Of a DNA stretch of 64,000 nucleotides, positions 1 to 64,000 are shown piece after piece (position 1 is the stretch's first letter; each line of letters starts with the position of its first letter). Origin of the DNA: Planomonospora sp. ID67723 (GTDB taxonomy: Bacteria; Actinomycetota; Actinomycetes; Streptosporangiales; Streptosporangiaceae); assembly GCF_015711605.1 (NCBI RefSeq), contig NZ_JABTEZ010000002.1, positions 1,054,001-1,118,000 on the forward strand. Reading direction: 5' to 3'. The notes beneath the pieces were generated by a model that searched no databases, had not been told where the DNA came from, and saw only the letters and a list, made by a program, of their open reading frames with translations. The position numbers and the translations under genes were made by a program.

Positions 1-2
1 CG

Positions 3-191
3 CCCCCGGTGGTCGGCCGCCTCAAGGAGGTCCTGACCACCCACCCGGGCACCACCGAGGTCCACCTCCAGGTCCACAACGGCCCCAAGACCACGGTCAT
101 GCGCCTGGACGACCGGCTGCGCGTCTCGCCGTCCCCGGCCCTGATGGGCGACCTCAAGCAACTCCTGGGCCCCGCCTGCCTCGGAGCCTGA
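3..191 (+). CDS. dnaE: DNA polymerase III alpha subunit, C-terminal end (partial)
   Basis: The frame is open from the left edge and ends at TGA 189-191, giving about 62 residues. They match the extreme C-terminus of actinobacterial replicative DnaE as I remember it: a VVGRLKEVL helix, an HPGTTEVHL strand, then LRLDDRLRV and a GDLKxLLGPxCLG ending. This is the last small domain of the polymerase; the catalytic PHP and palm regions lie outside the window. Gene order (dnaE upstream of a his cluster) also fits. The GTG at 9 is internal, not a start. The identification rests on a short stretch, so it is good but not certain. Confidence 0.8.
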
Positions 192-204
192 CGACGAAAC
201 GAGG

Positions 205-223
205 GTTAGGAAACTTTCCTAAC
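205..223. promoter_or_regulatory. Perfect inverted repeat, likely operator
   Basis: GTTAGGAAACTTTCCTAAC is two perfect 9-base arms around one central C. It ends four bases before a consensus -35 box and lies upstream of a secreted phosphatase gene. I recall similar AGGAAA-n-TTTCCT operators before secreted hydrolases in actinobacteria, tentatively tied to ROK-type regulators; that assignment is memory, not shown here. No regulator gene sits nearby. It could instead end the dnaE transcript, but it is A/T-rich and has no following T-run. Confidence 0.6.
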
Positions 224-226
224 TTG

Positions 227-256
227 TTGACACCGCGCCGGACCGCTTGCCACTAT
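227..256 (+). promoter_or_regulatory. Sigma70-type promoter of the phosphatase operon
   Basis: A perfect TTGACA (227-232) is followed after 18 bases by CACTAT (251-256), a moderate -10. Transcription would begin near 263, leaving a leader of about 130 bases before the ATG at 393. The palindrome at 205-223 abuts the -35, a position suited to repression or activation. Confidence 0.6.
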
Positions 257-392
257 GCCGGTAAGCGGCTCGGCGCGGCGTCCCCTCCCGGGGACGTGAC
301 GCGCTCAGTGAGAGACCTGCTGTCCCGGCCGCGCCTCGCACGACGCCTCGCCGCGCCGTGATCTCACGCCTCTCACCCCCCAGGAGACAGTC

Positions 393-1751
393 ATGTCTTC
401 AGCGATGCCGAAACCCGTCCCCCGCAGGCTCCTCTGGGCGCTCGCCGCGATCACCGTCCTCCTATCCGGGCTGCTCGTCGCCGCAGGCCGGGCCGAGGCC
501 GCCGAGACCCTGCTCTCGCAGGGCAAACCCGCCTCCTCCTCGTCCAAGGAGGGCCAGTCCTACAGTTCGGGCAAGGCGGTCGACGGCGACCTCACCTCCA
601 CCCGCTGGGCCTCCGAGGAAGGCGCCGACCCCCAGTGGATCCGCGTCGACCTGGGCGCGGCCCAGCAGATCTCCCGCGTCAGGCTGCTCTGGGAGGCCGC
701 CTACGGCAGCGCCTACGAGATCCAGGTCTCCGACGACAAGAGCACCTGGACCACCGTCTACTCCACCACCACCGGGGACGGCGGCGAGGACGACCTGACC
801 GTCTCCGGCTCCGGGCGCTACGTCCGCATGTACGGCACCGAGCGCGGCACCCCCTACGGCTATTCGCTGTGGGAGCTGCAGGTGTACGGCGGCGGCACCC
901 CGCCGACCCCGACGCCCACTCCCACGGTCACCCCGACCGTCCCGCCGGGCGAGGCCTTCACGGTCGCGGCGGCCGGTGACATCGCCGCGCAGTGCACCGC
1001 GAGCTCCGGCTCCTGCGCCCACCCCAAGACCGCCGCGCTGGTCGAGCGGATGAACCCGGCGTTCGTCGTCACCATGGGCGACAACCAGTACGACGACGCC
1101 CGGATCTCGGACTACCGGAACTACTACGACAAGACCTGGGGCAGGTTCAAGGGCAAGACCCGCCCCGTCCCCGGCAACCACGAGACCTACGACCCCGCCG
1201 GGACCTACGCCGGGTACAAGGCCTACTTCGGCTCCATCGCCACCCCGCGGGGCAAGACCTACTACAGCTACGACCACGGCGACTGGCACTTCGTCGCCCT
1301 CGACTCCAACCTCTTCACCGACTCCGCCCAGCTCGACTGGCTCAAGGCCGACCTGGCCGCCAACGACAGGCGCTGCATCGCCGCCTACTTCCACCACCCC
1401 CTCTTCAGCTCCGGCTCGCACGGCAACCAGAAGCAGAGCAAGCCGGTCTGGGAGATCCTCTACGGCGCCGGAGCCGACCTGGTGCTGGGCGGGCACGACC
1501 ACCACTACGAGCGGTTCGCGCCGCAGAACCCGAGCGCCGCGGCCGATTCCAAGGGCATCGTCCAGGTCATCGGCGGGATGGGCGGCGCGCCGCCGTACGA
1601 GCTCAAGACCGCCAGGCCCAACAGCCAGAAGCGCCTCACCAACCTGTACGGCGTGCTCAAGCTGACCCTCGCCCCCAGCTCGTTCTCCTGGCAGCTCGTC
1701 GATGTCGGCGGCGCGGTCAAGGACACCAGCCCCACCTACACCTGCCACTAG
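393..1751 (+). CDS. Secreted F5/8C-domain metallophosphatase
   Basis: This 452-aa protein has a Sec signal peptide (about 1-36, ending AGRAEA), an F5/8 type C (discoidin-like) carbohydrate-binding domain (about 38-166), a Pro/Thr linker (168-186) and a calcineurin-like metallophosphatase domain (about 188-450). Metal and catalytic motifs are intact: GD 195-196, GDNQY 229-233, GNHE 261-264, HH 334-335 and GHDHH 367-371. It resembles purple-acid-phosphatase-like phosphoesterases, so it probably hydrolyses phosphate esters outside the cell while the discoidin domain docks on a glycan. The start has AGGAGA 11 bases upstream. The next ATG directly follows its stop codon, so it heads an operon. The substrate is unknown. 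Confidence 0.85.
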   Translation: MSSAMPKPVPRRLLWALAAITVLLSGLLVAAGRAEAAETLLSQGKPASSSSKEGQSYSSGKAVDGDLTSTRWASEEGADPQWIRVDLGAAQQISRVRLLWEAAYGSAYEIQVSDDKSTWTTVYSTTTGDGGEDDLTVSGSGRYVRMYGTERGTPYGYSLWELQVYGGGTPPTPTPTPTVTPTVPPGEAFTVAAAGDIAAQCTASSGSCAHPKTAALVERMNPAFVVTMGDNQYDDARISDYRNYYDKTWGRFKGKTRPVPGNHETYDPAGTYAGYKAYFGSIATPRGKTYYSYDHGDWHFVALDSNLFTDSAQLDWLKADLAANDRRCIAAYFHHPLFSSGSHGNQKQSKPVWEILYGAGADLVLGGHDHHYERFAPQNPSAAADSKGIVQVIGGMGGAPPYELKTARPNSQKRLTNLYGVLKLTLAPSSFSWQLVDVGGAVKDTSPTYTCH

Positions 1752-3017
1752 ATGTACATCTCGGCGAACCGGACCGCGGACGGGACCCGTCCGCGGTCGC
1801 GGACCTCCTGGGCGGTTCCGGGGAACGTGCTCGCCCTCGGCGGGGTCAGCCTGGTCACCGACATCTCCTCCGAGATGGTCACGGCCGTGCTCCCGCTCTA
1901 CGTGACGCTCTCCCTCGGGCTCAGCATGCTGCAGTTCGGCGCGCTCGACGGGCTCTACGCCGGGCTGACCGCGCTGGTCCGCCTGGCAGGAGGGCAGCTC
2001 GCCGACCGGTGGCAGCGGCGCAAGCTGGTCGCCGGGGCAGGGTACGGGCTGTCGGCCCTGTCGCGGCTGGGCCTGCTGGCGGCCGGCGCCTCGGTCCCGC
2101 TGCTGGGTGCGGCGATCGCCGCCGACCGGGCGGGCAAGGGGCTGCGCACGGCCCCGCGTGACGCGATGATCTCGCTGAGCGCCCCGCCGGACGCGCTCGG
2201 CCACGCCTTCGGCGTGCACCGCGCGATGGACACGTTCGGGGCGCTGCTCGGGCCGCTGGCCGCGTTCGCCGTGCTGACGGCCACCGCGGGCGCGTACGAC
2301 GCGGTGTTCGTGGTCAGCTTCTGCGTCGCCGTGCTCGGCGTCCTGCTGCTGGTCATGTACGTCCGCGACCGCCGCGAGCCGCTGCCGCCCGGCGCCGCCG
2401 GCAGCGGAGCGGTCTCGCTGCGCGCCGCCGCCGGGCTGCTGCGGGACGCGCCGTTCCGGCACGTCTGCGCGGTGGCCGCCGTCCTGGGCCTGGTCACGGT
2501 CAGCGACGCATTCGTCTACCTGCTCCTGCAGAAGCGCGGCGGGCTGGGGCCCGAGTACTTCCCGCTGCTGCCGGTCGGCACGGCCGCGGTCTACCTGATG
2601 CTCGCCGTGCCCGCCGGACGGCTCGCCGACCGGCTCGGCCGGGTCCCGGTCTTCCTGGCCGGGCACGTCGCGCTGGCCGGCGCCTACCTGCTGCTGCTCG
2701 GCCCCGGCTGGCTCGTCCCCGTGCTGGTCCTGCACGGGGCGTTCTACGCGGCCACCGACGGCGTGCTGATGGCCCTGGCCGGGCCGGTGCTCCCCGAACG
2801 CCTGCGCGCCAGCGGCCTGGCCCTGCTCCAGACCGGTCAGGCCGTCGCCCGGATGTTCTCCTCGGTCCTGTTCGGCGCGCTCTGGACGGTGTGGGGGAGC
2901 GAGCCGGGACTGGCGGCCATGACGGCGGGACTCGCCGCCTGCGCGCTCGCCTCGTGGTTCGCACTGCGGCCCGCCGTACCGGCTCACCGGCCGGATCCTG
3001 CGCGAAGGAGGCGGTGA
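1752..3017 (+). CDS. Major facilitator superfamily transporter
   Basis: The 421-aa protein has about twelve hydrophobic helices and two MFS A-type loops, GGQLADRWQRRK in the N-half and GRLADRLGR in the C-half. This is the pattern of drug/sugar-type secondary transporters. The ATG abuts the stop of the metallophosphatase gene without a gap or clear own ribosome site, so translation is probably coupled. Its TGA overlaps the ATG of the next gene. The N-terminal 20 residues are basic and cytoplasmic. Operon partners suggest transport of something released by, or related to, the secreted phosphatase, but this is inference; the sequence does not reveal substrate or direction. Confidence 0.8.
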   Translation: MYISANRTADGTRPRSRTSWAVPGNVLALGGVSLVTDISSEMVTAVLPLYVTLSLGLSMLQFGALDGLYAGLTALVRLAGGQLADRWQRRKLVAGAGYGLSALSRLGLLAAGASVPLLGAAIAADRAGKGLRTAPRDAMISLSAPPDALGHAFGVHRAMDTFGALLGPLAAFAVLTATAGAYDAVFVVSFCVAVLGVLLLVMYVRDRREPLPPGAAGSGAVSLRAAAGLLRDAPFRHVCAVAAVLGLVTVSDAFVYLLLQKRGGLGPEYFPLLPVGTAAVYLMLAVPAGRLADRLGRVPVFLAGHVALAGAYLLLLGPGWLVPVLVLHGAFYAATDGVLMALAGPVLPERLRASGLALLQTGQAVARMFSSVLFGALWTVWGSEPGLAAMTAGLAACALASWFALRPAVPAHRPDPARRRR

Positions 3018-4003
3018 TGACCTCCGCCCGGAGGCTTCCGGTCCTGATCGCCGCCGTGGTGCTGCTGGCCGCCGTCGCGGCGGGCTACGCGGGCTGGGCG
3101 GCGCGACGCGGCCCCGCCCCGGACCCGCGGGCACCGGCGGTCCAGGGGGGTGGAGACGGCCTCCTGGACCCGGGGCGGCTCGTGTTCCGTACGACGGCCG
3201 GCCGGGTCGCCGCGGTGCCGCTGGGGGACACCTCGGCCGCGCCCGTCGACGGCGGACCGGCCTGCAACCGGTTCCATACGGCGGCGGGCGTCTCCGTCTG
3301 CCTGGTCGCCAGGCCCGGACCGGTCCCCATGACCGACGCGGTGATCCTCGACCGCTCGATGCGGGAGCTCCAGCGGGTCGAACTGGCCGGGATCCCGAAC
3401 CGGGCCAGGATGTCGGCCAGCGGCCGGATGGCCTCGTGGACCGTGTTCGTCACCGGAGACTCCTACAACGAAGGGGGATTCTCCACCTGGACCGGGATCC
3501 TGGACCGCCGCACCGGCTTCGCCGTCACCAACATGGAGGACATCCCGCTGACCCTCGGCGGGCGCCGCTACTTCTCCCCGGACGTGAACTACTGGGGCGT
3601 CACCTTCGCCGCCGACGACAACACGTTCTATGCGACCGTGTCGACGAAGGGGAAGACCTACCTGGTGAAGGGCGACTACGCCAGGTGGGAGGCCCGCACG
3701 CTCAGGGAGAACGCCGAGTGCCCGTCGCTGTCCCCCGACGGGACGCGCCTGGTGTTCAAGAAACGGGTCTCCGGCGACCCCGACCGGCCCTGGCGGCTCC
3801 ACCTGCTCGACCTGGCCACCATGGAGGAGACGCCGCTGGCCGAGACCGCGAGCGTCGACGACCAGGCCGCCTGGCTCGACGCCCGCACCGTGATGTACGG
3901 CAAGGGCCCCGACGTCTGGTCCGTCCCCGCCGACGGCACCGGCGCCCCGGCCCTCCTGGTGCGCGACGCGTCCTCCCCGGTGGTCGTCGGCCGGTCCCCG
4001 TAG
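3017..4003 (+). CDS. Membrane-anchored TolB-like beta-propeller protein
   Basis: I start this gene at the ATG overlapping the MFS stop (ATGA), preceded by AAGGAGG at 3005-3011; a longer frame exists upstream but lies inside the MFS gene. The product is 328 aa with one N-terminal membrane helix (about 8-28) and no lipobox Cys. The rest is beta-rich with PD40/TolB-like repeats, for example a CPSLSPDGTRLVF blade and later LLDLATMEETP and DVWSVPADG units. Such propellers usually act as extracytoplasmic protein- or ligand-binding platforms. Co-translation with the transporter suggests a joint role at the membrane. The exact function is unknown. Confidence 0.75.
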   Translation: MTSARRLPVLIAAVVLLAAVAAGYAGWAARRGPAPDPRAPAVQGGGDGLLDPGRLVFRTTAGRVAAVPLGDTSAAPVDGGPACNRFHTAAGVSVCLVARPGPVPMTDAVILDRSMRELQRVELAGIPNRARMSASGRMASWTVFVTGDSYNEGGFSTWTGILDRRTGFAVTNMEDIPLTLGGRRYFSPDVNYWGVTFAADDNTFYATVSTKGKTYLVKGDYARWEARTLRENAECPSLSPDGTRLVFKKRVSGDPDRPWRLHLLDLATMEETPLAETASVDDQAAWLDARTVMYGKGPDVWSVPADGTGAPALLVRDASSPVVVGRSP

Positions 4004-4103
4004 TCCCGGGGGACGACGACCGATCTCATCCCGGAAGGGGAGGACGGACGGCGGAAAGATTGTGAAGATCATCATGTCGGGTTTCCGGACAGAGGAGATG
4101 ACA

Positions 4104-4111
4104 GAGGTGAT
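4104..4111 (+). promoter_or_regulatory. Ribosome binding site deciding the serine hydrolase start
   Basis: GAGGTGAT pairs over eight bases with the 16S 3' tail and lies seven bases before ATG 4119. This favours 4119 over the in-frame upstream candidates at 4062, 4074, 4098 and 4110. The shorter product also begins with a proper signal peptide. Confidence 0.65.
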
Positions 4112-4118
4112 GGTCTTC

Positions 4119-5396
4119 ATGCGGAGCCCCCGCCGGGGATCGGCGGCCGCCGGGCTCGGGCTGAGCGCGGTACTCACGACGTGGGCGTTCGCGCCACCCG
4201 CGACGGCCGAACCCGCCCCCGCGGGGACGGGCCCCGGCCTGGACCGGGGAGCGCTGCGGCAGACCCTGGAGGCGGTCCACGCCGCCGGCATGCACGGTGT
4301 CTACTCCGGCGTTCGTGACGGGCGCTCCCGGTGGGACGGCGCGGCGGGCGTGGCCGACGTGGAGACCGGGCGGCCCGTCCACGCGGGGATGCGCCACCGG
4401 GTGGGCAGCATCACCAAGACCTTCACCGCGGTCGCCGTCCTGCAGCAGGTCGAACGCGGCCGGATCGAACTGGACGCGCCCGTCGCCCGCTACCTTCCCG
4501 GCCTGATCCCGGGCGAGCGCGGCGAGAAGGTCACGGTCCGGATGCTGCTCAACCACACCAGCGGCATCGGCGACTACGTCGCGGGCGCCTTCCCCTCCCT
4601 CGTGCAGGGGTCGCCGCAGAGCCTCGACGACCACAGGTTCCGCAGGATCGGCCCGCGGGAACTGGTGGCGTTCGGCCTGGCCGCGCCGGCCACCGGCGAA
4701 CCCGGCCAGGGCTGGTCCTACTCCAACACCAACTACATCATCGCCGGGCTGCTGCTGGAGAAGGCGACCGGAACCGAAGCCGACCGGTACATCACCCGCC
4801 ACGTGATCGCCAAGGCCGGGCTCAGGAACACCTCCTTCCCCCGCACGCCGTACATCCCCGGCCCGAACTCCAAGGCGTACGAGGCGCTGTTCGGGCTCAT
4901 CGACCCGCCGCGCGACTACAGCGTCTACGACATGTCCTGGGCCGGTACGGCGGGTGCGCTCGTGTCGACGATGGACGACCTCAACCGGTTCTACCGGCTC
5001 CTGCTGGGCGGCGGGATCCTCGCCCCCGCCCAGCTGGCGCAGATGCAGGCCACCGTGCCGGTCACCGACGACCAGGGCAACGTCGTGATGCACTACGGCC
5101 TGGGCCTGTACGCCCAGGACACCGCCTGCGGCCGGTTCTGGGGGCACGACGGGGGCGTGTTCGGCATGGGAACCTTCTCCCTGTCCAGTTCCGGGGGCCG
5201 CCAGCTCTCCGTGGGGATCAACCTCATGAAGTACAACCGGCTCGACGAGAACGGGGCCGTGGTGCCGCACGCGATCGACTTCGCCCTCGGAGCCCACATG
5301 TCGCAGGCCCTGTGCGGTCAGAGCCCAGCCCCGGCCGCCAAGGCACAGCGACCCTGGTCGCCCTTCCCGACCCAGCAGGTGCGCGTCAAGCGGTGA
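4119..5396 (+). CDS. Secreted serine hydrolase, beta-lactamase/DD-peptidase family
   Basis: The product (425 aa from the chosen ATG) has a basic N-terminus and signal peptide (MRSPRRG..., about 1-30). All three penicillin-recognising motifs of the class C beta-lactamase/R61 DD-peptidase family are visible: S97-I-T-K100, Y201-S-N203 and an HDGG motif near the C-terminus replacing KTG. Members include D-alanyl-D-alanine carboxypeptidases, esterases and beta-lactamases; the HxG third motif fits R61-like peptidases. It acts outside the membrane, plausibly on peptidoglycan peptides. A 115-base gap separates it from the beta-propeller gene. Two strong hairpins downstream isolate it from the convergent penicillin-binding protein gene. 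Confidence 0.82.
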   Translation: MRSPRRGSAAAGLGLSAVLTTWAFAPPATAEPAPAGTGPGLDRGALRQTLEAVHAAGMHGVYSGVRDGRSRWDGAAGVADVETGRPVHAGMRHRVGSITKTFTAVAVLQQVERGRIELDAPVARYLPGLIPGERGEKVTVRMLLNHTSGIGDYVAGAFPSLVQGSPQSLDDHRFRRIGPRELVAFGLAAPATGEPGQGWSYSNTNYIIAGLLLEKATGTEADRYITRHVIAKAGLRNTSFPRTPYIPGPNSKAYEALFGLIDPPRDYSVYDMSWAGTAGALVSTMDDLNRFYRLLLGGGILAPAQLAQMQATVPVTDDQGNVVMHYGLGLYAQDTACGRFWGHDGGVFGMGTFSLSSSGGRQLSVGINLMKYNRLDENGAVVPHAIDFALGAHMSQALCGQSPAPAAKAQRPWSPFPTQQVRVKR

Positions 5397-5422
5397 CCTG
5401 CCGGCACCGGCCGTTCCCGGCA

Positions 5423-5443
5423 GGCGCCGGAGCGTCCGGCGCC
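5423..5443 (+). terminator. GC-rich hairpin after the serine hydrolase
   Basis: GGCGCCGG (5423-5430), a five-base loop and CCGGCGCC (5436-5443) form a perfect 8-bp stem 27 bases past the stop codon. There is no T-run, as is common for actinobacterial terminators. Confidence 0.45.
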
Positions 5444-5489
5444 GCCCTCCTCGAGGGTGCCCATGATCGTTTGTGGTCGGGCTGTGATG

Positions 5490-5520
5490 GGGGCTTCTGC
5501 CGGGTTCATCCAGAAGCCCT
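5490..5520. terminator. Hairpin between convergent genes
   Basis: GGGCTTCTG (5491-5499) pairs with CAGAAGCCC (5511-5519) around an 11-base loop. It lies midway between the convergent serine hydrolase and penicillin-binding protein genes and could end transcription from both sides. No T-run follows. Confidence 0.45.
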
Positions 5521-5558
5521 CACCGCAGCACGGCCGTCGGGGTCCGGGCGGCTCGAGG

Positions 5559-7763
5559 TCAGCGGTCGGGGCTCTGCCAGGGAAGGAAGCGGGGCCTGTT
5601 CCGGCCGCCGCCGTTCCCGCCGCCGTGGCGGCGCCCGCGGGGGCGGTCGGCCAGCGGCGCCTTGGCCAGGAAGGGCGTGCGGCCGCCGCCGAAGCGGGCC
5701 ATGTCCGGGGCGTGGAACGGTCTGGCGGGCACGCCGCGCAGGGCGGCGGACATGGAGGCCACCCAGATCGGGCCCGGCAGGGAGGCGCCCTGCACGCTGG
5801 CGTAGTAGTCACCGCCGATCTGCACCCCGCGCAACGGGTGGCGGTAGGAGCCGCGGATGTCGCCCACGCTGACCGCCGCCGACAGGGCGGGGGTGTACCC
5901 GGCGAACCAGGCCGAGGTGTAGCCGTTGTTGGTCCCGGTCTTGCCCGCGGCGGGGCGGCCGATGCCCTGGCCCCTCATGGTGCCCCGGGTGAACACCCCG
6001 CTCAGCACGTGGTTCACCGCGTCGGACACCCTCGGGTCGATCGCCTGGCGGCAGCTGGGCGGGATGGGGACGCGGAGGCCGTCCCGGCCGGTGATCTCGG
6101 CGATGGCCACCGGGCGGCAGTAGCGGCCCCGCGCGGCGAACGCGGCGAACGCCCCGGCCACCGTGAGGGGGTCCATCTCGTTGATCCCGAGCGTGAACGT
6201 CGGGACCTCGCGCAGCGGCGTGCCGTCCGCCCGGGTGATGCCGAGCGCCTTGGCGGTCCTGACGACCGGGCACAGGCCGACCTTGCGCTCCAGCTTCATG
6301 AAGAAGATGTTCACCGAGTTCCACGTGCCGGTGGAGAGGCTGTACGCGCCCGGGCTCCGCCTGCCGTCGGCGTTGTAGATCTCGCTGCCGGGGTCGTTGA
6401 CCGGCCGGCCCGCGCAGTCGGTGAAGCCCTTGGCCGGGACGTACCGGCCGGGGGTGGCGAACCCCCGGTTGAACCGCCAGCCCTTGCTGAGCGCGGTGGC
6501 CAGGGTGAACGCCTTGAAGGTGGATCCGGCCTGGAAGCCCAGGCCGCCGCCGTGCGCCACGTCGGCGGCGAGGTTGAAGGTGGTGCGGGGGCCGTTCCTG
6601 CGGTTGCCGGGGTTGCGGCCGTACCGCTTGCTCGCGGCGAGCGCCCGGATCCGCCCGGTGCCCGGCTCGACCATCGCCTCGGCGGCGACCTCGGTGTCCT
6701 CCGGGTCGACCCGCGCGGCGATGGCCTGCTCCGCGGCCTTCTGGGCGGCGGGGTCCAGGGTGGTGCGGATCACCATGCCGCCCCTGGCCAGGCGGTGTTC
6801 GCGTTCCTCCCGCGTGTGCCCGAAGACGGGGTTGCTCAGCAGCTCCCGGTGGACGTAGACGCAGAAGTAGGGGTGGTCGCTGCCGGCGCAACCGCCCGGT
6901 TCCGGCTTGAGGCGGATGTTCAGCGGGGTGCGCTTGGCCGCGTCCGCCCGGGCGCGGGTGACGGACCCGGTCTCGGCCATCCGGTCCAGGACGATGTCGC
7001 GGCGCTGCCTGAGCCGCTCCTGGTGCTGCTCGCCCAGCGAGGGGTCGGTCGCGTACGGCGTGCGCACCGCTCCGGCCAGCGTGGCGGCCTGGGGCAGGGA
7101 CAGCCTGGCGGCCGGGACCGAGAAGAACCGCTGCGCGGCGGCCTCCACCCCGAACGCCCCCGCGCCGAAGTAGGCGATGTTGAGGTAGCGCTCCAGGATC
7201 TCGTCTTTGGTGTACTTGCGCTCCATCGCCAGGGCGTACCGCAGCTCACTGAGCTTGCGCTGGAGGTTCGGCGCCCGCGCCTGGTCGCGTTCGGCCTCGG
7301 TCTCGGCGTTCTCCACCAGGATGTTCTTCACGAGCTGCTGGGTGAGGGAGGACCCGCCCTGCCGCACCCCGCCGGCCTGGGTGTTGGTCACCAGCGCGCG
7401 CAGCGTGCCCTTGATGTCCAGGCCGCCGTGGTGGTAGAAGCGGGAGTCCTCGATCGCGATGATCGCCTTGCGCATGACCGGTGCGACCCTGCCGAGGTCC
7501 ACGACCGTCCGGTTCTGCGAGTAGAACTGGGCGAACGGCCTGCCGCGGCGGTCCAGGAGCACGGTGCGCTGGGGGAGCAGATCCTCGCGGGGGCTGGGCG
7601 GCAGGTCGGTGAAGACGCCCGCGACGTCCTTCGCCGCGAGGCCCGCGCTGCCGACGAGTGGTAGCGCGGCCCCCGCCGCCAGCAGCCCGCCGAGTACTCC
7701 GCAGGCCGTCAGGACCCGCAGGCACGCGACGGGGCCGGGCCTGGTGTCACGTCGCAATGTCAC
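5559..7763 (-). CDS. Bifunctional class A penicillin-binding protein
   Basis: This 734-aa protein has one N-terminal membrane anchor (about 16-42), a glycosyltransferase family 51 domain (about 75-250; catalytic Glu in IEDSRFYHHGG, plus GGSSLTQQLVKN and RKLSELRYALAMERKYTK) and a transpeptidase domain with S-T-F-K, an S-T-G/N-type second motif and K-T-G-T. It polymerises lipid II and cross-links peptidoglycan on the outer face of the membrane. The tail is Gly/Arg-rich and disordered. The start is GTG 7763 with no strong ribosome site; it follows the murA-like gene by 52 bases on the same strand, so the two are probably co-transcribed for wall synthesis. It is PBP1A/PonA-like, but which paralogue is not clear. 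Confidence 0.9.
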   Translation of the reverse strand: MTLRRDTRPGPVACLRVLTACGVLGGLLAAGAALPLVGSAGLAAKDVAGVFTDLPPSPREDLLPQRTVLLDRRGRPFAQFYSQNRTVVDLGRVAPVMRKAIIAIEDSRFYHHGGLDIKGTLRALVTNTQAGGVRQGGSSLTQQLVKNILVENAETEAERDQARAPNLQRKLSELRYALAMERKYTKDEILERYLNIAYFGAGAFGVEAAAQRFFSVPAARLSLPQAATLAGAVRTPYATDPSLGEQHQERLRQRRDIVLDRMAETGSVTRARADAAKRTPLNIRLKPEPGGCAGSDHPYFCVYVHRELLSNPVFGHTREEREHRLARGGMVIRTTLDPAAQKAAEQAIAARVDPEDTEVAAEAMVEPGTGRIRALAASKRYGRNPGNRRNGPRTTFNLAADVAHGGGLGFQAGSTFKAFTLATALSKGWRFNRGFATPGRYVPAKGFTDCAGRPVNDPGSEIYNADGRRSPGAYSLSTGTWNSVNIFFMKLERKVGLCPVVRTAKALGITRADGTPLREVPTFTLGINEMDPLTVAGAFAAFAARGRYCRPVAIAEITGRDGLRVPIPPSCRQAIDPRVSDAVNHVLSGVFTRGTMRGQGIGRPAAGKTGTNNGYTSAWFAGYTPALSAAVSVGDIRGSYRHPLRGVQIGGDYYASVQGASLPGPIWVASMSAALRGVPARPFHAPDMARFGGGRTPFLAKAPLADRPRGRRHGGGNGGGRNRPRFLPWQSPDR

Positions 7764-7815
7764 AGAGAGTAAGGTGCGGCAGGGTGATGCCCCGCAAACA
7801 CCCGATTGCGAATCC

Positions 7816-9132
7816 TTACCCGCTCTGCACTTTCTCTCGACTGATCTTCAGACCGAGCGAGGCGAACTGCTCGAACGGCCGGTGGTAGCCCCGCTCGATG
7901 TGGTGCACCCCGCGCAGCGTGGAGGTGCCCTCCGCGGCTGCGGCGGCGAGCACGGCGGAGAAACCGGCCCGGATGTCGGGGAGCGTCACGTCGGCGCCGC
8001 GCAGCTTGGACACGCCCCGCACGACCGCCGAATGCTTGGCGTTGGTGTCGTGGTAGCGGCAGGCCGGGCCGCCGAGGCAGACGTCGAAGACCTCGATCTC
8101 GCAGCCCATCTTCTGCAGCGCGGGCACGTAGACGAGCCGGTTCTCGAAGACCGTCTCATGCAGCACCGACATGCCCTGGGCCTGCGTGAACAGCACCATC
8201 AGCGGCGTCTGCCAGTCGGTCATGAACCCGGGGTGGGTGTCGGTCTGCACCGCCGCGGCGCGCAGGCCGTCAGGGGCCGACGCCGAGAGGTAGTCGTCGG
8301 TGATGTCGAGCTGGGCCCCCATCCTGGCCAGCGTGGTGATGGCGGTGACGAGGCGGTCCTGGGGGCAGCCGTGGACCCGCACCTGGCCGCCGGTGATCAG
8401 GCCGGCCGCCAGGTAGGAGAAGGCCTCGATGCGGTCGCCGTTCAGCCAGGTGGAGGCGCCGTGCAGCCGCTCCACGCCCTCGATCACGATGCGCCGGTCC
8501 GGGCTGAGCTCGATGAGCGCGCCCATGCGCTGCAGGAACAGGGCGAGCTCCACCACCTCGGGCTCCATGGCCGCGCCCTTGAGCACGGTCTTGCCCTCGG
8601 CCAGCACCGCCGACATCAGGATCGTCTCGGTGGCACCCACGCTCGGGTAGGGCAGCTCGATCCGGGTCCCGCGCAGTCGCTTGGCCTTGGCGTAGACGCC
8701 GGTCTCGCTCACCTCGACCTCCGCGCCCATCGCGCGCAGGGCCTCGACGTGGAAGTCGACCGGGCGGCGGCCGATCGGGTCGCCGCCGACCAGCGGGACG
8801 AACGCCTCGCCCGCCAGGTGCAGCAGCGGGCCGAGCATCAGGATCGGGATCCGGTTGAGACCGGTGAACGCGGCGGGCACGTGGGGATTGATCTCCGGGC
8901 CCTGCGCGATGATGATCTCCCGGGGGGTGATCTCCACGTTGATGCCGAGTGCCCGCAGCATCTGCGCGGTGATCCCGACCTCGCCCACGTCGGGAGCATT
9001 GTGGATCATGCTCTCGCCGCTTCCCAGCATGGCGGCCACCATGTGCTTGGAGACGCCGTTCTTGGACCCGCGGACCTCGACGTCACCGCGGAGCGGGCCG
9101 GAGGGCTCGATCAGCCATACCTCTTCATTCAC
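7816..9132 (-). CDS. murA: UDP-GlcNAc 1-carboxyvinyltransferase homologue (MurA-like, Cys to Asp)
   Basis: From GTG 9132 this encodes 438 aa, the usual length of MurA, which transfers enolpyruvate from PEP to UDP-N-acetylglucosamine in the first committed step of peptidoglycan synthesis. Lys24-Asn25 (SKNG) match the active-site K22-N23 pair of E. coli, and the GG.xIGxRPxD loop is present, but the catalytic Cys115 position is Asp118 (GGDPIGRRPVD). Asp here is known in MurA of mycobacteria and chlamydia and gives fosfomycin insensitivity while keeping activity. The protein resembles the diverged actinobacterial MurA branch that carries SKN/AKN followed by a basic segment. The longer frame to 9231 would overlap the promoter of the divergent gene and is unlikely. 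It may be one of two paralogues. Confidence 0.85.
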   Translation of the reverse strand: MNEEVWLIEPSGPLRGDVEVRGSKNGVSKHMVAAMLGSGESMIHNAPDVGEVGITAQMLRALGINVEITPREIIIAQGPEINPHVPAAFTGLNRIPILMLGPLLHLAGEAFVPLVGGDPIGRRPVDFHVEALRAMGAEVEVSETGVYAKAKRLRGTRIELPYPSVGATETILMSAVLAEGKTVLKGAAMEPEVVELALFLQRMGALIELSPDRRIVIEGVERLHGASTWLNGDRIEAFSYLAAGLITGGQVRVHGCPQDRLVTAITTLARMGAQLDITDDYLSASAPDGLRAAAVQTDTHPGFMTDWQTPLMVLFTQAQGMSVLHETVFENRLVYVPALQKMGCEIEVFDVCLGGPACRYHDTNAKHSAVVRGVSKLRGADVTLPDIRAGFSAVLAAAAAEGTSTLRGVHHIERGYHRPFEQFASLGLKISREKVQSG

Positions 9133-9232
9133 CCCGCAAGGGTAACGGGCTCCGGCCAGCGCTTTCGATATCGCAAAATGGTGCAGTCGATAGCATCTGG
9201 TGGAATGACGCGAAAATAGAGGGAGAGGCACA

Positions 9233-9781
9233 TTGCGCTACGTGCGCGACTTCGCCGTGACCGTGCTCGCTCTCGGCCTTCTCGGAGCCGCCGCCGGCGT
9301 CCTCTGGTCGCTCCTCGCGCCGCGTGCGCCGTACGTCGTGACCGAGCAGGGCCCGGTGCTCGCCGACCCCTCGACCCAGGCGCTCATCGCCGCCGACGGC
9401 TGGTTCGCCGTCGTCACCGGCGCGCTCGGGCTGATCTGCGGCGCGGCGGGCTACACGCTGTCGCGCCGGGGCCGGCCGCTCGCCGTGCTGCTCGGACTGG
9501 CCGCCGGCGGTCTGCTCGCCGCGTACCTCACGCTGACGGTCGGCGGGGCGGTGAACCTCGGCGCGGTCACCGTGACCGCCGCCGGGCCGGACACGCCGAT
9601 GGTCCCCGGAAGGCTGAAGCTGACCGCGAACGGTGTGATCTTCGCCTGGCCGATGCTCGCCGCGGGCCTCTTCTTCGCGCTGGAGGGCGTCGCGGGCTAC
9701 CGCGAGTCGCCGCTGCGCCAGCCGTTCGGCGGGCAGGATCCCTACGGGCCGCTCTCCGAGCGCGACCTCGGCGGCAGGTGA
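9233..9781 (+). CDS. Four-helix membrane protein (DUF2567-like)
   Basis: The product is 182 aa with four predicted membrane helices (about 8-28, 58-78, 83-105 and 134-155) and a hydrophilic C-tail. It looks like the actinobacterial DUF2567 family, whose function is unknown; that assignment is from general pattern, not a search. The start is TTG 9233 with GGGAGAGG at 9221-9228; GTG 9242 is the alternative. It diverges from the murA-like gene, whose start is about 100 bases away, and converges on the amidase gene with a 10-base gap. Confidence 0.6.
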   Translation: MRYVRDFAVTVLALGLLGAAAGVLWSLLAPRAPYVVTEQGPVLADPSTQALIAADGWFAVVTGALGLICGAAGYTLSRRGRPLAVLLGLAAGGLLAAYLTLTVGGAVNLGAVTVTAAGPDTPMVPGRLKLTANGVIFAWPMLAAGLFFALEGVAGYRESPLRQPFGGQDPYGPLSERDLGGR

Positions 9782-9791
9782 GGCGGGGCCG

Positions 9792-11183
9792 TCACAGGGC
9801 GGGCCGGCGGGAGCCGTGACCGGTGGCCCGTTCGAACGCGTGGGCCAGCCGCAGCACCCGCAGGTCGGCGAAGGGGCGCCCGACGATCTGCACGCCGACC
9901 GGGAGCCCGTTCCAGGTGAACCCGCACGGCACCGAGGCGGCCGGAGCGTGCAGCACGCTGATCCAGTAGGCCGAGCGCATCCACGCCAGGTAGTCGGGGA
10001 GCGCCTCGCCGTTGATCTCCGAGACGTACGGCGCGTCCACGGGGAACGGCGGCACCTGGCTGACCGGCGCGAGGAGGAAGTCGTAGGCGTCGAAGAACGC
10101 GCTCATCCGCTGGTAGAGGCCGCTGCGCAGCCGCTCGGCGCGGGCCAGGTCCGCCCCGGTCACCGCCCGGCCCCGCTCGACGTTCCAGCGCACGTTCTCG
10201 CCGAGCTCCTCCTGGGGCAGGTCCCCGAAGGAGAGCAGGTAGTACCAGGCCCGGTAGGTCCGGAACGCGTCCTCGGCGTCGGAGAGATCGAGGTCGACCC
10301 GCTCCACGTGGGCCCCCAGCCCGGCCAGCACCGCCGGGGCGTCCGCGGTGGCCTTCGCCGTCTCGGCGTCCACCGGCAGCCCTCCCAGGTCGGGGCTCCA
10401 GGCGATCCGCAGCCCGGTCAGGTCCAGCAGATCCAGTGGCTCGGTGAAGACCGCGCCGCTCTCGGCGATCGAGAGGGGGGAGGTGGCGTCGAACCCGGCC
10501 ACCACGCTCATCAGCAGCGTCAGGTCCTCCACGGTCCTGGCCATCGGCCCCGACACGCCCAGGGTGAACCAGGCCGCCGTCGGCGTCGGCGACGGCACCC
10601 GCCCGGGCGTCGGGCGCAGCCCCACCACGTTGCAGAACGAGGCCGGGTTGCGCAGCGAGCCGCCCATGTCCGAGCCGTCGGCCAGCGGCACCATCCCGCA
10701 GGCCAGAGCCGCCGCCGCCCCGCCGCTGCTGCCGCCCGCCGAGCACGACAGGTCGTAGGGGTTGCGGGTGGCGCCGAAGACCTCGTTCACCGTGTGCGAG
10801 CCGGTGCCGAACTCGGGGGTGTTGGTCTTGCCGATCGTGATCGCCCCGGCCTCGCGCATCCGCCGCACGATCAGCGCGTCCCGCTCCGGGACGTGATCGG
10901 CGAACAGGCGCGAGCCGTACGTGGTGCGGATGCCCGCGGTGTCGGTCAGGTCCTTGTGCGCGACCGGCAGCCCGTGCAGCGGTCCGCGCCAGATGCCCCT
11001 GGCCAGGTCCCGGTCGGCCGCCTTCGCCTCGTCGAGGGCGCGCTCGGCCACCAGCGTGACGATCGCGTTGACCGTGGGGTTGGCCTCCTCGATCCGGCGC
11101 AGGTGCGCGTCGAGCAACTCGACCGCGCTGACCTGCCGCGTGCGCAGCAGCTCCAGCATCTCGACGGCGGTCAGGTAGTGCAT
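9792..11183 (-). CDS. Amidase, amidase-signature family
   Basis: From ATG 11183 (GGGAGGAC just upstream) this gives 463 aa. The amidase-signature core is intact: Lys77 (VAHKD), cis-Ser in GGSSGG (152-153) and nucleophile Ser176 in SDMGGSLRNPA. The family hydrolyses amide bonds of small amides or, in GatA, glutamine. There are no gatB/gatC neighbours, and the C-terminal half is that of a stand-alone amidase, so it is not the tRNA amidotransferase. The protein appears cytosolic with no signal peptide. The longer frame to 11270 adds a low-complexity region without a ribosome site and was not used. The substrate is unknown. Confidence 0.85.
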   Translation of the reverse strand: MHYLTAVEMLELLRTRQVSAVELLDAHLRRIEEANPTVNAIVTLVAERALDEAKAADRDLARGIWRGPLHGLPVAHKDLTDTAGIRTTYGSRLFADHVPERDALIVRRMREAGAITIGKTNTPEFGTGSHTVNEVFGATRNPYDLSCSAGGSSGGAAAALACGMVPLADGSDMGGSLRNPASFCNVVGLRPTPGRVPSPTPTAAWFTLGVSGPMARTVEDLTLLMSVVAGFDATSPLSIAESGAVFTEPLDLLDLTGLRIAWSPDLGGLPVDAETAKATADAPAVLAGLGAHVERVDLDLSDAEDAFRTYRAWYYLLSFGDLPQEELGENVRWNVERGRAVTGADLARAERLRSGLYQRMSAFFDAYDFLLAPVSQVPPFPVDAPYVSEINGEALPDYLAWMRSAYWISVLHAPAASVPCGFTWNGLPVGVQIVGRPFADLRVLRLAHAFERATGHGSRRPAL

Positions 11184-11282
11184 CGGTCCTCCCGGTGGGT
11201 GTGCGGCCCGCGCACGGGCGGCCGTGTCCGGCCCAGTCTGGCCAGAACGGCCTCCGCCGCGCCCTGGCAACCTTCGACAGAA

Positions 11283-11810
11283 CTACCCGGTCCTGCCGAT
11301 GGAAGCCGTGGTCGCGCGGGTCAGCCGGACCAGCTCGGCGGGGGCGGTCTCGATCTGCAGCCCGCGCCGCCCGGCGGAGAAGTAGACCGTCTCGAACTCC
11401 AGGGCGGAGGAGTCGACCACGGTCGGCAGCTGCCTGCGCTGTCCCAGCGGGCTGATCCCGCCCACCACGTAGCCGGTGACCCGCTCCACCTTGGCCGCCT
11501 CGGCCATCGCCGCCCGCTTGCTCCCCAGCGCCGCCGCGAACGCCTTGAGGTCCAGCTTGCCCGCCACCGGCACCACCGCGACCGCCAGCCCGCCCTCGAC
11601 TTCGGCCACGAGCGTCTTGAAGATCCGCTCGTACGGCACGCCGAGCGCGTCGGCCGCCTCCTCGCCGTAGGCCTGCGCGTTCGCGTCGTGCTCGTAGGGG
11701 TGCAGGGTGAACTCCACCCCGGCCTGGCTCAGCGCCACCGTCGCCGGGGTGCCCTGACCGCCCTGTCCCTTGGCGCCCCGGGGTCCCCTGGCGCCCTTCG
11801 ACTTGCTCAT
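11283..11810 (-). CDS. ybaK: YbaK/EbsC family Cys-tRNA(Pro) deacylase
   Basis: This 175-aa protein belongs to the YbaK/ProX editing family that clears mischarged Cys-tRNA(Pro). The family features are visible: HPYEHDANAQAYGEEAADALG with the first strand and helix, KTLVAEV, and the nucleotide-binding GYVVGGISPLGQRRQLP loop. The N-terminal 20 residues are Lys/Gly/Arg-rich, an extension common in actinobacteria. It lies on the same strand as the downstream amidase, 99 bases away, and its 5' region is shared with the divergent hisD. Confidence 0.88.
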   Translation of the reverse strand: MSKSKGARGPRGAKGQGGQGTPATVALSQAGVEFTLHPYEHDANAQAYGEEAADALGVPYERIFKTLVAEVEGGLAVAVVPVAGKLDLKAFAAALGSKRAAMAEAAKVERVTGYVVGGISPLGQRRQLPTVVDSSALEFETVYFSAGRRGLQIETAPAELVRLTRATTASIGRTG

Positions 11811-11960
11811 GCGCCGCAGCGTAGAGCATCAAGGAAATCTACAACGTAAAGTCGATGGATCCGCAGATGACAGAACTCCCGCGACCCCCGTCCGGGCCAC
11901 CGGCAGAGGAGATCGGACGTCCGGATGGTGGACAGGACGGGAAGCGGGCTCGGGGCTCCG

Positions 11961-11966
11961 TAGACT
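11961..11966 (+). promoter_or_regulatory. -10 box of a leaderless hisD transcript
   Basis: TAGACT lies six bases before the GTG of hisD, so transcription would start at or next to the start codon. No Shine-Dalgarno sequence is present, which agrees with leaderless translation. A good -35 is not visible at 17-18 bases. Confidence 0.5.
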
Positions 11967-11972
11967 GTACGG

Positions 11973-13307
11973 GTGATTTCCCGTACCGACCTGCGCGGCG
12001 CCCTCCCCGAGGACCTGCGCGACGTGCTGCCCCGTGCCGAACTCGACGTCGAAGCCGCCCTGGAAAAGGTCCGGCCCATCTGCGAGGACGTGCATCATCG
12101 CGGTGCGGCGGCGGTGCGGGAGCTGACCGCCAGGTTCGACGGCGTGGAGCTGGACTCCACCCGGGTGCCCGCCGAGGCGATCACCCGCGCCCTGGAGGAG
12201 CTCGACCCGCGGGTCCGCGCGGCCCTGGAGGAGTCGATCCGCCGCGCCCGCCTGGTCCACCGCGACCAGCGCCGCACCGACGTCACCACCCGGGTCGTGC
12301 CCGGCGGGACCGTCACCGAGCGCTGGGTCCCGGTCGAGCGCGTGGGGCTGTACGTCCCCGGCGGCCAGGCGGTCTACCCGTCCAGCGTGGTCATGAACGT
12401 CGTGCCGGCCCAGGAGGCGGGGGTGCCCTCGCTGGCGGTCACCTCGCCCGCGCAGAAGGAGTTCGGCGGACTGCCGCACCCGACCATCCTGGCCGCGTGC
12501 GCGCTGCTCGGCGTGGAGGAGGTCTACGCCGTCGGCGGTGCCCAGGCCGTGGCGATGTTCGCCTACGGCACCGAGGAGTGCGCTCCGGCGACCATGGTCA
12601 CCGGGCCCGGCAACATCTGGGTCGCGGCGGCCAAGCGCCTGCTCAAGGGGCGCATCGGCATCGACTCCGAGGCCGGGCCCACCGAGATCGCCATCCTGGC
12701 CGACTCCACCGCCGATCCGGCGCACGTCGCCGCCGACCTGATCAGCCAGGCCGAGCACGACCAGATCGCCGCCGCGGTCCTGGTCACCGACTCGGCGGAG
12801 CTGGCCGAGGCCGTGGAGAAGGAGCTGCCCGGCCAGGTGGCGGCGACCAAGCACTCCGAGCGCATCTCCGAGGCGCTGGCCGGGCGCCAGTCCGGCATCC
12901 TGCTGGTCGACGACATGGAGGCGGGACTGCGGGTCGTGGACGCCTACGCCGCCGAGCACCTGGAGATCCACACCGCCGACGCGCCCACGCTCGCCGCCCG
13001 GGTCCGCAACGCCGGGGCGATCTTCGTGGGCGCCTACGCGCCGGTCTCGCTGGGCGACTACCTCGCCGGCTCCAACCACGTGCTGCCCACCGGGGGCTGC
13101 GCCTGCCACTCCTCGGGACTGTCGGTGCAGACGTTCCTGCGCGGGATCCACGTCGTCGACTACACCCGCGAGGCGCTGGCGGAGGCCGCGGCCCACGTGT
13201 CCGTCCTCGCCGACGCCGAGGACCTGCCCGCGCACGGCGCGGCGGTCCGCGTCCGGTTCGCCGCGGGTGAGCTGGCCGAGCTCAGTGACTGGGAGAACCG
13301 CTCGTGA
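11973..13307 (+). CDS. hisD: Histidinol dehydrogenase
   Basis: The 444-aa product catalyses the last two NAD-dependent oxidations of histidine synthesis (L-histidinol to L-histidine). Diagnostic stretches include [33 protein letters not shown], the zinc-ligand region ISQAEHDQ and the [16 protein letters not shown] segment near the C-terminus; length is typical. It is the first gene of the his operon and its stop overlaps the hisC GTG. The GTG at 11973 lacks a ribosome site and follows a -10 box, so it is probably leaderless. Confidence 0.97.
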
Positions 13308-14374
13308 ACCTGGACGACCTGCCGATCCGCGACGACCTGAGAGGGCTGTCGCCGTACGGCGCCCCGCAGATCGACGTCCCGGTCCGGCTCAACACCAACG
13401 AGAACCCCTACGGTCCCTCGGCCTCGCTGGTCACGGACCTGGCCGAGGCCGTACGGCACGGCGCGGCAGAGCTCAACCGCTACCCCGACCGCGACGCGGT
13501 CGCCCTGCGCGAGGACCTGGCCGGTTATCTCGGGCACGGCCTGACGGCCGGGCGGGTGTGGGCGGCCAACGGCTCCAACGAGGTCATCCAGCAGATCCTG
13601 CAGGCCTTCGGCGGCCCGGGCCGCAGCGCGCTCGGGTTCGAGCCGTCCTACTCGATGCACTCGATCATCGCGCGCGGCACGTCCACCGAGTGGATCTCCG
13701 GGATGCGCGAGGAGGACTTCGGGATCGACCCGGGCAAGGCGGTCGCGACGATCGCCGGGCACCGGCCCGACGTCGTCTTCCTGACCTCGCCCAACAACCC
13801 CACCGGCACCGCTCTCGACCCGGCCGTGATCGCCCGGATCGTCGAGGCCGCGCCCGGCATGGTCGTGGTGGACGAGGCGTACTTCGAGTTCGCCCGCACC
13901 GGCACGCCGTCGGCGCTGACCCTGCTCCCGGACAACCCGCGCCTGATCGTCACCCGGACCATGTCCAAGGCGTTCGCGATGGCGGGCACCCGCCTGGGAT
14001 ACCTGGCCGCCTGCCCGGCGGTGATCGAGGCGCTGCTCCTGGTCCGCCTGCCGTACCACCTGTCCACGCTCACCCAGACGGCGGCGCGGGTCGCGCTCGC
14101 CCACCGGGACGAGCTGCTCGGCACCGTCGACATGCTGCGGGACGAGCGGGACGCCACGGTGGAGTGGCTGCGGGGCAGGGGGCTGGCGGTCGCCGACTCG
14201 GATGCCAACTTCGTGCTCTTCGGCCGCTTCCCGGACCGGCGCAAGGTCTGGGAGGGGCTGCTGGAGCGGGGGGTGCTGATCCGCGAGGTCGGCCCGCCGG
14301 AGTGGCTGAGGGTTTCCGTCGGAACGGCTGAGGAGATGGCGGCGTTCCGCGCCGCCCTGGAAGGGATCCTGTGA
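13304..14374 (+). CDS. hisC: Histidinol-phosphate aminotransferase
   Basis: This is a 356-aa fold-type I PLP aminotransferase converting imidazole acetol phosphate to histidinol phosphate. [17 protein letters not shown] and the Schiff-base Lys222 in [15 protein letters not shown] are all present. GTG 13304 overlaps the hisD stop by four bases and its TGA overlaps candidate hisB starts, so expression is coupled. Length is normal. Confidence 0.96.
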
Positions 14375-14397
14375 TGAGTCTTGCCGGAGGCGAGCCC

Positions 14398-14991
14398 ATG
14401 CGGCGCGTGGGTCGTGTCGAGCGCGCCACGAAGGAGACCTCGGTGCTGGTGGAGGTCGATCTCGACGGCACCGGGATCGTCGACGTGGCCACCGGCGTCG
14501 GGTTCTACGACCACATGCTGAACCAGCTCGGCAAGCACGGCCTGTTCGACCTGACCGTGAAGACCGAGGGCGACCTGCACATCGACTCGCACCACACCAT
14601 CGAGGACACCGCGCTCGCGCTGGGTTCCGCGTTCCGCGAGGCCCTGGGCGACAAGTCGGGCATCCGGCGGTTCGGCAGCGCGTCCTGCCCGCTGGACGAG
14701 TCCCTGGCCCAGGTGACCGTGGACCTGTCCGGCCGGCCGTACCTCGTGCACAGCGAGCCGGAGAACATGGCTCCCATGATCGGCCCGGACTACGACACGA
14801 CGCTGACCCGGCACATCCTGGAGTCGTTCGTCGCGCAGGCCGCCATCTGCCTGCACGTGCACGTGCCGTACGGGCGCAACGCCCACCACATCGTGGAGGC
14901 CCAGTTCAAGGCGCTGGCGCGGGCGCTGCGCGAGGCGTCGGAGCCCGACCCCCGGGCCACCGGGGTGCCCAGCACCAAGGGCGTGCTGTGA
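14398..14991 (+). CDS. hisB: Imidazoleglycerol-phosphate dehydratase
   Basis: The 197-aa protein dehydrates imidazole glycerol phosphate. The duplicated metal-binding motifs DSHHTIEDTALALG and GRNAHHIVEAQFK carry the paired His and Glu ligands, and GVGFYDHMLNQL is standard. I choose ATG 14398, which has GGAGG at 14386-14390 and gives the family's usual M-RVGRVER start; the GTG/ATG at 14371/14374 would add nine or eight residues and has no own ribosome site. It is a monofunctional IGPD, without the phosphatase domain of enterobacterial HisB. Confidence 0.96.
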   Translation: MRRVGRVERATKETSVLVEVDLDGTGIVDVATGVGFYDHMLNQLGKHGLFDLTVKTEGDLHIDSHHTIEDTALALGSAFREALGDKSGIRRFGSASCPLDESLAQVTVDLSGRPYLVHSEPENMAPMIGPDYDTTLTRHILESFVAQAAICLHVHVPYGRNAHHIVEAQFKALARALREASEPDPRATGVPSTKGVL

Positions 14992-15059
14992 GCGAGCGTA
15001 GCGAGCGAGCCGGTGGGCGCAGCAGCTTGCTCACGGGGCCGACGGAGGAGGTCCTGTGA
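14988..15059 (+). CDS. 23-codon 'SERSER' coupling ORF between hisB and the small membrane gene
   Basis: A GTG overlapping the hisB stop opens a 23-codon frame (VSERSERAGGRSSLLTGPTE... to TGA 15057-15059). It contains the GCGAGCGxAGCGAGCG repeat and its end carries the GGAGGAGG that precedes the next gene. A similar ORF precedes trpC. It may simply be repeat DNA in which ribosomes move on from hisB; a functional peptide is not shown. Confidence 0.25.
   Translation: MSERSERAGGRSSLLTGPTEEVL
14992..15007 (+). repeat. GCGAGCGxAGCGAGCG element, copy 1
   Basis: GCGAGCG-T-AGCGAGCG follows the hisB stop. The same 16-mer with G in the centre occurs at 34709-34724 before trpC. Each copy is two near-direct AGCGAGCG units. 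Confidence 0.6.
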
Positions 15060-15065
15060 GCGGCG

Positions 15066-15221
15066 ATGACTGAGAACTGGACGGCCATCGCGATGGCCTT
15101 CGTCGCCCTCTTCCTGGTGGGCGGCATTGTTTCTTTCCTCAAACAGGGTCTGAAGAAGGGCGCGGTCCTGCTGGGCGCCCTCGCGGCCCTGGCGACCACG
15201 GCGGCGGTGCTCTGGTGGTGA
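15066..15221 (+). CDS. 51-aa membrane protein within the his operon
   Basis: ATG 15066 to TGA 15219-15221 encodes 51 residues beginning [20 protein letters not shown]. There are two hydrophobic segments (about 6-24 and 32-49) separated by a basic turn with Lys-Gln-Gly-Leu-Lys-Lys. GGAGGAGG lies about 14 bases upstream, rather far, and the stop overlaps the first codons of hisH, so hisH translation is coupled to it. I recall small membrane ORFs at this spot in other actinomycete his operons; their function is unknown. Lys and Trp placement and coding-type codon bias support a real gene. Confidence 0.65.
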
Positions 15222-15853
15222 AGAAGAAGATCACGGTCCTGGACTACGGTTCGGGCAACCTGCGCTCCGCGGAGCGCGCCTTGGCCAGGGTGGGCGCGGA
15301 GGTCACGGTGACCTCCGACTACGAGGCGGCCCTGGAGTGCGACGGTCTCGTCGTGCCCGGGGTGGGCGCGTTCGCCGCCTGCATGAGCGGGCTGAAGTCC
15401 GTGCACGGCGACCGGATCGTCGCGCGCCGCCTGTCGGCGGGGCGGCCGGTGCTCGGCATCTGCGTGGGCATGCAGATCCTGTTCGAGACGGGGGTGGAGC
15501 ACGGGATCACCACCTCCGGCTGCGGTGAGTGGCCCGGCGCGGTCGAGCGCCTGGAGGCCCCGGTCCTGCCGCACATGGGCTGGAACACGGTCAAGGCGCC
15601 CGCGGGTTCGGTGCTGTTCGCCGGGCTGGAGCCGGACGCGCGGTTCTACTTCGTGCACTCCTACGGCGTGCGCGAGTGGGAGCTGCAGGCCGGGCCCGGC
15701 TTCACCGACCCGCTGGTCACCTGGGCCGAGCACGGCGTGCCGTTCGTCGCGGCGGTGGAGAACGGCCCGCTCATGGCCACCCAGTTCCACCCCGAGAAGT
15801 CGGGTGACGCCGGTGCGGGGTTGCTCGCGAACTGGCTGGGCACCGTCGGATGA
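15215..15853 (+). CDS. hisH: Imidazole glycerol phosphate synthase, glutaminase subunit
   Basis: The 212-aa class I glutamine amidotransferase supplies ammonia to HisF. The nucleophile is Cys83 in [11 protein letters not shown], and the His-Glu pair lies in [11 protein letters not shown] near the C-terminus. An N-terminal [11 protein letters not shown] is typical. GTG 15215 or GTG 15218 may be used; both overlap the stop of the small membrane gene. Confidence 0.95.
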
Positions 15854-15886
15854 CCCGCGTGGCGAGCGGCCGATGAGCGCCGGCCG

Positions 15887-16228
15887 ATGAGCAAGGAGCG
15901 GGCCCGGCGGCGGGCCGAGCGCGAGGCGGAGCAGGCGCGCCGGGCGGCGCTGCGCGCCGAGCAGGAGGCCCGGCTCGCCCGGCGCCGGGAGCGGCTGGGC
16001 AGGGTCACCGCGCTCCTGCCGGGCAGGCCGGTCCGGATCGCCGGCCAGCGTGGCATCCGGGCCCGCCGCCGCCGCGCGCAGAACGGTGTCGTGGCGGTCC
16101 TGTTCCTGATCGTCCAGGTGATCGCCTGGCTGCTCTGGTCCTCGTGGTCCGCGAGGCTGGGCGTGCTCGTCTTTTCCCTACTGCTTGTCCCGGTGCTCGT
16201 CACCGTCGTATTCGACCGGAGGTCCTGA
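15887..16228 (+). CDS. 113-aa Arg/Glu-rich two-helix membrane protein
   Basis: Residues 1-65 are a highly charged Arg/Glu/Ala helix ([19 protein letters not shown]...), likely coiled-coil or RNA/lipid-binding, followed by two membrane helices (about 68-86 and 90-108). It sits between hisH (33-base gap) and priA (4 bases) and shares their strand, so it belongs to the his operon. I do not recognise a named family. The charged N-terminus on the cytoplasmic side could tether operon enzymes to the membrane, which is speculation. Confidence 0.65.
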
Positions 16229-16232
16229 ACAG

Positions 16233-16952
16233 ATGTCGCTAGAGCTGCTGCCCGCCGTGGACGTCGCCGGAGGCCAGGCGGTCCGCCTGGTCCAGGGTGA
16301 GGCCGGAACCGAGACCTCCTACGGCGACCCGCTCTCGGCCGCGCTGGCCTGGCAGGAGGCGGGAGCCGAGTGGATCCACCTGGTCGACCTCGACGCCGCC
16401 TTCGGCCGGGGCTCGAACCGGGAGCTGCTCGCCTCCGTGGTGAAGGCTCTGGACGTCAAGGTCGAGATGTCCGGCGGTATCCGCGACGACGCCTCGCTGG
16501 AGGCGGCGCTGGCCACCGGCTGCCGCCGGGTCAACATCGGCACCGCGGCGCTGGAGGACCCCGCCTGGTGCTCGAAGATCATCTCTGAGTACGGCGACCA
16601 CGTCGCGATCGGCCTGGACGTCCGCGGCACCACCCTCGCGGCCCGGGGCTGGACCCAGGAGGGCGGCGACCTGTGGGAGGTCCTGGAGCGTCTGGAGGCC
16701 GACGGCTGCTCGCGCTACGTCGTCACCGACGTCACCAAGGACGGCACCCTGCGCGGTCCCAACCTCGACCTGCTGCGCGAGGTCTGCGCCCGCACCGACA
16801 AGCCGGTGGTCGCCAGCGGAGGCGTCTCCTCCCTTGATGACCTGCGCGCTCTGGCCTCCCTCGTCCCGATCGGTATCGAAGGTGCGATCGTGGGCAAAGC
16901 CCTGTATGCCCAGGCTTTCACCCTCGAGGAGGCCCTGGCGGCGGTTTCCTAG
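16233..16952 (+). CDS. priA: Phosphoribosyl isomerase A (HisA/TrpF)
   Basis: From ATG 16233 (CCGGAGGTCC just upstream) this gives 239 aa, a (beta/alpha)8 barrel. The catalytic Asp10 lies in [15 protein letters not shown] and the second Asp in [15 protein letters not shown]. In actinobacteria this enzyme isomerises both ProFAR (His) and PRA (Trp). No trpF occurs in the window although trpC, trpB and trpA are present, which supports the dual role. The frame extends to 16185 but that part overlaps the preceding gene. Confidence 0.93.
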
Positions 16953-16976
16953 TTTCTCGGGCGTGGAGGAGACAAG

Positions 16977-17381
16977 GTGACTGAGCGGACGGGTTCCAGG
17001 GTTTTCAGCGGGGGATTCTGGGAGGAGCGGTACGGCTACGCCCGGGCGGTGGTGGCCGGGCCCTGGGTGATCGTCTCGGGCTGCACCGCCGCCGTCGACG
17101 ATGAGATCCTCCACCAGGGGAACGCCTACGAGCAGGCGCGCGCCTCGTTCGGCGTCGCTCTGGACGCCATCGAGAAGGCGGGCCTGTCCCGCCACGACGT
17201 CGTCAGGGTCCGCTACTTCGTGGTCGACGATGCACACTACGACCAGGTCGGCCGGGCGCACGCGGAGCTGTTCGGCCAGATCCGGCCCGCCTGCACCGGC
17301 GTGCAGGTGGCGGGTCTGATCGACCCGCGCATGCTGGTCGAGGTCGAGGTCGAGGCCTACAGGGAGGCCGGGGCCCGCTAG
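16977..17381 (+). CDS. RidA family (YjgF/YER057c) protein
   Basis: The 134-aa protein shows the Rid core: [44 protein letters not shown] and the ligand-site Arg in [12 protein letters not shown] followed by LVEVEVEA. Family members hydrolyse reactive enamine/imine intermediates made by PLP enzymes or act as regulators. Its place between priA and hisF suggests a protective role in this pathway, plausible because hisC is PLP-dependent, but not demonstrated. GTG 16977 has GGAGGAG about 8 bases upstream. Confidence 0.85.
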
Positions 17382-17416
17382 GTCCCAGGCGATATGCAGA
17401 AAACGAGGAACGGCAC

Positions 17417-18187
17417 GTGACTGTCGCGGTACGAGTGATCCCCTGCCTGGACGTGGACGCCGGGCGGGTGGTCAAGGGCGTCAACTTCGAGAATCTCCGA
17501 GATGCGGGGGACCCGGTCGAGCTGGCCCGGCGCTACGACGCCGAGGGGGCCGACGAGCTGACGTTCCTGGACATCACGGCCTCCAGTTCCGACCGCTCCA
17601 CCATGTACGACGTGGTGCGCCGCACCGCCGAGCAGGTGTTCATCCCGCTGACCGTCGGCGGCGGGGTGCGCTCGGTCGAGGACGTGAACAGGCTGCTGCG
17701 GGCGGGGGCGGACAAGGTGTCGCTGAACACCGCCGCCATCGCCCGCCCGGAGCTGCTGACCGAGGCCTCCCGGCGGTACGGCGCGCAGTGCATCGTGCTC
17801 TCGGTGGACGCCCGCCGGGTCGTCGACGGCCCGCCGACGCCGTCGGGTTTCGAGGTGACCACGCACGGCGGGCGCCGCGGCACCGGCATCGACGCCGTCG
17901 AGTGGGCGCGGCGCGGTGAGGAGCTGGGCGTGGGCGAGATCCTGCTCAACTCCATGGACGGCGACGGCACCCGCGACGGCTACGACCTGGAGATGATCCG
18001 CGCCGTCCGCGCGGCGGTCTCCGTCCCGGTGATCGCCAGCGGCGGGGCCGGGGCGCTGGAGCACTTCCCTCCGGCGGTCGAGGCCGGAGCCGACGCGGTC
18101 CTGGCCGCGTCGGTGTTCCACTTCGGCCAGCTCAAGATCGCCGATGTGAAGGACGCGTTGCGCACGGCGGGCTGCCCGGTCCGCTGA
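17417..18187 (+). CDS. hisF: Imidazole glycerol phosphate synthase, cyclase subunit
   Basis: The 256-aa barrel cyclises PRFAR with ammonia from HisH, forming IGP and AICAR. Catalytic Asp12 is in [17 protein letters not shown] and the second Asp in [15 protein letters not shown]; the phosphate-binding VGGGVRS and ASGGAG loops are intact. It is the last gene of the first his block; hisI is about 14 kb further on. Confidence 0.96.
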
Positions 18188-18198
18188 AGGGCCGCTTC

Positions 18199-18218
18199 GG
18201 CGGGGCCCATGTCCCGCC
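18199..18218 (+). terminator. Possible hisF terminator hairpin
   Basis: GGCGGG (18199-18204) and CCCGCC (18213-18218) form a 6-bp GC stem with an 8-base loop, 12 bases after the hisF stop. There is no T-run. The rest of the 18188-18510 gap shows no convincing gene. Confidence 0.3.
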
Positions 18219-18510
18219 GGGCTCGCCCCGGGTCCTGGGGGTCGCCTGACCGCGCCTCCCGGCAGGGAGCTGCGGGACGACGAGGGCGCACGTGAGCGCG
18301 GCCTACCCGGCGACGGTGGTGCTGTCAGCGGTCACGGCGTGGACGTCGGTGGCCACGGTGGGTGTGGGCGTCCCCTGCTCGTCTCACCGGTCATCGGCTC
18401 GGATCCGCCGGTGGTGACATCGGGATGAGAGGAGGGCCGTGCTCCCGCTCGGGGCGTGCGGGAGCGCCGGGGAGAAGCAGGTCAGGGGCGGGGCAAACCC
18501 CCGCCGACGG

Positions 18511-18672
18511 TCAGCTCAGGACTTGTGTGACGAAGACAGCCAGTTGGTCGGCTCCCTTGACGATCCCGTTGATCACTCCGTCGACCGCACTCGCCGCCTC
18601 GGCGGGCTTGGTGAACAGATAGAAGACCACGAACGCCACCGCTAGGTAGGTGACGACCTTCTTGACCTGCAT
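18511..18672 (-). CDS. 53-aa single-pass membrane peptide
   Basis: From ATG 18672, with AGGAGG seven bases upstream, the product is MQVKKVVTYLAVAFVVFYLF-type: a Lys-flanked membrane helix (about 4-21), then TKPAEAASAV and an amphipathic segment ending FVTQVLS. I recall similar tiny proteins in many actinomycetes, of unknown function. An upstream in-frame ATG at 18693 would add seven residues but puts the ribosome site inside the gene. The promoter region on this strand is AT-rich (TTTAAAAT and TATATA around 18700-18720). Confidence 0.65.
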   Translation of the reverse strand: MQVKKVVTYLAVAFVVFYLFTKPAEAASAVDGVINGIVKGADQLAVFVTQVLS

Positions 18673-18826
18673 GGGGGCCTCCTGCAGTTCCATTCCCAGC
18701 CGTATATACCCGGATTTTAAAGAGATCTGGCATTCTGGGCCCGAGTGGCTCCCGGATCGTGGTGATCATACCTGCTCAGCCCGGGGGAACCGCTGCCGGT
18801 TCCGGAGATTGACAGGACCACCTCTG

Positions 18827-19258
18827 TCATCGTGCGGCGGCGCGGCTCTTCTGTCCAATGCGGAGTGCAAGGTATATCGGAAAGGCGATCGGGGAGAGCA
18901 GGATCGCGAGGACGAGGACCGGCGCCATCAGCAGCGGGTGGAGGCCCCTCTCCCTGCTGTCGAGATAGATCCACCGGCCCACCAGCAGGTCCCAGGCGAT
19001 GATCTGGCCCCACAGCGCCGCGAGCGCCTCCGGGGTGCCCACCAGCTCGGTGAGCCCGGAGAGGGTGGGCCGGGTGACCACGCTCCAGAAGTCCCCCAGC
19101 AGCGGCAGGAGCAGGGTCAGGCAGACCGCCAGCGAGGGCAGGGCGATCAGCGGCGACTCGGCGATCCGGCGGGTGCGCGACCACGACGGGGCCAGGATCA
19201 TCAGGGCCCAGAACGGCGCCGCGGCCAGGAAGCTGAGCTGGAACAGGAACTCGGTCAT
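18827..19258 (-). CDS. ABA4-like (DUF4281) membrane protein
   Basis: ATG 19258 overlaps the stop of the preceding minus-strand gene (ATGA). The 143-aa product has four helices and the ABA4-like pattern: WDLLVGRWIYLDSRERGLHPLLMAPVLVL with the invariant D-L-x-x-G-R/W-I-Y segment and a LLSPIAFPIYLALR ending. Plant ABA4 relatives act in carotenoid (neoxanthin) metabolism; bacterial members have unknown functions. The longer frame extending to 20029 is a shadow of the upstream gene. Confidence 0.72.
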   Translation of the reverse strand: MTEFLFQLSFLAAAPFWALMILAPSWSRTRRIAESPLIALPSLAVCLTLLLPLLGDFWSVVTRPTLSGLTELVGTPEALAALWGQIIAWDLLVGRWIYLDSRERGLHPLLMAPVLVLAILLSPIAFPIYLALRIGQKSRAAAR

Positions 19259-20238
19259 CGGGTCTCCGCCGTTACGCGCACGGTGGCCTCCGCTCCGGCG
19301 GACGGGCCGCCGGGGCCGTCCGGGGGAGGGGCGGCCGGGTCCTGCGGGAAGGCGCCGGAGGAGGAGCGCAGGAACGCCGCCAGGACGGCGGCTCCCACGG
19401 TGGCCGACAGCAGGGCCGCCGCCGCCAGCGTGAGACCGTCGGGGCGCAGCAGCGGCTGACCGCGCAGCGCCTGCCAGGTCACCAGGGCGAGCAGCCCGGC
19501 GTGGCCGTACGCCGCGACGGACACCAGGCGCAGCCGCACGGCCCGGTCGCGCAGGCGGTTCAGCCCCAGGGTGAGCAGGGCGAGGGCCTGGATGGCGTGC
19601 ATGCCCACGAAGTGGGGGATCCGCAGGTCGCCCCCGGTGGTGCTCCAGCCGAGCAGGGGCAGGCCGGGGCCGCCGTCGGGCACCCCGACGCTGTGCGCGC
19701 CGATGACGGCCGCGGCGGGGTCGGCCAGCTGCGCCGGGGTGGGCAGGGTCATCAGGTAGCCCAGCGCGATGCCGGCCGTGGAGATGGCCAGCCCGAGGCG
19801 GATCGCCCGGGTGCTGACCGGGTCGGCCTGCCGCTCGCGCAGCACCAGGATCGACGCGGCGAAATTCGCGATCATCAGGGTGACGATGGTGAGGCCCATG
19901 ACGCCGTACAGCGTGGCGTCCAGCTCGGTGGAGGCGTTGAAGTGGCTGCGGACCCCCCGGGCGGCCTGGAACATGATGATCGCGATCTCGGCTGCGCTCG
20001 CCGCCGCCAGCGCCGTGCCCAGCCACCACCCCCAGCGCGGCGCCCGGTGCCGCAGGGTCAGCAGCCAGGCCCAGGTGAACGTGTAGATCCCGAGGGAGGC
20101 GGTGAACTTCAGTGGCTTGGCCCAGACGGGCATGCCGTCCAGCGTGCGGTCGTCGAACAGCAGGCCGCCGAGGGAGACGGCCGCGAGGACGGCCATGAGA
20201 CCGGAGCAGAGGACGAGGGGGCGGTGCCAGCGGGTCAC
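19255..20238 (-). CDS. Polytopic membrane protein, MerR-linked
   Basis: The 327-aa protein has about eight to nine membrane helices, with conserved-looking polar motifs inside them such as WAKPLKFTASLGIYTFTWAWLL, HFNASTELDATLYGVM and PHFVGMHAIQALALL. The His/Asn/Glu residues within helices suggest a ligand or metal site. The C-tail is Pro/Gly-rich and disordered. I do not recognise a functional family. It is the first gene of a two-gene unit with the ABA4-like protein and faces a MerR regulator gene across an AT-rich palindrome, so expression is probably MerR-controlled. Confidence 0.65.
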   Translation of the reverse strand: MTRWHRPLVLCSGLMAVLAAVSLGGLLFDDRTLDGMPVWAKPLKFTASLGIYTFTWAWLLTLRHRAPRWGWWLGTALAAASAAEIAIIMFQAARGVRSHFNASTELDATLYGVMGLTIVTLMIANFAASILVLRERQADPVSTRAIRLGLAISTAGIALGYLMTLPTPAQLADPAAAVIGAHSVGVPDGGPGLPLLGWSTTGGDLRIPHFVGMHAIQALALLTLGLNRLRDRAVRLRLVSVAAYGHAGLLALVTWQALRGQPLLRPDGLTLAAAALLSATVGAAVLAAFLRSSSGAFPQDPAAPPPDGPGGPSAGAEATVRVTAETR

Positions 20239-20249
20239 GCGGCCTCCAA

Positions 20250-20277
20250 ATAGATAATAGATATATCCATTATCTAT
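20250..20277. promoter_or_regulatory. 28-bp AT-rich palindrome, presumed MerR operator
   Basis: ATAGATAAT (20250-20258) and ATTATCTAT (20269-20277) are perfect inverted arms; the inner ten bases hold a GATATATC core, and 26 of 28 positions are symmetric. It is the only such AT-rich stretch nearby and lies between the divergent membrane gene (ATG 20238) and the MerR gene (GTG 20316). MerR proteins bind palindromes in long promoter spacers, so it likely serves both directions. Confidence 0.7.
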
Positions 20278-20315
20278 AGCGTAAGCTCCCCGGAGACGAC
20301 AAGAGAGGGTTTACC

Positions 20316-20990
20316 GTGCGGATGGCGGAGCTGAGCCGGGCGACGGGTGTCTCCGTACCGATGATCAAGTACTACCTGCGGGAGGGGTTGCTGGCGCCCG
20401 GCGAGCGGACCAGTCCCAACCAGGCGCGATACGACGACAGCCACGTGCGCCGGATCAGGCTGGTGCGCGCCATGGCCGACTACGGCGGCCTGTCGAACGC
20501 CGTCATCCGGGACCTGCTCCAGCGGCTCGACGAGCCCGGGCTGAGCCTGGACGCCCGTCTCGGCCTGGCGCAGCGGACCGTCATGCCCCGCCGGGAGCCG
20601 GGCGAGGGGGAGCGGTGGGAGGCGGCCGCGTGCCAGGCCCGTGAGCTGATCGCGCGGCAGGGGTGGCGGCAGCGTCCCGACAGCCCGGCGATGCTGGCCA
20701 TCACCGGCGTGCTGGCCGGCCTCGCCGAGCTCGGCTACCAGGGGATCCTCGACCGGCTCGACGCCTATGCCGAGGCGGCGGCGCTGACGGCGGAGGCCGA
20801 CCTCGACGCGCTGGCCGCCGAGCCGAACCTGGAGAGGATGGTCGAGCTGGTCGTGGCCGGCACGCTCCTGGGGGACGCCCTGGTCACGGCCCTGCGGCGG
20901 GTGGCCCAGAGCTGCGCCTCGGCTCGCCGGTTCGGCGAGGAGGGCGAGGAGGGCGAGGAGGGCGCTGCCCTCCGGGCCGCCGGGGAGTGA
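20316..20990 (+). CDS. MerR family transcriptional regulator
   Basis: The 224-aa protein starts with a winged helix typical of MerR (MRMAELSRATGVSVPMIKYYLREGLL, then NQARYDDSHVRRIRLVRAM). No Cys cluster for metal binding is visible, so the ligand is probably organic. Residues about 90-205 form an all-helical effector region resembling multidrug or TipA-like sensors only loosely. The C-terminus contains three 9-bp repeats giving GEEGEEGEE. The start is GTG 20316 with GAGAGGG upstream. It presumably controls itself and the divergent membrane pair through the palindrome at 20250-20277. Confidence 0.82.
   Translation: MRMAELSRATGVSVPMIKYYLREGLLAPGERTSPNQARYDDSHVRRIRLVRAMADYGGLSNAVIRDLLQRLDEPGLSLDARLGLAQRTVMPRREPGEGERWEAAACQARELIARQGWRQRPDSPAMLAITGVLAGLAELGYQGILDRLDAYAEAAALTAEADLDALAAEPNLERMVELVVAGTLLGDALVTALRRVAQSCASARRFGEEGEEGEEGAALRAAGE
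20934..20960 (+). repeat. Three 9-bp tandem repeats in the MerR gene
   Basis: GGCGAGGAG is repeated three times without a mismatch, encoding Gly-Glu-Glu units at the C-terminus. The run is in-frame, so copy-number slippage would alter only the acidic tail. Confidence 0.8.
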
Positions 20991-21006
20991 AGCTCAGGCG
21001 CCCGGT

Positions 21007-21639
21007 TCAGACACCCAGCGAGGCGTCCATCAGCCGCGCCACCGCGGCCTCGTCGCCGCTGAGGTCCACCCTGGCGTGGGCCTGGCGGCCGAAGCAGAAC
21101 AGCAGTAGCTCACTCGCCGGGCCGGTCACCTCGACCCGGGGTGCGTCCTTGGCGCCGCCGAGAGCGACGCCGCCGCCGATCCGGTGCAGTACGACGCCGA
21201 CCGGCGCCTTGCGCAGGAACAGCCCCCGGCCGGCCCGGACGCGCCGCCAGAAGGTCTCTTCCAGGGCGGAGGGGAGCTCGCGGGGCTCCCATACCCGCTG
21301 CGCCCGCCGTACGTCCTCGTGGTGGATGAACAGCTCCACGGTGTTGACGGTCTCGTCCAGGCCGGGGACCAGGCCGTAGAACCCGCCGGGACCGGAGCGG
21401 ACCAGCTCGACCAGGCCCTCGAAGCCGTGCTTGGCCTTCAGCGACTCCTGCACCTTGGCGGTGTACCCGGCCAGCGCGGCCAGCGCGATGCCTCCGGCGG
21501 CGTCGGGCCGGCGCTCGCGCAGGACGAGGTGGGCGGCGAGATCGAAGGTGGTCCAGCCCTCGCACAGCGTCGGGGAGTCCGGGCCGAGCCGGGCGAACAG
21601 GTCGCTGAGCGCGGCGCGTTCGGCGGGGGCGTATGTCAT
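21007..21639 (-). CDS. TIGR03085 family protein (DinB/mycothiol-dependent-like)
   Basis: The 210-aa protein begins like the actinobacterial TIGR03085 family: LCEGWTTFDLAAHLVLRERRPDAAGG. His in AAHL and the later IHHEDVRRAQ supply the metal-binding triad of the DinB/maleylpyruvate isomerase fold. Related proteins use mycothiol as cofactor, but the role of this subfamily is unknown. It is a single gene convergent with the MerR gene, 16 bases apart. Confidence 0.82.
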   Translation of the reverse strand: MTYAPAERAALSDLFARLGPDSPTLCEGWTTFDLAAHLVLRERRPDAAGGIALAALAGYTAKVQESLKAKHGFEGLVELVRSGPGGFYGLVPGLDETVNTVELFIHHEDVRRAQRVWEPRELPSALEETFWRRVRAGRGLFLRKAPVGVVLHRIGGGVALGGAKDAPRVEVTGPASELLLFCFGRQAHARVDLSGDEAAVARLMDASLGV

Positions 21640-21777
21640 CCCGTGATCCTAACAAGGCCGTTGCATGGGCAATCAGAGGGGACAGGGTTCGCCGATCACT
21701 TGAGATCGGGAATAACTGCTTGATCTAGCGTGATACTCACTTGTAGCAACATTCCCCTTCGAAAGGACACCTTCCGA

Positions 21778-23589
<1,812 letters not shown>

Positions 23590-23638
23590 GAACGCGACGC
23601 AGCAGGCCGGTGACGGTGACGGTGACGGGGGAGACCGA

Positions 23639-25411
23639 GTGAGTTCGCTTCAGGGTGTCGAGCGGTCGGCGCTGGACACCGTACGGCACGGCCTGTCCCT
23701 CACGCCGGAGTTCCGCAGAGGGCTGGCCGGGACGCTGGCGCTGGCCGTGTTCGCCACGCTGGGCAAGGTGATCGTCCCCATCGCCGTCCAGCAGACCATC
23801 GACCGGGGGCTCGGGGGGGCGGTGCCCGACGTGCCGTTCATCCGGACCACCGTCGTGGTGTGCGCGGTGGCCGTGGTGGTCACGGCGCTGTGCGGCTACC
23901 TGATGAACGTCCGCCTGTACAAGGCGACCGAGGCCTCGCTGGCCACGCTCCGGGTGCGCGGCTTCCGGCACGTGCACGACCTGTCGGTGCTCACCCAGAA
24001 CTCCGAGCGGCGCGGCGCCCTGGTCTCCCGGGTCACCGGCGACGTCGACCAGATCAGCGCGTTCATGCAGTGGGGCGGACTGATGATCATCGTCGCGGTG
24101 GGCCAGCTACTGGTCGCCAGCGCGGTGATGTTCGTCTACTCCTGGCAGCTCGCGCTGCTGATCTGGGCGTGCTTCCTGCCGCTGCTGGTCGCGCTGCCGC
24201 GCTTCCAGCGGTGGCTGTCGGCCGCCTACACCCGGGTCCGCGAGCGCACCGGTGACATGCTCGCCGCGGTCAGCGAGTCGGTCGTCGGCGCGGCGGTGAT
24301 CCGGGCCCACGGCTCCGAGGCCCGCACGGCCGAGCGGCTCGACACCGCGATCGAGGCGAACAAGGCCGCCCAGGCGCGCACCCAGCGGATCGTCGCCACG
24401 GTCTTCCCGCTGACCGAGATCGTCGCCGCGATCGCCCTGGCCGCCGTGGTGCTCGTCGGCGTCCGGCTCGGCGTCGGCGACGGCATCACCGAGGGCGGCC
24501 TGGTCCTGTTCCTGTTCCTGATCACGCTGTTCGTCTCCCCGATGCAGATCGCCACCGAGGTGCTCAACGAGGCGCAGAACGCGATCGCCGGCTGGCGGCG
24601 CGTCCTGGGCGTGCTCGACACCCCGCCCGACGTCGCCGACCCCGGCCCGGACGGCGTCGAGCTGCCGCGCGGTCCCATCTCGGTCTCCTTCGAGAACGTC
24701 GGCTTCGCCTATCCCGGCGGTCCGCCGGTGCTGCGCGAGGTCTCGGTGGACATCCCGCCCCGCTCGCGGATCGCGGTGGTCGGGGAGACCGGCTCGGGCA
24801 AGACGACCTTCGCCAAGCTGCTCACCCGGCTGATGGACCCGGTCTCGGGGCGGGTCACGGTGGACGGGGAGGACCTGCGCGAGGTCCGGTTCTCCTCGTT
24901 GCGCGAGCGGATCGTCATGGTGCCGCAGGACGGCTTCCTGTTCGACGGCACGCTGGCGGAGAACATCCGGTTCGGCCGGCCGGAGGCGACCGACGCGGAG
25001 ATCGCGCTGGCCATGACCGAGCTGGGCCTGGCCGACTGGGTGGAGGGCCTGCCCGCGGGCCTGGACACCCCGGTCGGCCAGCGCGGCGAGTCGCTGTCGG
25101 CGGGCGAGCGGCAGCTCGTCGCGCTGGCCCGCGCCTACCTGGCCGACCCCGACCTGCTCCTGCTGGACGAGGCGACCTCCGCAGTGGACCCGGCCACGGA
25201 GGTACGGCTGGCGCGGGCGCTGGAGGGCGTCACGCGGGGCCGTACCGCCGTCTCCATCGCGCACCGCCTGTCCACCGCCGAGGCCGCCGACGAGGTGCTC
25301 GTCTTCGAGCACGGCAGGATCGTCCAGCGCGGACCGCACGCCGAACTGGTCGGGCGACCGGGCGTCTACGCCGACCTGCACGCCTCCTGGGTGACCGCCT
25401 CCCACTCCTGA
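23639..25411 (+). CDS. ABC exporter half-transporter, catalytic subunit
   Basis: This 590-aa partner lies 49 bases after the first half. It has six membrane helices and an intact ATPase: Walker A GETGSGKTT, Walker B LLLLDEATS with Glu511 and H-loop His542. Its own signature is LSAGE (486-490), weaker than LSGGQ. Because each ATP site uses one subunit's Walker motifs with the other's signature, the degenerate features of both proteins fall in the same site, leaving one canonical site. The start is GTG 23639 after GGGGGAG. Exported substrates could be drugs, lipids or peptides. Confidence 0.9.
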   Translation: MSSLQGVERSALDTVRHGLSLTPEFRRGLAGTLALAVFATLGKVIVPIAVQQTIDRGLGGAVPDVPFIRTTVVVCAVAVVVTALCGYLMNVRLYKATEASLATLRVRGFRHVHDLSVLTQNSERRGALVSRVTGDVDQISAFMQWGGLMIIVAVGQLLVASAVMFVYSWQLALLIWACFLPLLVALPRFQRWLSAAYTRVRERTGDMLAAVSESVVGAAVIRAHGSEARTAERLDTAIEANKAAQARTQRIVATVFPLTEIVAAIALAAVVLVGVRLGVGDGITEGGLVLFLFLITLFVSPMQIATEVLNEAQNAIAGWRRVLGVLDTPPDVADPGPDGVELPRGPISVSFENVGFAYPGGPPVLREVSVDIPPRSRIAVVGETGSGKTTFAKLLTRLMDPVSGRVTVDGEDLREVRFSSLRERIVMVPQDGFLFDGTLAENIRFGRPEATDAEIALAMTELGLADWVEGLPAGLDTPVGQRGESLSAGERQLVALARAYLADPDLLLLDEATSAVDPATEVRLARALEGVTRGRTAVSIAHRLSTAEAADEVLVFEHGRIVQRGPHAELVGRPGVYADLHASWVTASHS

Positions 25412-25458
25412 GCGGGTTCTGAGGATTAACGGGCCCCCGGTGGTGGCAGGGGCGGGGT

Positions 25459-26391
25459 ATGGACGCGAACCTGCTGCCGCCGGGGGTGGCCTCGGCCATG
25501 GCCGACAGCGAGCTGATGGATGATCTGAAGAAGTTCCTGGTCGACGATGACGACGGCGACGACGACCCGATCCTGAGGTGGCTGGACGGCACTCCCGTGG
25601 ACACCTGGCGGGAGCGCTACCCCTACCCGGAGCGCATGTCCCGCGATGAGTACGACAAGGTCAAGCGGCTGCTCCAGATCGAGCTGCTCAAGCTGCAGTA
25701 CTGGATCAAGGACACCGGCGGGCGGCTGGTGATCCTGTTCGAGGGCCGTGACGCCGCGGGCAAGGGCGGCACGATCAAGCGCTTCATGGAGCACCTCAAC
25801 CCGCGCGGCGCGCGGGTGGTCGCCCTGGAGAAGCCCAGCGAGCGCGAGAGCACCCAGTGGTACTTCCAGCGCTACATCCTGCACCTGCCCTCGGCCGGGG
25901 AGATGGTCTTCTTCGACCGCTCCTGGTACAACCGCGCCGGGGTGGAGCGGGTCATGGGCTTCGCCACGGAGGAGGAGTACCTGGAGTTCATGAAGCAGGC
26001 CCCCGCGCTGGAGCGCATGCTGGTGCGCGACGGGGTCCACCTGGTGAAGTTCTGGTTCTCGGTGACGCGCAGGGAGCAGCGCACCCGGTTCATCATCCGC
26101 CAGGTCGACCCGGTCCGGCAGTGGAAGCTCTCCCCGATGGACCTGGAGTCACTGGACAAATGGGACGACTACACCCGCGCCAAGGAGGACATGTTCCTGC
26201 ACACCGACACCGACGAGGCGCCGTGGACGGTGATCAAGAGCAACGACAAGAAGCGGGCCAGGGTGGAGGCCATGCGGCACGTCCTGGACCTGTTCGAGTA
26301 CGCCGGCAAGGACCACGACATCGTCGGCCGTCCCGACCCCAAGATCGTCGTCAAGGCCGCCGACGTGCTGGACGACGACCGCACCCATTAG
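25459..26391 (+). CDS. ppk2: Polyphosphate kinase 2
   Basis: The 310-aa protein is a one-domain PPK2 that phosphorylates nucleoside diphosphates or monophosphates with polyphosphate, or the reverse. Walker A FEGRDAAGKGGTIKR, an ERESTQWYFQRY segment and Walker B VFFDRSWYNRAGVERVMGF are all intact, and length matches class I PPK2. The N-terminus is acidic (DDDDGDDD). ATG 25459 has only a G-rich stretch before it. A small HAD gene follows 10 bases on, and the stop codon of ppk2 lies within a possible -10 box for that gene. Confidence 0.93.
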   Translation: MDANLLPPGVASAMADSELMDDLKKFLVDDDDGDDDPILRWLDGTPVDTWRERYPYPERMSRDEYDKVKRLLQIELLKLQYWIKDTGGRLVILFEGRDAAGKGGTIKRFMEHLNPRGARVVALEKPSERESTQWYFQRYILHLPSAGEMVFFDRSWYNRAGVERVMGFATEEEYLEFMKQAPALERMLVRDGVHLVKFWFSVTRREQRTRFIIRQVDPVRQWKLSPMDLESLDKWDDYTRAKEDMFLHTDTDEAPWTVIKSNDKKRARVEAMRHVLDLFEYAGKDHDIVGRPDPKIVVKAADVLDDDRTH

Positions 26392-26401
26392 GGTCGGCCC
26401 C

Positions 26402-26932
26402 GTGCACGATGTCCGCCCTGTCCTCCTGCTGGATGTGGACGGGCCGCTGAACCCGTACGCCGCCAAGCCGAAACGGCGCCCGGCCGGGTACACCACGCAC
26501 CGCATGCGGCCCGAAGGCTGGGACGACCCCCGGCTGCGGCCGCTGCGGGTCTGGCTGAACCCCGGGCACGGTCCCGCCCTGCTCGCCCTGCCGTACGACC
26601 TCGTCTGGGCCACCACCTGGCGGCACGACGCCAACACCTGGATCGCGCCGCGGCTGGGGTTGCCCCGCCTGCCCGTCATCGACTGGGGCGAGCCGCACTC
26701 GGCGGCCCGGGACGACGGCGTGCACTGGAAGACCCGGCACCTGGTGGAGTGGGCGGCGGGCCGGGTCTTCGCCTGGGTCGACGACGAGATCGGCGAGGCC
26801 GACCGCGCCTTCATGGCCGCCCATCACCCGGGGCCCGCCCTGCTGCACCGGGTCGACCCGCGCGTCGGGCTGCTCCCCGACGACTTCGCCGTTCTCGCCG
26901 ACTGGCCCCGGGAGGCCGGGGGAGCGGGCTAG
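26402..26932 (+). CDS. Small HAD-like hydrolase
   Basis: The 176-aa protein shows HAD motif I LLLDVDGPLNPY, a motif II-like VWATTWR and an acidic WVDDEIGEAD near the end, so a phosphatase-like fold is likely. It matches the HAD domain seen in RNA-repair 'Swiss Army Knife' proteins, from memory. The conserved Lys of motif III may be K in HWKTRH. GTG 26402 follows TAGGGT by seven bases, where TAG is the ppk2 stop, so it may be leaderless. It converges on the polyamine importer with a four-base overlap. Substrate unknown. Confidence 0.7.
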   Translation: MHDVRPVLLLDVDGPLNPYAAKPKRRPAGYTTHRMRPEGWDDPRLRPLRVWLNPGHGPALLALPYDLVWATTWRHDANTWIAPRLGLPRLPVIDWGEPHSAARDDGVHWKTRHLVEWAAGRVFAWVDDEIGEADRAFMAAHHPGPALLHRVDPRVGLLPDDFAVLADWPREAGGAG

Positions 26933-27738
26933 CGCGTGCTCGCCTCGCCGCCGGACAGGCGCTGGGCCAGATAGATCGGGACGACCGACAGGACGATCAG
27001 GGCGGCGGCGACCACGTTGACGACGGGGGCCTGGTTGGGGCGGAACAGGTTCTCGAAGATCCACAGGGGGAGGGTCTTGACGCCGGCGCCCGCGGTGAAG
27101 GTGGTCACGATGATCTCGTCGAAGGAGAGCGCGAAGGCCAGCAGCCCGCCCGCGAGCAGCGCCGAGCGCATCATCGGGAAGGTGACCAGCCGGAAGGTGG
27201 TGAAGGCGTCGGCGCCCAGGTCGGCCGAGGCCTCCTCCAGCGAGGTGCCCGTGCGGCGCAGGCGCGCGAGCACGTTGTTGTAGACGGTCACCACGCAGAA
27301 GGTGGCGTGCCCGACGATCACCGTGAACATGCCCAGCCCCACGCCGAACGGCTCCAGCACCGTGCGGAAGGCGTTGTTCAGCGCGATGCCGGTGACGATG
27401 CCGGGCAGCGCGATCGGCAGGATGATCAGCAGCGAGACCGCATCCCTGCCGAAGAAGGAGTGGCGCTGGATGGCGAAGGCCACCATCGTGCCGAGCACCA
27501 GGGCGATCGCGGTCGCGCCGAGCCCGGCCTGGATCGAGGTCCACAGCGCGTCGCGCACGCCGGTGGAGTTCCACGCCGCCTCCCACCAGCGCAGGGTGAA
27601 CCCGGCCGGCGGCCAGCCGAAGGTGCGGTCGGCGTTGAAGGAGTTCAGCAGCACGACGAGCAACGGCACGTAGATCACAGCCAGGCCGCCGGCCAGCGTG
27701 GCCCAGAGCGTCGCGCGGGCCGTACGCGAGAGGTTCAA
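26929..27738 (-). CDS. potC: Polyamine-type ABC importer permease (PotC-like)
   Basis: The start is TTG 27738, whose last bases overlap the TGA of the upstream permease (TTGA), with GGAG six bases before. The 269-aa product has six helices and the binding-protein-dependent EAA loop (SLEEASADLGADAFTTFRLVTFPMM). It is the last gene of the four-gene importer operon. The frame also reads on upstream, but that part is a shadow of PotB. Stop overlaps the HAD gene stop by four bases. Confidence 0.88.
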   Translation of the reverse strand: MNLSRTARATLWATLAGGLAVIYVPLLVVLLNSFNADRTFGWPPAGFTLRWWEAAWNSTGVRDALWTSIQAGLGATAIALVLGTMVAFAIQRHSFFGRDAVSLLIILPIALPGIVTGIALNNAFRTVLEPFGVGLGMFTVIVGHATFCVVTVYNNVLARLRRTGTSLEEASADLGADAFTTFRLVTFPMMRSALLAGGLLAFALSFDEIIVTTFTAGAGVKTLPLWIFENLFRPNQAPVVNVVAAALIVLSVVPIYLAQRLSGGEASTR

Positions 27739-28580
27739 AGGTTCTCCAGGGCTCCGGTGCGGCGGACCGCGGCGAGGTAGACCAGCATGATCAGGACGGG
27801 GACGGTGGCGACCGCGGCGGCGAACGGGAGGTTGTTGGCCGCGCCGATGTTGTCGTAGACCACGTTCCCGATGAGCTGGGACCTGCCGCCGACGATCTTC
27901 ACGGTGATGTAGTCGCCGAGCGACAGGGAGAAGGTGAAGACCGATCCCGCGATCACGGCGGGGAACGCCAGCGGCCACACGACCGTGCGGAACGTGCGCC
28001 CGCCGCGCGCGCCCAGGTCCCCGGCCGCCTCCAGCAGCGAGTTCGGCAGCCGCTCCAGTCCGGCGTAGATCGGCAGGATCATGTACGGCAGCCACAGGTA
28101 GGAGAGCGTGACGATCGTGGCGGTCAGGCCGTATCCCCAGCCGAGCACGCCGTCGGCCGAGAGCATGACCCGCCAGGCGTAGGCCTTGACCAGGTAGGAG
28201 GCCCACAGCGGGGTCAGCACCGCGATCACCAGCCAGCGCTGGGCGCGCGGCGGGGCCAGCTTGGCCATTGCGAACGCCATGGGGAAGGCGATCACCAGGT
28301 CGATCAGGGTCACCGCCGCCGCCACGCCCACCGAGCGCAGCGCGATCGTCCGGTACACCTCGACGGTGAGCAGTTCCTGGAAGTTGACCCAGGTCACCTC
28401 CTTGACCAGGTTGCCGGTGAAGGTGTCGGTGCTCCACAGGGCCGAGACGAGCAGGGCGGCCAGCGCGCCCAGGTAGGCCACGCCGAGCCAGAGCATCGGC
28501 GCCGACAGCAGCAGCGAGAGCCGTACTCCGGCGTGCCGGTGCAGGAAGGCGGCCAGGCGCCGCCGGAGTGTGCGGGTCAT
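27735..28580 (-). CDS. potB: Polyamine-type ABC importer permease (PotB-like)
   Basis: The 281-aa inner-membrane permease has six helices and an EAA loop (NSLLEAAGDLGARGGRTFRTVVWPL) that docks on the ATPase. It forms the channel with the PotC-like subunit. It lies nine bases after the binding-protein gene and is translationally coupled to the next. Substrate class is inferred from the operon as putrescine/spermidine-like cations. Confidence 0.88.
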   Translation of the reverse strand: MTRTLRRRLAAFLHRHAGVRLSLLLSAPMLWLGVAYLGALAALLVSALWSTDTFTGNLVKEVTWVNFQELLTVEVYRTIALRSVGVAAAVTLIDLVIAFPMAFAMAKLAPPRAQRWLVIAVLTPLWASYLVKAYAWRVMLSADGVLGWGYGLTATIVTLSYLWLPYMILPIYAGLERLPNSLLEAAGDLGARGGRTFRTVVWPLAFPAVIAGSVFTFSLSLGDYITVKIVGGRSQLIGNVVYDNIGAANNLPFAAAVATVPVLIMLVYLAAVRRTGALENL

Positions 28581-28589
28581 CCTCGTCGG

Positions 28590-29807
28590 TCAGCCCTTGA
28601 TCTCGGTCCAGGCGCGGGTCCACTCCGCGTAGTCCTTGCACTTCGCATCGGTGCGGCCGTCCAGGCACTGGGCGATCGGGGTGGTCCAGTACCAGACCTT
28701 CGAGAAGTAGTCCTCGTCGGTGGCGTGGAAGGTCTCGCAGTGCTTCGGGTCGGCCGTCAGCTCGCAGGACTTCGCGTTGGACGGCGCCTCACCGAAGTAC
28801 TCGGCGACCTGGGCGTTGGCCTTCGGCGAGATGATCCAGTCGAGCCACCTGTAGGCGCAGCTGGGGTTCTTGGCCGCGGCCGCGACCATCCAGGTGTCCG
28901 ACCAGCCGGTCGAGCCCTCCTTGGGCAGCGTCACCTCGATCGGGGCCCCGTCGGCCTTGGCGACGTTGGCGATGACCTGCCAGGTGGTGCCGACCACGGA
29001 GTCGCCGCTCTTGAACGCCTGTACTTCCTTGGTGTAGTCCGACCAGTACTCGCCGATGATCTGCTTCTGCTGCTTGAGCAGGTCCACCGCCGCCTGGAAC
29101 TGCTTGTCGTCCAGCGCGTAGGGGTTCTTGATGCCGAGCTCGGGTTTGGTGGCCATCAGGTACACCGCGGCGTCGGCGATGTAGATGGGGGAGTCGTAGG
29201 CGGTGACCTTGCCCTTGTGCGGCGAGGCCGGGTCGAAGACCACGCTCCAGGAGTCGGGGGCGGGCGTGACGGCGTCGGTGCGCCACATCAGGAGGTTGGC
29301 CCCGCGGCCGTGCGGCACGCCGTAGGGCACTCCGTTCACCGAGTTCCACGGCTTGTCCTTCAGACTCGCGAAGACGTCGGCGTAGTTCGGGACCAGCGCG
29401 GTGTTGACCGGCGCGACGGTCCCGCCCGCGATCAGCCGCAGCGAGGCGTCGCCGGAGGCGGAGACCGCGTCGTACTCGCCGGTCTTCATGAGGTTCACCA
29501 TCTCGTCGGAGGTGCCGGCGGTCTTGGAGTTGACCTGGCAGCCGGTGGCCTGCTCGAACGGGGTGACCCAGTCGGCCTTGGGATCGTTGGAGCCGTCCTC
29601 GGCGTAGCCGGCCCAGTGGACCAGGTTGACCTGGCCCTCGCCCGCGCCGAGGGACTTCAGCGCCTCGATCGTGGGCGGGGTGAAGCCGCTCTGGCCGGGG
29701 GCGGGGGCCGTGCCGGCCGGTTGGGAGCCGGAGCCGCAGGCGGCGACGGCGAGGGCGAGCGCGGAGAGCGCGGCGGTGAAGCGGGCGAGGCGGGGGGTGG
29801 ATGCCAT
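28590..29807 (-). CDS. potD: Polyamine-type substrate-binding lipoprotein (PotD-like)
   Basis: The 405-aa lipoprotein has a signal peptide with lipobox LAVAAC (Cys24) and a two-lobed periplasmic-binding fold of the PotD type: VNLVHWAGYAEDG, GEYDAVSASGDA and NSVNGVPYGVPHG. It captures the substrate outside the membrane and delivers it to PotBC. Several Cys residues in the C-lobe (near the end, ELTADPKHCETF and CLDGRTDAKC) may form disulphides. AAAGG is about 10 bases before ATG 29807. Actual ligand is unknown; cationic polyamine or a related amine is most likely. Confidence 0.88.
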   Translation of the reverse strand: MASTPRLARFTAALSALALAVAACGSGSQPAGTAPAPGQSGFTPPTIEALKSLGAGEGQVNLVHWAGYAEDGSNDPKADWVTPFEQATGCQVNSKTAGTSDEMVNLMKTGEYDAVSASGDASLRLIAGGTVAPVNTALVPNYADVFASLKDKPWNSVNGVPYGVPHGRGANLLMWRTDAVTPAPDSWSVVFDPASPHKGKVTAYDSPIYIADAAVYLMATKPELGIKNPYALDDKQFQAAVDLLKQQKQIIGEYWSDYTKEVQAFKSGDSVVGTTWQVIANVAKADGAPIEVTLPKEGSTGWSDTWMVAAAAKNPSCAYRWLDWIISPKANAQVAEYFGEAPSNAKSCELTADPKHCETFHATDEDYFSKVWYWTTPIAQCLDGRTDAKCKDYAEWTRAWTEIKG

Positions 29808-29823
29808 CTGCTGACGACCTTTC

Positions 29824-30852
29824 TTACGAGACGATCGCGAACTCGTGCCGGCGCTGCCAGACGAGCCGGACCCTGGTGCCGCGCAGGCCCGTCACGTCCA
29901 TGGACGAGACCTGCAGGTTCTGCTGGAGCGCGATGAGCCGGCCGCCCGCGTCGAGCTCGACCACGAACCGGGTGGCGGGGCCGGCGTAGACGACCTCGCT
30001 GACGGTCCCGGTCGCGCTGTGCTCGGCGTCGCCCACCGGGTCGCCGGGCGCGGCCACGCGCAGCTTCTCCGGCCGCACGCTGAAGGTGCCGCGCCTGCCG
30101 AGCACGGCCTGCGCCGCCTCGCCGGAGATGAGGTTGGAGGTGCCGACGAACCCGGCGACGAAGGCGGTGGAGGGGCGCTCGTAGATCTCGGCGGGGGTGC
30201 CGACCTGCTCGATCCGGCCCTCGTTGAAGACCGCGACCCGGTCGCTCATGGTGAGGGCCTCCTCCTGGTCGTGGGTGACGAACAGGAAGGTGATGCCGAC
30301 CTCGCGCTGGATCGACTTGAGCTCGACCTGCATCTCCTCGCGGAGCTTGAGGTCGAGCGCGCCCAGCGGCTCGTCCAGCAGCAGCACGCGGGGGCGGTTG
30401 ACCAGGGCGCGGGCCAGGGCGACCCGCTGGCGCTGGCCTCCGGAGAGCTGGCCGGGCCTGCGCCGCTCGTAGCCCTCCAGCCGGACCGAGGCCAGCGCGG
30501 CCAGGGCCCGTTCGCGCCGCCGGGCCCGGGGGACCCGCTTGACGCGCAGGCCGTACTCGACGTTGCCGAGGACGTCCATGTGCGGGAACAGGGCGTAGTC
30601 CTGGAAGACGGTGTTGACGTCGCGTTCGAAGGGGGCGAGCCGGGTGACGTCGGCACCGCCGAGCTCGACCGTGCCGGAGGTGGGGCTCTCGAAGCCGGCG
30701 ATCATCCGCAGCACGGTCGTCTTCCCCGATCCCGAGGGGCCGAGCATGGCGAAGAACTCGCCGTCGGCGATGTCGAGGTCGACGCCGGCGACCGCGTGGA
30801 CGCCGCCGAAGCTCTTGCGGAGGCCGCTCAGCCTCACCGCTGGGTCTGACAT
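29824..30852 (-). CDS. potA: Polyamine-type ABC importer ATPase (PotA-like)
   Basis: From ATG 30852 the product is 342 aa, first gene of the importer operon. It has Walker A GPSGSGKTT, Q-loop, LSGGQRQRVALARAL and Walker B LLLDEPLGALD, then a C-terminal TOBE domain (about 260-340). An in-frame ATG at 30864 overlaps the operator-like repeat and is less likely. It energises uptake by the PotBCD proteins. It diverges from the GntR/FCD regulator gene, which probably controls it. Confidence 0.9.
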   Translation of the reverse strand: MSDPAVRLSGLRKSFGGVHAVAGVDLDIADGEFFAMLGPSGSGKTTVLRMIAGFESPTSGTVELGGADVTRLAPFERDVNTVFQDYALFPHMDVLGNVEYGLRVKRVPRARRRERALAALASVRLEGYERRRPGQLSGGQRQRVALARALVNRPRVLLLDEPLGALDLKLREEMQVELKSIQREVGITFLFVTHDQEEALTMSDRVAVFNEGRIEQVGTPAEIYERPSTAFVAGFVGTSNLISGEAAQAVLGRRGTFSVRPEKLRVAAPGDPVGDAEHSATGTVSEVVYAGPATRFVVELDAGGRLIALQQNLQVSSMDVTGLRGTRVRLVWQRRHEFAIVS

Positions 30853-30858
30853 GACCGG

Positions 30859-30880
30859 AAACATATGGGTTTAAATGTTT
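30859..30880. promoter_or_regulatory. Inverted repeat between potA and the GntR gene
   Basis: AAACAT (30859-30864) and ATGTTT (30875-30880) are perfect arms around ten AT-rich bases. The site lies in the only AT-rich stretch between the divergent potA-like and GntR genes, so it is a candidate operator for the regulator. Confidence 0.5.
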
Positions 30881-30940
30881 AACTGCAAGAGCCGATCCGG
30901 TATCACTGGTGCCGACGGCGAAGGATGAGGGGGTGCGGCC

Positions 30941-31663
30941 GTGACGGATGTCTCCGGCGGGGCCAGGCTCGCCGCCTTCGCCCCGGTGGACAGCACCGCG
31001 CGGGTGGACGCGGTGGTCCGCAGGCTCACCGACGCGATCGTCCTGGGCCTGCTGGCCGACGGAGAACAGTTGCCGAGCGAGTCCGAGCTCGCGGCCCAGC
31101 TGGGCGTCTCCACGGTCACACTGCGGGAGGCCCTGATGGCCCTGCGGCAGCAGGGCATGGTCGAGACCCGGCGCGGGCGCGGCGGCGGCAGCTTCGTGCG
31201 GGTGCCCTCCCAGGCCCCCGAACTGGTCGACCGGTTGCGGGCGTTCACCGTGGAGGAACTGCGCGACCTGGGCGACCACTACGCGGCCATCGCCGGGGCC
31301 GCCGCCCGGCTGGCCGCCCAGCGGGCGCTGCCCGAGGACGTCGCGCCGCTGCGCCGCACGCTGGAGGAGATGGCCGCCACCCGGGACGAGGCCCACCTGC
31401 GCAGGCTGCACGGACGTTTCCACATCGAGGTCGCGGCCGTCTCCCAGTCGGCACGACTCACTCAGGAGGAGATCCGGTTACAGGCTGACATCGGACCGTT
31501 GCTCTGGCTCGCCCACACGGGAGAACATGGTCCGACGGCTCAGCACCGCGCCATCGCCGAGGCCGTCCACCGAGGCGACGGCGAGCGCGCCAGGGACCTG
31601 GCCGAGCGGCACGTGCTCGACGGGGTGGAACACCTCATCGAGCTGCGGCTGCGGGAGCCGTGA
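30941..31663 (+). CDS. GntR family regulator with FCD domain (FadR subfamily)
   Basis: The 240-aa protein has an N-terminal winged helix (LPSESELAAQLGVSTVTLREALMALRQQGMVETRRGRGGGSFV) and an all-helical FCD ligand domain (about 95-225; metal-ligand-type residues in HLRRLHGRFHIEVAA and HRAIAEAVHRGDGERARDLAERH). FCD regulators sense small carboxylates or amines. GTG 30941 has GAGGGGG upstream. It lies divergent from the importer and directly before a cache-domain gene, so it probably regulates both. Confidence 0.87.
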   Translation: MTDVSGGARLAAFAPVDSTARVDAVVRRLTDAIVLGLLADGEQLPSESELAAQLGVSTVTLREALMALRQQGMVETRRGRGGGSFVRVPSQAPELVDRLRAFTVEELRDLGDHYAAIAGAAARLAAQRALPEDVAPLRRTLEEMAATRDEAHLRRLHGRFHIEVAAVSQSARLTQEEIRLQADIGPLLWLAHTGEHGPTAQHRAIAEAVHRGDGERARDLAERHVLDGVEHLIELRLREP

Positions 31664-31693
31664 GCATCAGCGGGTCTAGGGCGGTGGGTCGAC

Positions 31694-32485
31694 GTGGGTG
31701 AGTTCCGGACGCTGCCGGCGGGCGCGGTGAGCGATGCGGTGCGGGGTTCGGTGACCGTCCCGGCCGCCGGTGGCGTGGCGGCCGCCGAGACGGCGGGCAC
31801 GGCGGCCGGGACGGTCGGGGAGGCGGCCGGGACGGTCGGGGAGATCGTGGAGGGCGTCTTCGGCGAGCTCCACCAGGTGCGCGACGCCGTGCTCGCGACC
31901 GTGGGCCCGGCGCCGGTCAGCGGCGACCTGGCAGGGCTCCGCCCGCTGCTCCTGCCCCGCCTGGGGGGCCTGATCTCCGGCATCGGCTTCATCGCCGCCC
32001 CCGGCCTGCTCGCCGACGCGCCGTGGTACCTCGAATGGTGGCAGGAGAACCCTTCGGGCGGCCCCGTCCGCCTGGTCAGGGACATGGACCCGGCCAGCAG
32101 CGCGTTCTACGACTACTCGCACTGGGACTGGTTCGCCGGCCCGCGCTCCGGCGAGGAGCACACGCTCGCCGGGCCGTACGTGGACTTCCTGTGCACCGAC
32201 GAATACTCGCTGACCCTCTCGGTGCCGGTGCGCAGGGAGGGGGAGTTCATCGGGGTCGCCGCGGCCGACGTGTTCGTGCGCCGCTTCGAGGTCGCGGTGC
32301 TGCCGGTGCTGCGCAGGGTGCCCGGCCCGGCGTTCCTGGTCAACCGGCAGGGCAGGGTGGTGGCCTCCACCACGGCCAGGCACCTGGCCGGGTCGGTCTT
32401 CCGGGGAGCCCCCGGCATGGCGGCGCACCCGTGCCGGGACCTGCCCCTCGCCCTGGTTGCGGCACAATTGCCGCATGTCCCTTGA
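31694..32485 (+). CDS. Soluble cache-domain protein
   Basis: The 263-aa protein contains a PAS-like extracytoplasmic-type sensor domain (Cache/PDC): [48 protein letters not shown] and [24 protein letters not shown]. Unusually, it has no signal peptide, no membrane helix and no output domain. It may sense the imported amine in the cytosol together with the GntR protein. A 21-bp perfect tandem repeat encodes AAGTVGE twice near the N-terminus. Its last 11 bases overlap the start of hisI. Ribosome site of GTG 31694 is weak. Confidence 0.65.
31801..31842 (+). repeat. 21-bp tandem duplication in the cache gene
   Basis: Two perfect in-frame copies of a 21-base unit (31801-31821 and 31822-31842) encode repeated AAGTVGE. 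This looks like a recent slippage event. Confidence 0.8.
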
Positions 32486-32822
32486 CCTCGCCATCGCGGC
32501 CCGGCTGAAGCGCACCGCCGACGGGCTGGTGCCCGCCATCGTCCAGCAGTACGACACCGGCGAGGTGCTGATGCTCGCCTGGATGAACGACGAGGCCCTG
32601 CACCGCACGCTCACCACCGGCCGGGCCACCTACTGGTCGCGCAGCCGGGCCTCCTACTGGGTGAAGGGCGAGACCTCCGGCCACGCCCAGCACGTCAAGT
32701 CGGTGGCTCTGGACTGCGACGGCGACACGATCCTGCTCAAGGTCGACCAGGTCGGCGCGGCCTGCCACACCGGCGACCGGACCTGCTTCGACGCCGACGA
32801 GCTCACGGTGGCCCCGGCGTGA
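32475..32822 (+). CDS. hisI: Phosphoribosyl-AMP cyclohydrolase
   Basis: From ATG 32475 the product is 115 aa, a monofunctional PRA-CH that opens the purine ring of PR-AMP. The zinc and catalytic region is intact: [34 protein letters not shown] and the [10 protein letters not shown] motif. CACAAT lies six bases before the ATG, consistent with a leaderless start; no Shine-Dalgarno is seen. It stands apart from hisD-hisF and instead opens a Trp-linked unit, with its stop overlapping the next gene. Confidence 0.95.
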
Positions 32823-33490
32823 ACGCCCGGCGGGAGCTGGGAGCCTGGGTGCTCGCGTGCGTGGCGGGCGCCGGGCTGGTGCTCCTGGCCGCCGGGCGTG
32901 ACTGGGCCGCCCTCGACCCCGGCGGGGCGGGCGGCGGCGCCGAGCCGGTCCCGCTGGCCGGCTCCGAGCTCGCGCCCTTCCTGGGCCCGGTGGCGCTGGC
33001 CGCGCTCGCGGCGGTGGTCGCGGTGCTCGCCACGCGCGGGTGGCCGCGCCGGGCCGTCGGCGCGGTGGTCGCGCTGTGCGGGCTGGGGGCGGTCGCCGGA
33101 GTCTGGTCCGGGGCGAGCCCGGCGACGCTCGCCGGGGCCCGCGCCGAGAAGCTGACCGGTGCGGCGGCCGCGGACGCGGACTCCTTCTCGGCGGCGGTCC
33201 ACTGGGGCTGGCCGCTGGCCGCCGCGGCGGGCGGGCTGGTCCTGCTGGCCGCGGGGGTGACGGTCGTGCTGCGGGGTGGCCGGTGGCCGAGCATGTCCGC
33301 CCGGTACGACCGCCGGGGGCCGGAGTCCGGTACGGCGGGCGGGCCCGCCACGGGGCCGGTGACCGACCGGGCGCTGTGGGACGCGCTCGACCGGGGCGCC
33401 GACCCCACCGCCGATTCCGGAGCCGCTTCTGAGGCCGCTTCCGAGGCCGATCCTGCGGCCGGGCGGGACGGGTTCCGGCAGGACCGGTGA
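32819..33490 (+). CDS. Trp-operon-associated membrane protein (TIGR02234 type)
   Basis: The 223-aa protein has four membrane helices (about 8-28, 50-70, 78-98, 128-152) and a disordered Ala/Asp/Glu C-tail. Position after hisI and near trpCBA, and sequence features such as WAALDPGG and LSGSELAP, match the actinobacterial TIGR02234 family, whose function is unknown. GTG 32819 overlaps the hisI stop. In many relatives trpE lies between hisI and this gene; here it is absent. A very strong terminator follows. Confidence 0.8.
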
Positions 33491-33554
33491 GACGCCCCGC
33501 GCACGTCCGCGGGGCGTCCGCCGCGCGGGGCCGTTCGGGGGCGGGACCGTTCCG

Positions 33555-33600
33555 GGAGATGGCAGGCATATCAGTTATATGCCTGCCATCTCCGTTTTAT
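33555..33600 (+). terminator. Strong rho-independent terminator
   Basis: GGAGATGGCAGGCATAT (33555-33571) and its perfect complement (33577-33593) form a 17-bp stem with loop CAGTT, then GTTTTAT. It ends the hisI/TIGR02234 unit and shields it from the DUF4190 gene and trpCBA. Confidence 0.85.
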
Positions 33601-33607
33601 GGTGGTC

Positions 33608-33655
33608 ACAACTTGCCCACGGAGCGGCAGTAGATCTTCGGGGGAGACAAGTTGT
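33608..33655 (+). promoter_or_regulatory. Inverted repeat and promoter region of the DUF4190 gene
   Basis: ACAACTTG (33608-33615) and CAAGTTGT (33648-33655) are perfect 8-bp arms 32 bases apart. A TATAAA -10-like box follows at 33680-33685. The arms could be an operator pair or part of the promoter region; a TTGTCG -35 overlaps the right arm but with a long (22-base) spacer. Confidence 0.35.
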
Positions 33656-33697
33656 CGCTAAGCTGCGGCCCGCATCTCGTATAAAAGGGGATTTATC

Positions 33698-34096
33698 ATG
33701 AGTTATGGCAATCAGCCGGGTGGGTACGGGCCACCGCCCGGGGGCGGCTACGGACCTCCCAAAGGCCCCGGAGACTACGGTCCCGGCGGCGGCTACGACC
33801 CGTACGGCTACGGCCCCCAGCCGCCCCGTGGCAACAACGGGATGGCCATCGCCTCGCTGATCATGGGCATCGTCGGGCTCTTCACCTGCGGGCTCGCCTC
33901 GGTCGTGGGCATCGTGCTCGGCCACATCTCGCTGAGCCAGATCAAGCGGACGGGCGAGGAGGGCCGCGGCGCGGGCGTCGCCGGCCTGATCCTGTCCTAC
34001 TTCGGCATCTTCGGCTGGCTGCTCCTCCTCGGCTTCGCGGTGATGCTCGGCTGGTGGGGGCTGGAGGTCGCCGCGAACTCGGGCGTCGCGTTCTGA
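33698..34096 (+). CDS. DUF4190 membrane protein
   Basis: The 132-aa protein has a Gly/Pro/Tyr-rich disordered N-terminus (about 1-45) and a DUF4190 two-helix domain: GMAIASLIMGIVGLFTCGLASVVGIVLGHISLSQIKRTGEEGRGAGVAGLILSYF. Such domains are found in actinobacterial membrane proteins of unknown role. ATG 33698 has AAGGGGA seven bases upstream. Confidence 0.78.
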   Translation: MSYGNQPGGYGPPPGGGYGPPKGPGDYGPGGGYDPYGYGPQPPRGNNGMAIASLIMGIVGLFTCGLASVVGIVLGHISLSQIKRTGEEGRGAGVAGLILSYFGIFGWLLLLGFAVMLGWWGLEVAANSGVAF

Positions 34097-34160
34097 GCCG
34101 AGCTGTGACCGGCGCTCCTCCGGACGGGCGGGCTCCCCTCCCGCCGGGTATCGTGGCCGC

Positions 34161-34613
34161 GTGGCAGGTCGTCGCGGTGCGCGGGCGGTGACGGGGGAGG
34201 CCTCGGCGAGGCGGCCCCGGTGGCGGAGCATGCCGGCCCCGGCCGGTGCGGCGGTGGCGGCGGGGGCCGCGGTGGCCTTCGTGGGCGCGGTGGACCCGAA
34301 CGAGCCCGGCCACTACCCCTCCTGCCCGTTCCTCGTGCTGACCGGTCTCCACTGCCCCGGCTGCGGCGGCCTGCGGGCCGTGCACGCGCTCGCCCACGGC
34401 GACCCGGTCACGGCTCTGGAGCTGAACCCGCTCCTGGTCGCGGCCGTCCCGCTCATGATCTTCCTGTGGGGGCGCTGGGCGCTGCGGTCCTGGCGGGGGG
34501 AACCGTTCGCGGGCGGGGCCGTACGACCGGCGCACGCGTGGATCCTGCTGGCGGTGACGGTCGTTTTCTGGGTGGTGCGCAACCTCCCTCCCGGACGATT
34601 CCTGGCCCCGTAG
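34161..34613 (+). CDS. DUF2752 membrane protein
   Basis: The 150-aa protein carries the DUF2752 core YPSCPFLVLTGLHCPGCGGLRAVHALAHGDPVTALELNPLL with its CPGCG cysteines, followed by two membrane helices. Function is unknown; the Cys motif could bind metal. GTG 34161 lies six bases after TATCGT (34149-34154) and has no ribosome site, so it is probably leaderless. A small 6-bp hairpin at 34127-34145 precedes it. Confidence 0.75.
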   Translation: MAGRRGARAVTGEASARRPRWRSMPAPAGAAVAAGAAVAFVGAVDPNEPGHYPSCPFLVLTGLHCPGCGGLRAVHALAHGDPVTALELNPLLVAAVPLMIFLWGRWALRSWRGEPFAGGAVRPAHAWILLAVTVVFWVVRNLPPGRFLAP

Positions 34614-34642
34614 GGCGCGACATGTCTCACCCCACGGCCGAG

Positions 34643-34669
34643 TGACCTCGGTCAGGCCGATAGCATCGG
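34643..34669 (+). promoter_or_regulatory. Two short palindromes before the trpC unit
   Basis: TGACCTCGGTCA (34643-34654) and CCGATAGCATCGG (34657-34669) are adjacent inverted repeats; the second encloses TAGCAT, a -10-like hexamer. They lie 36 bases before the coupled ORF at 34705 and could mark the trpCBA promoter and operator. No -35 is clear. Confidence 0.35.
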
Positions 34670-34704
34670 CGGGACAAGGGCAATCGATCGGGAGGGACCT
34701 ACTC

Positions 34705-34785
34705 GTGGGCGAGCGGAGCGAGCGGACCGCGGACACGGCGGTGTTCGCGAACTTGATCGACGAGCTTCGCGAGGAGGGCAAATGA
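34705..34785 (+). CDS. 26-aa peptide coupled to trpC
   Basis: GTG 34705, six bases after GGGAGGGACC (34690-34699), opens [20 protein letters not shown]... ending at TGA 34783-34785, which overlaps the trpC ATG (ATGA). Codon usage looks coding. It has no Trp codon, so it is not a classical attenuator peptide. It likely serves translational coupling to trpC; a role for the peptide itself is unknown. Its first codons are shared with a repeat also found after hisB. Confidence 0.5.
34709..34724 (+). repeat. GCGAGCGxAGCGAGCG element, copy 2
   Basis: GCGAGCG-G-AGCGAGCG matches copy 1 at 14992-15007 except the central base. It lies inside the first codons of the trpC-coupled ORF. Confidence 0.6.
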
Positions 34786-35591
34786 GCGTTCTTGACGACA
34801 TCATCGACGGGGTCCGCGCCGACCTGGCGGACCGGCAGCGGACCGTCTCGCTGGCCGAGCTGAAGGAGCGCGCCGAGCGCGCGCCCGCTCCCCGGGACGC
34901 CTACAAGGCGCTGGGCGGAGACCAGGTGGCGGTCATCGCCGAGGTGAAGCGTTCCAGCCCGTCCAAGGGGGCGCTGGCCGCGATCGCCGACCCCGCGGCC
35001 CTCGCCGCCGACTACGAGGCCGGCGGCGCGCACGTCATCAGCGTGCTGACCGAGAAGCGCCGTTTCGGCGGCAGCCTCGACGACCTGGCCGCGGTGCGCG
35101 CGGTCGTCGACATCCCGGTGCTGCGCAAGGACTTCATCGTCACCTCCTACCAGCTCTGGGAGGCCCGCGCCTACGGCGCCGACCTCGCGCTGCTGATCGT
35201 GGCCGCGCTGGATCAGAACGCGCTGGTCTCGCTCATCGAGCGGGCCGAGTCGATCGGGCTGGCCCCGCTGGTGGAGGTGCACACCGCCGAGGAGCTCGAC
35301 CGGGCGCTCGACGCCGGAGCGAAGATCATCGGCATCAACGCGCGGAACCTCAAGACCCTTGAGGTGGACCGCGAGGTGTTCGCCGCGCTGGTCCCGAAGA
35401 TCCCCGAGGGCATCATCAAGATCGCCGAGTCGGGCGTGCGCGGCCCCCACGACCTGCTCGCCTACGCCAGGGCCGGCGCCGACGCCGTCCTGGTCGGCGA
35501 GAGCCTGGTCACCGGCAAGGACCCGCGCGCCGCCGTGGTGGACCTGGTGACCGCCGGAGCCCACCCCGCATCCCGACCCGAGGGACAGTGA
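34782..35591 (+). CDS. trpC: Indole-3-glycerol phosphate synthase
   Basis: The 269-aa barrel closes the indole ring of Cd[47 protein letters not shown] and AESGVRGP are typical IGPS motifs; the catalytic Glu/Lys set is intact. ATG 34782 overlaps the stop of the 26-codon ORF, with GAGGAGGG close upstream. It is monofunctional, not fused to TrpF. trpB follows with a four-base overlap. Confidence 0.96.
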
Positions 35592-36841
35592 GACAAGTGA
35601 CACCGACAGAGGGAACCCTCCTCACCGCCGCGGACCTGGCCGGAAACGGCGTGCACGGCGACGATCCGGATGTGCACGGCAAGTTCGGGATCTTCGGCGG
35701 CCGCTACGTGCCCGAGGCGCTCATCCCGGCGCTGGACGAGGTCGCGGCCGAGTACGACCGCGCCAGGAACGACGTGGCGTTCCTGCGCGAGTTCGACCAC
35801 CTGCTGCGCACCTACGCCGGCCGTCCGACCACGCTCACCGAGGTGCCGCGCTTCGCCGAGCAGGCGGGCGGGGCCCGCATCATCCTCAAGCGCGAGGACC
35901 TGACCCACACCGGCGCACACAAGATCAACAACGTGCTCGGGCAGGCCCTGCTGACCAAGCGCCTGGGCAAGAAGCGGGTGATCGCCGAGACCGGCGCGGG
36001 CCAGCACGGCGTGGCCACCGCGACCGCCGCGGCCCTGATGGGCCTGGAGTGCGTCATCTACATGGGCGCCGTCGACTGCGAGCGCCAGGCCCTGAACGTG
36101 GCCCGGATGAAGCTGCTCGGCGCGACCGTGGTCCCGGTCCACAACGGCAGCAAGACCCTCAAGGACGCCATCAACGAGGCCTTCCGCGACTGGGTCACCA
36201 ATGTCGACAGCACCCACTACCTGTTCGGCACGATCGCGGGCCCGCACCCGTTCCCCGAGATCGTCCGCGACTTCGCCCGGATCATCGGCGTCGAGGCCCG
36301 CCGCCAGATGCTGGAGCTGACCGGCGCCCTGCCCGACGCCGTCTGCGCGGCCGTCGGCGGCGGGTCGAACGCGATCGGGATCTTCCACGCGTTCATCGGC
36401 GACCAGAACGTCGCGCTGCACGGCTACGAGGCCGGTGGCCGGGGCCTGGAGACGGGCGAGCACGCCCTCACCCTCACGGCCGGCTCGGTCGGCGTGCTGC
36501 ACGGCTCGCGCACCTACGTCCTGCAGGACGAGGAGGGCCAGACGATCGAGTCCCACTCCATCTCGGCCGGTCTCGACTACCCCGGCGTCGGCCCCGAGCA
36601 CGCCTGGCTCAAGGACAGCGGCCGGGCCACCTACCACGGCATCACCGACGCCGAGGCGATGGAGGCCTTCGCCCTGCTGGCCCGGACCGAGGGCATCATC
36701 CCGGCGATCGAGTCCTCGCACGCGCTCGCCGGAGCCCTCAAGCTCGGCCGCGAGCTCGGCCCCGAGGCGACCATCCTGGTCAACCTCTCGGGCCGGGGCG
36801 ACAAGGACATGGGCACCGCGATGAAGTACTTCAACCTCTGA
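35588..36841 (+). CDS. trpB: Tryptophan synthase beta subunit
   Basis: The 417-aa PLP enzyme joins indole and serine. The Schiff-base Lys is in [23 protein letters not shown] and the phosphate-binding GGGSNAIG are intact, as is the C-terminal [11 protein letters not shown] 35588 overlaps the trpC stop; GTG 35597 is an alternative. Confidence 0.97.
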
Positions 36842-36854
36842 CAGCCGGCGCGCT

Positions 36855-36881
36855 TCCCCTCCTGCTCCGGGCCGGAGGGGA
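36855..36881 (+). promoter_or_regulatory. Hairpin between trpB and trpA
   Basis: TCCCCTCC (36855-36862) pairs with GGAGGGGA (36874-36881) in the 73-base trpB-trpA gap. No T-run follows. It may tune relative trpA expression or protect the upstream mRNA. Confidence 0.35.
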
Positions 36882-36914
36882 TCGAGAAGGCCCCGAACCG
36901 CAACGGAACACACA

Positions 36915-37709
36915 ATGACGACTCTCCAGACGGTGTTCGCCAAGGCGAAGGCGGACGAGCGCGCCGCCCTCGTCGGCTACCTGCCCGCCGGATTCCCCAC
37001 CAAGGACGGCGCGATCGCGGCCGCCACCGCCATGGTCGAGGCGGGGTGCGACGTGATCGAGATCGGCCTGCCGTACTCCGACCCGCTCATGGACGGGCCG
37101 ACGATCCAGGACGCCGTGCACCGGGCGCTGACCAACGGCACCCGCATCGCCGACGTGCTGCGCACGGTCGAGGGCGTGGCCAAGACGGGTGCCGCCACCC
37201 TGGTGATGACCTACTGGAACCCGATCGACCGCTACGGGGCCGAGCGGTTCGCCCGCGACCTGGCCGACGCGGGCGGGGTGGGCACCATCACCCCGGACCT
37301 GACCCCGGAGGAGTCCGGTCCGTGGCGGCAGGCCAGCGCCGACGCCGGGATCGACACGGTCTTCCTGGTCGCCCCCAGCTCCACCGAGGAGCGCATCCAG
37401 GCCGTGGCCGACTGCTGCACCGGGTTCGTCTACGCCGCCTCGCTGATGGGCGTCACCGGCGCCCGCGATTCGGTCAGCTCGGCGGCACAGGGCCTGGTCG
37501 AGCGGACCCGCGCCCATACGGACCTGCCGGTCTGCGTGGGGCTGGGCGTCGGCAACGGCAGGCAGGCCGCCGAGGTGGCCGGCTACGCCGACGGCGTCAT
37601 CGTGGGCTCGGCGTTCATCCGCCGCATCCTGGACGCCCCCGACGAGGCCTCCGGCCTGGCGGCCGTACGCGAGCTGGGCGCCGAGCTGGCGGCGGGCGTC
37701 CGCGCCTGA
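36915..37709 (+). CDS. trpA: Tryptophan synthase alpha subunit
   Basis: The 264-aa barrel cleaves indole-3-glycerol phosphate. The catalytic Glu lies in DVIEIGLPYSDPLMDGPTIQ and Asp in the same loop; GFVYAASLMGVTGAR and VGLGVGNGRQAAEVA form the phosphate site. It ends the trpCBA unit; a long palindrome follows. Confidence 0.95.
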   Translation: MTTLQTVFAKAKADERAALVGYLPAGFPTKDGAIAAATAMVEAGCDVIEIGLPYSDPLMDGPTIQDAVHRALTNGTRIADVLRTVEGVAKTGAATLVMTYWNPIDRYGAERFARDLADAGGVGTITPDLTPEESGPWRQASADAGIDTVFLVAPSSTEERIQAVADCCTGFVYAASLMGVTGARDSVSSAAQGLVERTRAHTDLPVCVGLGVGNGRQAAEVAGYADGVIVGSAFIRRILDAPDEASGLAAVRELGAELAAGVRA

Positions 37710-37732
37710 CCGTCTGTCCTCCGGCGCGCCCG

Positions 37733-37754
37733 GCCGGGCGCGCCGCCCTCCCCG
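37733..37754 (+). terminator. Perfect 22-bp GC palindrome after trpA
   Basis: GGCGCGCCCGG and its exact reverse complement form a 22-bp self-complementary sequence 24 bases past the trpA stop. It is a plausible trp terminator without T-run. The rest of the gap to 37997 also holds a structured GC-rich leader (CCGGGCGC 37947-37954 with GCGCCCGG 37972-37979) before the next gene. Confidence 0.5.
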
Positions 37755-37997
37755 GCCCGCTCCACCGGACCGGCCGCCAAGCCGCACCGGAGCCGACCGT
37801 CCGGGAGGCTCCTCCCGGCGGTGTGTCCGGCCCGGTGCTCACTCACCGTGCCGGCCTGCCGCCGGGCCGGTCGCGGGCGCGGCGGCTCCGGCGCCGCGCG
37901 GCTTATCCGGCACTTATCCCGATCATGATGGGCTTCTCCTCAGGTACCGGGCGCATCCGCGGGCAATCGCCGCGCCCGGGGTGCGGAATAGGAGACG

Positions 37998-38573
37998 ATG
38001 ACCATCGTGACTTCTGACAAGCCTGAGCCTTCGAAGCCGCGTTCGGCGCTACCCTGGGTGACGACCGTTTCGCGGCTGATCCTGGCGGCCGTGCTGATCG
38101 TCGCCGGTGGCGGGAAGATCGGCACCCCCGTTCTGTCGGTCGAGGCGGTCAAGGCGTACCAGCTGCTTCCCGAGTCGCTCGCCACGGCGGTCGGATACGG
38201 CCTGCCCATCCTGGAGATCGTCATAGGGGTGCTGCTGGTCGTCGGGCTGCTCACCCGGGTCGCGGGCATCGTCTCCGCGCTGCTCATGCTGGCGTTCGTC
38301 ATCGGCATCGCCTCCGCCTGGGCGCGCGGCCTGCGGATCGACTGCGGCTGCTTCGGCGGCGGCGGTCAGCTCGCGGCGGGCGAGGAGCCCAGCTATCTCA
38401 TCGACATCCTGCGGGACTTCGGCCTCTTCGCGCTCGGCGTGATCGTCGCCTGGTTCCCGCCGGGGCGGCTCGCGCTCGACTCGGTCCTCGGATTGACCCC
38501 GAGCCAGGAGCCCGACGAATACGACGACACCGAGGGCGACGACGAGGAGCCCCGGCAGGAGGAGGACCACTGA
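37998..38573 (+). CDS. MauE/DoxX-like membrane thiol-redox protein
   Basis: The 191-aa protein has four helices and a conserved Cys116-Gly-Cys118-Phe-Gly motif (DCGCFGGGGQ), as in MauE-type proteins linked to disulphide formation or periplasmic electron transfer. The C-tail is acidic (DEYDDTEGDDEE). AGGAGA lies five bases before ATG 37998. The next gene, a DsbA-like protein, overlaps it by one base, so the pair probably forms an oxidoreductase system on the outer face of the membrane. Confidence 0.8.
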   Translation: MTIVTSDKPEPSKPRSALPWVTTVSRLILAAVLIVAGGGKIGTPVLSVEAVKAYQLLPESLATAVGYGLPILEIVIGVLLVVGLLTRVAGIVSALLMLAFVIGIASAWARGLRIDCGCFGGGGQLAAGEEPSYLIDILRDFGLFALGVIVAWFPPGRLALDSVLGLTPSQEPDEYDDTEGDDEEPRQEEDH

Positions 38574-39337
38574 TGGGCAAGGCCGCGCGGGACCAGTCGG
38601 CCCGGGACCGGATCAAGGCGCAGCGCGAGGCGGAGCGCAAGAAGGAGCGGGCCAGGCGCGTCGCGACCATGACGACCGCGGCGGTCGTGGCGGTCGCCGC
38701 CATCGGCGCGGGCTGGTGGTTCGCCGCGCAGAGCAGCCGGCCCGAGCAGACCACCACGGCGCTCGCGCCGATCACGCGGGCCGCCGACGGCACGGTCGTG
38801 ATGGCCAAGCCGGGAGTGGGCAAGCCCGTCGTGGACGTCTACGAGGACTTCCAGTGCCCGGCGTGCAAGGCGCTGGAGGAGACCAGCGCCGCCACGCTGA
38901 AGAACCTGGCCGCCGAGGGCAAGGCCAAGGTGGTCTTCCACACCGTCACGATCTTCCCCCAGGAGATGAACAAGGGCGTCACGCGGGGCAACTCCGTCCG
39001 CGGGGCGGCCGCGGCCCGCTGCGTGCCCGCCGGACCGTCGTGGATGACCTACCACGACAGGCTCTTCAAGGAGCAGCCCCCCGAGACCGCCGAGGGCTTC
39101 GCGCTCGACGACCTGGTCGCCTGGGGCGAGGACGCCGGGATCACCGACCCGAACTTCGCCGCCTGCGTGCGGAACCAGCAGCACGCCGCCGCCCACGTCT
39201 CCGACAGCGACAAGAAACTGGAGGCCGCCAAGATCGAGGGCACCCCGACCCTGAAGATCGACGGCACCGCGGTCGACAACAACGTGGCCTTCGCCCCGGC
39301 GCAGCTCCGCCAGGCGATCCTTGATGCCGCGAAGTAG
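38573..39337 (+). CDS. Membrane-anchored DsbA-like thiol oxidoreductase
   Basis: The 254-aa protein has a basic N-terminus, one anchor helix (about 33-52) and an extracytoplasmic thioredoxin fold with active site Cys95-Pro-Ala-Cys98 (DFQCPACKALEE) and cis-Pro loop EGTPTLKIDG. Family members introduce disulphides in secreted proteins. It is coupled to the MauE-like gene, which may reoxidise it. Additional Cys in RCVPAG and CVRNQQ may be structural. Confidence 0.85.
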   Translation: MGKAARDQSARDRIKAQREAERKKERARRVATMTTAAVVAVAAIGAGWWFAAQSSRPEQTTTALAPITRAADGTVVMAKPGVGKPVVDVYEDFQCPACKALEETSAATLKNLAAEGKAKVVFHTVTIFPQEMNKGVTRGNSVRGAAAARCVPAGPSWMTYHDRLFKEQPPETAEGFALDDLVAWGEDAGITDPNFAACVRNQQHAAAHVSDSDKKLEAAKIEGTPTLKIDGTAVDNNVAFAPAQLRQAILDAAK

Positions 39338-39363
39338 CCTCGGACACGGTAACGTCACCTGAC

Positions 39364-40566
39364 ATGCCCCTCGCCTCGATTCCCAGCCCGTCCCAAGGGG
39401 TCTGGCATCTATTCGACGTGGTCCCCATCAGGGCCTACGCACTGTGCATCGTGCTCGGCGTCGTCGTCGCCGTCATCATGGGCGAGCGCCGCTGGCGCGC
39501 CCGAGGCGGCGCCCCGGGCACCATCGTGGACCTCGCCGTCTGGGCCGTGCCGTTCGGCCTGGTCGGCGGGCGCCTCTACCACGTCATCACCGACTGGCAG
39601 CTCTACTTCGCCGAGGACGCGCCCAACGAGCCGATCGAGGCGCTGTTCATCTGGAACGGCGGGCTGGGCATCTGGGGGGCCATCGCGCTCGGCGCCCTGG
39701 GCGTGTGGTTCGGCTGCCGGAGCCGGGGCATCTCCCTGTCCGCGGTGGCCGACACCGTCGCCCCCGGCGTCGCGGTGGCCCAGGCCATCGGCCGCTGGGG
39801 CAACTACTTCAACCAGGAGCTGTTCGGCAGCCCGACCGACCTGCCGTGGGGCCTGGAGATCGACCCCACCAAGCCCGGCACCATCCCGGGCGAGGACACC
39901 TACCACCCCACGTTCCTGTACGAGTCGATCTGGGACCTGGCCCTGGCCTTCGTGCTGATCTGGGCGGGACGGAAGTTCGCGCTGCGCCACGGCCGCGTGT
40001 TCGCCCTCTACGTCGCGGGCTACACCGTCGGCCGGTTCTGGATCGAGGGCCTGCGCATCGACACCGCCCACCACATCCTCGGCCTGCGGCTCAACCAGTG
40101 GACGTCGATCGTCCTGCTGATCGGGGCGCTCGCCTTCTTCTGGTGGACCCGCAACAAGACCACCGAGGAGTCGGTGGGCGCCACGGCGGAGACCGGCGAG
40201 GCCCTCGCGGGAACCGAAGAAGCCGCCGAGCCCGCAACCGCCGCGGAGGTCCGTCCGGCCGGCGAGCAGGACGACGATCCGGTGGATCCCGCGCATCCCG
40301 CCGACCAGGCCGACGCCGAGAGCGGGGACTCGGCGACCGCCGGCGAGGGGACCACGGGCGGCGGGGCGGAGACCGCGGCGGAGCCGTCCGGCACGACGGC
40401 CGCGCCCGAGCCCGAGGAGGCCGCCGCCGACGGTGCGGAGCCCGCCGACCCCGCGCACCCGGCCGACCAGGCCGACGAGCCCGAGCGGGACAGCGCGGCG
40501 AGCGAGGACGGCACGTCCCCGCGGACGGTGAGCGCGGCCGCCGAGGGGGAGAAAGGGAAGTCGTGA
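39364..40566 (+). CDS. lgt: Prolipoprotein diacylglyceryl transferase with long acidic tail
   Basis: Lgt moves diacylglycerol to the lipobox Cys of prolipoproteins. The 400-aa protein has about seven helices and the family signature GRWGNYFNQELFG, with VGGRLYHV and GYTVGRFWIEGLRID. Past the enzyme (about residue 275) lies a 125-residue Ala/Glu/Pro-rich cytoplasmic tail containing a duplicated DPAHPADQAD unit. No ribosome site is clear before ATG 39364. It heads a run of genes with overlapping stops and starts. Confidence 0.93.
   Translation: MPLASIPSPSQGVWHLFDVVPIRAYALCIVLGVVVAVIMGERRWRARGGAPGTIVDLAVWAVPFGLVGGRLYHVITDWQLYFAEDAPNEPIEALFIWNGGLGIWGAIALGALGVWFGCRSRGISLSAVADTVAPGVAVAQAIGRWGNYFNQELFGSPTDLPWGLEIDPTKPGTIPGEDTYHPTFLYESIWDLALAFVLIWAGRKFALRHGRVFALYVAGYTVGRFWIEGLRIDTAHHILGLRLNQWTSIVLLIGALAFFWWTRNKTTEESVGATAETGEALAGTEEAAEPATAAEVRPAGEQDDDPVDPAHPADQADAESGDSATAGEGTTGGGAETAAEPSGTTAAPEPEEAAADGAEPADPAHPADQADEPERDSAASEDGTSPRTVSAAAEGEKGKS
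40282..40320 (+). repeat. Duplicated segment in lgt tail, copy 1
   Basis: This stretch encodes VDPAHPADQADAE; a diverged copy at 40442-40480 encodes ADPAHPADQADEP. The DNA copies differ at several third positions, so the duplication is not recent. Confidence 0.6.
40442..40480 (+). repeat. Duplicated segment in lgt tail, copy 2
   Basis: Second copy of the DPAHPADQAD unit in the disordered Lgt tail; see 40282-40320. Confidence 0.6.
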
Positions 40567-41282
40567 GCGACGGCGGCCCGGAGGAGCGCGTCGAGATCCA
40601 TCACCAGCACCGTGACGTCAACGGCGGATGGCTGCGTCCCTCGGTGTTCGGCGCGATGGACGGGCTCGTCTCGAACTTCGCCCTGATCGCAGGCGTCGCC
40701 GGAGGCAGCGACGACACCGGCGTGATCGCCCTGGCCGGGGTGGCCGGGCTCGCGGCGGGCGCGTTCTCCATGGCCGGAGGCGAGTACGTCTCGGTGGCCA
40801 GCCAGCGGGAGCTCGCCCTCGCCGAGATCGACGTCGAGCGGAGCGAGCTCCAGCGCCACCCCGAGGCCGAGCAGGAGGAACTCGCGAGGATGTACGTGGA
40901 GCAGGGCGTCGAGCCCGCCCTCGCCGCCGAGGTCGCGCGGCAGATCTCCCGCAACCCGAGGAAGGCCCTGGAGGTGCACTCCCGGGCCGAGCTCGGTGTC
41001 ACCCCCGGCGATCTGCCCTCGCCGCGGACCGCGGCGGTCTCCTCGTTCCTGTCCTTCGCCGCGGGCGCCTTCCTGCCGCTCCTGCCGTACCTGCTGGGGG
41101 TCACCGGCCTGGTGACCTCGGCGGTGGTCTCGTGCCTGGCGCTGTTCGGCGCCGGCGCGCTGGTCTCCCGGGTCACCGCGCGCAGCTGGTGGTACAGCGG
41201 GCTGCGCCAGCTCGTCGTGGGCGCGGTCGCCGCGGCCCTGACCTTCGCCCTGGGCAACCTCCTGGGAGGGACCGCACTGTGA
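40563..41282 (+). CDS. VIT1/CCC1-family (Fe/Mn) transporter
   Basis: The 239-aa protein belongs to the VIT/CCC1 (nodulin-21) family of Fe2+/Mn2+ transporters: RPSVFGAMDGLVSNFALIAGVAGG, AFSMAGGEYVSVASQRE and an acidic cytoplasmic segment rich in Glu (ELQRHPEAEQEELARMYVEQG) that in relatives binds metal. Five helices are visible. GTG 40563 overlaps the lgt stop. It probably exports or sequesters metal at the membrane. Confidence 0.85.
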   Translation: MSDGGPEERVEIHHQHRDVNGGWLRPSVFGAMDGLVSNFALIAGVAGGSDDTGVIALAGVAGLAAGAFSMAGGEYVSVASQRELALAEIDVERSELQRHPEAEQEELARMYVEQGVEPALAAEVARQISRNPRKALEVHSRAELGVTPGDLPSPRTAAVSSFLSFAAGAFLPLLPYLLGVTGLVTSAVVSCLALFGAGALVSRVTARSWWYSGLRQLVVGAVAAALTFALGNLLGGTAL

Positions 41283-42370
41283 CCGCCACCCCCGCCCGCA
41301 GACGCCGCCGCTCCCCGGCCAGGTCCCCCGAGCGTCCCGCCCCCGGAGGGCCCCAGGAACGCCGGCCCTCCGTCCCCGGTGGGTGGCAGGACCAGCAGGC
41401 CCCCGCAGGACCGGGGGAGTGGCAGGAGCATCCCGAGCCCGCCTCCGGCGGACGGCAGGAGCGTCCCGGTTCCGCCCCCGGCGGCTCCCGGGCACGGTCC
41501 GCCCCCGAGGGGGCTCCACGGGAGCGGCCGGCCTCCGGCAGGTCGCGGGATCGCCGCCCGGCCGCCAGGTCCCCGAAGCGCCGGGGCTCCGCCCGCTCGC
41601 AGGAGTGGAGCATCTCCTGGCTGGAGGAACGCGGCCTGACCCAGGGGCAGCAGAAGCTGGTCGTGGCAGGGGGCTCGGTGATCGCGGCGGTGGCCGCCTT
41701 GGTCGTGTTCATGCTCGTGGTCTCCGCGATCGGCAACGACTTCGTGCCGGAGCGGGCCGGGACCTCGGCGACCGGCACCGAGCCCCGGCCCGACACCTAC
41801 AAGGGGTGGGCCTCCTCGAAGGTGTTCGCGCCGATCGCGCAGCGCACGGCCGACCCCGATCCGCTGACCCTGAAGGACGTCTTCGCGGAGAAGACCCTGA
41901 AGGAGGGGCGGGTCACGCTGAAGCTGGCGGGGACCAAGCTGGACGCCGACTGCGCGGCGGCGGTGTGGGGCCAGGCCCTGGCCGACCGGCTCGCCCAGGG
42001 CGGGTGCACCCAGGTCCTGCGGGGCCTCTACACCAGCGCCGACGGTCGCTACGTCGCCCAGTACACCCTGTTCAACCTGCGCGACACCGCCTCCGCCGAC
42101 GCGCTCGTGACCTCTCTGACCACCCTGCACAGGGGCGGCTGGCCGCTGGCGCTGGACTCCGGTCAGGCGGTCTTCCCCGCCGGCGGGCACACCGAGGCCA
42201 GCGGCCACGCCATGGGGCATTACGCCGGGCTGGTCTGGATCGGCCGGGCCGACGGCGCCGACCCTGACGCCAAGGACGACTTCGTCTCCCTGGCGCTGAC
42301 CGTCAGAGGGCCGGAGAAGGCTGTGTTCCGCCGGGTCGTCGCGGTCGCGCCCAAGACCCCGGCCCCGTAG
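41279..42370 (+). CDS. Membrane-anchored protein, two-Cys paralogue A
   Basis: GTG 41279 overlaps the previous stop. The 363-aa product has a 115-residue Arg/Pro/Gly-rich disordered cytoplasmic N-terminus with repeated PGG/QER units, one membrane helix (about 127-150) and an extracytoplasmic domain (about 165-360). That domain is homologous to the next gene product: (F/Y)API..R..DP(D/E)PLT, then Cys225 in DCAAAVWG and Cys243 in GGCTQVLRG. The Cys pair could form a disulphide. I do not recognise a named family. The larger frame upstream of 41279 is a shadow. Confidence 0.65.
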   Translation: MTATPARRRRRSPARSPERPAPGGPQERRPSVPGGWQDQQAPAGPGEWQEHPEPASGGRQERPGSAPGGSRARSAPEGAPRERPASGRSRDRRPAARSPKRRGSARSQEWSISWLEERGLTQGQQKLVVAGGSVIAAVAALVVFMLVVSAIGNDFVPERAGTSATGTEPRPDTYKGWASSKVFAPIAQRTADPDPLTLKDVFAEKTLKEGRVTLKLAGTKLDADCAAAVWGQALADRLAQGGCTQVLRGLYTSADGRYVAQYTLFNLRDTASADALVTSLTTLHRGGWPLALDSGQAVFPAGGHTEASGHAMGHYAGLVWIGRADGADPDAKDDFVSLALTVRGPEKAVFRRVVAVAPKTPAP

Positions 42371-42443
42371 CGGCCGCCCGCCGCCGTCCCGGCCGGTGGG
42401 ATCGCCGCCGGTTGCCGCGCCCGCCCCGGTAGGCTCGGTGCCC

Positions 42444-43061
42444 ATGCGCAAGTGGATCGCAGTCGTCGCCGTGCTCGTGGCCGCCGGGGCGGCGGCATTG
42501 TGGTGGCAGTCGGCCGGCGGGCGCGAGGACCCGCGCGCGGCCACCTTCCGGAGTCAGCCGAGCAGCGGCCACTACGCGCCGATCGCCACCCGCGCGCTCG
42601 ACCCCGAGCCGCTGACCGTCGCCGAGATCTTCCCCGGGGACTCGGTCACCTCCGGCGAGACCACCATGGTGAGCAAGGGCACCGAGGTCCTGACCGACTG
42701 CGCCGAGGCCGTATGGGGCGGCGCGCAGTCCGCCGTCGCCGGGTGCAGCCAGGCGATGCGCGCCCACTACCTGACCTCGGACGGACGGGTCTGGGGACAG
42801 TTCCTCATCGTCAACCTGGCCGACTCCGCCGCCGCCGACAGGTTCGTCGCGGCGCTGAAGGACGGCGGGTTCGTACGGCCCGCGCCCGGCACGCCCGAGG
42901 GCTTCGACGCCTCCCGGAGCTGGGCGCAGGCCCGAGCGCTGGGTCACTACGCCACCGTGAGCTGGGTCGCCCCCGTGGGCGCCGGCGGACGGGTGGACCT
43001 GACCCATCCGCAGCTGGCGGTCGACAGCCTCAGCCTGGCGATCCAGAAGCGGCTGGTCTAG
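42444..43061 (+). CDS. Membrane-anchored protein, two-Cys paralogue B
   Basis: The 205-aa product has an N-terminal membrane helix (about 3-21) and the same extracytoplasmic domain as the preceding gene, without its long disordered N-terminus: YAPIATRALDPEPLTV, Cys86 in DCAEAVWGG and Cys101 in AGCSQAM, then a conserved LTSDGRVWGQFLIVNLADS. ATG 42444 has TAGGCT eight bases upstream and no ribosome site, so it may be leaderless. Its last 32 bases overlap the end of the convergent gene. Confidence 0.65.
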   Translation: MRKWIAVVAVLVAAGAAALWWQSAGGREDPRAATFRSQPSSGHYAPIATRALDPEPLTVAEIFPGDSVTSGETTMVSKGTEVLTDCAEAVWGGAQSAVAGCSQAMRAHYLTSDGRVWGQFLIVNLADSAAADRFVAALKDGGFVRPAPGTPEGFDASRSWAQARALGHYATVSWVAPVGAGGRVDLTHPQLAVDSLSLAIQKRLV

Positions 43062-44595
43062 CCAGGGAGCGCGCCACCGCGGCGGGCAGCTCCGCCAGGC
43101 GGTGGGCGGGCAGCTCCAGGACGGTGACGTCCTCCGCCCAGGGGGCGATCTCCGCGATGACCGCCCTGGCCTGCTTCTTGGTCAGCTCGCCGCGGACCCC
43201 GATGAGCGCCTCCCGCCAGATGTTGGCGAGCTTGCCGTGGGCGTTGTCGAGGACGCGGCGGAGCACCCGGTCCCCGTCCGCCCCGGGAAGCGCCCGCCGT
43301 ACGGCGTGGACCGTCGTCTGGCTGACGGACAGGTCGTAGACGGGGGACAGGAGCCCGGCGGGCAGGTCCCGGGGCGGTGCTGCGAGGGTGACCCGGACCT
43401 GCCGGGCGCGGGTGGCCAGGAGCAGGCGGGGGAGCGCGGCCTCCAGCCCGGCCGGCACGGCGATCGCGACCTGCGCGGGGTCGGCGGCGTACGGTTTGGC
43501 GAGCCAGGTCGACAGCCGGGCCCGCGGCACCTTCGGCAGCACCTCCCGCGGCCACTCGCCCACCAGCACCGCCGGACTGAACCCGTCCCCCTCCTCCTCG
43601 CCGGGCGCGGCGTGCGGGGCGGCGGGACGGGACTCGACGGACTGGGGGCCGTGGGTGTAGATGGCGGTGCCGAGCGCGTCGACGCGGGCGGCGACGGCGG
43701 GCCAGGTCTTGGTGGTGGGGCGCAGGAGGTAGAGGTCGGCCGCCGAACCGATGGCCTCGGCACCGAGGTAGCGGTTGAAGTCGGGGTAGATCGCCTCGCT
43801 GACCAGGTTGAGGCGGCCCAGCTCGTGCTGGACCTTCAGCGCCAGCGCCGGGGTGTGCTCGCCGGCGCCGTACGCCAGCAGGATCCGCCCCCGCTCGCGG
43901 TCCCCGATCCCCTCCGCCGCGCGGGCGGTGAACAACCCGACGCCCTCCGGTGTGTACGGCGGGTCGGTGATCGCCAGGTCGGCCCAGCCCCGAACCGACG
44001 CGGGCAGGCCCAGCCGCAGGTCGGCCCAGCGGGTCCGGACGTTCAGCCCGAACCGGGCGGCCTGCTCGGCGATGTAGGCGAGGATGCGCTCGTCGACGTC
44101 CACCACGGCGACCTCGGCGTGCGGCTGCAGCATCGCCGTGGCCAGCGAGGTCAGGTCGTGGTCGCCCACGCACAGCAGCCGGGCCCCGGGCAGCCAGAAC
44201 CGCGTCTCCATCAGCAGTGCGCGCCGGAGCACGGTCTCGGCCGTCGCGGCCACGTGGTCCAGTGCCTGGCGGCCCCGGGGCGCCTTGGCGACCAGCTCCT
44301 CCATCCGGGACAGCAGCTCGGCGTGCTCGCCGAGCAGGTGCGCCACCGGGTCGGCCGGGGCCCCGGCCGCCGGACCGGGCAGGCCGGGCAGCGGCTCGCG
44401 GAGCCGGAACCGGTCACCGGAGCGCTCCAGCTCGGCCACCCGCAGCAGGGCCTCGATCGCCCGCCGCGAGGTCGCCGTCTCACGGACCAGCTCGGCCAGC
44501 GTCCACCACCGTCCGCCGCCCAGCAGGGCCAGTGCCGTCCGCAGCCGCCTGCCGTCCACCCCGGCCTGCCCGAGCAGCTCCTCGATCCCGTTCAT
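43030..44595 (-). CDS. Branched-polyamine synthase-like protein (BpsA/DUF43)
   Basis: The 521-aa protein has an N-terminal winged-helix segment (about 1-65) and a methyltransferase-like fold with RLLCVGDHDLTSLA and ITDPPYTPEG, matching the GD(D/H)DLTS and DPPYT motifs of BpsA, which transfers aminopropyl groups to make branched polyamines in thermophiles. A C-terminal region (about 340-520) carries a second, unrelated-looking alpha/beta part (bps relatives end near 350). Function in actinobacteria is unknown. It ends convergent with the two-Cys gene (32-base overlap) and its 5' side faces gltB. Confidence 0.72.
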   Translation of the reverse strand: MNGIEELLGQAGVDGRRLRTALALLGGGRWWTLAELVRETATSRRAIEALLRVAELERSGDRFRLREPLPGLPGPAAGAPADPVAHLLGEHAELLSRMEELVAKAPRGRQALDHVAATAETVLRRALLMETRFWLPGARLLCVGDHDLTSLATAMLQPHAEVAVVDVDERILAYIAEQAARFGLNVRTRWADLRLGLPASVRGWADLAITDPPYTPEGVGLFTARAAEGIGDRERGRILLAYGAGEHTPALALKVQHELGRLNLVSEAIYPDFNRYLGAEAIGSAADLYLLRPTTKTWPAVAARVDALGTAIYTHGPQSVESRPAAPHAAPGEEEGDGFSPAVLVGEWPREVLPKVPRARLSTWLAKPYAADPAQVAIAVPAGLEAALPRLLLATRARQVRVTLAAPPRDLPAGLLSPVYDLSVSQTTVHAVRRALPGADGDRVLRRVLDNAHGKLANIWREALIGVRGELTKKQARAVIAEIAPWAEDVTVLELPAHRLAELPAAVARSLARPAASGSPG

Positions 44596-44933
44596 GAGCC
44601 CAACCCTAGGGGAACGGCCGCGCGGTGACCGGCCACCGCGGTCGCGCCTGGGATCCGCCGGCCGGGGCGGGCGGGCCGCGGCGGCGTGGCGGGCCGCCGA
44701 GGGGCGGGCGGGACCGAGATTCTCCGGAGCATGACCTGCCTCACGTGACCAGCTGGAATACCCTTCCCGAAGGCCCCGTTAGGCGAATGGGATGAACCAG
44801 CATCAAATAGCTGCGATAGGGGCCGGGTAGGCAGGTTTCCGGCGGGGTACGGTAATGTCTACACACCACGCAGCAGGGCCAACGTCGTCCCTTTGCTTGT
44901 CCAGATGAAGCAGAAGACGACGGGAGGGATTCA
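44596..44933. other. 338-bp intergenic region between BpsA-like gene and gltB
   Basis: No gene is evident. It must hold the divergent promoters; I see no clear -35/-10 pair. Minor features are CACGTG near 44743-44748 and the gltB ribosome site GGGAGGGA at about 44922-44929. A reverse frame at 44803-45075 is judged a shadow. Confidence 0.5.
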
Positions 44934-47900
44934 ATGCCTGCTGCCCGCCTCGGCTTTCCCGAGCCCCAGGGCCTCTACCACCCTTCGCACGAGCATGACG
45001 CCTGCGGTGTCGCCATGGTCGCCGACGTGGCCGGACGACGCGGCCACGACATCGTTGCGAAGGCTCTGACGGCACTGTGCAATCTCGACCACCGGGGGGC
45101 CCAGGGTAGCGAACCGGACACCGGCGACGGCGCCGGCATCCTGACGCAGATCCCCGATGCCTTCCTCCGCGCGGTGGTGGACTTCCCGCTGCCCGCCGCG
45201 GGCGCCTACGCCGCCGGCACGGCCTTCCTGGCCTCCGACTCCGAGGCCCGCGAGATCGCGGTGCGGATGATCGAGGAGATCGCCGCGGAAGAGGGCCTGA
45301 CCGTCCTCGGCTGGCGCGACGTCCCGGTCGACCGCGCGCTGCCCGGGCCGAGCGCCCGCGCCGTGATGCCCTTCTTCCGCCAGCTCTTCGTCGCCTCCCC
45401 GGGCGGCGAGACGGGCCTGGCCCTCGACCGGCTGGCCTTCTGCCTGCGCAAGCGGGCCGAGCACGAGGTGGACGTCTACTTCCCCTCGCTGTCCAGCCGG
45501 ACCATCGTCTACAAGGGCATGCTCACCCCCGGCCAGGTCGAGCCGTTCTTCCCCGACCTGAGCGACGAGCGCTACGAGACCGCGATCGCGCTGGTCCACT
45601 CGCGCTTCTCCACCAACACCTTCCCGTCGTGGCCACTGGCGCACCCGTACCGGTACGTCGCCCACAACGGCGAGATCAACACGGTCAAGGGCAACCGCAA
45701 CTGGATGCGCGCCCGCGAGGCCATGCTGGCCACCGCGAACATCCCCGGCGACCTGTCGCGGCTGTTCCCGATCTGCGACCCCGACAGCTCCGACACCGGC
45801 TCCTTCGACGAGGCGCTGGAGCTGCTCCACCTCGCCGGGCGCTCGCTGCCGCACGCGGTGCTGATGATGATCCCCGAGGCGTGGGAGAACCACACCGAGA
45901 TGGACCCCGCGCGGCGGGCGTTCTACGAGTTCCACGCCTCCCTGATGGAGGCCTGGGACGGCCCGGCCTCCATCAGCTTCTCCGACGGCACCCTCGTCGG
46001 CGCGGTCCTCGACCGCAACGGCCTGCGCCCCGGCCGCTTCTGGGTCACCGACGACGGCCTCGTCGTCCTGGGCTCCGAGGCCGGCGTGCTCGACATCGCC
46101 CCCGAGCGCGTGGTCCGCAAGGGCCGCCTGCAGCCCGGCAGGATGTTCCTGATCGACACCGCCCGCGGCAAGATCATCGAGGACGACGAGATCAAGTCCG
46201 AGCTCGCCGCCGAACTGCCCTACGCCGAGTGGCTGCACGCCGGGCTGGTCCGCTTCGAGGAACTGCCCGCCCGCACCCGCGGCGTCCTGCCCGACGGCGT
46301 CGAGGGCGCCACCCGCGAGGCCCTGGTCAAGCGGCAGCAGACCTTCGGCTACACCGAGGAGGAGCTGCGGATCATCCTCGCGCCGATGGCCAAGACCGGC
46401 GCCGAGCCGATCGGCTCGATGGGCACCGACACCCCCGTCGCCGTGCTCAGCGAGAAGCCCCGGCTGCTGTTCGACTACTTCAGCCAGCTGTTCGCGCAGG
46501 TCACCAACCCGCCGCTGGACGCCATCCGCGAGGAGCTCGTCACCTCCCTGGCCAGCACCCTCGGCCCCGAGGGCAACCTGCTCGACCCGGGCCCGGCCTC
46601 CTGCCGCCAGCTGGTCCTGCCGTACCCGGTGATCGACAACGACGAGCTCGCCAAGATCATCCACATCAACGACGAGGGCGCGCTCCCCGGCTTCCAGCCG
46701 CACGTCGTCTCCGGCCTGTACGAGGTCGGCGGCGGCGGCGAGGCCCTGCTGCGCCGCCTGGAGGAGATCCGCGCCGAGGTCTCGGAGGCCATCGCGAACG
46801 GAGCGCGCATCATCGTGCTCTCCGACCGCGGCTCCTCCGACGTGCTCGCCCCGATCCCGTCGCTGATGCTCACCGGCGCGGTCCACCACCACCTCATCGC
46901 CGAGAAGACCCGCACCCGTGTCGGCCTGGTGATCGAGGCCGGCGACGCCCGCGAGTGCCACCACATGGCCCTGCTCATCGGCTACGGCGCCGGCGCGGTC
47001 AACCCCTACCTCGCCATCGAGACCGTCGAGGACATGGTCGACTCCGGGGTCCTGGCCGTCGACCGGTACAAGGCCGTGCGCAACCTCATCAAGGCGTACG
47101 GCAAGGGCGTGCTGAAGGTCATGTCCAAGATGGGCGTGTCCACCGTCGCCTCCTACACCGGCGCGCAGATCTTCGAGGCGCTCGGGCTCGGCCAGGAGGT
47201 CGTCGACACCTGCTTCGCCGGGACCACCTCCCGCCTGGGCGGCGTCGGCTTCGACGTCCTGGCGCGCGAGACCGCCGAGCGGCACCGCCGCGCCTACCCG
47301 CGCGCCGCCAACGCCCACCGCCGACTGGAGGTCGGCGGCGAGTACCAGTGGCGCCGCGAGGGCGAGCCGCACCTGTTCAACCCCGAGACCGTCTTCAAGC
47401 TGCAGCACGCCACCCGCACCCGCCGCTACGAGATCTTCAAGGAGTACACGAGCCTCGTGGACTCCCAGGCGGAGAAGCTGATGACGCTGCGCGGCCTGTT
47501 CACGTTCCGCGACGGCGTCCGCGAGCCCATCTCCATCGACGAGGTCGAGCCGGTCAGCGAGATCGTCAAGCGGTTCTCCACCGGCGCCATGTCCTACGGC
47601 TCCATCTCCATGGAGGCGCACGAGACCCTCGCGATCGCCATGAACCGGCTGGGCGGCAAGTCCAACACCGGCGAGGGCGGCGAGGACCCCGAGCGGCTCT
47701 ACGACCCGGCGCGACGCTCGGCCATCAAGCAGGTGGCCTCCGGCCGCTTCGGCGTCACCAGCGAGTACCTCGTCAACGCCGACGACCTGCAGATCAAGAT
47801 GGCCCAGGGCGCCAAGCCCGGCGAGGGCGGGCAACTGCCCGGCCACAAGGTCTACCCGTGGATCGCCAAGACCCGGCACTCCACCCCCGGCGTCGGCCTC

Positions 47901-49460
47901 ATCTCACCCCCGCCGCACCACGACATCTACTCCATCGAGGACCTCGCCCAGCTCATCCACGACCTGAAGAACGCCAACCCCGTCTCCCGCGTGCACGTCA
48001 AGCTCGTGGCCGAGGTCGGCGTCGGCACGGTCGCGGCGGGCGTCAGCAAGGCCCACGCCGACGTCGTGCTCATCTCCGGTCACGACGGCGGCACCGGCGC
48101 CTCCCCGCTGACCTCGCTCAAGCACGCCGGCGCCCCCTGGGAGCTCGGCCTGGCCGAAACCCAGCAGACGCTGCTGCTCAACGGCCTGCGCGACCGGATC
48201 ACCGTCCAGGTCGACGGCCAGCTCAAGACCGGCCGCGACGTGGTCATCGCCGCGCTGCTCGGCGCCGAGGAGTACGGCTTCGCCACCGCTCCGCTGATCG
48301 TCTCCGGCTGCGTCATGATGCGCGTCTGCCACCTCGACACCTGCCCGGTCGGCGTCGCCACGCAGAACCCCGAGCTGCGCAAGCGCTTCAGCGGCAAGCC
48401 CGAGTTCGTGGTCAACTTCTTCGAGTTCATCGCCGAGGAGATCCGCGAGTACCTCGCCCAGCTGGGCTTCCGCTCCCTGGACGAGGCCATCGGCCACGCC
48501 GAGCTGCTCGACACCACCTCGGCCGAGAACCACTGGAAGGCCGCCGGCCTCGACCTCTCGCCCATCCTGCACCGGCCCGAGCTGCCCGCCGGCGCGGCGC
48601 TGCGCCGTACCGTCGCCCAGGACCACGGCCTGGCCGCGGCCCTGGACAACACCCTGATCCAGCTCGCCGAGGGCGCCCTCAACGAGGGCCGCCGGGTCAC
48701 CCTGGAACTGCCCATCCGCAACGTCAACCGCACGGTCGGCACCATGCTCGGCCACGAGGTGACCAAGCGGTACGGCGGCGCCGGTCTGCCCGACGACACC
48801 ATCGACGTGCGCTTCACCGGCTCGGCCGGCAACTCCTTCGGCGCCTTCGTGCCCAGGGGCATCACCCTCCGGCTGACCGGCGACGCCAACGACTATCTCG
48901 CCAAGGGCCTGTCCGGCGGCCGGATCACCCTCCGCCCGCACGAGCAGGCCTCCCTGGAGGGCCACATCATCGCCGGCAACGTCGGCCTGTACGGCGCGAC
49001 CTCCGGCGAGGTGTACGTCCGCGGTGTCATGGGCGAGCGGTTCTGCGTCCGCAACTCCGGCGCCACCGCGGTCGTCGAGGGCGTCGGCGACCACGGCTGC
49101 GAGTACATGACCGGTGGCAGGGTCGTCGTCCTCGGCCCGACCGGCCGCAACTTCGCGGCCGGCATGTCCGGCGGCGTCGCCTACCTGCTCGACCTCGACC
49201 CGGCACGGGTCAACCGCGAGATGGTGGAGATCGAGGCGCTGAGCGAGGACGACTCCGAAGAGCTCCGGAAGATCATCGAGACGCACCTGGCGGAGACCGG
49301 TTCCACGGTCGCCAAGGAACTGCTCGCCGACTGGGACCCGTCCCGGTTCGGGAAGATCATGCCGACCGACTACAAGCGGGTCTTGAAGGCCGCCGAGACG
49401 GCGCGGCTCGAAGGCAGGGACATCGACGAGGCGGTCATGACCGCCGCGGTCCAGGGATAG
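44934..49460 (+). CDS. gltB: Glutamate synthase (NADPH) large subunit
   Basis: The 1508-aa protein makes glutamate from 2-oxoglutarate and glutamine. N-terminal glutaminase: nucleophile Cys24 ([10 protein letters not shown]), with [17 protein letters not shown] and [11 protein letters not shown]; central domain; FMN synthase domain with [10 protein letters not shown] and [12 protein letters not shown]; 3Fe-4S Cys1126, Cys1132 and Cys1137 ([15 protein letters not shown]); C-terminal GXGXG beta-helix domain. Because Cys24 is internal, a propeptide is probably cleaved. It is followed 14 bases later by gltD. Confidence 0.97.
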
Positions 49461-49474
49461 GGGAGGTAACACCG

Positions 49475-50953
49475 ATGGCTGACCCGAAGGGTTTCCTGAA
49501 CCACGGCCGCGAGCTGCCGGCGCGCCGCCCGGTGGACGTGCGCATCCGCGACTGGCGTGAGGTCTACCAGGACTTCCCCGCCGAGAAGCTGACGAAGCAG
49601 GCGTCCCGCTGCATGGACTGCGGCATCCCGTTCTGCCACAACGGCTGCCCGCTCGGAAACCTCATCCCCGAGTGGAACGACCTGGTCTACCGGGACGACT
49701 GGCACGAGGCGATCGAGCGGCTGCACGCCACCAACAACTTCCCGGAGTTCACCGGCCGCCTGTGCCCGGCTCCGTGCGAGGCGGCGTGCGTCCTCGGCAT
49801 CAACTCCGACCCCGTCGCCATCAAGAGGGTCGAGGTCGAGATCATCGACCGCGCCTTCGACGAGGGCTGGGTCACCCCGCAGGTCCCGGCCTCCAGGACC
49901 GGCAAGCGCGTCGCGGTCGTCGGCTCGGGCCCCGCGGGCCTGGCCGCCGCCCAGCAGCTCACCCGGGCCGGGCACGACGTGGTGGTGTTCGAGCGGGCCG
50001 ACCGGATCGGCGGCCTGCTCCGCTACGGCATCCCCGAGTTCAAGATGGAGAAGCGGCACATCGACCGGCGGCTCGAGCAGATGCGGGCCGAGGGCACCGA
50101 GTTCCGCACCGGCGTCAACGTCGGCGTGGACGTCACCGCCGCCCAGCTGCGCGAGGACTTCGACGCGGTCGTCCTCGCCGGCGGCGCGACCCAGTGGCGG
50201 GACCTGCCCGTCGCCGGACGCGACCTGAAGGGCGTCTACCAGGCGATGGAGTACCTCCCCCTGGCCAACAAGGTCCAGGAGGGCGACCTCGCCGAGCCCC
50301 CGATCTCGGCCGAGGGCAAGCACGTGGTCGTGATCGGCGGCGGTGACACCGGCGCCGACTGCATCGGCACCGCGATCCGCCAGGGCGCCGCCTCGGTGAC
50401 CCAGCTGGAGATCATGCCGCAGCCCCCGGCGGCCCGCCCCGGCAGCCAGCCGTGGCCCACGTTCCCCATCCTGTTCAAGATGGAGAGCGCCCACGAGGAA
50501 CTGGCCGACGGCGGCGGCGACCGGGTCTACGCGGTCTCCACCACCGAGTTCGTCGGCGACGCCGACGGCAACGTCCGGGCGCTGCGCCTGGTCGAGGTCG
50601 AGGGCCCGCAGACCGGGTTCAAGCCGATCCCCGGCACCGAGCGGGAGATCCCGGCCGAGCTGATCACCCTGTCGATGGGCTTCACCGGCCCGGAGAAGGG
50701 CGGACTCCTGACCGACCTCGAGGCTCTGGCCTCCGGGGAGTTCTACGACGCGCGCGGCAACGTCGCCCGGGACAAGGGCTACCAGTCGGCGGTGGAGGGC
50801 GTGTTCGTCGCCGGCGACATGGGCCGCGGCCAGTCGCTGATCGTCTGGGCGATCGCGGAGGGCCGCTCGGCCGCCGCGGCCGTCGACCGCCACCTCACCG
50901 GGCAGACCGCCCTGCCGGTCGCGATCCCGCCGACCGCCCGCCCGCTGGTCTGA
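49475..50953 (+). CDS. gltD: Glutamate synthase small subunit
   Basis: The 492-aa flavoprotein passes electrons from NADPH to GltB. Two 4Fe-4S Cys clusters lie at the N-terminus (CMDCGIPFCHNGCPLGN and CPAPCEAAC), followed by FAD-binding VVGSGPAGLAAAQQL and NADPH-binding VIGGGDTGADC. The start is ATG 49475 with GGGAGGTAAC at 49461-49470. The apparent long frame beginning at 45629 is out of frame with gltB and only its last part is real. A strong hairpin follows. Confidence 0.96.
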   Translation: MADPKGFLNHGRELPARRPVDVRIRDWREVYQDFPAEKLTKQASRCMDCGIPFCHNGCPLGNLIPEWNDLVYRDDWHEAIERLHATNNFPEFTGRLCPAPCEAACVLGINSDPVAIKRVEVEIIDRAFDEGWVTPQVPASRTGKRVAVVGSGPAGLAAAQQLTRAGHDVVVFERADRIGGLLRYGIPEFKMEKRHIDRRLEQMRAEGTEFRTGVNVGVDVTAAQLREDFDAVVLAGGATQWRDLPVAGRDLKGVYQAMEYLPLANKVQEGDLAEPPISAEGKHVVVIGGGDTGADCIGTAIRQGAASVTQLEIMPQPPAARPGSQPWPTFPILFKMESAHEELADGGGDRVYAVSTTEFVGDADGNVRALRLVEVEGPQTGFKPIPGTEREIPAELITLSMGFTGPEKGGLLTDLEALASGEFYDARGNVARDKGYQSAVEGVFVAGDMGRGQSLIVWAIAEGRSAAAAVDRHLTGQTALPVAIPPTARPLV

Positions 50954-50963
50954 CGGATCCGGC

Positions 50964-51004
50964 GTTCCCTCCCGCCCCGCCGTCCGCGCGGGGCGGGAGG
51001 GAAC
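50964..51004 (+). terminator. gltBD terminator
   Basis: GTTCCCTCCCGCCCCG (50964-50979) and its exact complement (50989-51004) form a 16-bp stem with a 9-base loop, 11 bases after the gltD stop. There is no T-run, as in many GC-rich genomes. Confidence 0.75.
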
Positions 51005-51077
51005 GGGTTCCGCCGCGCGGGCCCCGGCACGGCCTGCCGTACCGGGACAGCTCCTGCCCGCCGTACCGTAAATATCG

Positions 51078-51096
51078 CCTGAAGAAAGTATTCAGG
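51078..51096 (+). promoter_or_regulatory. Inverted repeat upstream of the protease gene
   Basis: CCTGAA (51078-51083) and TTCAGG (51091-51096) are arms around GAAAGTA. A half-copy, CCTGAA at 51116-51121, lies nearer to the gene. The region is AT-rich for this genome and may hold the protease promoter and operator. Confidence 0.4.
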
Positions 51097-51161
51097 TTGC
51101 TTTGTCCGCTGTATGCCTGAAAGATACTTCTCCTTGGTCCAGCGGCAGGCACGGAGACTCG

Positions 51162-52844
51162 ATGAAACGCGCAGGCGGGCGCCTCACAGGCACGACAGCG
51201 GCCATCACCCTGGCGGCCACCCTCGCCACGGCCCTCACCACGCCCTTCACCGGGGCCTCCACCGCAGGCGCCCCCGCCCCGCACCTCCGTGACTACCTCG
51301 TCTTCTACGCCGACGGAGCCCACGCACAGGCGCTGAAGGCGATCACCGGCAACGGTGGAACGGTCCTGTCCACCGACCCCCGACTCGGCTACATCACCGC
51401 CAAGGCCCCCACCGGCCCCGGAGCCCGGTTCGTCGAGGACCTCGCCGCCGACGCCGCCATCGCCGGCGTCTCCTCCGACCGCAGAATCGGCCACGCCACC
51501 GCGCTTCCCGCCGCCCCCGCCCGCACCGGCGCCTTCCCCGACGCCAAAGCCCTCCTCGGACAGGCCGGCCCCGAACCACTCGCCGGACGGCAGTGGGACA
51601 TGAAGATGATCGGCGCCACCGCCGACGGCTCCCACGCCACCGCAGCGGGCGCCCCCACCGTCCTCGTCGGCGTCATCGACACCGGAGTCGACGGCAAACA
51701 CCCCGACATCGCACCGAACTTCGACGCCACCCGCAGCCGCAACTTCGTCACCGACAGGCCCGAAGACCCCAACGGAGCCGAACTCGACGGGCCCTGCGAG
51801 TTCCCCGGCTGCAAAGACCCGGCCGACTGGGACGACGACGGCCACGGCACCCACGTCGCCAGCACCATCGCATCCCCCGCCAACGGCCTGGGCATCGCAG
51901 GAGTCGCCCCCAGAGCCACGATCGTCAACCTCCGCGCCGGCCAGGACTCCGGCCTGTTCTTCCTCAAGCCCAGCCTCGACGCTCTCACCTACGCCGCCGA
52001 CAACGGCATCGACGTCGTCAACATGAGCTACTACGTCGACCCCTGGCTGTTCAACTGCAAAGCCAACCCCGCCGACTCCAAAGCGGAGCAACTCGAACAG
52101 CGCGGCGTCATCACCGGCATGCAACGCGCCCTCGACTACGCCCGCGCCCACGGCGTCACCCTGATCAGCGCCATCGGCAACGGCTCCACCGACCTCGGCA
52201 AACCCAGGACCGACACCACCAGCCCCGACTACCCGCTCGAGACCGAACGCCCCCGCACCATCGACAACTCCTGCCTCAACGTCCCCGCCGAGTCCAAGGG
52301 CGTCATCTCCGTCTCCGCGACCGGGCCCAGCAAACGCAAGTCCTACTTCTCCGACTACGGCATCGAGCAGACCGACCTGGCCGCCCCCGGCGGCGACGAA
52401 TACGACGGCCCCGGCGACGCCGACATCACCAGGACCATCCTCGCCGCCGCCCCCGAACACGTCCTCCGCAAGGAAGGCCTGCTGACGAGCACCGGCGACC
52501 CGAAGAGCCCCGCAGTCGTCCGCGACTGCCGCAACGGCCGCTGCGCCTACTACCAGTACCTCGCCGGCACCTCCATGGCCGCCCCGCACGCCACCGGCGT
52601 CGCCGCCATCCTCATCGGCCGCTTCGGTGAGCCCTCCGCCGACGGCGTCACCATGCCCCCCGCCGAAGTCGAGCGCCTGCTCTACGCCACCGCCACCAGA
52701 AAAGCCTGCCCCTCACCCCGCGCGTACGCCTACCGCCTGGGCGAGGACACCGACACCCACACCTGCGAGGGCAAGAAGTCCCGCAACGGCTTCTACGGCC
52801 GGGGCATCGTCAACGCCGCCAAGGCCGCCACGATCCCCCGCTGA
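51162..52844 (+). CDS. Secreted subtilisin-like (S8) serine protease
   Basis: The 560-aa protein has a signal peptide (about 1-30), an I9-like propeptide region (about 37-105; LRDYLVFYADGAHAQALKAI) and an S8 catalytic domain with Asp173 (GVIDTGVD), His228 (DDGHGTHVAS) and Ser471 (GTSMAAPHATG). Length is normal with no C-terminal anchor. ACGGAGA lies six bases before ATG 51162. It degrades extracellular proteins. The Cys in GPCEFPGCKD and VRDCRNGRC suggest disulphides. Confidence 0.92.
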   Translation: MKRAGGRLTGTTAAITLAATLATALTTPFTGASTAGAPAPHLRDYLVFYADGAHAQALKAITGNGGTVLSTDPRLGYITAKAPTGPGARFVEDLAADAAIAGVSSDRRIGHATALPAAPARTGAFPDAKALLGQAGPEPLAGRQWDMKMIGATADGSHATAAGAPTVLVGVIDTGVDGKHPDIAPNFDATRSRNFVTDRPEDPNGAELDGPCEFPGCKDPADWDDDGHGTHVASTIASPANGLGIAGVAPRATIVNLRAGQDSGLFFLKPSLDALTYAADNGIDVVNMSYYVDPWLFNCKANPADSKAEQLEQRGVITGMQRALDYARAHGVTLISAIGNGSTDLGKPRTDTTSPDYPLETERPRTIDNSCLNVPAESKGVISVSATGPSKRKSYFSDYGIEQTDLAAPGGDEYDGPGDADITRTILAAAPEHVLRKEGLLTSTGDPKSPAVVRDCRNGRCAYYQYLAGTSMAAPHATGVAAILIGRFGEPSADGVTMPPAEVERLLYATATRKACPSPRAYAYRLGEDTDTHTCEGKKSRNGFYGRGIVNAAKAATIPR

Positions 52845-53003
52845 CCCCGGACGCCCCGGCGGGAACCCGGCGGTGAAGCGGCGGATCCGGGCAGGAGGCA
52901 CGGGAGGGCCCGGTGGGGAGGCGAGGAGAAGCCGGACGAGGAAACGGCGGACCTGAGTATGAATACGGATGCCGCCCCCACCACGGCTGCCTAGCCTGAA
53001 ACC

Positions 53004-53387
53004 ATGACGTACCGCCTCATCGGGGAAGCCGCGATGGTGCTCCACTTCCTCTTCCTCGTCTTCATGGCCGTCGGCGGCTTCCTCGCCTGGCGCTGGCCCC
53101 GCCTCATCGGGGTCCACCTCGCCGTCGCCGCCTGGGGCGTCGCCTCCGCCGTCACCGGCATGGAATGCCCCCTGACCGTCGTCGAGGACTGGGGGCGGCG
53201 CAACGCCGGGGAGCAGGGCCTGCCGCCCAGCGGGTTCATCGACCACTACATCGAAGGAGTGATCTACCCGGAGGAACATACGAACCTCGCCCGCCTGGGC
53301 GTCGCCGCCCTCGTGCTCGCCTCCTGGAGCGGCTACCTCCACCGGAGGAGAAGGGCCGGTTCGCCACCTGCCGTCAACCAGGAGTAG
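53004..53387 (+). CDS. DUF2784 membrane protein
   Basis: The 127-aa protein has three to four helices and the DUF2784 signature: VLHFLFLVFMAVGGFLAWRWP, GMECPLTVVEDWGRRNAG and the GFIDHYIEGVIYPEE loop. Function unknown. TAGCCT lies six bases before ATG 53004 and there is no ribosome site, so a leaderless mRNA is likely. Confidence 0.85.
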   Translation: MTYRLIGEAAMVLHFLFLVFMAVGGFLAWRWPRLIGVHLAVAAWGVASAVTGMECPLTVVEDWGRRNAGEQGLPPSGFIDHYIEGVIYPEEHTNLARLGVAALVLASWSGYLHRRRRAGSPPAVNQE

Positions 53388-53465
53388 CGTTACGTCACCG
53401 AGTTTTTCACCGATCATATGACCCTCGTCACGCCCAAGTGGTCTGTACCAATTAAGGTGGGACCC

Positions 53466-54896
53466 GTGACTCGTCGCGCGAAAATCGTCTGCACCCTAGG
53501 TCCCGCCACCTCCTCACCCGAGCGCCTCCGCGAACTCATCGCCGCAGGCATGGACGTGGCCCGCTTCAACCTCAGCCACGGCAGCCACGAGCTGCACAAA
53601 GAGGTCTACGACAGGGTGAAGGAGGTCGCCGCCGACCTCGGCCGCGCCGTAGGCGTGCTCGCCGACCTGCAGGGCCCCAAGATCCGGGTCGGCAAGTTCG
53701 AGGAAGGCCCCGTCCGCCTCGGCTTCGGCGACGTCTTCACCATCACCACCGAAGAGGTCCCCGGCGACCGCGAGCAGGTCTCCACCACCTACCTCGGCCT
53801 CCCCAAGGACGTCCGCCCCGGCGACAGCATCCTCGTCGACGACGGCCGCGTCCACCTCGAGGTCACCCGTGTCGACGGCCCCCGCGTCACCACCCGCGTC
53901 GTCATCGGCGGCATGATCTCCGACAACAAGGGCCTCAACCTGCCCGGCGTCAACGTCAGCGCCCCCGCCCTCACCGACAAGGACGAATCCGACCTCCGCT
54001 GGGCCCTGCGCACCGGCTTCGACCTCATCGCCCTCTCCTTCGTCCGCCGCCCCTCCGACGCCGACGTCGTCCGCAACATCATGGAACAGGAGGGCGTCCG
54101 CCTCCCGCTCCTCGCCAAGATCGAGAAGCCGCAGGCCGTCGACCGCCTCCCCGAGATCATCGAAGCCTTCGACGGCATCATGGTCGCCCGCGGCGACCTC
54201 GGCGTCGAGCTCCCCCTCGAAGAGGTCCCCATCGTGCAGAAGCGCGCCATCGAGCTCTGCCGCGAGAAGGCCCGCCCCGTCATCGTCGCCACCCAGATGC
54301 TCGACTCCATGATGAGCGCCCCCCGGCCCACCCGCGCCGAGGCCTCCGACGTCGCCTACGCCGTCATGGACGGCGCCGACGCCGTCATGCTCTCCGGCGA
54401 GACCTCCGTCGGCAGCTACCCGATCGAGTCCGTCGCCACCATGAGCCGCATCGCCACCGCGGCCGAGCAGTCCGTCCTGGAGGCCACCCACAGCCTCGAC
54501 CGGCTCCCGGAGACCACCGGCGGCGCCATCGCCCGCGCCGCCGCCGAGGTCGGCGCCATCGTCGGAGCCAAGGCCCTGGTCGCCTTCACCATGTCCGGCG
54601 AGACCGCCCGCCGCCTGGCCCGCTACCGCTCGCCCATCCCGCTGCTCGCCTTCACCTCCGCCGCCCACGTGCGCGGTCAGCTCGCCCTCACCTGGGGCGT
54701 GGAGACCTTCGAGGTCCCCTTCGTCCACCACACCGACGACATGGTCCGCCAGGTCGAGGCCGCCCTCCTCGCGCACGCCCGCCTCGAGAAGGGCGACAAG
54801 GTCGTCATCGTCGCCGGCTCCCCGCCCGGCACCGCCGGCTCGACCAACGCCCTGCGCGTCCACACCATCGGCTCCGCCGTCGCCCACCCCGCCTGA
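53466..54896 (+). CDS. pyk: Pyruvate kinase
   Basis: The 476-aa enzyme converts PEP and ADP to pyruvate and ATP. It starts MTRRAKIVCTLGPATSS and contains the active-site LAKIEKPQAVDRL, MVARGDLGVELP and ATQMLDSMM loops. GTG 53466 is preceded by AAGGTGGGA; the upstream ATG 53418 in the same frame is not favoured. Length is typical. Confidence 0.96.
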   Translation: MTRRAKIVCTLGPATSSPERLRELIAAGMDVARFNLSHGSHELHKEVYDRVKEVAADLGRAVGVLADLQGPKIRVGKFEEGPVRLGFGDVFTITTEEVPGDREQVSTTYLGLPKDVRPGDSILVDDGRVHLEVTRVDGPRVTTRVVIGGMISDNKGLNLPGVNVSAPALTDKDESDLRWALRTGFDLIALSFVRRPSDADVVRNIMEQEGVRLPLLAKIEKPQAVDRLPEIIEAFDGIMVARGDLGVELPLEEVPIVQKRAIELCREKARPVIVATQMLDSMMSAPRPTRAEASDVAYAVMDGADAVMLSGETSVGSYPIESVATMSRIATAAEQSVLEATHSLDRLPETTGGAIARAAAEVGAIVGAKALVAFTMSGETARRLARYRSPIPLLAFTSAAHVRGQLALTWGVETFEVPFVHHTDDMVRQVEAALLAHARLEKGDKVVIVAGSPPGTAGSTNALRVHTIGSAVAHPA

Positions 54897-54925
54897 GCCT
54901 GCCGTACGGCTCCCGCACACTGATC

Positions 54926-54958
54926 CCGGGGTGCGCCTCCCGATCAGGCGCACCCCGG
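54926..54958 (+). terminator. pyk terminator hairpin
   Basis: CCGGGGTGCGCCT (54926-54938) and its complement (54946-54958) form a perfect 13-bp stem with a 7-base loop, followed by TT. It lies 29 bases past the pyk stop and also beyond the end of the convergent LAGLIDADG gene. Confidence 0.75.
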
Positions 54959-54995
54959 TTCATGCGAGGGGGAGTCCCTCCTGTCCCCCCAACTC

Positions 54996-55763
54996 TCAGT
55001 ACTTCGGCCCCACGAACCCGTCCAACCGCTCGACGGCCTCCCGCCGCGCCACGGAGACGGCGTTGTGCCGCGAGTAGCGCCAATCCACGCCGAGGAGGGT
55101 GAGTGCCTCGCCGCACAGTTCGAGGATGTCCCTGGACTCGTTGGTGAACAGATAACGGGGATATTCGTACCAATGATCACTGCCGTTGAAGTGGCGGCGG
55201 ACGCGGTTCATGCTCCGGCAGCCGTCCGAGTGCATCAGACCTCGGACGAAGAGTCCTGGATGCTCCTCCGAGATCTCTCGCTGCCATGGCTCTAGCGTGA
55301 TGCGGCGCTCGTGTTTCCGGCCGGGACCGTGCTGGGGGAACAGGCAGAGCCAGTGCTTGGAGTAGCTCTTGACCTCTGTGCAGCCCTGGAGGGAACGGCG
55401 GCTCACGGATGATGTCGGCATCACCGTTGCCATCGTGTCCGCAGCGGCTTCTATCAACCCGGGCCAATCATTGCCGCAGAAGAGGGAGAGCTGATAGACG
55501 CCTTTCCGGCAGAGGACGATGTGACCGTCGCCCAGGTAGAGCCCGAGCAAGTAGGCGTAGGCTTCATGATCCAGCTCCCGTCCGTGGCAGCGGGGGCATG
55601 AATGATGCCTCCTGACGTCCTCGTCGTTGTTCGTACGCCGCGACCCTGTCCGCCACTTCTGTACGGCGCCGAGAGAGACGCCGCAGAGGTCGGCGACTTC
55701 GCGATCGACCAGACCGAGGGCGGAGAGGCGGAGGGCACGGTCAACGGTCTCACGGGGGTGCAT
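54996..55763 (-). CDS. HTH protein with LAGLIDADG-like motifs
   Basis: From ATG 55763 the product is 255 aa; ATG 55775 and a farther start at 55817 are alternatives. It begins with a helix-turn-helix (SALGLVDREVADLCGVSLGAVQKW), then a short CPRCHGRE zinc-like knuckle, and two segments that read as LAGLIDADG motifs: YLLGLYLGDGHI and FVRGLMHSDGCRS, each with a Gly-Asp/Ser-Asp acidic end. This architecture suggests a homing-endonuclease-derived DNA-binding protein or regulator, not known to be mobile. Local base composition is less GC-rich than its neighbours. It lies beside a tRNA gene. No intron or intein is evident. Confidence 0.7.
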   Translation of the reverse strand: MHPRETVDRALRLSALGLVDREVADLCGVSLGAVQKWRTGSRRTNNDEDVRRHHSCPRCHGRELDHEAYAYLLGLYLGDGHIVLCRKGVYQLSLFCGNDWPGLIEAAADTMATVMPTSSVSRRSLQGCTEVKSYSKHWLCLFPQHGPGRKHERRITLEPWQREISEEHPGLFVRGLMHSDGCRSMNRVRRHFNGSDHWYEYPRYLFTNESRDILELCGEALTLLGVDWRYSRHNAVSVARREAVERLDGFVGPKY

Positions 55764-55824
55764 GGGATCGACCATGCCAGTTGTCACCGACAGTTCTCGC
55801 GCAGTCGCAGAAAGCACTCAAGGG

Positions 55825-55858
55825 GCGGGGTCACCCGACCCTGGTCGGGTGACCCCGC
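55825..55858 (-). terminator. tRNA terminator hairpin
   Basis: GCGGGGTCACCCGACC (55825-55840) and its complement (55843-55858) form a 16-bp stem with a very short loop. On the minus strand it lies just past the tRNA 3' end and separates it from the LAGLIDADG gene. Confidence 0.65.
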
Positions 55859-55864
55859 TATGTG

Positions 55865-55938
55865 TGCCCCGAGTGGGATTCGAACCCACACTGAATGGAT
55901 TTTGAGGCCATCGACTCTGCCGATTGGTCTATCGGGGC
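55865..55938 (-). tRNA. tRNA-Leu(CAA)-like, short variable loop
   Basis: On the minus strand, 74 nt fold as acceptor GCCCCGA/TCGGGGC, a 3-bp D-stem (GAC/GTC), an anticodon stem with the 7-nt loop CTCAAAA (one C-U mismatch above it) and T-arm GTGGG-TTCGAAT-CCCAC, discriminator A. The anticodon is CAA (55904-55902), which reads UUG Leu. CCA is not encoded. Leu tRNAs normally have long variable arms, but only five bases separate the stems here, so identity or function is uncertain. Confidence 0.8.
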
Positions 55939-56037
55939 ATATTTCTGGACTTGTCCAGATTGTGTGCGCCAACTGTGAGCTTACCCAAAGTGGATCAGTC
56001 ACAGGGACCGGCGTGGTCCTAATCTAGCGGACGTCGG

Positions 56038-56043
56038 TACTCT
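56038..56043 (+). promoter_or_regulatory. -10 box of a leaderless regulator mRNA
   Basis: TACTCT is seven bases before GTG 56051, with TGGTCC 18 bases upstream as a weak -35. No ribosome site precedes the GTG. Confidence 0.5.
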
Positions 56044-56050
56044 CTTGCTC

Positions 56051-56644
56051 GTGAGTACGCAGCGGCGAGTGGTGATCGCGGAAGACGAGGCGCTGATCCG
56101 CCTCGATCTCAAGGAGATGCTGGAAGAGGACGGGTACGCCGTCGTCGGGGAGGCCGGGGACGGGGAGGCGGCGGTGAAGCTGGCCTCGGAGCTCAGGCCC
56201 GATCTGGTGATCCTGGATGTGAAGATGCCCGTGCTGGACGGGATCTCGGCCGCCGAGCAGATCGTGTCGCAGCGGATCGCGCCGTGTCTGATCCTGACGG
56301 CGTTCTCGCAGCGGGATCTGGTGGAGCGGGCGAGGGACGCCGGTGCGATGGCGTACCTGGTGAAGCCGTTCACGAAGTCGGATCTGGTTCCGGCGATCGA
56401 GATGGCGGTGAGCCGCCATGAGGAGTTCGCGGCGCTGGAGCGGGAGGTGGGGACCCTCTCGGAGCGGTTGGAGACGCGCAAGCTGGTGGAGCGGGCGAAG
56501 GGGCTGCTGATGGCGGAGCACGGGTGGAGTGAGCCGCAGGCGTTCCGGTGGATTCAGAAGGCGTCGATGGATCGGCGGCTGAGCATGCGTGAGGTGGCTC
56601 AGATCGTGGTCGGGTCGGCTTCCGGGGGCGAGGGGGAGGGCTGA
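56051..56644 (+). CDS. pdtaR: ANTAR response regulator (PdtaR-like)
   Basis: The 197-aa protein has a receiver domain with phospho-acceptor Asp56 (LVILDVKMP), acidic ED pair near residue 13 and a Lys in YLVKPFT, followed by a C-terminal RNA-binding ANTAR domain (about 135-190; RKLVERAKGLLMAEHGWSEPQAFRWIQKASMDRR). ANTAR proteins bind dual-hexaloop hairpins to block termination. The TTG at 56045 is a poorer start. Gene order (pyk, tRNA, this regulator, liv) matches other actinomycetes as I recall. Its kinase is not nearby. Confidence 0.9.
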   Translation: MSTQRRVVIAEDEALIRLDLKEMLEEDGYAVVGEAGDGEAAVKLASELRPDLVILDVKMPVLDGISAAEQIVSQRIAPCLILTAFSQRDLVERARDAGAMAYLVKPFTKSDLVPAIEMAVSRHEEFAALEREVGTLSERLETRKLVERAKGLLMAEHGWSEPQAFRWIQKASMDRRLSMREVAQIVVGSASGGEGEG

Positions 56645-56649
56645 GGGGA

Positions 56650-57537
56650 TCAGCCGGGCACTCCGCAGGCTTTGCGGGCGTAGGCGAGCATGGCGTCCTG
56701 GGTCTTCTTCGGCGGGGTGACGATGAGTGATCTCGTCTCGCCTCCGGCTATGGAGACCCAGACGGGGAACAGGTAGGCCTTTTTGGCTTCGGCGAAGGCG
56801 TGGGCGTCGCAGCGGCCGGGGGTGATCTCGACGGGGATGGCGAGTTCGGCGGCGTTTCCTTCGAGGGTGGCGATGGGGCGGCGTTTTCCGGGGCGGGGGT
56901 CGACGGTGTAGTGGGTGGTGCCGCCGACGTCCTGGATGGTGACGGGGGAGGTTCCGCCGCGCCGGGTGACGTGGAGTGTTCCGCGGAGGGCGAGGAGTTC
57001 GCCGCCCTCGTGGTGGGTCCATTCGTCGCCGAAGGCGAAGTCGGCGGTCTGGCGGATGATGTGCGCCTCGCATTCGGCGCGCAGGAGTCTGCTCAGCAGT
57101 GGGTCGGGGTGGGGGAGCGGGAAGCGTACGTCGTGCGGGGGCTGGTCGCCGAGGCTGATGCGTGCGATGACGGCTGAGGGCTGCGGTTCGGGCACGGTGG
57201 TGGGGTTGCAGCGGGCCCGGCCGTACGGCATGGGCAGGTCGGTGCGGGGGGTGCGGCCGATGGTGTGGTCGAACGCGGCCGGGGGCAGGGGCTCGAAGGA
57301 GCCGCTTTCGAGGCGGACGGCGGTGAAGCGGACGGTGTGGGGGCCCTGGTTGCGTACGGTCGCCTGGAGGCGGTGGGCGGGTTCGTCGCCGCGATACTGG
57401 GCGATGCCGATCGTGAGGCCTGCGGGTGGGGCGGCGGTGGGGTCCGCCGGCGCGGGTCGGGGGGTGCGGCTGCAGGCGGTGAGGGCGGCGATGCTGGTCA
57501 CCGTCATGATGGCGGCGAGCGTCCTGCCGAAGATCAT
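56650..57537 (-). CDS. Uncharacterised lipoprotein
   Basis: From ATG 57537 the product is 295 aa with lipobox ALTAC (Cys22) and mainly beta-strands: HRLQATVRNQGPHTVRFTAVRLESGSF, IARISLGDQPPHDVRFPLP, GTLHVTRRGGTSPVTIQDVGGTTHYTVDPR. Two Cys in RCNPTT, RCDAHAF and ECEAHI suggest disulphides. Function is unknown; it is surface-anchored. An earlier in-frame start at 57723 lacks lipobox position and was rejected. A consensus-like promoter lies immediately upstream with the ATG at its start. Confidence 0.75.
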   Translation of the reverse strand: MIFGRTLAAIMTVTSIAALTACSRTPRPAPADPTAAPPAGLTIGIAQYRGDEPAHRLQATVRNQGPHTVRFTAVRLESGSFEPLPPAAFDHTIGRTPRTDLPMPYGRARCNPTTVPEPQPSAVIARISLGDQPPHDVRFPLPHPDPLLSRLLRAECEAHIIRQTADFAFGDEWTHHEGGELLALRGTLHVTRRGGTSPVTIQDVGGTTHYTVDPRPGKRRPIATLEGNAAELAIPVEITPGRCDAHAFAEAKKAYLFPVWVSIAGGETRSLIVTPPKKTQDAMLAYARKACGVPG

Positions 57538-57543
57538 GGCCGC

Positions 57544-57572
57544 AGGGTATGCTGTTGACTCCGCCGTGTGAA
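57544..57572 (-). promoter_or_regulatory. Promoter of the lipoprotein gene
   Basis: On the minus strand TTCACA (57572-57567) is followed, after exactly 17 bases, by TACCCT (57549-57544), then six bases to ATG 57537. The mRNA is therefore probably leaderless. Confidence 0.6.
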
Positions 57573-57781
57573 GTCCCGTGGTGCTGTCGGCGCTTGTGGG
57601 GTCCGTGGGGGGTGTGACGGACGGATCCGCAGGTTGAGGACTTATTACGACTCCGCATCCAAGTGTCCTCAGTTCAGGCGCATGCCTGGTGCTTGCCCTC
57701 GGGGTTTTATACGTTTCCGTCATTCAATCGGGACGGGTCGGCGGTGCTGACATATCCCAGCCTGGATGAAGGAGAAACTTC

Positions 57782-59071
57782 ATGATCCGCATTGCCCCTC
57801 TAGGGCGCGTGCTGGCCGTCACCGCGGCGGCGAGCCTCGCTCTGACGGCCTGTAGTGGTGGCGAGGAGCCCAAGTCGACCACCTCGGCCGCTCCGGAGTC
57901 GTCGGCTCCGGGCGCGGCGGCGGCGAAGGGCGACGGGACCCTGACCATCGGCACCCTGCTGCCGCAGACCGGTTCGCTCGCTTTCCTCGGCCCGCCGGAG
58001 TTCGCCGGCGTGGACCTGGCCATCGAAGAGATCAACGCCGCGGGTGGCGTGCTCGGCAAGCCCGTGGCGAAGGTTCACACCGACTCGGGTGACACTACGA
58101 CCAACATCGCCTCGCAGTCGGTCGACAAGCTGCTCGCGCAGAAGTCGGACGCGATCATCGGTGCGGCGTCGTCGTCGGTGTCGCTCTCGGTGATCGACAA
58201 GATCACGGGTGCCGGTGTGGTGCACTTCTCTCCGGCGAACACCTCCGACCAGCTCACCACCTACGCCGACAAGGGCCTGTACTTCCGTACGGCTCCGCCG
58301 GACGTGCTCCAGGGCCGTGTCCTGGGTGACCTGGTGGTGGCCGACGGCAACGACACCGTGGGCATTCTGGCGCTGCAGGACGCGTACGGCACCGGTCTGG
58401 CCGACAACGTGGAGAAGGCCGTCGTGGCCGGTGGCGGCGAGGTCGTGGAGAAGATCATCTACGACCCGAAGGCCACCGACTTCGCGGCCGACGTCTCCAA
58501 GATCGCGGCCAAGAAGCCGAAGGGCATCGTGCTGATCGGCTTCGAGGAGACCGCCAAGGTCATGCAGGAGCTGGTCAAGCAGGGTCTGACCGCCGACAAG
58601 CACAAGTGGTACATGGTGGACGGCAACCTGTCGAACACCAACTACGTGAAGTTCCCCAAGGGCACGCTGACCGGCGTGAAGGGCACCCAGCCCGGCGCCG
58701 AGGTCAAGGGTGACTTCCGGGAGCGCATGCTGAAGACCGACCCGGCCCTCAAGGACTTCAACTACGGTCCGGAGTCCTACGACGCCACGATCCTGGTCGC
58801 GCTCGCGGCTGAGCTGGCCAAGGACGACTCCGGTACGGCGATCGCCTCCAAGCTGATCGAGGTCAGCAAGGGCGGCGAGAAGTGCACCAGCTACAAGGCC
58901 TGCCTGGAGCTGCTGAAGGCCGACAAGGACTTCGACTTCGACGGCGCCAGCGGCCCGATCGAGTTCAACGACGCCGGTGACCCGGCCGAGGCGACGATCG
59001 GCATCTACCAGTACGGCGACGACAACACCAACAAGCAGCTCGAGTTCCGCTCGGGCAAGATCGACGGCTGA
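57782..59071 (+). CDS. livK: Branched-chain amino acid binding lipoprotein
   Basis: The 429-aa protein has a signal peptide with lipobox ALTAC (Cys24) and a periplasmic-binding fold of type I (TIGTLLPQTGSLAFLGPPEFAGVDLAIEEINAAGG, SSVSLSVIDKITGAGV, FNYGPESYDATILVALA). It captures branched-chain or related amino acids for LivHMGF, encoded convergent 600 bases away. AAGGAGAAA lies directly upstream of ATG 57782. Upstream 57573-57781 holds no gene. Confidence 0.92.
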   Translation: MIRIAPLGRVLAVTAAASLALTACSGGEEPKSTTSAAPESSAPGAAAAKGDGTLTIGTLLPQTGSLAFLGPPEFAGVDLAIEEINAAGGVLGKPVAKVHTDSGDTTTNIASQSVDKLLAQKSDAIIGAASSSVSLSVIDKITGAGVVHFSPANTSDQLTTYADKGLYFRTAPPDVLQGRVLGDLVVADGNDTVGILALQDAYGTGLADNVEKAVVAGGGEVVEKIIYDPKATDFAADVSKIAAKKPKGIVLIGFEETAKVMQELVKQGLTADKHKWYMVDGNLSNTNYVKFPKGTLTGVKGTQPGAEVKGDFRERMLKTDPALKDFNYGPESYDATILVALAAELAKDDSGTAIASKLIEVSKGGEKCTSYKACLELLKADKDFDFDGASGPIEFNDAGDPAEATIGIYQYGDDNTNKQLEFRSGKIDG

Positions 59072-59092
59072 TCGGCCGCACGGTCTAGGGGA

Positions 59093-59128
59093 GGGGGCCC
59101 GGTCCGCGAGGACCGGGCCCCCTTTTTT
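59093..59128 (+). terminator. livK rho-independent terminator
   Basis: GGGGGCCCGGTCC (59093-59105), the tetraloop GCGA, its exact complement (59110-59122) and six T's (59123-59128). A textbook terminator 21 bases after the livK stop. Confidence 0.95.
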
Positions 59129-59484
59129 CGTGTGCGCCGGGCGTGGACGCGGTGGCGGGCTTCCCGGCGCGGTGGTCGGTTCGGCGGGCCCGCCGGCCGG
59201 GCTGCCCCCGGTTCGGGAAGAGCCTGGGACGGGTTTTCAACGGCTCTGCCTGGCCCGCCCGAGGGTGCGGGGACGGCGCGGGCCGGGGGGCGGATCGCGG
59301 GGGCCGGCAGTGGTCCCGGGTGACGGCGAGGGTGTGCCGGGGTCCGCGCTGGGCGGGTCCGGGGTCCGGCGAGGGGATGCCCGGAAGCGGCCGGGCCCGG
59401 TGTGCGGGGTGTGAGGCGGGCGGCTCGGTGCCGCTGAAGGTGTCGCCGGGCCGGGATGGGGTCTGTGCGGCGGTGCGGGGGCCT

Positions 59485-59501
59485 GCGGGCTCCCGTGCCG
59501 G
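59485..59501 (+). repeat. 17-bp direct repeat, copy 1
   Basis: GCGGGCTCCCGTGCCGG; an identical copy starts 44 bases later at 59529-59545, both followed by (T/G)CGGCG. Confidence 0.7.
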
Positions 59502-59528
59502 TCGGCGGGGCATCCGGAGGGCCGGGGG

Positions 59529-59545
59529 GCGGGCTCCCGTGCCGG
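59529..59545 (+). repeat. 17-bp direct repeat, copy 2
   Basis: Second identical copy of the unit at 59485-59501. Confidence 0.7.
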
Positions 59546-59633
59546 GCGGCGCAGAGACGGGGCAGAAGGGCGCAGGGAGGGGCCCGGGGGGACATGTGGG
59601 GAGACATGCGGGGAGGGCGCGGGGAGACGCGGA

Positions 59634-59666
59634 AAGGGCCCCCGACCGGAACGGTCGGGGGCCCTT
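59634..59666 (-). terminator. livF terminator
   Basis: On the minus strand, AAGGGCCCCCGACCG pairs with its complement around a 3-base loop; the 3' side ends in TTT. It lies just beyond the livF stop. Confidence 0.8.
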
Positions 59667-59680
59667 CGCGGTGGGACCGG

Positions 59681-60483
<803 letters not shown>

Positions 60484-60487
<4 letters not shown>

Positions 60488-61443
60488 TCCGCGGCCTCCT
60501 TCGTGCTTGCCGGGGTGCCTTCGGCCTCGGCCTGGAGTTCGGCCTCGGCCTCGTGCAGCTGCTCCTCGAGTTCCTCGGCGGAGAGCGGCGCGTCGTGGTG
60601 GGCGCCGAGGTAGGCGTCGATGACCCGGGGGTCGGACATGATGGTGTCCGGGGGGCCCTCGGAGATGACGGCGCCCTGGGCCATGACGATGACCCAGTCG
60701 CTGATGTCGCGGACCATGTCCATGTCGTGCTCGACGAACAGCACGGTCATGCCCTGCTCGCGCAGGTCCTTGACGTGGCCGAGCAGCGACTGGGTGAGCG
60801 CGGGGTTGACCCCGGCCATGGGCTCGTCGAGCATGACCAGCTCGGGGCCGACCATGAGCGCGCGGGCCATCTCCAGCAGCTTGCGCTGGCCTCCGGAGAG
60901 GGAGCCGGCGAAGTCCTCGGACTTGGCGTCGAGCTTGAAGCGTGCGAGGAGCTTCTCGGCGCGCTCGGTGATCTCGTCTTCCTGGCCCCTCCACAGGGAG
61001 GGGATGAGCGCGTTGAAGAAGTTCTCGCCGCGCTGGCCCTGCGCGCCGAGCCGCATGTTCTCCATGACGGTCAGCTTGGACAGGGCCTTGGTGAGCTGGA
61101 AGGTGCGGACCATGCCGTGGCGGGCCACCTTGTGGGCGGGCACGCCGTTCATCTTCCGGCCGTTGAAGGTCCATTCGCCCGCGTCGGCGGTGTCGAAACC
61201 GGTGAGCTGGTTGAAGAAGGTGGTCTTGCCGGCGCCGTTGGGGCCGATCAGCGCGGTGATGGAGCCGCGCTGGATCTCGACGTGGTCGACGTTGACGGCG
61301 GTGAGGCCGCCGAAGCGCCGGACCACCTTGTCCACGACCAGGATGGGGTCGGGCTTGGGCACTCCGGGTTCGCTGGGCAGGCCGGCGAACGCGGCGAGGG
61401 CCGCCTTGCGGCTGCTGGGGGTCGTCCCCTCGTCAGCGTGCAT
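60484..61443 (-). CDS. livG: Branched-chain amino acid ABC transporter ATPase
   Basis: The 319-aa ATPase has Walker A GPNGAGKTT, LSGGQRKLLEMARAL and Walker B LVMLDEPMAGVNP. It has an N-terminal extension of 30 residues and a C-terminal acidic coiled segment (SAEELEEQLHEAEAELQAEAE), unusual for LivG. It overlaps livM by 11 bases. Confidence 0.93.
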
Positions 61444-62419
61444 CGATCGCGATCTCCCTCTTGTCTCCGAAGATGCCCTGCGGCCGGAAGATCAGCAGCA
61501 GGACCAGTCCCAGGCCGACGAGCATGAAGCGGACGGGGCCCACCTGGGTGGTGGTCATGAAGGTGATGTACCCGGCGGCGACCAGCTCGCTGAGGGTGTT
61601 GCCGATGAAGACCAGCAGCACCCAGAAGATGGCGGCGCCGAGGACCGGGCCGAGCACGCGGGCGGCGCCGCCCAGGATGACGATGGTGTAGGCGTAGAAC
61701 GTCAGCTCGGTGCCGAAGACGTCCGGCTGGACGGAGGCGTTGCCGAGGGCGTAGACGAAGCCGCCGAGGCAGCCGATGACGCCGCCGAGGACCAGCGACT
61801 GCATCTTGTAGGAGAAGACGCTCTTGCCGAGGCTGCGCACGGCGTCCTCGTCCTCGCGGATGGCCTTGAGCACGCGGCCCCAGGGGCTCTTCATCAGCAG
61901 GTAGACGAGCAGGCAGGCCAGGACGATGAGGATCCAGCCGACGACGAGGATCCACAGCACGCGCTCGTTGAAGCCGATGGGGCCGATGCCGTACTCCCCC
62001 CGGGGGAACGGGTTGAGCGCGTAGAAGCCGTCGGAGAAGCCCTGCCGTCCGTCGGAGCCGCCGAAGACGTCCTTGAAGGCGACTGAGCGGAAGACGAGGC
62101 GGACGATCTCGGCGGCGGCGATGGTGACGATCGCCAGGTAGTCCGCGCGCAGTTGCAGGGTGGGGATGCCCAGCAGGAAGGCGAGGATCACGGTGGCGAT
62201 CAGGCCGATGACGATGCCGAGCCAGAAGGGCAGCCCGAAGGTGGCCACGGTGACGGCCAGGCCGTAGGCGGCGACGCCGAGGAAGGCCGCCTGACCGAAG
62301 TTGAGCAGGCCGGTGTAGCCGAATTGGATGTTGATGCCGATGGCGGCGAGGGCGTAGACGACCGTCTCGAGGCCGATGGCGGCCTCGACGGTGGTTACGA
62401 AGATCGTTGTCCAGTCCAT
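61433..62419 (-). CDS. livM: Branched-chain amino acid ABC transporter permease
   Basis: The 328-aa protein has eight to nine helices with the typical FGYTGLLNFGQAAFLGVAAYG segment and an EAA-like loop (IREDEDAVRSLG). It forms the channel with LivH. ATG 62419 is 15 bases after the livH stop. Confidence 0.93.
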   Translation of the reverse strand: MDWTTIFVTTVEAAIGLETVVYALAAIGINIQFGYTGLLNFGQAAFLGVAAYGLAVTVATFGLPFWLGIVIGLIATVILAFLLGIPTLQLRADYLAIVTIAAAEIVRLVFRSVAFKDVFGGSDGRQGFSDGFYALNPFPRGEYGIGPIGFNERVLWILVVGWILIVLACLLVYLLMKSPWGRVLKAIREDEDAVRSLGKSVFSYKMQSLVLGGVIGCLGGFVYALGNASVQPDVFGTELTFYAYTIVILGGAARVLGPVLGAAIFWVLLVFIGNTLSELVAAGYITFMTTTQVGPVRFMLVGLGLVLLLIFRPQGIFGDKREIAIDAR

Positions 62420-62434
62420 GGTGGTTCTCCCCCG

Positions 62435-63730
62435 TCAGCCGATGCGCTCGCGGCGGCCGAGGATGCCCTGCGGCCGGAAAAGGAGGACGATGATGAGCAC
62501 GCCGAGCGCGCCGACGCTCTTCAGCTCCGGCGGTATCCACAGCGTGGAGACCTGGACGAACAGGCCGACCACCAGGGAGCCGACGAGCGCGCCGAAGGCG
62601 GTGCCCAGACCGCCGAGGACGACGCCGGCGAAGATGAGCAGCAGGATCTCCTGGCCCATCGTGTACTTCAGGCTCTGCGACAGGGCGAGCATGACGCCGG
62701 CCAGGGCCGCGAGCGCGCCGCCGGCGGTCCAGATGATGCGGATCACCTGGTCCACGTTGATGCCGGAGGAGGCGGCGAGCGCGGGGTTGTCGGCGACGGC
62801 TCGGGCCGCCTTGCCGGTGCGGGTCTTGAGCAGGGCGATGCCGACGAAGATCAGGACGGCCAGCTCGATGGCCATCACGATGAAGTTCTTGGGCGCGGCG
62901 ATGATCGGCCCGACCTGGATGCCCGGCTGGGCGTTGTACTCGGTGTACTGCTCGGTCTCACCGCCGAACAGGAACAGGAACAGGAAGCGCAGGAACAGCG
63001 CCACGCCGATCGAGATGATCATCATGGCGATCAGTCCGCTGCCGCGGTTGCGCAGCCAGCCCCAGAAGAGCCTGTCCTGGAGGTAGCCGAGGATGCCGCC
63101 GAGGATGACGGCGATGAAGGCGGCGGGGATGACGCCCAGGCCGAAGCCGACGTTGACCATGTAGGCCAGCAGGGCGCCGAGGGTGACCAGTTCGCCGTGG
63201 GCGAAGTTGGTCAGGCCGGTGGTGCCGAAGATGAGGGAGAGGCCCATGGCGGCCAGGGCGATGACCAGCCCGAGGTTGATGCCCTCGAAGATGAGCTGGG
63301 GGGCCCTGCCCCACATGGAGGGCTCCGTCGGGGCCGGCGTGGCGCCGGTCTCCTTGCCGCCCTGGCCCGACGGGACGAGGGCGAACAGCACGTTGGAGAC
63401 GTTGCTCTCGTAGACGGTGGGAGTGCGCTTGTTGTTACCGTCCCTGACCTGAACGCCCGGGGGGAGCGTGCTGGTGTCCAGGGTGACCTGGTACTTGCCG
63501 GCTTCGGGGACGGAGATCGTCCACTCGCCCTGAGCGTTGCTCGTGGCTTCTCCGACGGGGTCGCCGTTTTCGGCGGCGACGGCAATTTTCACGCCGTTCA
63601 CTGGCTGGCCTTGGAATTTGAGTGTGCCCTTCAGGCCCTCGCCCTCTGCCCACGCGGTGGTCGGGCCGGCGGCGAGCAGGAAGATGAGTCCACCCAGGAA
63701 GGCCGTGAACGCGATCACGGCTCTGCGCAA
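62435..63730 (-). CDS. livH: LivH permease fused to a secreted-type beta-sandwich domain
   Basis: From TTG 63730, with GAGGGAG five bases upstream, the product is 431 aa. It opens with a signal-peptide-like helix (about 1-28, ending TAWA), then an extracytoplasmic beta-sandwich resembling carboxypeptidase-regulatory or transthyretin-like repeats (about 33-125; GTLKFQGQPVNGVKIAVAAENG, GKYQVTLDTSTLPPG), and finally the LivH permease with FGTTGLTNFAHGELVTLGALLAYM and its eight helices. The fusion places a binding-like domain outside the membrane. I recall a similar N-terminus in other actinomycete LivH proteins. Confidence 0.88.
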   Translation of the reverse strand: MRRAVIAFTAFLGGLIFLLAAGPTTAWAEGEGLKGTLKFQGQPVNGVKIAVAAENGDPVGEATSNAQGEWTISVPEAGKYQVTLDTSTLPPGVQVRDGNNKRTPTVYESNVSNVLFALVPSGQGGKETGATPAPTEPSMWGRAPQLIFEGINLGLVIALAAMGLSLIFGTTGLTNFAHGELVTLGALLAYMVNVGFGLGVIPAAFIAVILGGILGYLQDRLFWGWLRNRGSGLIAMMIISIGVALFLRFLFLFLFGGETEQYTEYNAQPGIQVGPIIAAPKNFIVMAIELAVLIFVGIALLKTRTGKAARAVADNPALAASSGINVDQVIRIIWTAGGALAALAGVMLALSQSLKYTMGQEILLLIFAGVVLGGLGTAFGALVGSLVVGLFVQVSTLWIPPELKSVGALGVLIIVLLFRPQGILGRRERIG

Positions 63731-63850
63731 TGGTGCTCCCTCATTAAGGTCATGGCGGGTTCGTGACCCGGCGTCTTGGCACGGCGGCCGCGAGGAGGTT
63801 GCGGCGCCGTGGCCGGAGCTTAATGGGGGTCGCCCGTTTATAGTCCGTTC

Positions 63851-63866
63851 GTCACCAATCGGTGAC
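63851..63866 (-). promoter_or_regulatory. Inverted repeat in the liv leader
   Basis: GTCACC-AATC-GGTGAC is a 16-bp palindrome about 15 bases past the predicted start site of the liv operon; it could be an operator. Confidence 0.45.
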
Positions 63867-63886
63867 CATGGTGTTTCCCTGACGTG

Positions 63887-63915
63887 AGCATAACTGCCCT
63901 GGTCAGAGGCGACAA
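63887..63915 (-). promoter_or_regulatory. Promoter of livHMGF
   Basis: On the minus strand TTGTCG (63915-63910) and TATGCT (63892-63887) are 17 bases apart; transcription would start near 63880, leaving a leader of about 150 bases before TTG 63730. Confidence 0.6.
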
Positions 63916-63990
63916 ACCGGGCGACTGGGCGCGTCGGCAGGTGCATCGAATGATGGGATGTCCGGGTTTTAGGCTCATCCGAAGGAAGTT

Positions 63991-64000
63991 GTGACGGGCC
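63991..64000 (+). CDS. Possible start of a divergent gene (partial)
   Basis: GTG 63991 follows GAAGGAAG (63981-63988) closely and opens VTG... at the window edge. Only three codons are visible, so this is only a candidate start, and the product cannot be named. Confidence 0.2.

Follow-up and report, generated by a model that had tools for sequence, protein, structure and literature searches.

A short-armed tRNA-Leu(CAA) next to pdtaR and the exchange of two tRNA body plans at one actinobacterial locus

The window analyzed here, a stretch of 64,000 nucleotides from the genome of Planomonospora sp. ID67723, contains a tRNA gene that combines a leucine anticodon, CAA, with the short variable loop of a class I tRNA. 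The question raised by this locus is whether such a tRNA is an ordinary leucine tRNA or, as proposed in the first-pass annotation, a noncanonical, weakly charged or repurposed one.

In the accessible part of a 2023 review, leucine tRNAs without a long arm appear in animal mitochondria only, and our search of the open-access literature yielded no paper that treats bacterial class I tRNA-Leu genes as a family, only incidental mentions. An older tree paper marks, in the portion available, some short-armed Tyr, Leu and Ser tRNAs (PMC2474678), and a mycobacterial tRNA cluster contains, according to the accessible text, a tRNA-Leu(TAG) with a short variable loop (PMC6582537). The latter resembles the window tRNA in joining a leucine anticodon to a short variable loop but, as far as that text goes, is an extra cluster copy beside a long-armed isoacceptor, whereas the window gene is the only CAA gene found and occupies a conserved locus. 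In the available excerpt of another study, tRNA-Leu-2, 3 and 5 of M. tuberculosis are singled out in passing as long-looped, implying that the other leucine tRNAs of this bacterium would be short; the family, its locus and its distribution are absent from that mention (PMC11541572). Some phage records annotate short genes as tRNA-Leu, so that single members are plainly visible to anyone; the short-armed family, its locus and its switching seem to have gone undescribed so far.

The tRNA gene and its fold

ARAGORN predicts one tRNA in the whole 64-kb window, tRNA-Leu(caa) at 55864-55938 (-), and the Rfam model RF00005 matches 55865-55938 (-) with a score of 53.6 bits (E 9.9e-09). The gene, its parts and its neighborhood are as follows (window coordinates).

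53418-54896 (+): pyruvate kinase gene (pyk; Pfam), a conserved neighbor present at 70 of the 135 related loci
55825-55858 (-): perfect 15-bp hairpin just 3' of the tRNA, without a U run (fold)
55865-55938 (-): class I tRNA-Leu(CAA), positions 1-73 (ARAGORN; Rfam RF00005, 53.6 bits; covariation)
55865-55865 (-): discriminator base A73 (position parse)
55873-55889 (-): T-arm, GTGGG-TTCGAAT-CCCAC (position parse, covariation)
55890-55894 (-): variable loop TCAGT, 5 nt, the last base of which, U48, pairs with A15 (position parse)
55895-55911 (-): anticodon arm with a C.T mismatch at 31-39 (position parse, covariation)
55902-55904 (-): anticodon CAA (ARAGORN)
55913-55929 (-): D-arm with pairs 10-12/23-25 and the loop CAATCGGCAGA, including C13, A14, A15, G18, G19 and A20a (position parse)
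56045-56644 (+): gene for a pdtaR-like response regulator (Response_reg and ANTAR domains; Pfam), the divergent neighbor by which the conserved locus is recognized, present at 120 of the 135 related loci

The variable loop of 5 bases is well short of the long arm of class II tRNA-Leu (at least 10 bases) and, together with the cloverleaf, corresponds to class I (4-5 bases), as indicated by ARAGORN, Rfam, the position parse and covariation. Neither ARAGORN nor Rfam gives a long arm under alternative boundaries at 55865-55938, so the possibility raised in the first-pass annotation, that different boundaries might restore a normal arm, did not materialize. The features that this annotation had reported, namely the class I shape, the CAA anticodon, the 5-nt variable loop and the 3-bp D-stem, are confirmed by ARAGORN, Rfam and the position parse. 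The D-stem comprises pairs 10-25, 11-24 and 12-23, one fewer than the four of a class I tRNA, with C13 located opposite A22; a fourth pair would require an A to be bulged out. The linker preceding the D-stem, TA, is of the A8-A9 type. The CCA end is absent from the gene, with CAC following A73. The 3' hairpin is a possible terminator or processing signal; consensus scans identified no terminator near the tRNA gene and no sigma-70-like promoter for it.

To assess the fold, we used a diverse selection of 45 class I CAA sequences. Across this set, 98.6% of the cells in the cloverleaf are paired, 184 cells are changed on both sides, with such changes present in 16 of the 20 pairs, and none of the 500 shuffles equaled the covariation of the cloverleaf on any measure. 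The pair equivalent to 31-39, which is mismatched in the window, is unpaired in 10 of the 45. The unconstrained minimum-energy fold of the window tRNA has another shape (-28.9 vs -24.8 kcal/mol for the cloverleaf); unmodified tRNA transcripts can prefer non-cloverleaf folds.

The open reading frame adjoining the tRNA, 54996-55817 (-), shows weak matches, below the Pfam cut-offs, to HTH_23 and LAGLIDADG_3. Of the 135 related loci, 34 contain a relative of this frame, which may encode something like a homing endonuclease with a tie to the tRNA locus.

The tRNA-Leu(CAA) locus has switched repeatedly between short- and long-armed forms

A BLAST search with the tRNA gene produced matches in 42 of 60 relatives; among the 30 loci kept, including that of the window, 29 encode tRNA-Leu(CAA) and one encodes tRNA-Leu(UAA), all short. 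A pattern scan of named genomes retrieved at least 120 stretches and, among the matches listed, ARAGORN called a short tRNA-Leu(CAA) in 118, the two without such a call being L164 and L204. The holders among the matches listed include Streptomyces, Kitasatospora, Mycobacterium, Corynebacterium, Bifidobacterium, Nocardioides, Micromonospora, Cellulomonas, Frankiaceae, Nanopelagicaceae and others, and class I CAA genes next to pdtaR are found also outside the class Actinomycetes (L266-L270). The gene of Microbispora bryophytorum is identical to that in the window. The conservation in relatives that the first-pass annotation had named as support is thus borne out by BLAST, the pattern scans and the pdtaR locus, and class I tRNA-Leu(CAA) emerges as a widespread bacterial exception within well-studied genera.

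Two contigs from metagenome-assembled genomes labelled Bifidobacterium breve (L197) and Streptomycetaceae (L200) carry a tRNA identical to that of a Nanopelagicaceae contig (L226); these bins look contaminated. The 11.85-Mb sequence NZ_LT559118.1 of Nonomuraea gerenzanensis is a plasmid entry in PLSDB and looks like a chromosome.

In the Planomonospora genome (99.83% complete assembly, 9 contigs), Rfam yielded 67 tRNA matches and ARAGORN, run on the fetched stretches, 68 genes. Six of the latter are leucine tRNA genes and a single one has the CAA anticodon; a pattern for long-armed CAA tRNAs has no match anywhere in this genome. The second, normal CAA tRNA that the first-pass annotation would have taken as support was accordingly not found elsewhere in the genome.

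The long-armed CAA tRNAs of other genomes occupy the same place beside pdtaR. This gene lies within 1 kb of 168 of the 182 class I and 37 of the 45 class II CAA loci, counts in which some sequence pieces are too short to hold pdtaR and several genomes enter the class II set twice. Our first whole-genome pattern was too loose, matching 120 of 120 genomes without discrimination. With the final patterns, among 197 genomes of Actinomycetes, class I CAA was matched in 111 and class II CAA in 48. Both were matched in one genome only (G321), the class II match of which is not called a tRNA by ARAGORN, so no verified overlap was observed among the 197 genomes, which are not statistically independent of one another. 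Of the 39 genomes matched by neither pattern, we inspected 20 and found a CAA tRNA beside pdtaR in 19 (12 class I and 7 class II), which the patterns had missed because of small differences in the T-stem or D-loop; the 3.6-kb piece of the remaining genome contains no CAA tRNA. Allowing a mismatch in the class I pattern gave, in 20 genomes (one of which, G496, already had a class II match), a single match, which was not a tRNA according to ARAGORN. When stricter or different patterns were applied across the phylum, class I was detected in at least 19 and class II in at least 192 of 296 genomes.

We mapped the two classes onto a tree of the PdtaR-like protein, a quick FastTree reconstruction from one protein with 191 columns and 194 sequences (12 identical proteins were left out of the initial 206 rows), 30 of them from class II loci. 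At least 19 class switches are required on this tree, and at least 10 when well-supported branches alone are counted; gain and loss of the long arm are indistinguishable here. Shuffled class labels give a mean of 28.4 changes, and none of the 500 shuffles was as low as 19. Thus, class is clustered on the tree yet changes often, and the actinobacterial tRNA-Leu(CAA) locus has switched repeatedly between the short- and long-armed shapes. This amounts to a natural experiment, in which one locus and one codon are combined with two tRNA bodies and many exchanges under one LeuRS, and the family allows an in vivo test of the purpose of the long arm.

Leucine identity, the meaning of UUG and the function of the window tRNA

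Using a position parse, we compared 181 class I CAA copies (all of the 182 except L282) with the 45 class II copies. The variable loop is 5 nt long in all 181 class I and 13-15 nt in all 45 class II copies. A14, A15-U48, G18G19 and A73 are present in every copy of both classes (181/181 and 45/45), where U48 was preset by the pattern for the 120 loci from the named-genome scan and free for the loci from BLAST and the Actinomycetes scan, AGAC was preset by the class II search pattern, and A14, A15 and A73 were preset by no pattern. A20a, which is present in the window tRNA, is found in 176/181 class I and 43/45 class II copies. By contrast, A9 (177/181), C12-G23 (179/181) and C13 (181/181) of class I are opposed to G9 (45/45), G12-C23 (45/45) and G13 (43/45) in class II. 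The core bases differ and the identity bases are kept, and therefore the body appears to have been rebuilt with the leucine signals retained. In short, the window family shares with bacterial class II tRNA-Leu(CAA) the anticodon, the pdtaR locus, A73, A14, A15-U48 and G18G19, and differs from it in having a 5-base loop, A9, C12-G23 and C13.

According to the available text of a review (PMC9976931), A73 matters for E. coli LeuRS, whereas the anticodon and the long arm do not; A15-U48, G18G19 and A20a are essential in E. coli tRNA-Leu; variants lacking the anticodon arm and the long arm remain active; and the sequence and folding of the long arm do not track leucylation. Table 1 of the same review, in the part available, lists a large variable region among the bacterial leucine elements (PMC9976931). 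For E. coli, the text of this source thus speaks against the premise that bacterial LeuRS needs the long arm, its table notwithstanding. All elements under the E. coli rules (A73, A15-U48, G18G19, A20a) are present in the window tRNA, with the caveat that these rules do not come from an actinobacterial LeuRS. Within the Planomonospora genome, A14, A15, U48 and A73 occur jointly in 5 of the 6 leucine genes versus 2 of the 62 others (Lys-UUU and an array Ala-UGC); the exception is Leu(UAG), which has G15-C48 in place of A15-U48. A single LeuRS gene above the family cut-off is present among the matches listed (C3:193175-195616), the others being below it.

Four relatives (G003, G012, G033 and G036) encode a second LeuRS-like gene above the family cut-off.

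The meaning of the codon was assessed by aligning ten window genes with the 135 related loci (259 alignments with identity of at least 55%). TTG codons of the relatives are opposite leucine in 244 of 314 cells (78%; 82% for the CTC/CTG control), and the only three TTG codons of the window genes in 106 of 119 (89%; 77% for CTC/CTG), cells that are not independent of one another. UUG is leucine in this organism.

On these grounds, we consider it highly probable (roughly 0.88) that the window tRNA is a functional, leucine-charged decoder of UUG that belongs to a lineage of leucine tRNAs with a short variable arm. The structure, conservation, locus, mutual exclusion of the classes, retained identity bases and UUG-leucine alignment were computed; charging by LeuRS, its efficiency, the essentiality of this tRNA and the reason for the switching are what we infer. 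The likely mechanism would involve recognition by LeuRS of A73 and the D-loop/T-loop core (A14, A15-U48, G18G19, A20a), all kept in the window tRNA. The LeuRS of the cell would not need the long arm, so that a class I body with the rebuilt core (A9, C12-G23, C13) could replace a class II body. The points against an ordinary leucine tRNA are the E. coli origin of the rules together with the table of the review, G15-C48 in the UAG tRNA, the non-cloverleaf fold, the 31-39 mismatch and the lack of a match to a sigma-70-like promoter.

Three other readings were weighed and all were rated low. The least improbable of these, itself very unlikely, is close to the proposal of the first-pass annotation: a weakly charged or repurposed tRNA-like RNA, such as a regulator or a donor in the chemistry of cell walls or antibiotics, in which case a different tRNA would read UUG. 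The unusual shape and the relatives of the same shape in phages and tRNA arrays are compatible with this possibility, and wobble could, in principle, allow the UAA tRNA of the genome to read UUG as well. However, the gene is the only one with CAA found in the genome, it is broadly conserved next to pdtaR, class II CAA tRNAs substitute for it one for one at the same locus, and the LeuRS signals and anticodon-loop features are retained. The presence of these signals in 181 of 181 copies and the replacement of one class by the other suit an ordinary leucine tRNA and leave the proposal of weak charging or repurposing unsupported; taken as a whole, the earlier interpretation is partly supported and the observation behind it confirmed.

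Streptomyces has dedicated mistranslation tRNAs, and a tRNA of this kind in the window would insert an amino acid other than leucine at UUG. A class I body, which most non-leucine tRNAs have, would fit this still less probable role. Outside the anticodon and variable region, however, the window tRNA comes nearest, within its genome, to the class I Leu(UAA) (70%), with a mean of 68% for the class II CAA set and with Glu(UUC) close behind at 66%; moreover, A73 and A15-U48 are present in 181 of 181 class I copies, and TTG aligns with leucine about as often as CTC/CTG. Finally, a degenerate pseudogene, marked by broken stems and lack of conservation, has next to no probability: the 31-39 mismatch and the divergent minimum-energy fold point that way, but the gene is no pseudogene because cloverleaf pairing and two-sided changes hold in the 45 relatives, and this reading is already contradicted by conservation, including the identical Microbispora bryophytorum gene and the status of the window gene as the only CAA gene found.

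The family is also a warning that a short leucine tRNA which annotation singles out as odd can be the one with the housekeeping role. The closest known parallels differ from the window tRNA in several respects. Animal mitochondrial tRNA-Leu also lacks the long arm but is an organellar molecule with a partly unfolded anticodon branch, whereas the window tRNA is chromosomal and has a well-conserved cloverleaf; the identity of human mitochondrial tRNA-Leu(UUR) depends on A73 and A14, according to the available text (PMC9976931). A known recent derivative of a Met tRNA has the CAA anticodon and no long arm as well, but is hardly expressed, whereas the window tRNA retains the leucine signals.

Short-armed leucine tRNAs in the genome, in phages and in tRNA arrays

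The CAG (84 nt) and GAG (86 nt) leucine tRNAs of the Planomonospora genome are long-armed, whereas the UAA, UAG and CAA tRNAs belong to class I, with 74 nt each without CCA trimming. A second CAG tRNA, 76 nt long and short-armed, lies inside an odd tRNA array (C1:932408-933183). In each of the 41 genomes of the family, pattern scans matched one or more long-armed leucine tRNAs with the anticodon CAG or GAG (in one case CAA); short-armed matches, as lower bounds, amount to 18 genomes for CAA, 23 for UAG, 18 for UAA and 6 for CAG. No long-armed UAA was matched among the 41 genomes, the matched UAA tRNAs (18/41) being class I. One relative (G013) combines a class II CAA tRNA with class I UAA and UAG tRNAs, so the isoacceptors change class independently of one another, and both shapes must be accepted by a single LeuRS. 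In actinomycetes, the UAA tRNA (bldA) is known to act as a developmental switch, and the class I UAA tRNAs in this family give the short-armed form a bearing on codon-level control in these bacteria.

The bldA counterpart, tRNA-Leu(UAA), and tRNA-Leu(UAG) of Planomonospora, both class I, map to C1:121485-121558 (-) and C1:2483776-2483849 (-), respectively. The array at C1:932408-933183 contains divergent extra Val, class I Leu-CAG, Gly, Gln, Gly, Pro and Ala tRNAs that duplicate normal isoacceptors. Other oddities of this genome include a low-scoring extra CAT tRNA beside Arg-GCG (C5:542137-542209) and paired Arg-TCG and Arg-GCG genes, likewise low-scoring, whose D-arms are unusual (C2:124864-125111).

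Short-armed relatives are found in phages from several phyla, too. The window tRNA gene matches 52 of 50,697 phage records, and all 11 phage stretches that we fetched contain, by ARAGORN, a short tRNA-Leu (UAA, UAG, GAG or CAA). The hosts of these phages are Mycobacterium, Pseudomonas, Prochlorococcus, Myxococcus, Bacillus, Enterococcus and Streptomyces, in addition to one gut phage. A signature scan of viral contigs retrieved at least 120 stretches, and a pattern spaced one base differently added 4, for 124; among the matches listed, 118 of the 124 have a short tRNA-Leu at the signature, with the anticodons UAA (81), CAA (20), UAG (10), GAG (5) and CAG (2). These tRNAs share the D-loop/T-arm signature of the window tRNA, for example, GGCAGAG and AGTGTGGGTTCGAATCCCAC, but are located on phage contigs and mostly carry UAA (81/124 among the matches listed). 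The median GC content of the viral stretches is 0.42 among the matches listed, and therefore many such phages probably do not infect high-GC actinobacteria. Beyond Actinomycetota, our records of class I tRNA-Leu come from phages only. Short CAA tRNAs are present also inside chromosomal tRNA arrays (L170 and L214).

These relatives bear on the origin of the class I gene at the pdtaR locus, which could have lost its arm in place, many times, or could have arisen by exchange of the whole gene for a pre-existing class I gene, such as one from a phage or a tRNA array. Arm loss in place is possible, if doubtful: both classes occupy the same locus, and the anticodon stems of class II genes are slightly nearer to class I of the same family than to class II of other families (11 of 19 cases). 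However, the acceptor stems track class rather than family (14/19), the rebuilt core is common to all class I copies, and class I relatives exist in phages and arrays. With all stems pooled, this test comes to 10 versus 9 across the 19 cases, in which some loci were given family codes by assumption. More tentative still is a broader scenario, in which the short-armed leucine tRNAs would be a single lineage that moves among phages, arrays and chromosomes and repeatedly takes over essential leucine loci, making the long arm an optional, switchable part in bacteria. Enzymes that recognize the arm might be what drives the switch, through tRNA-cutting or tRNA-modifying toxins, phage defense, or discrimination from SerRS.

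Both forms can occur side by side in one virus: Pseudomonas phage ZC03 encodes a long-armed tRNA-Leu(UAG) and a short-armed tRNA-Leu(UAA) (L337:328-411 and 590-666, respectively).
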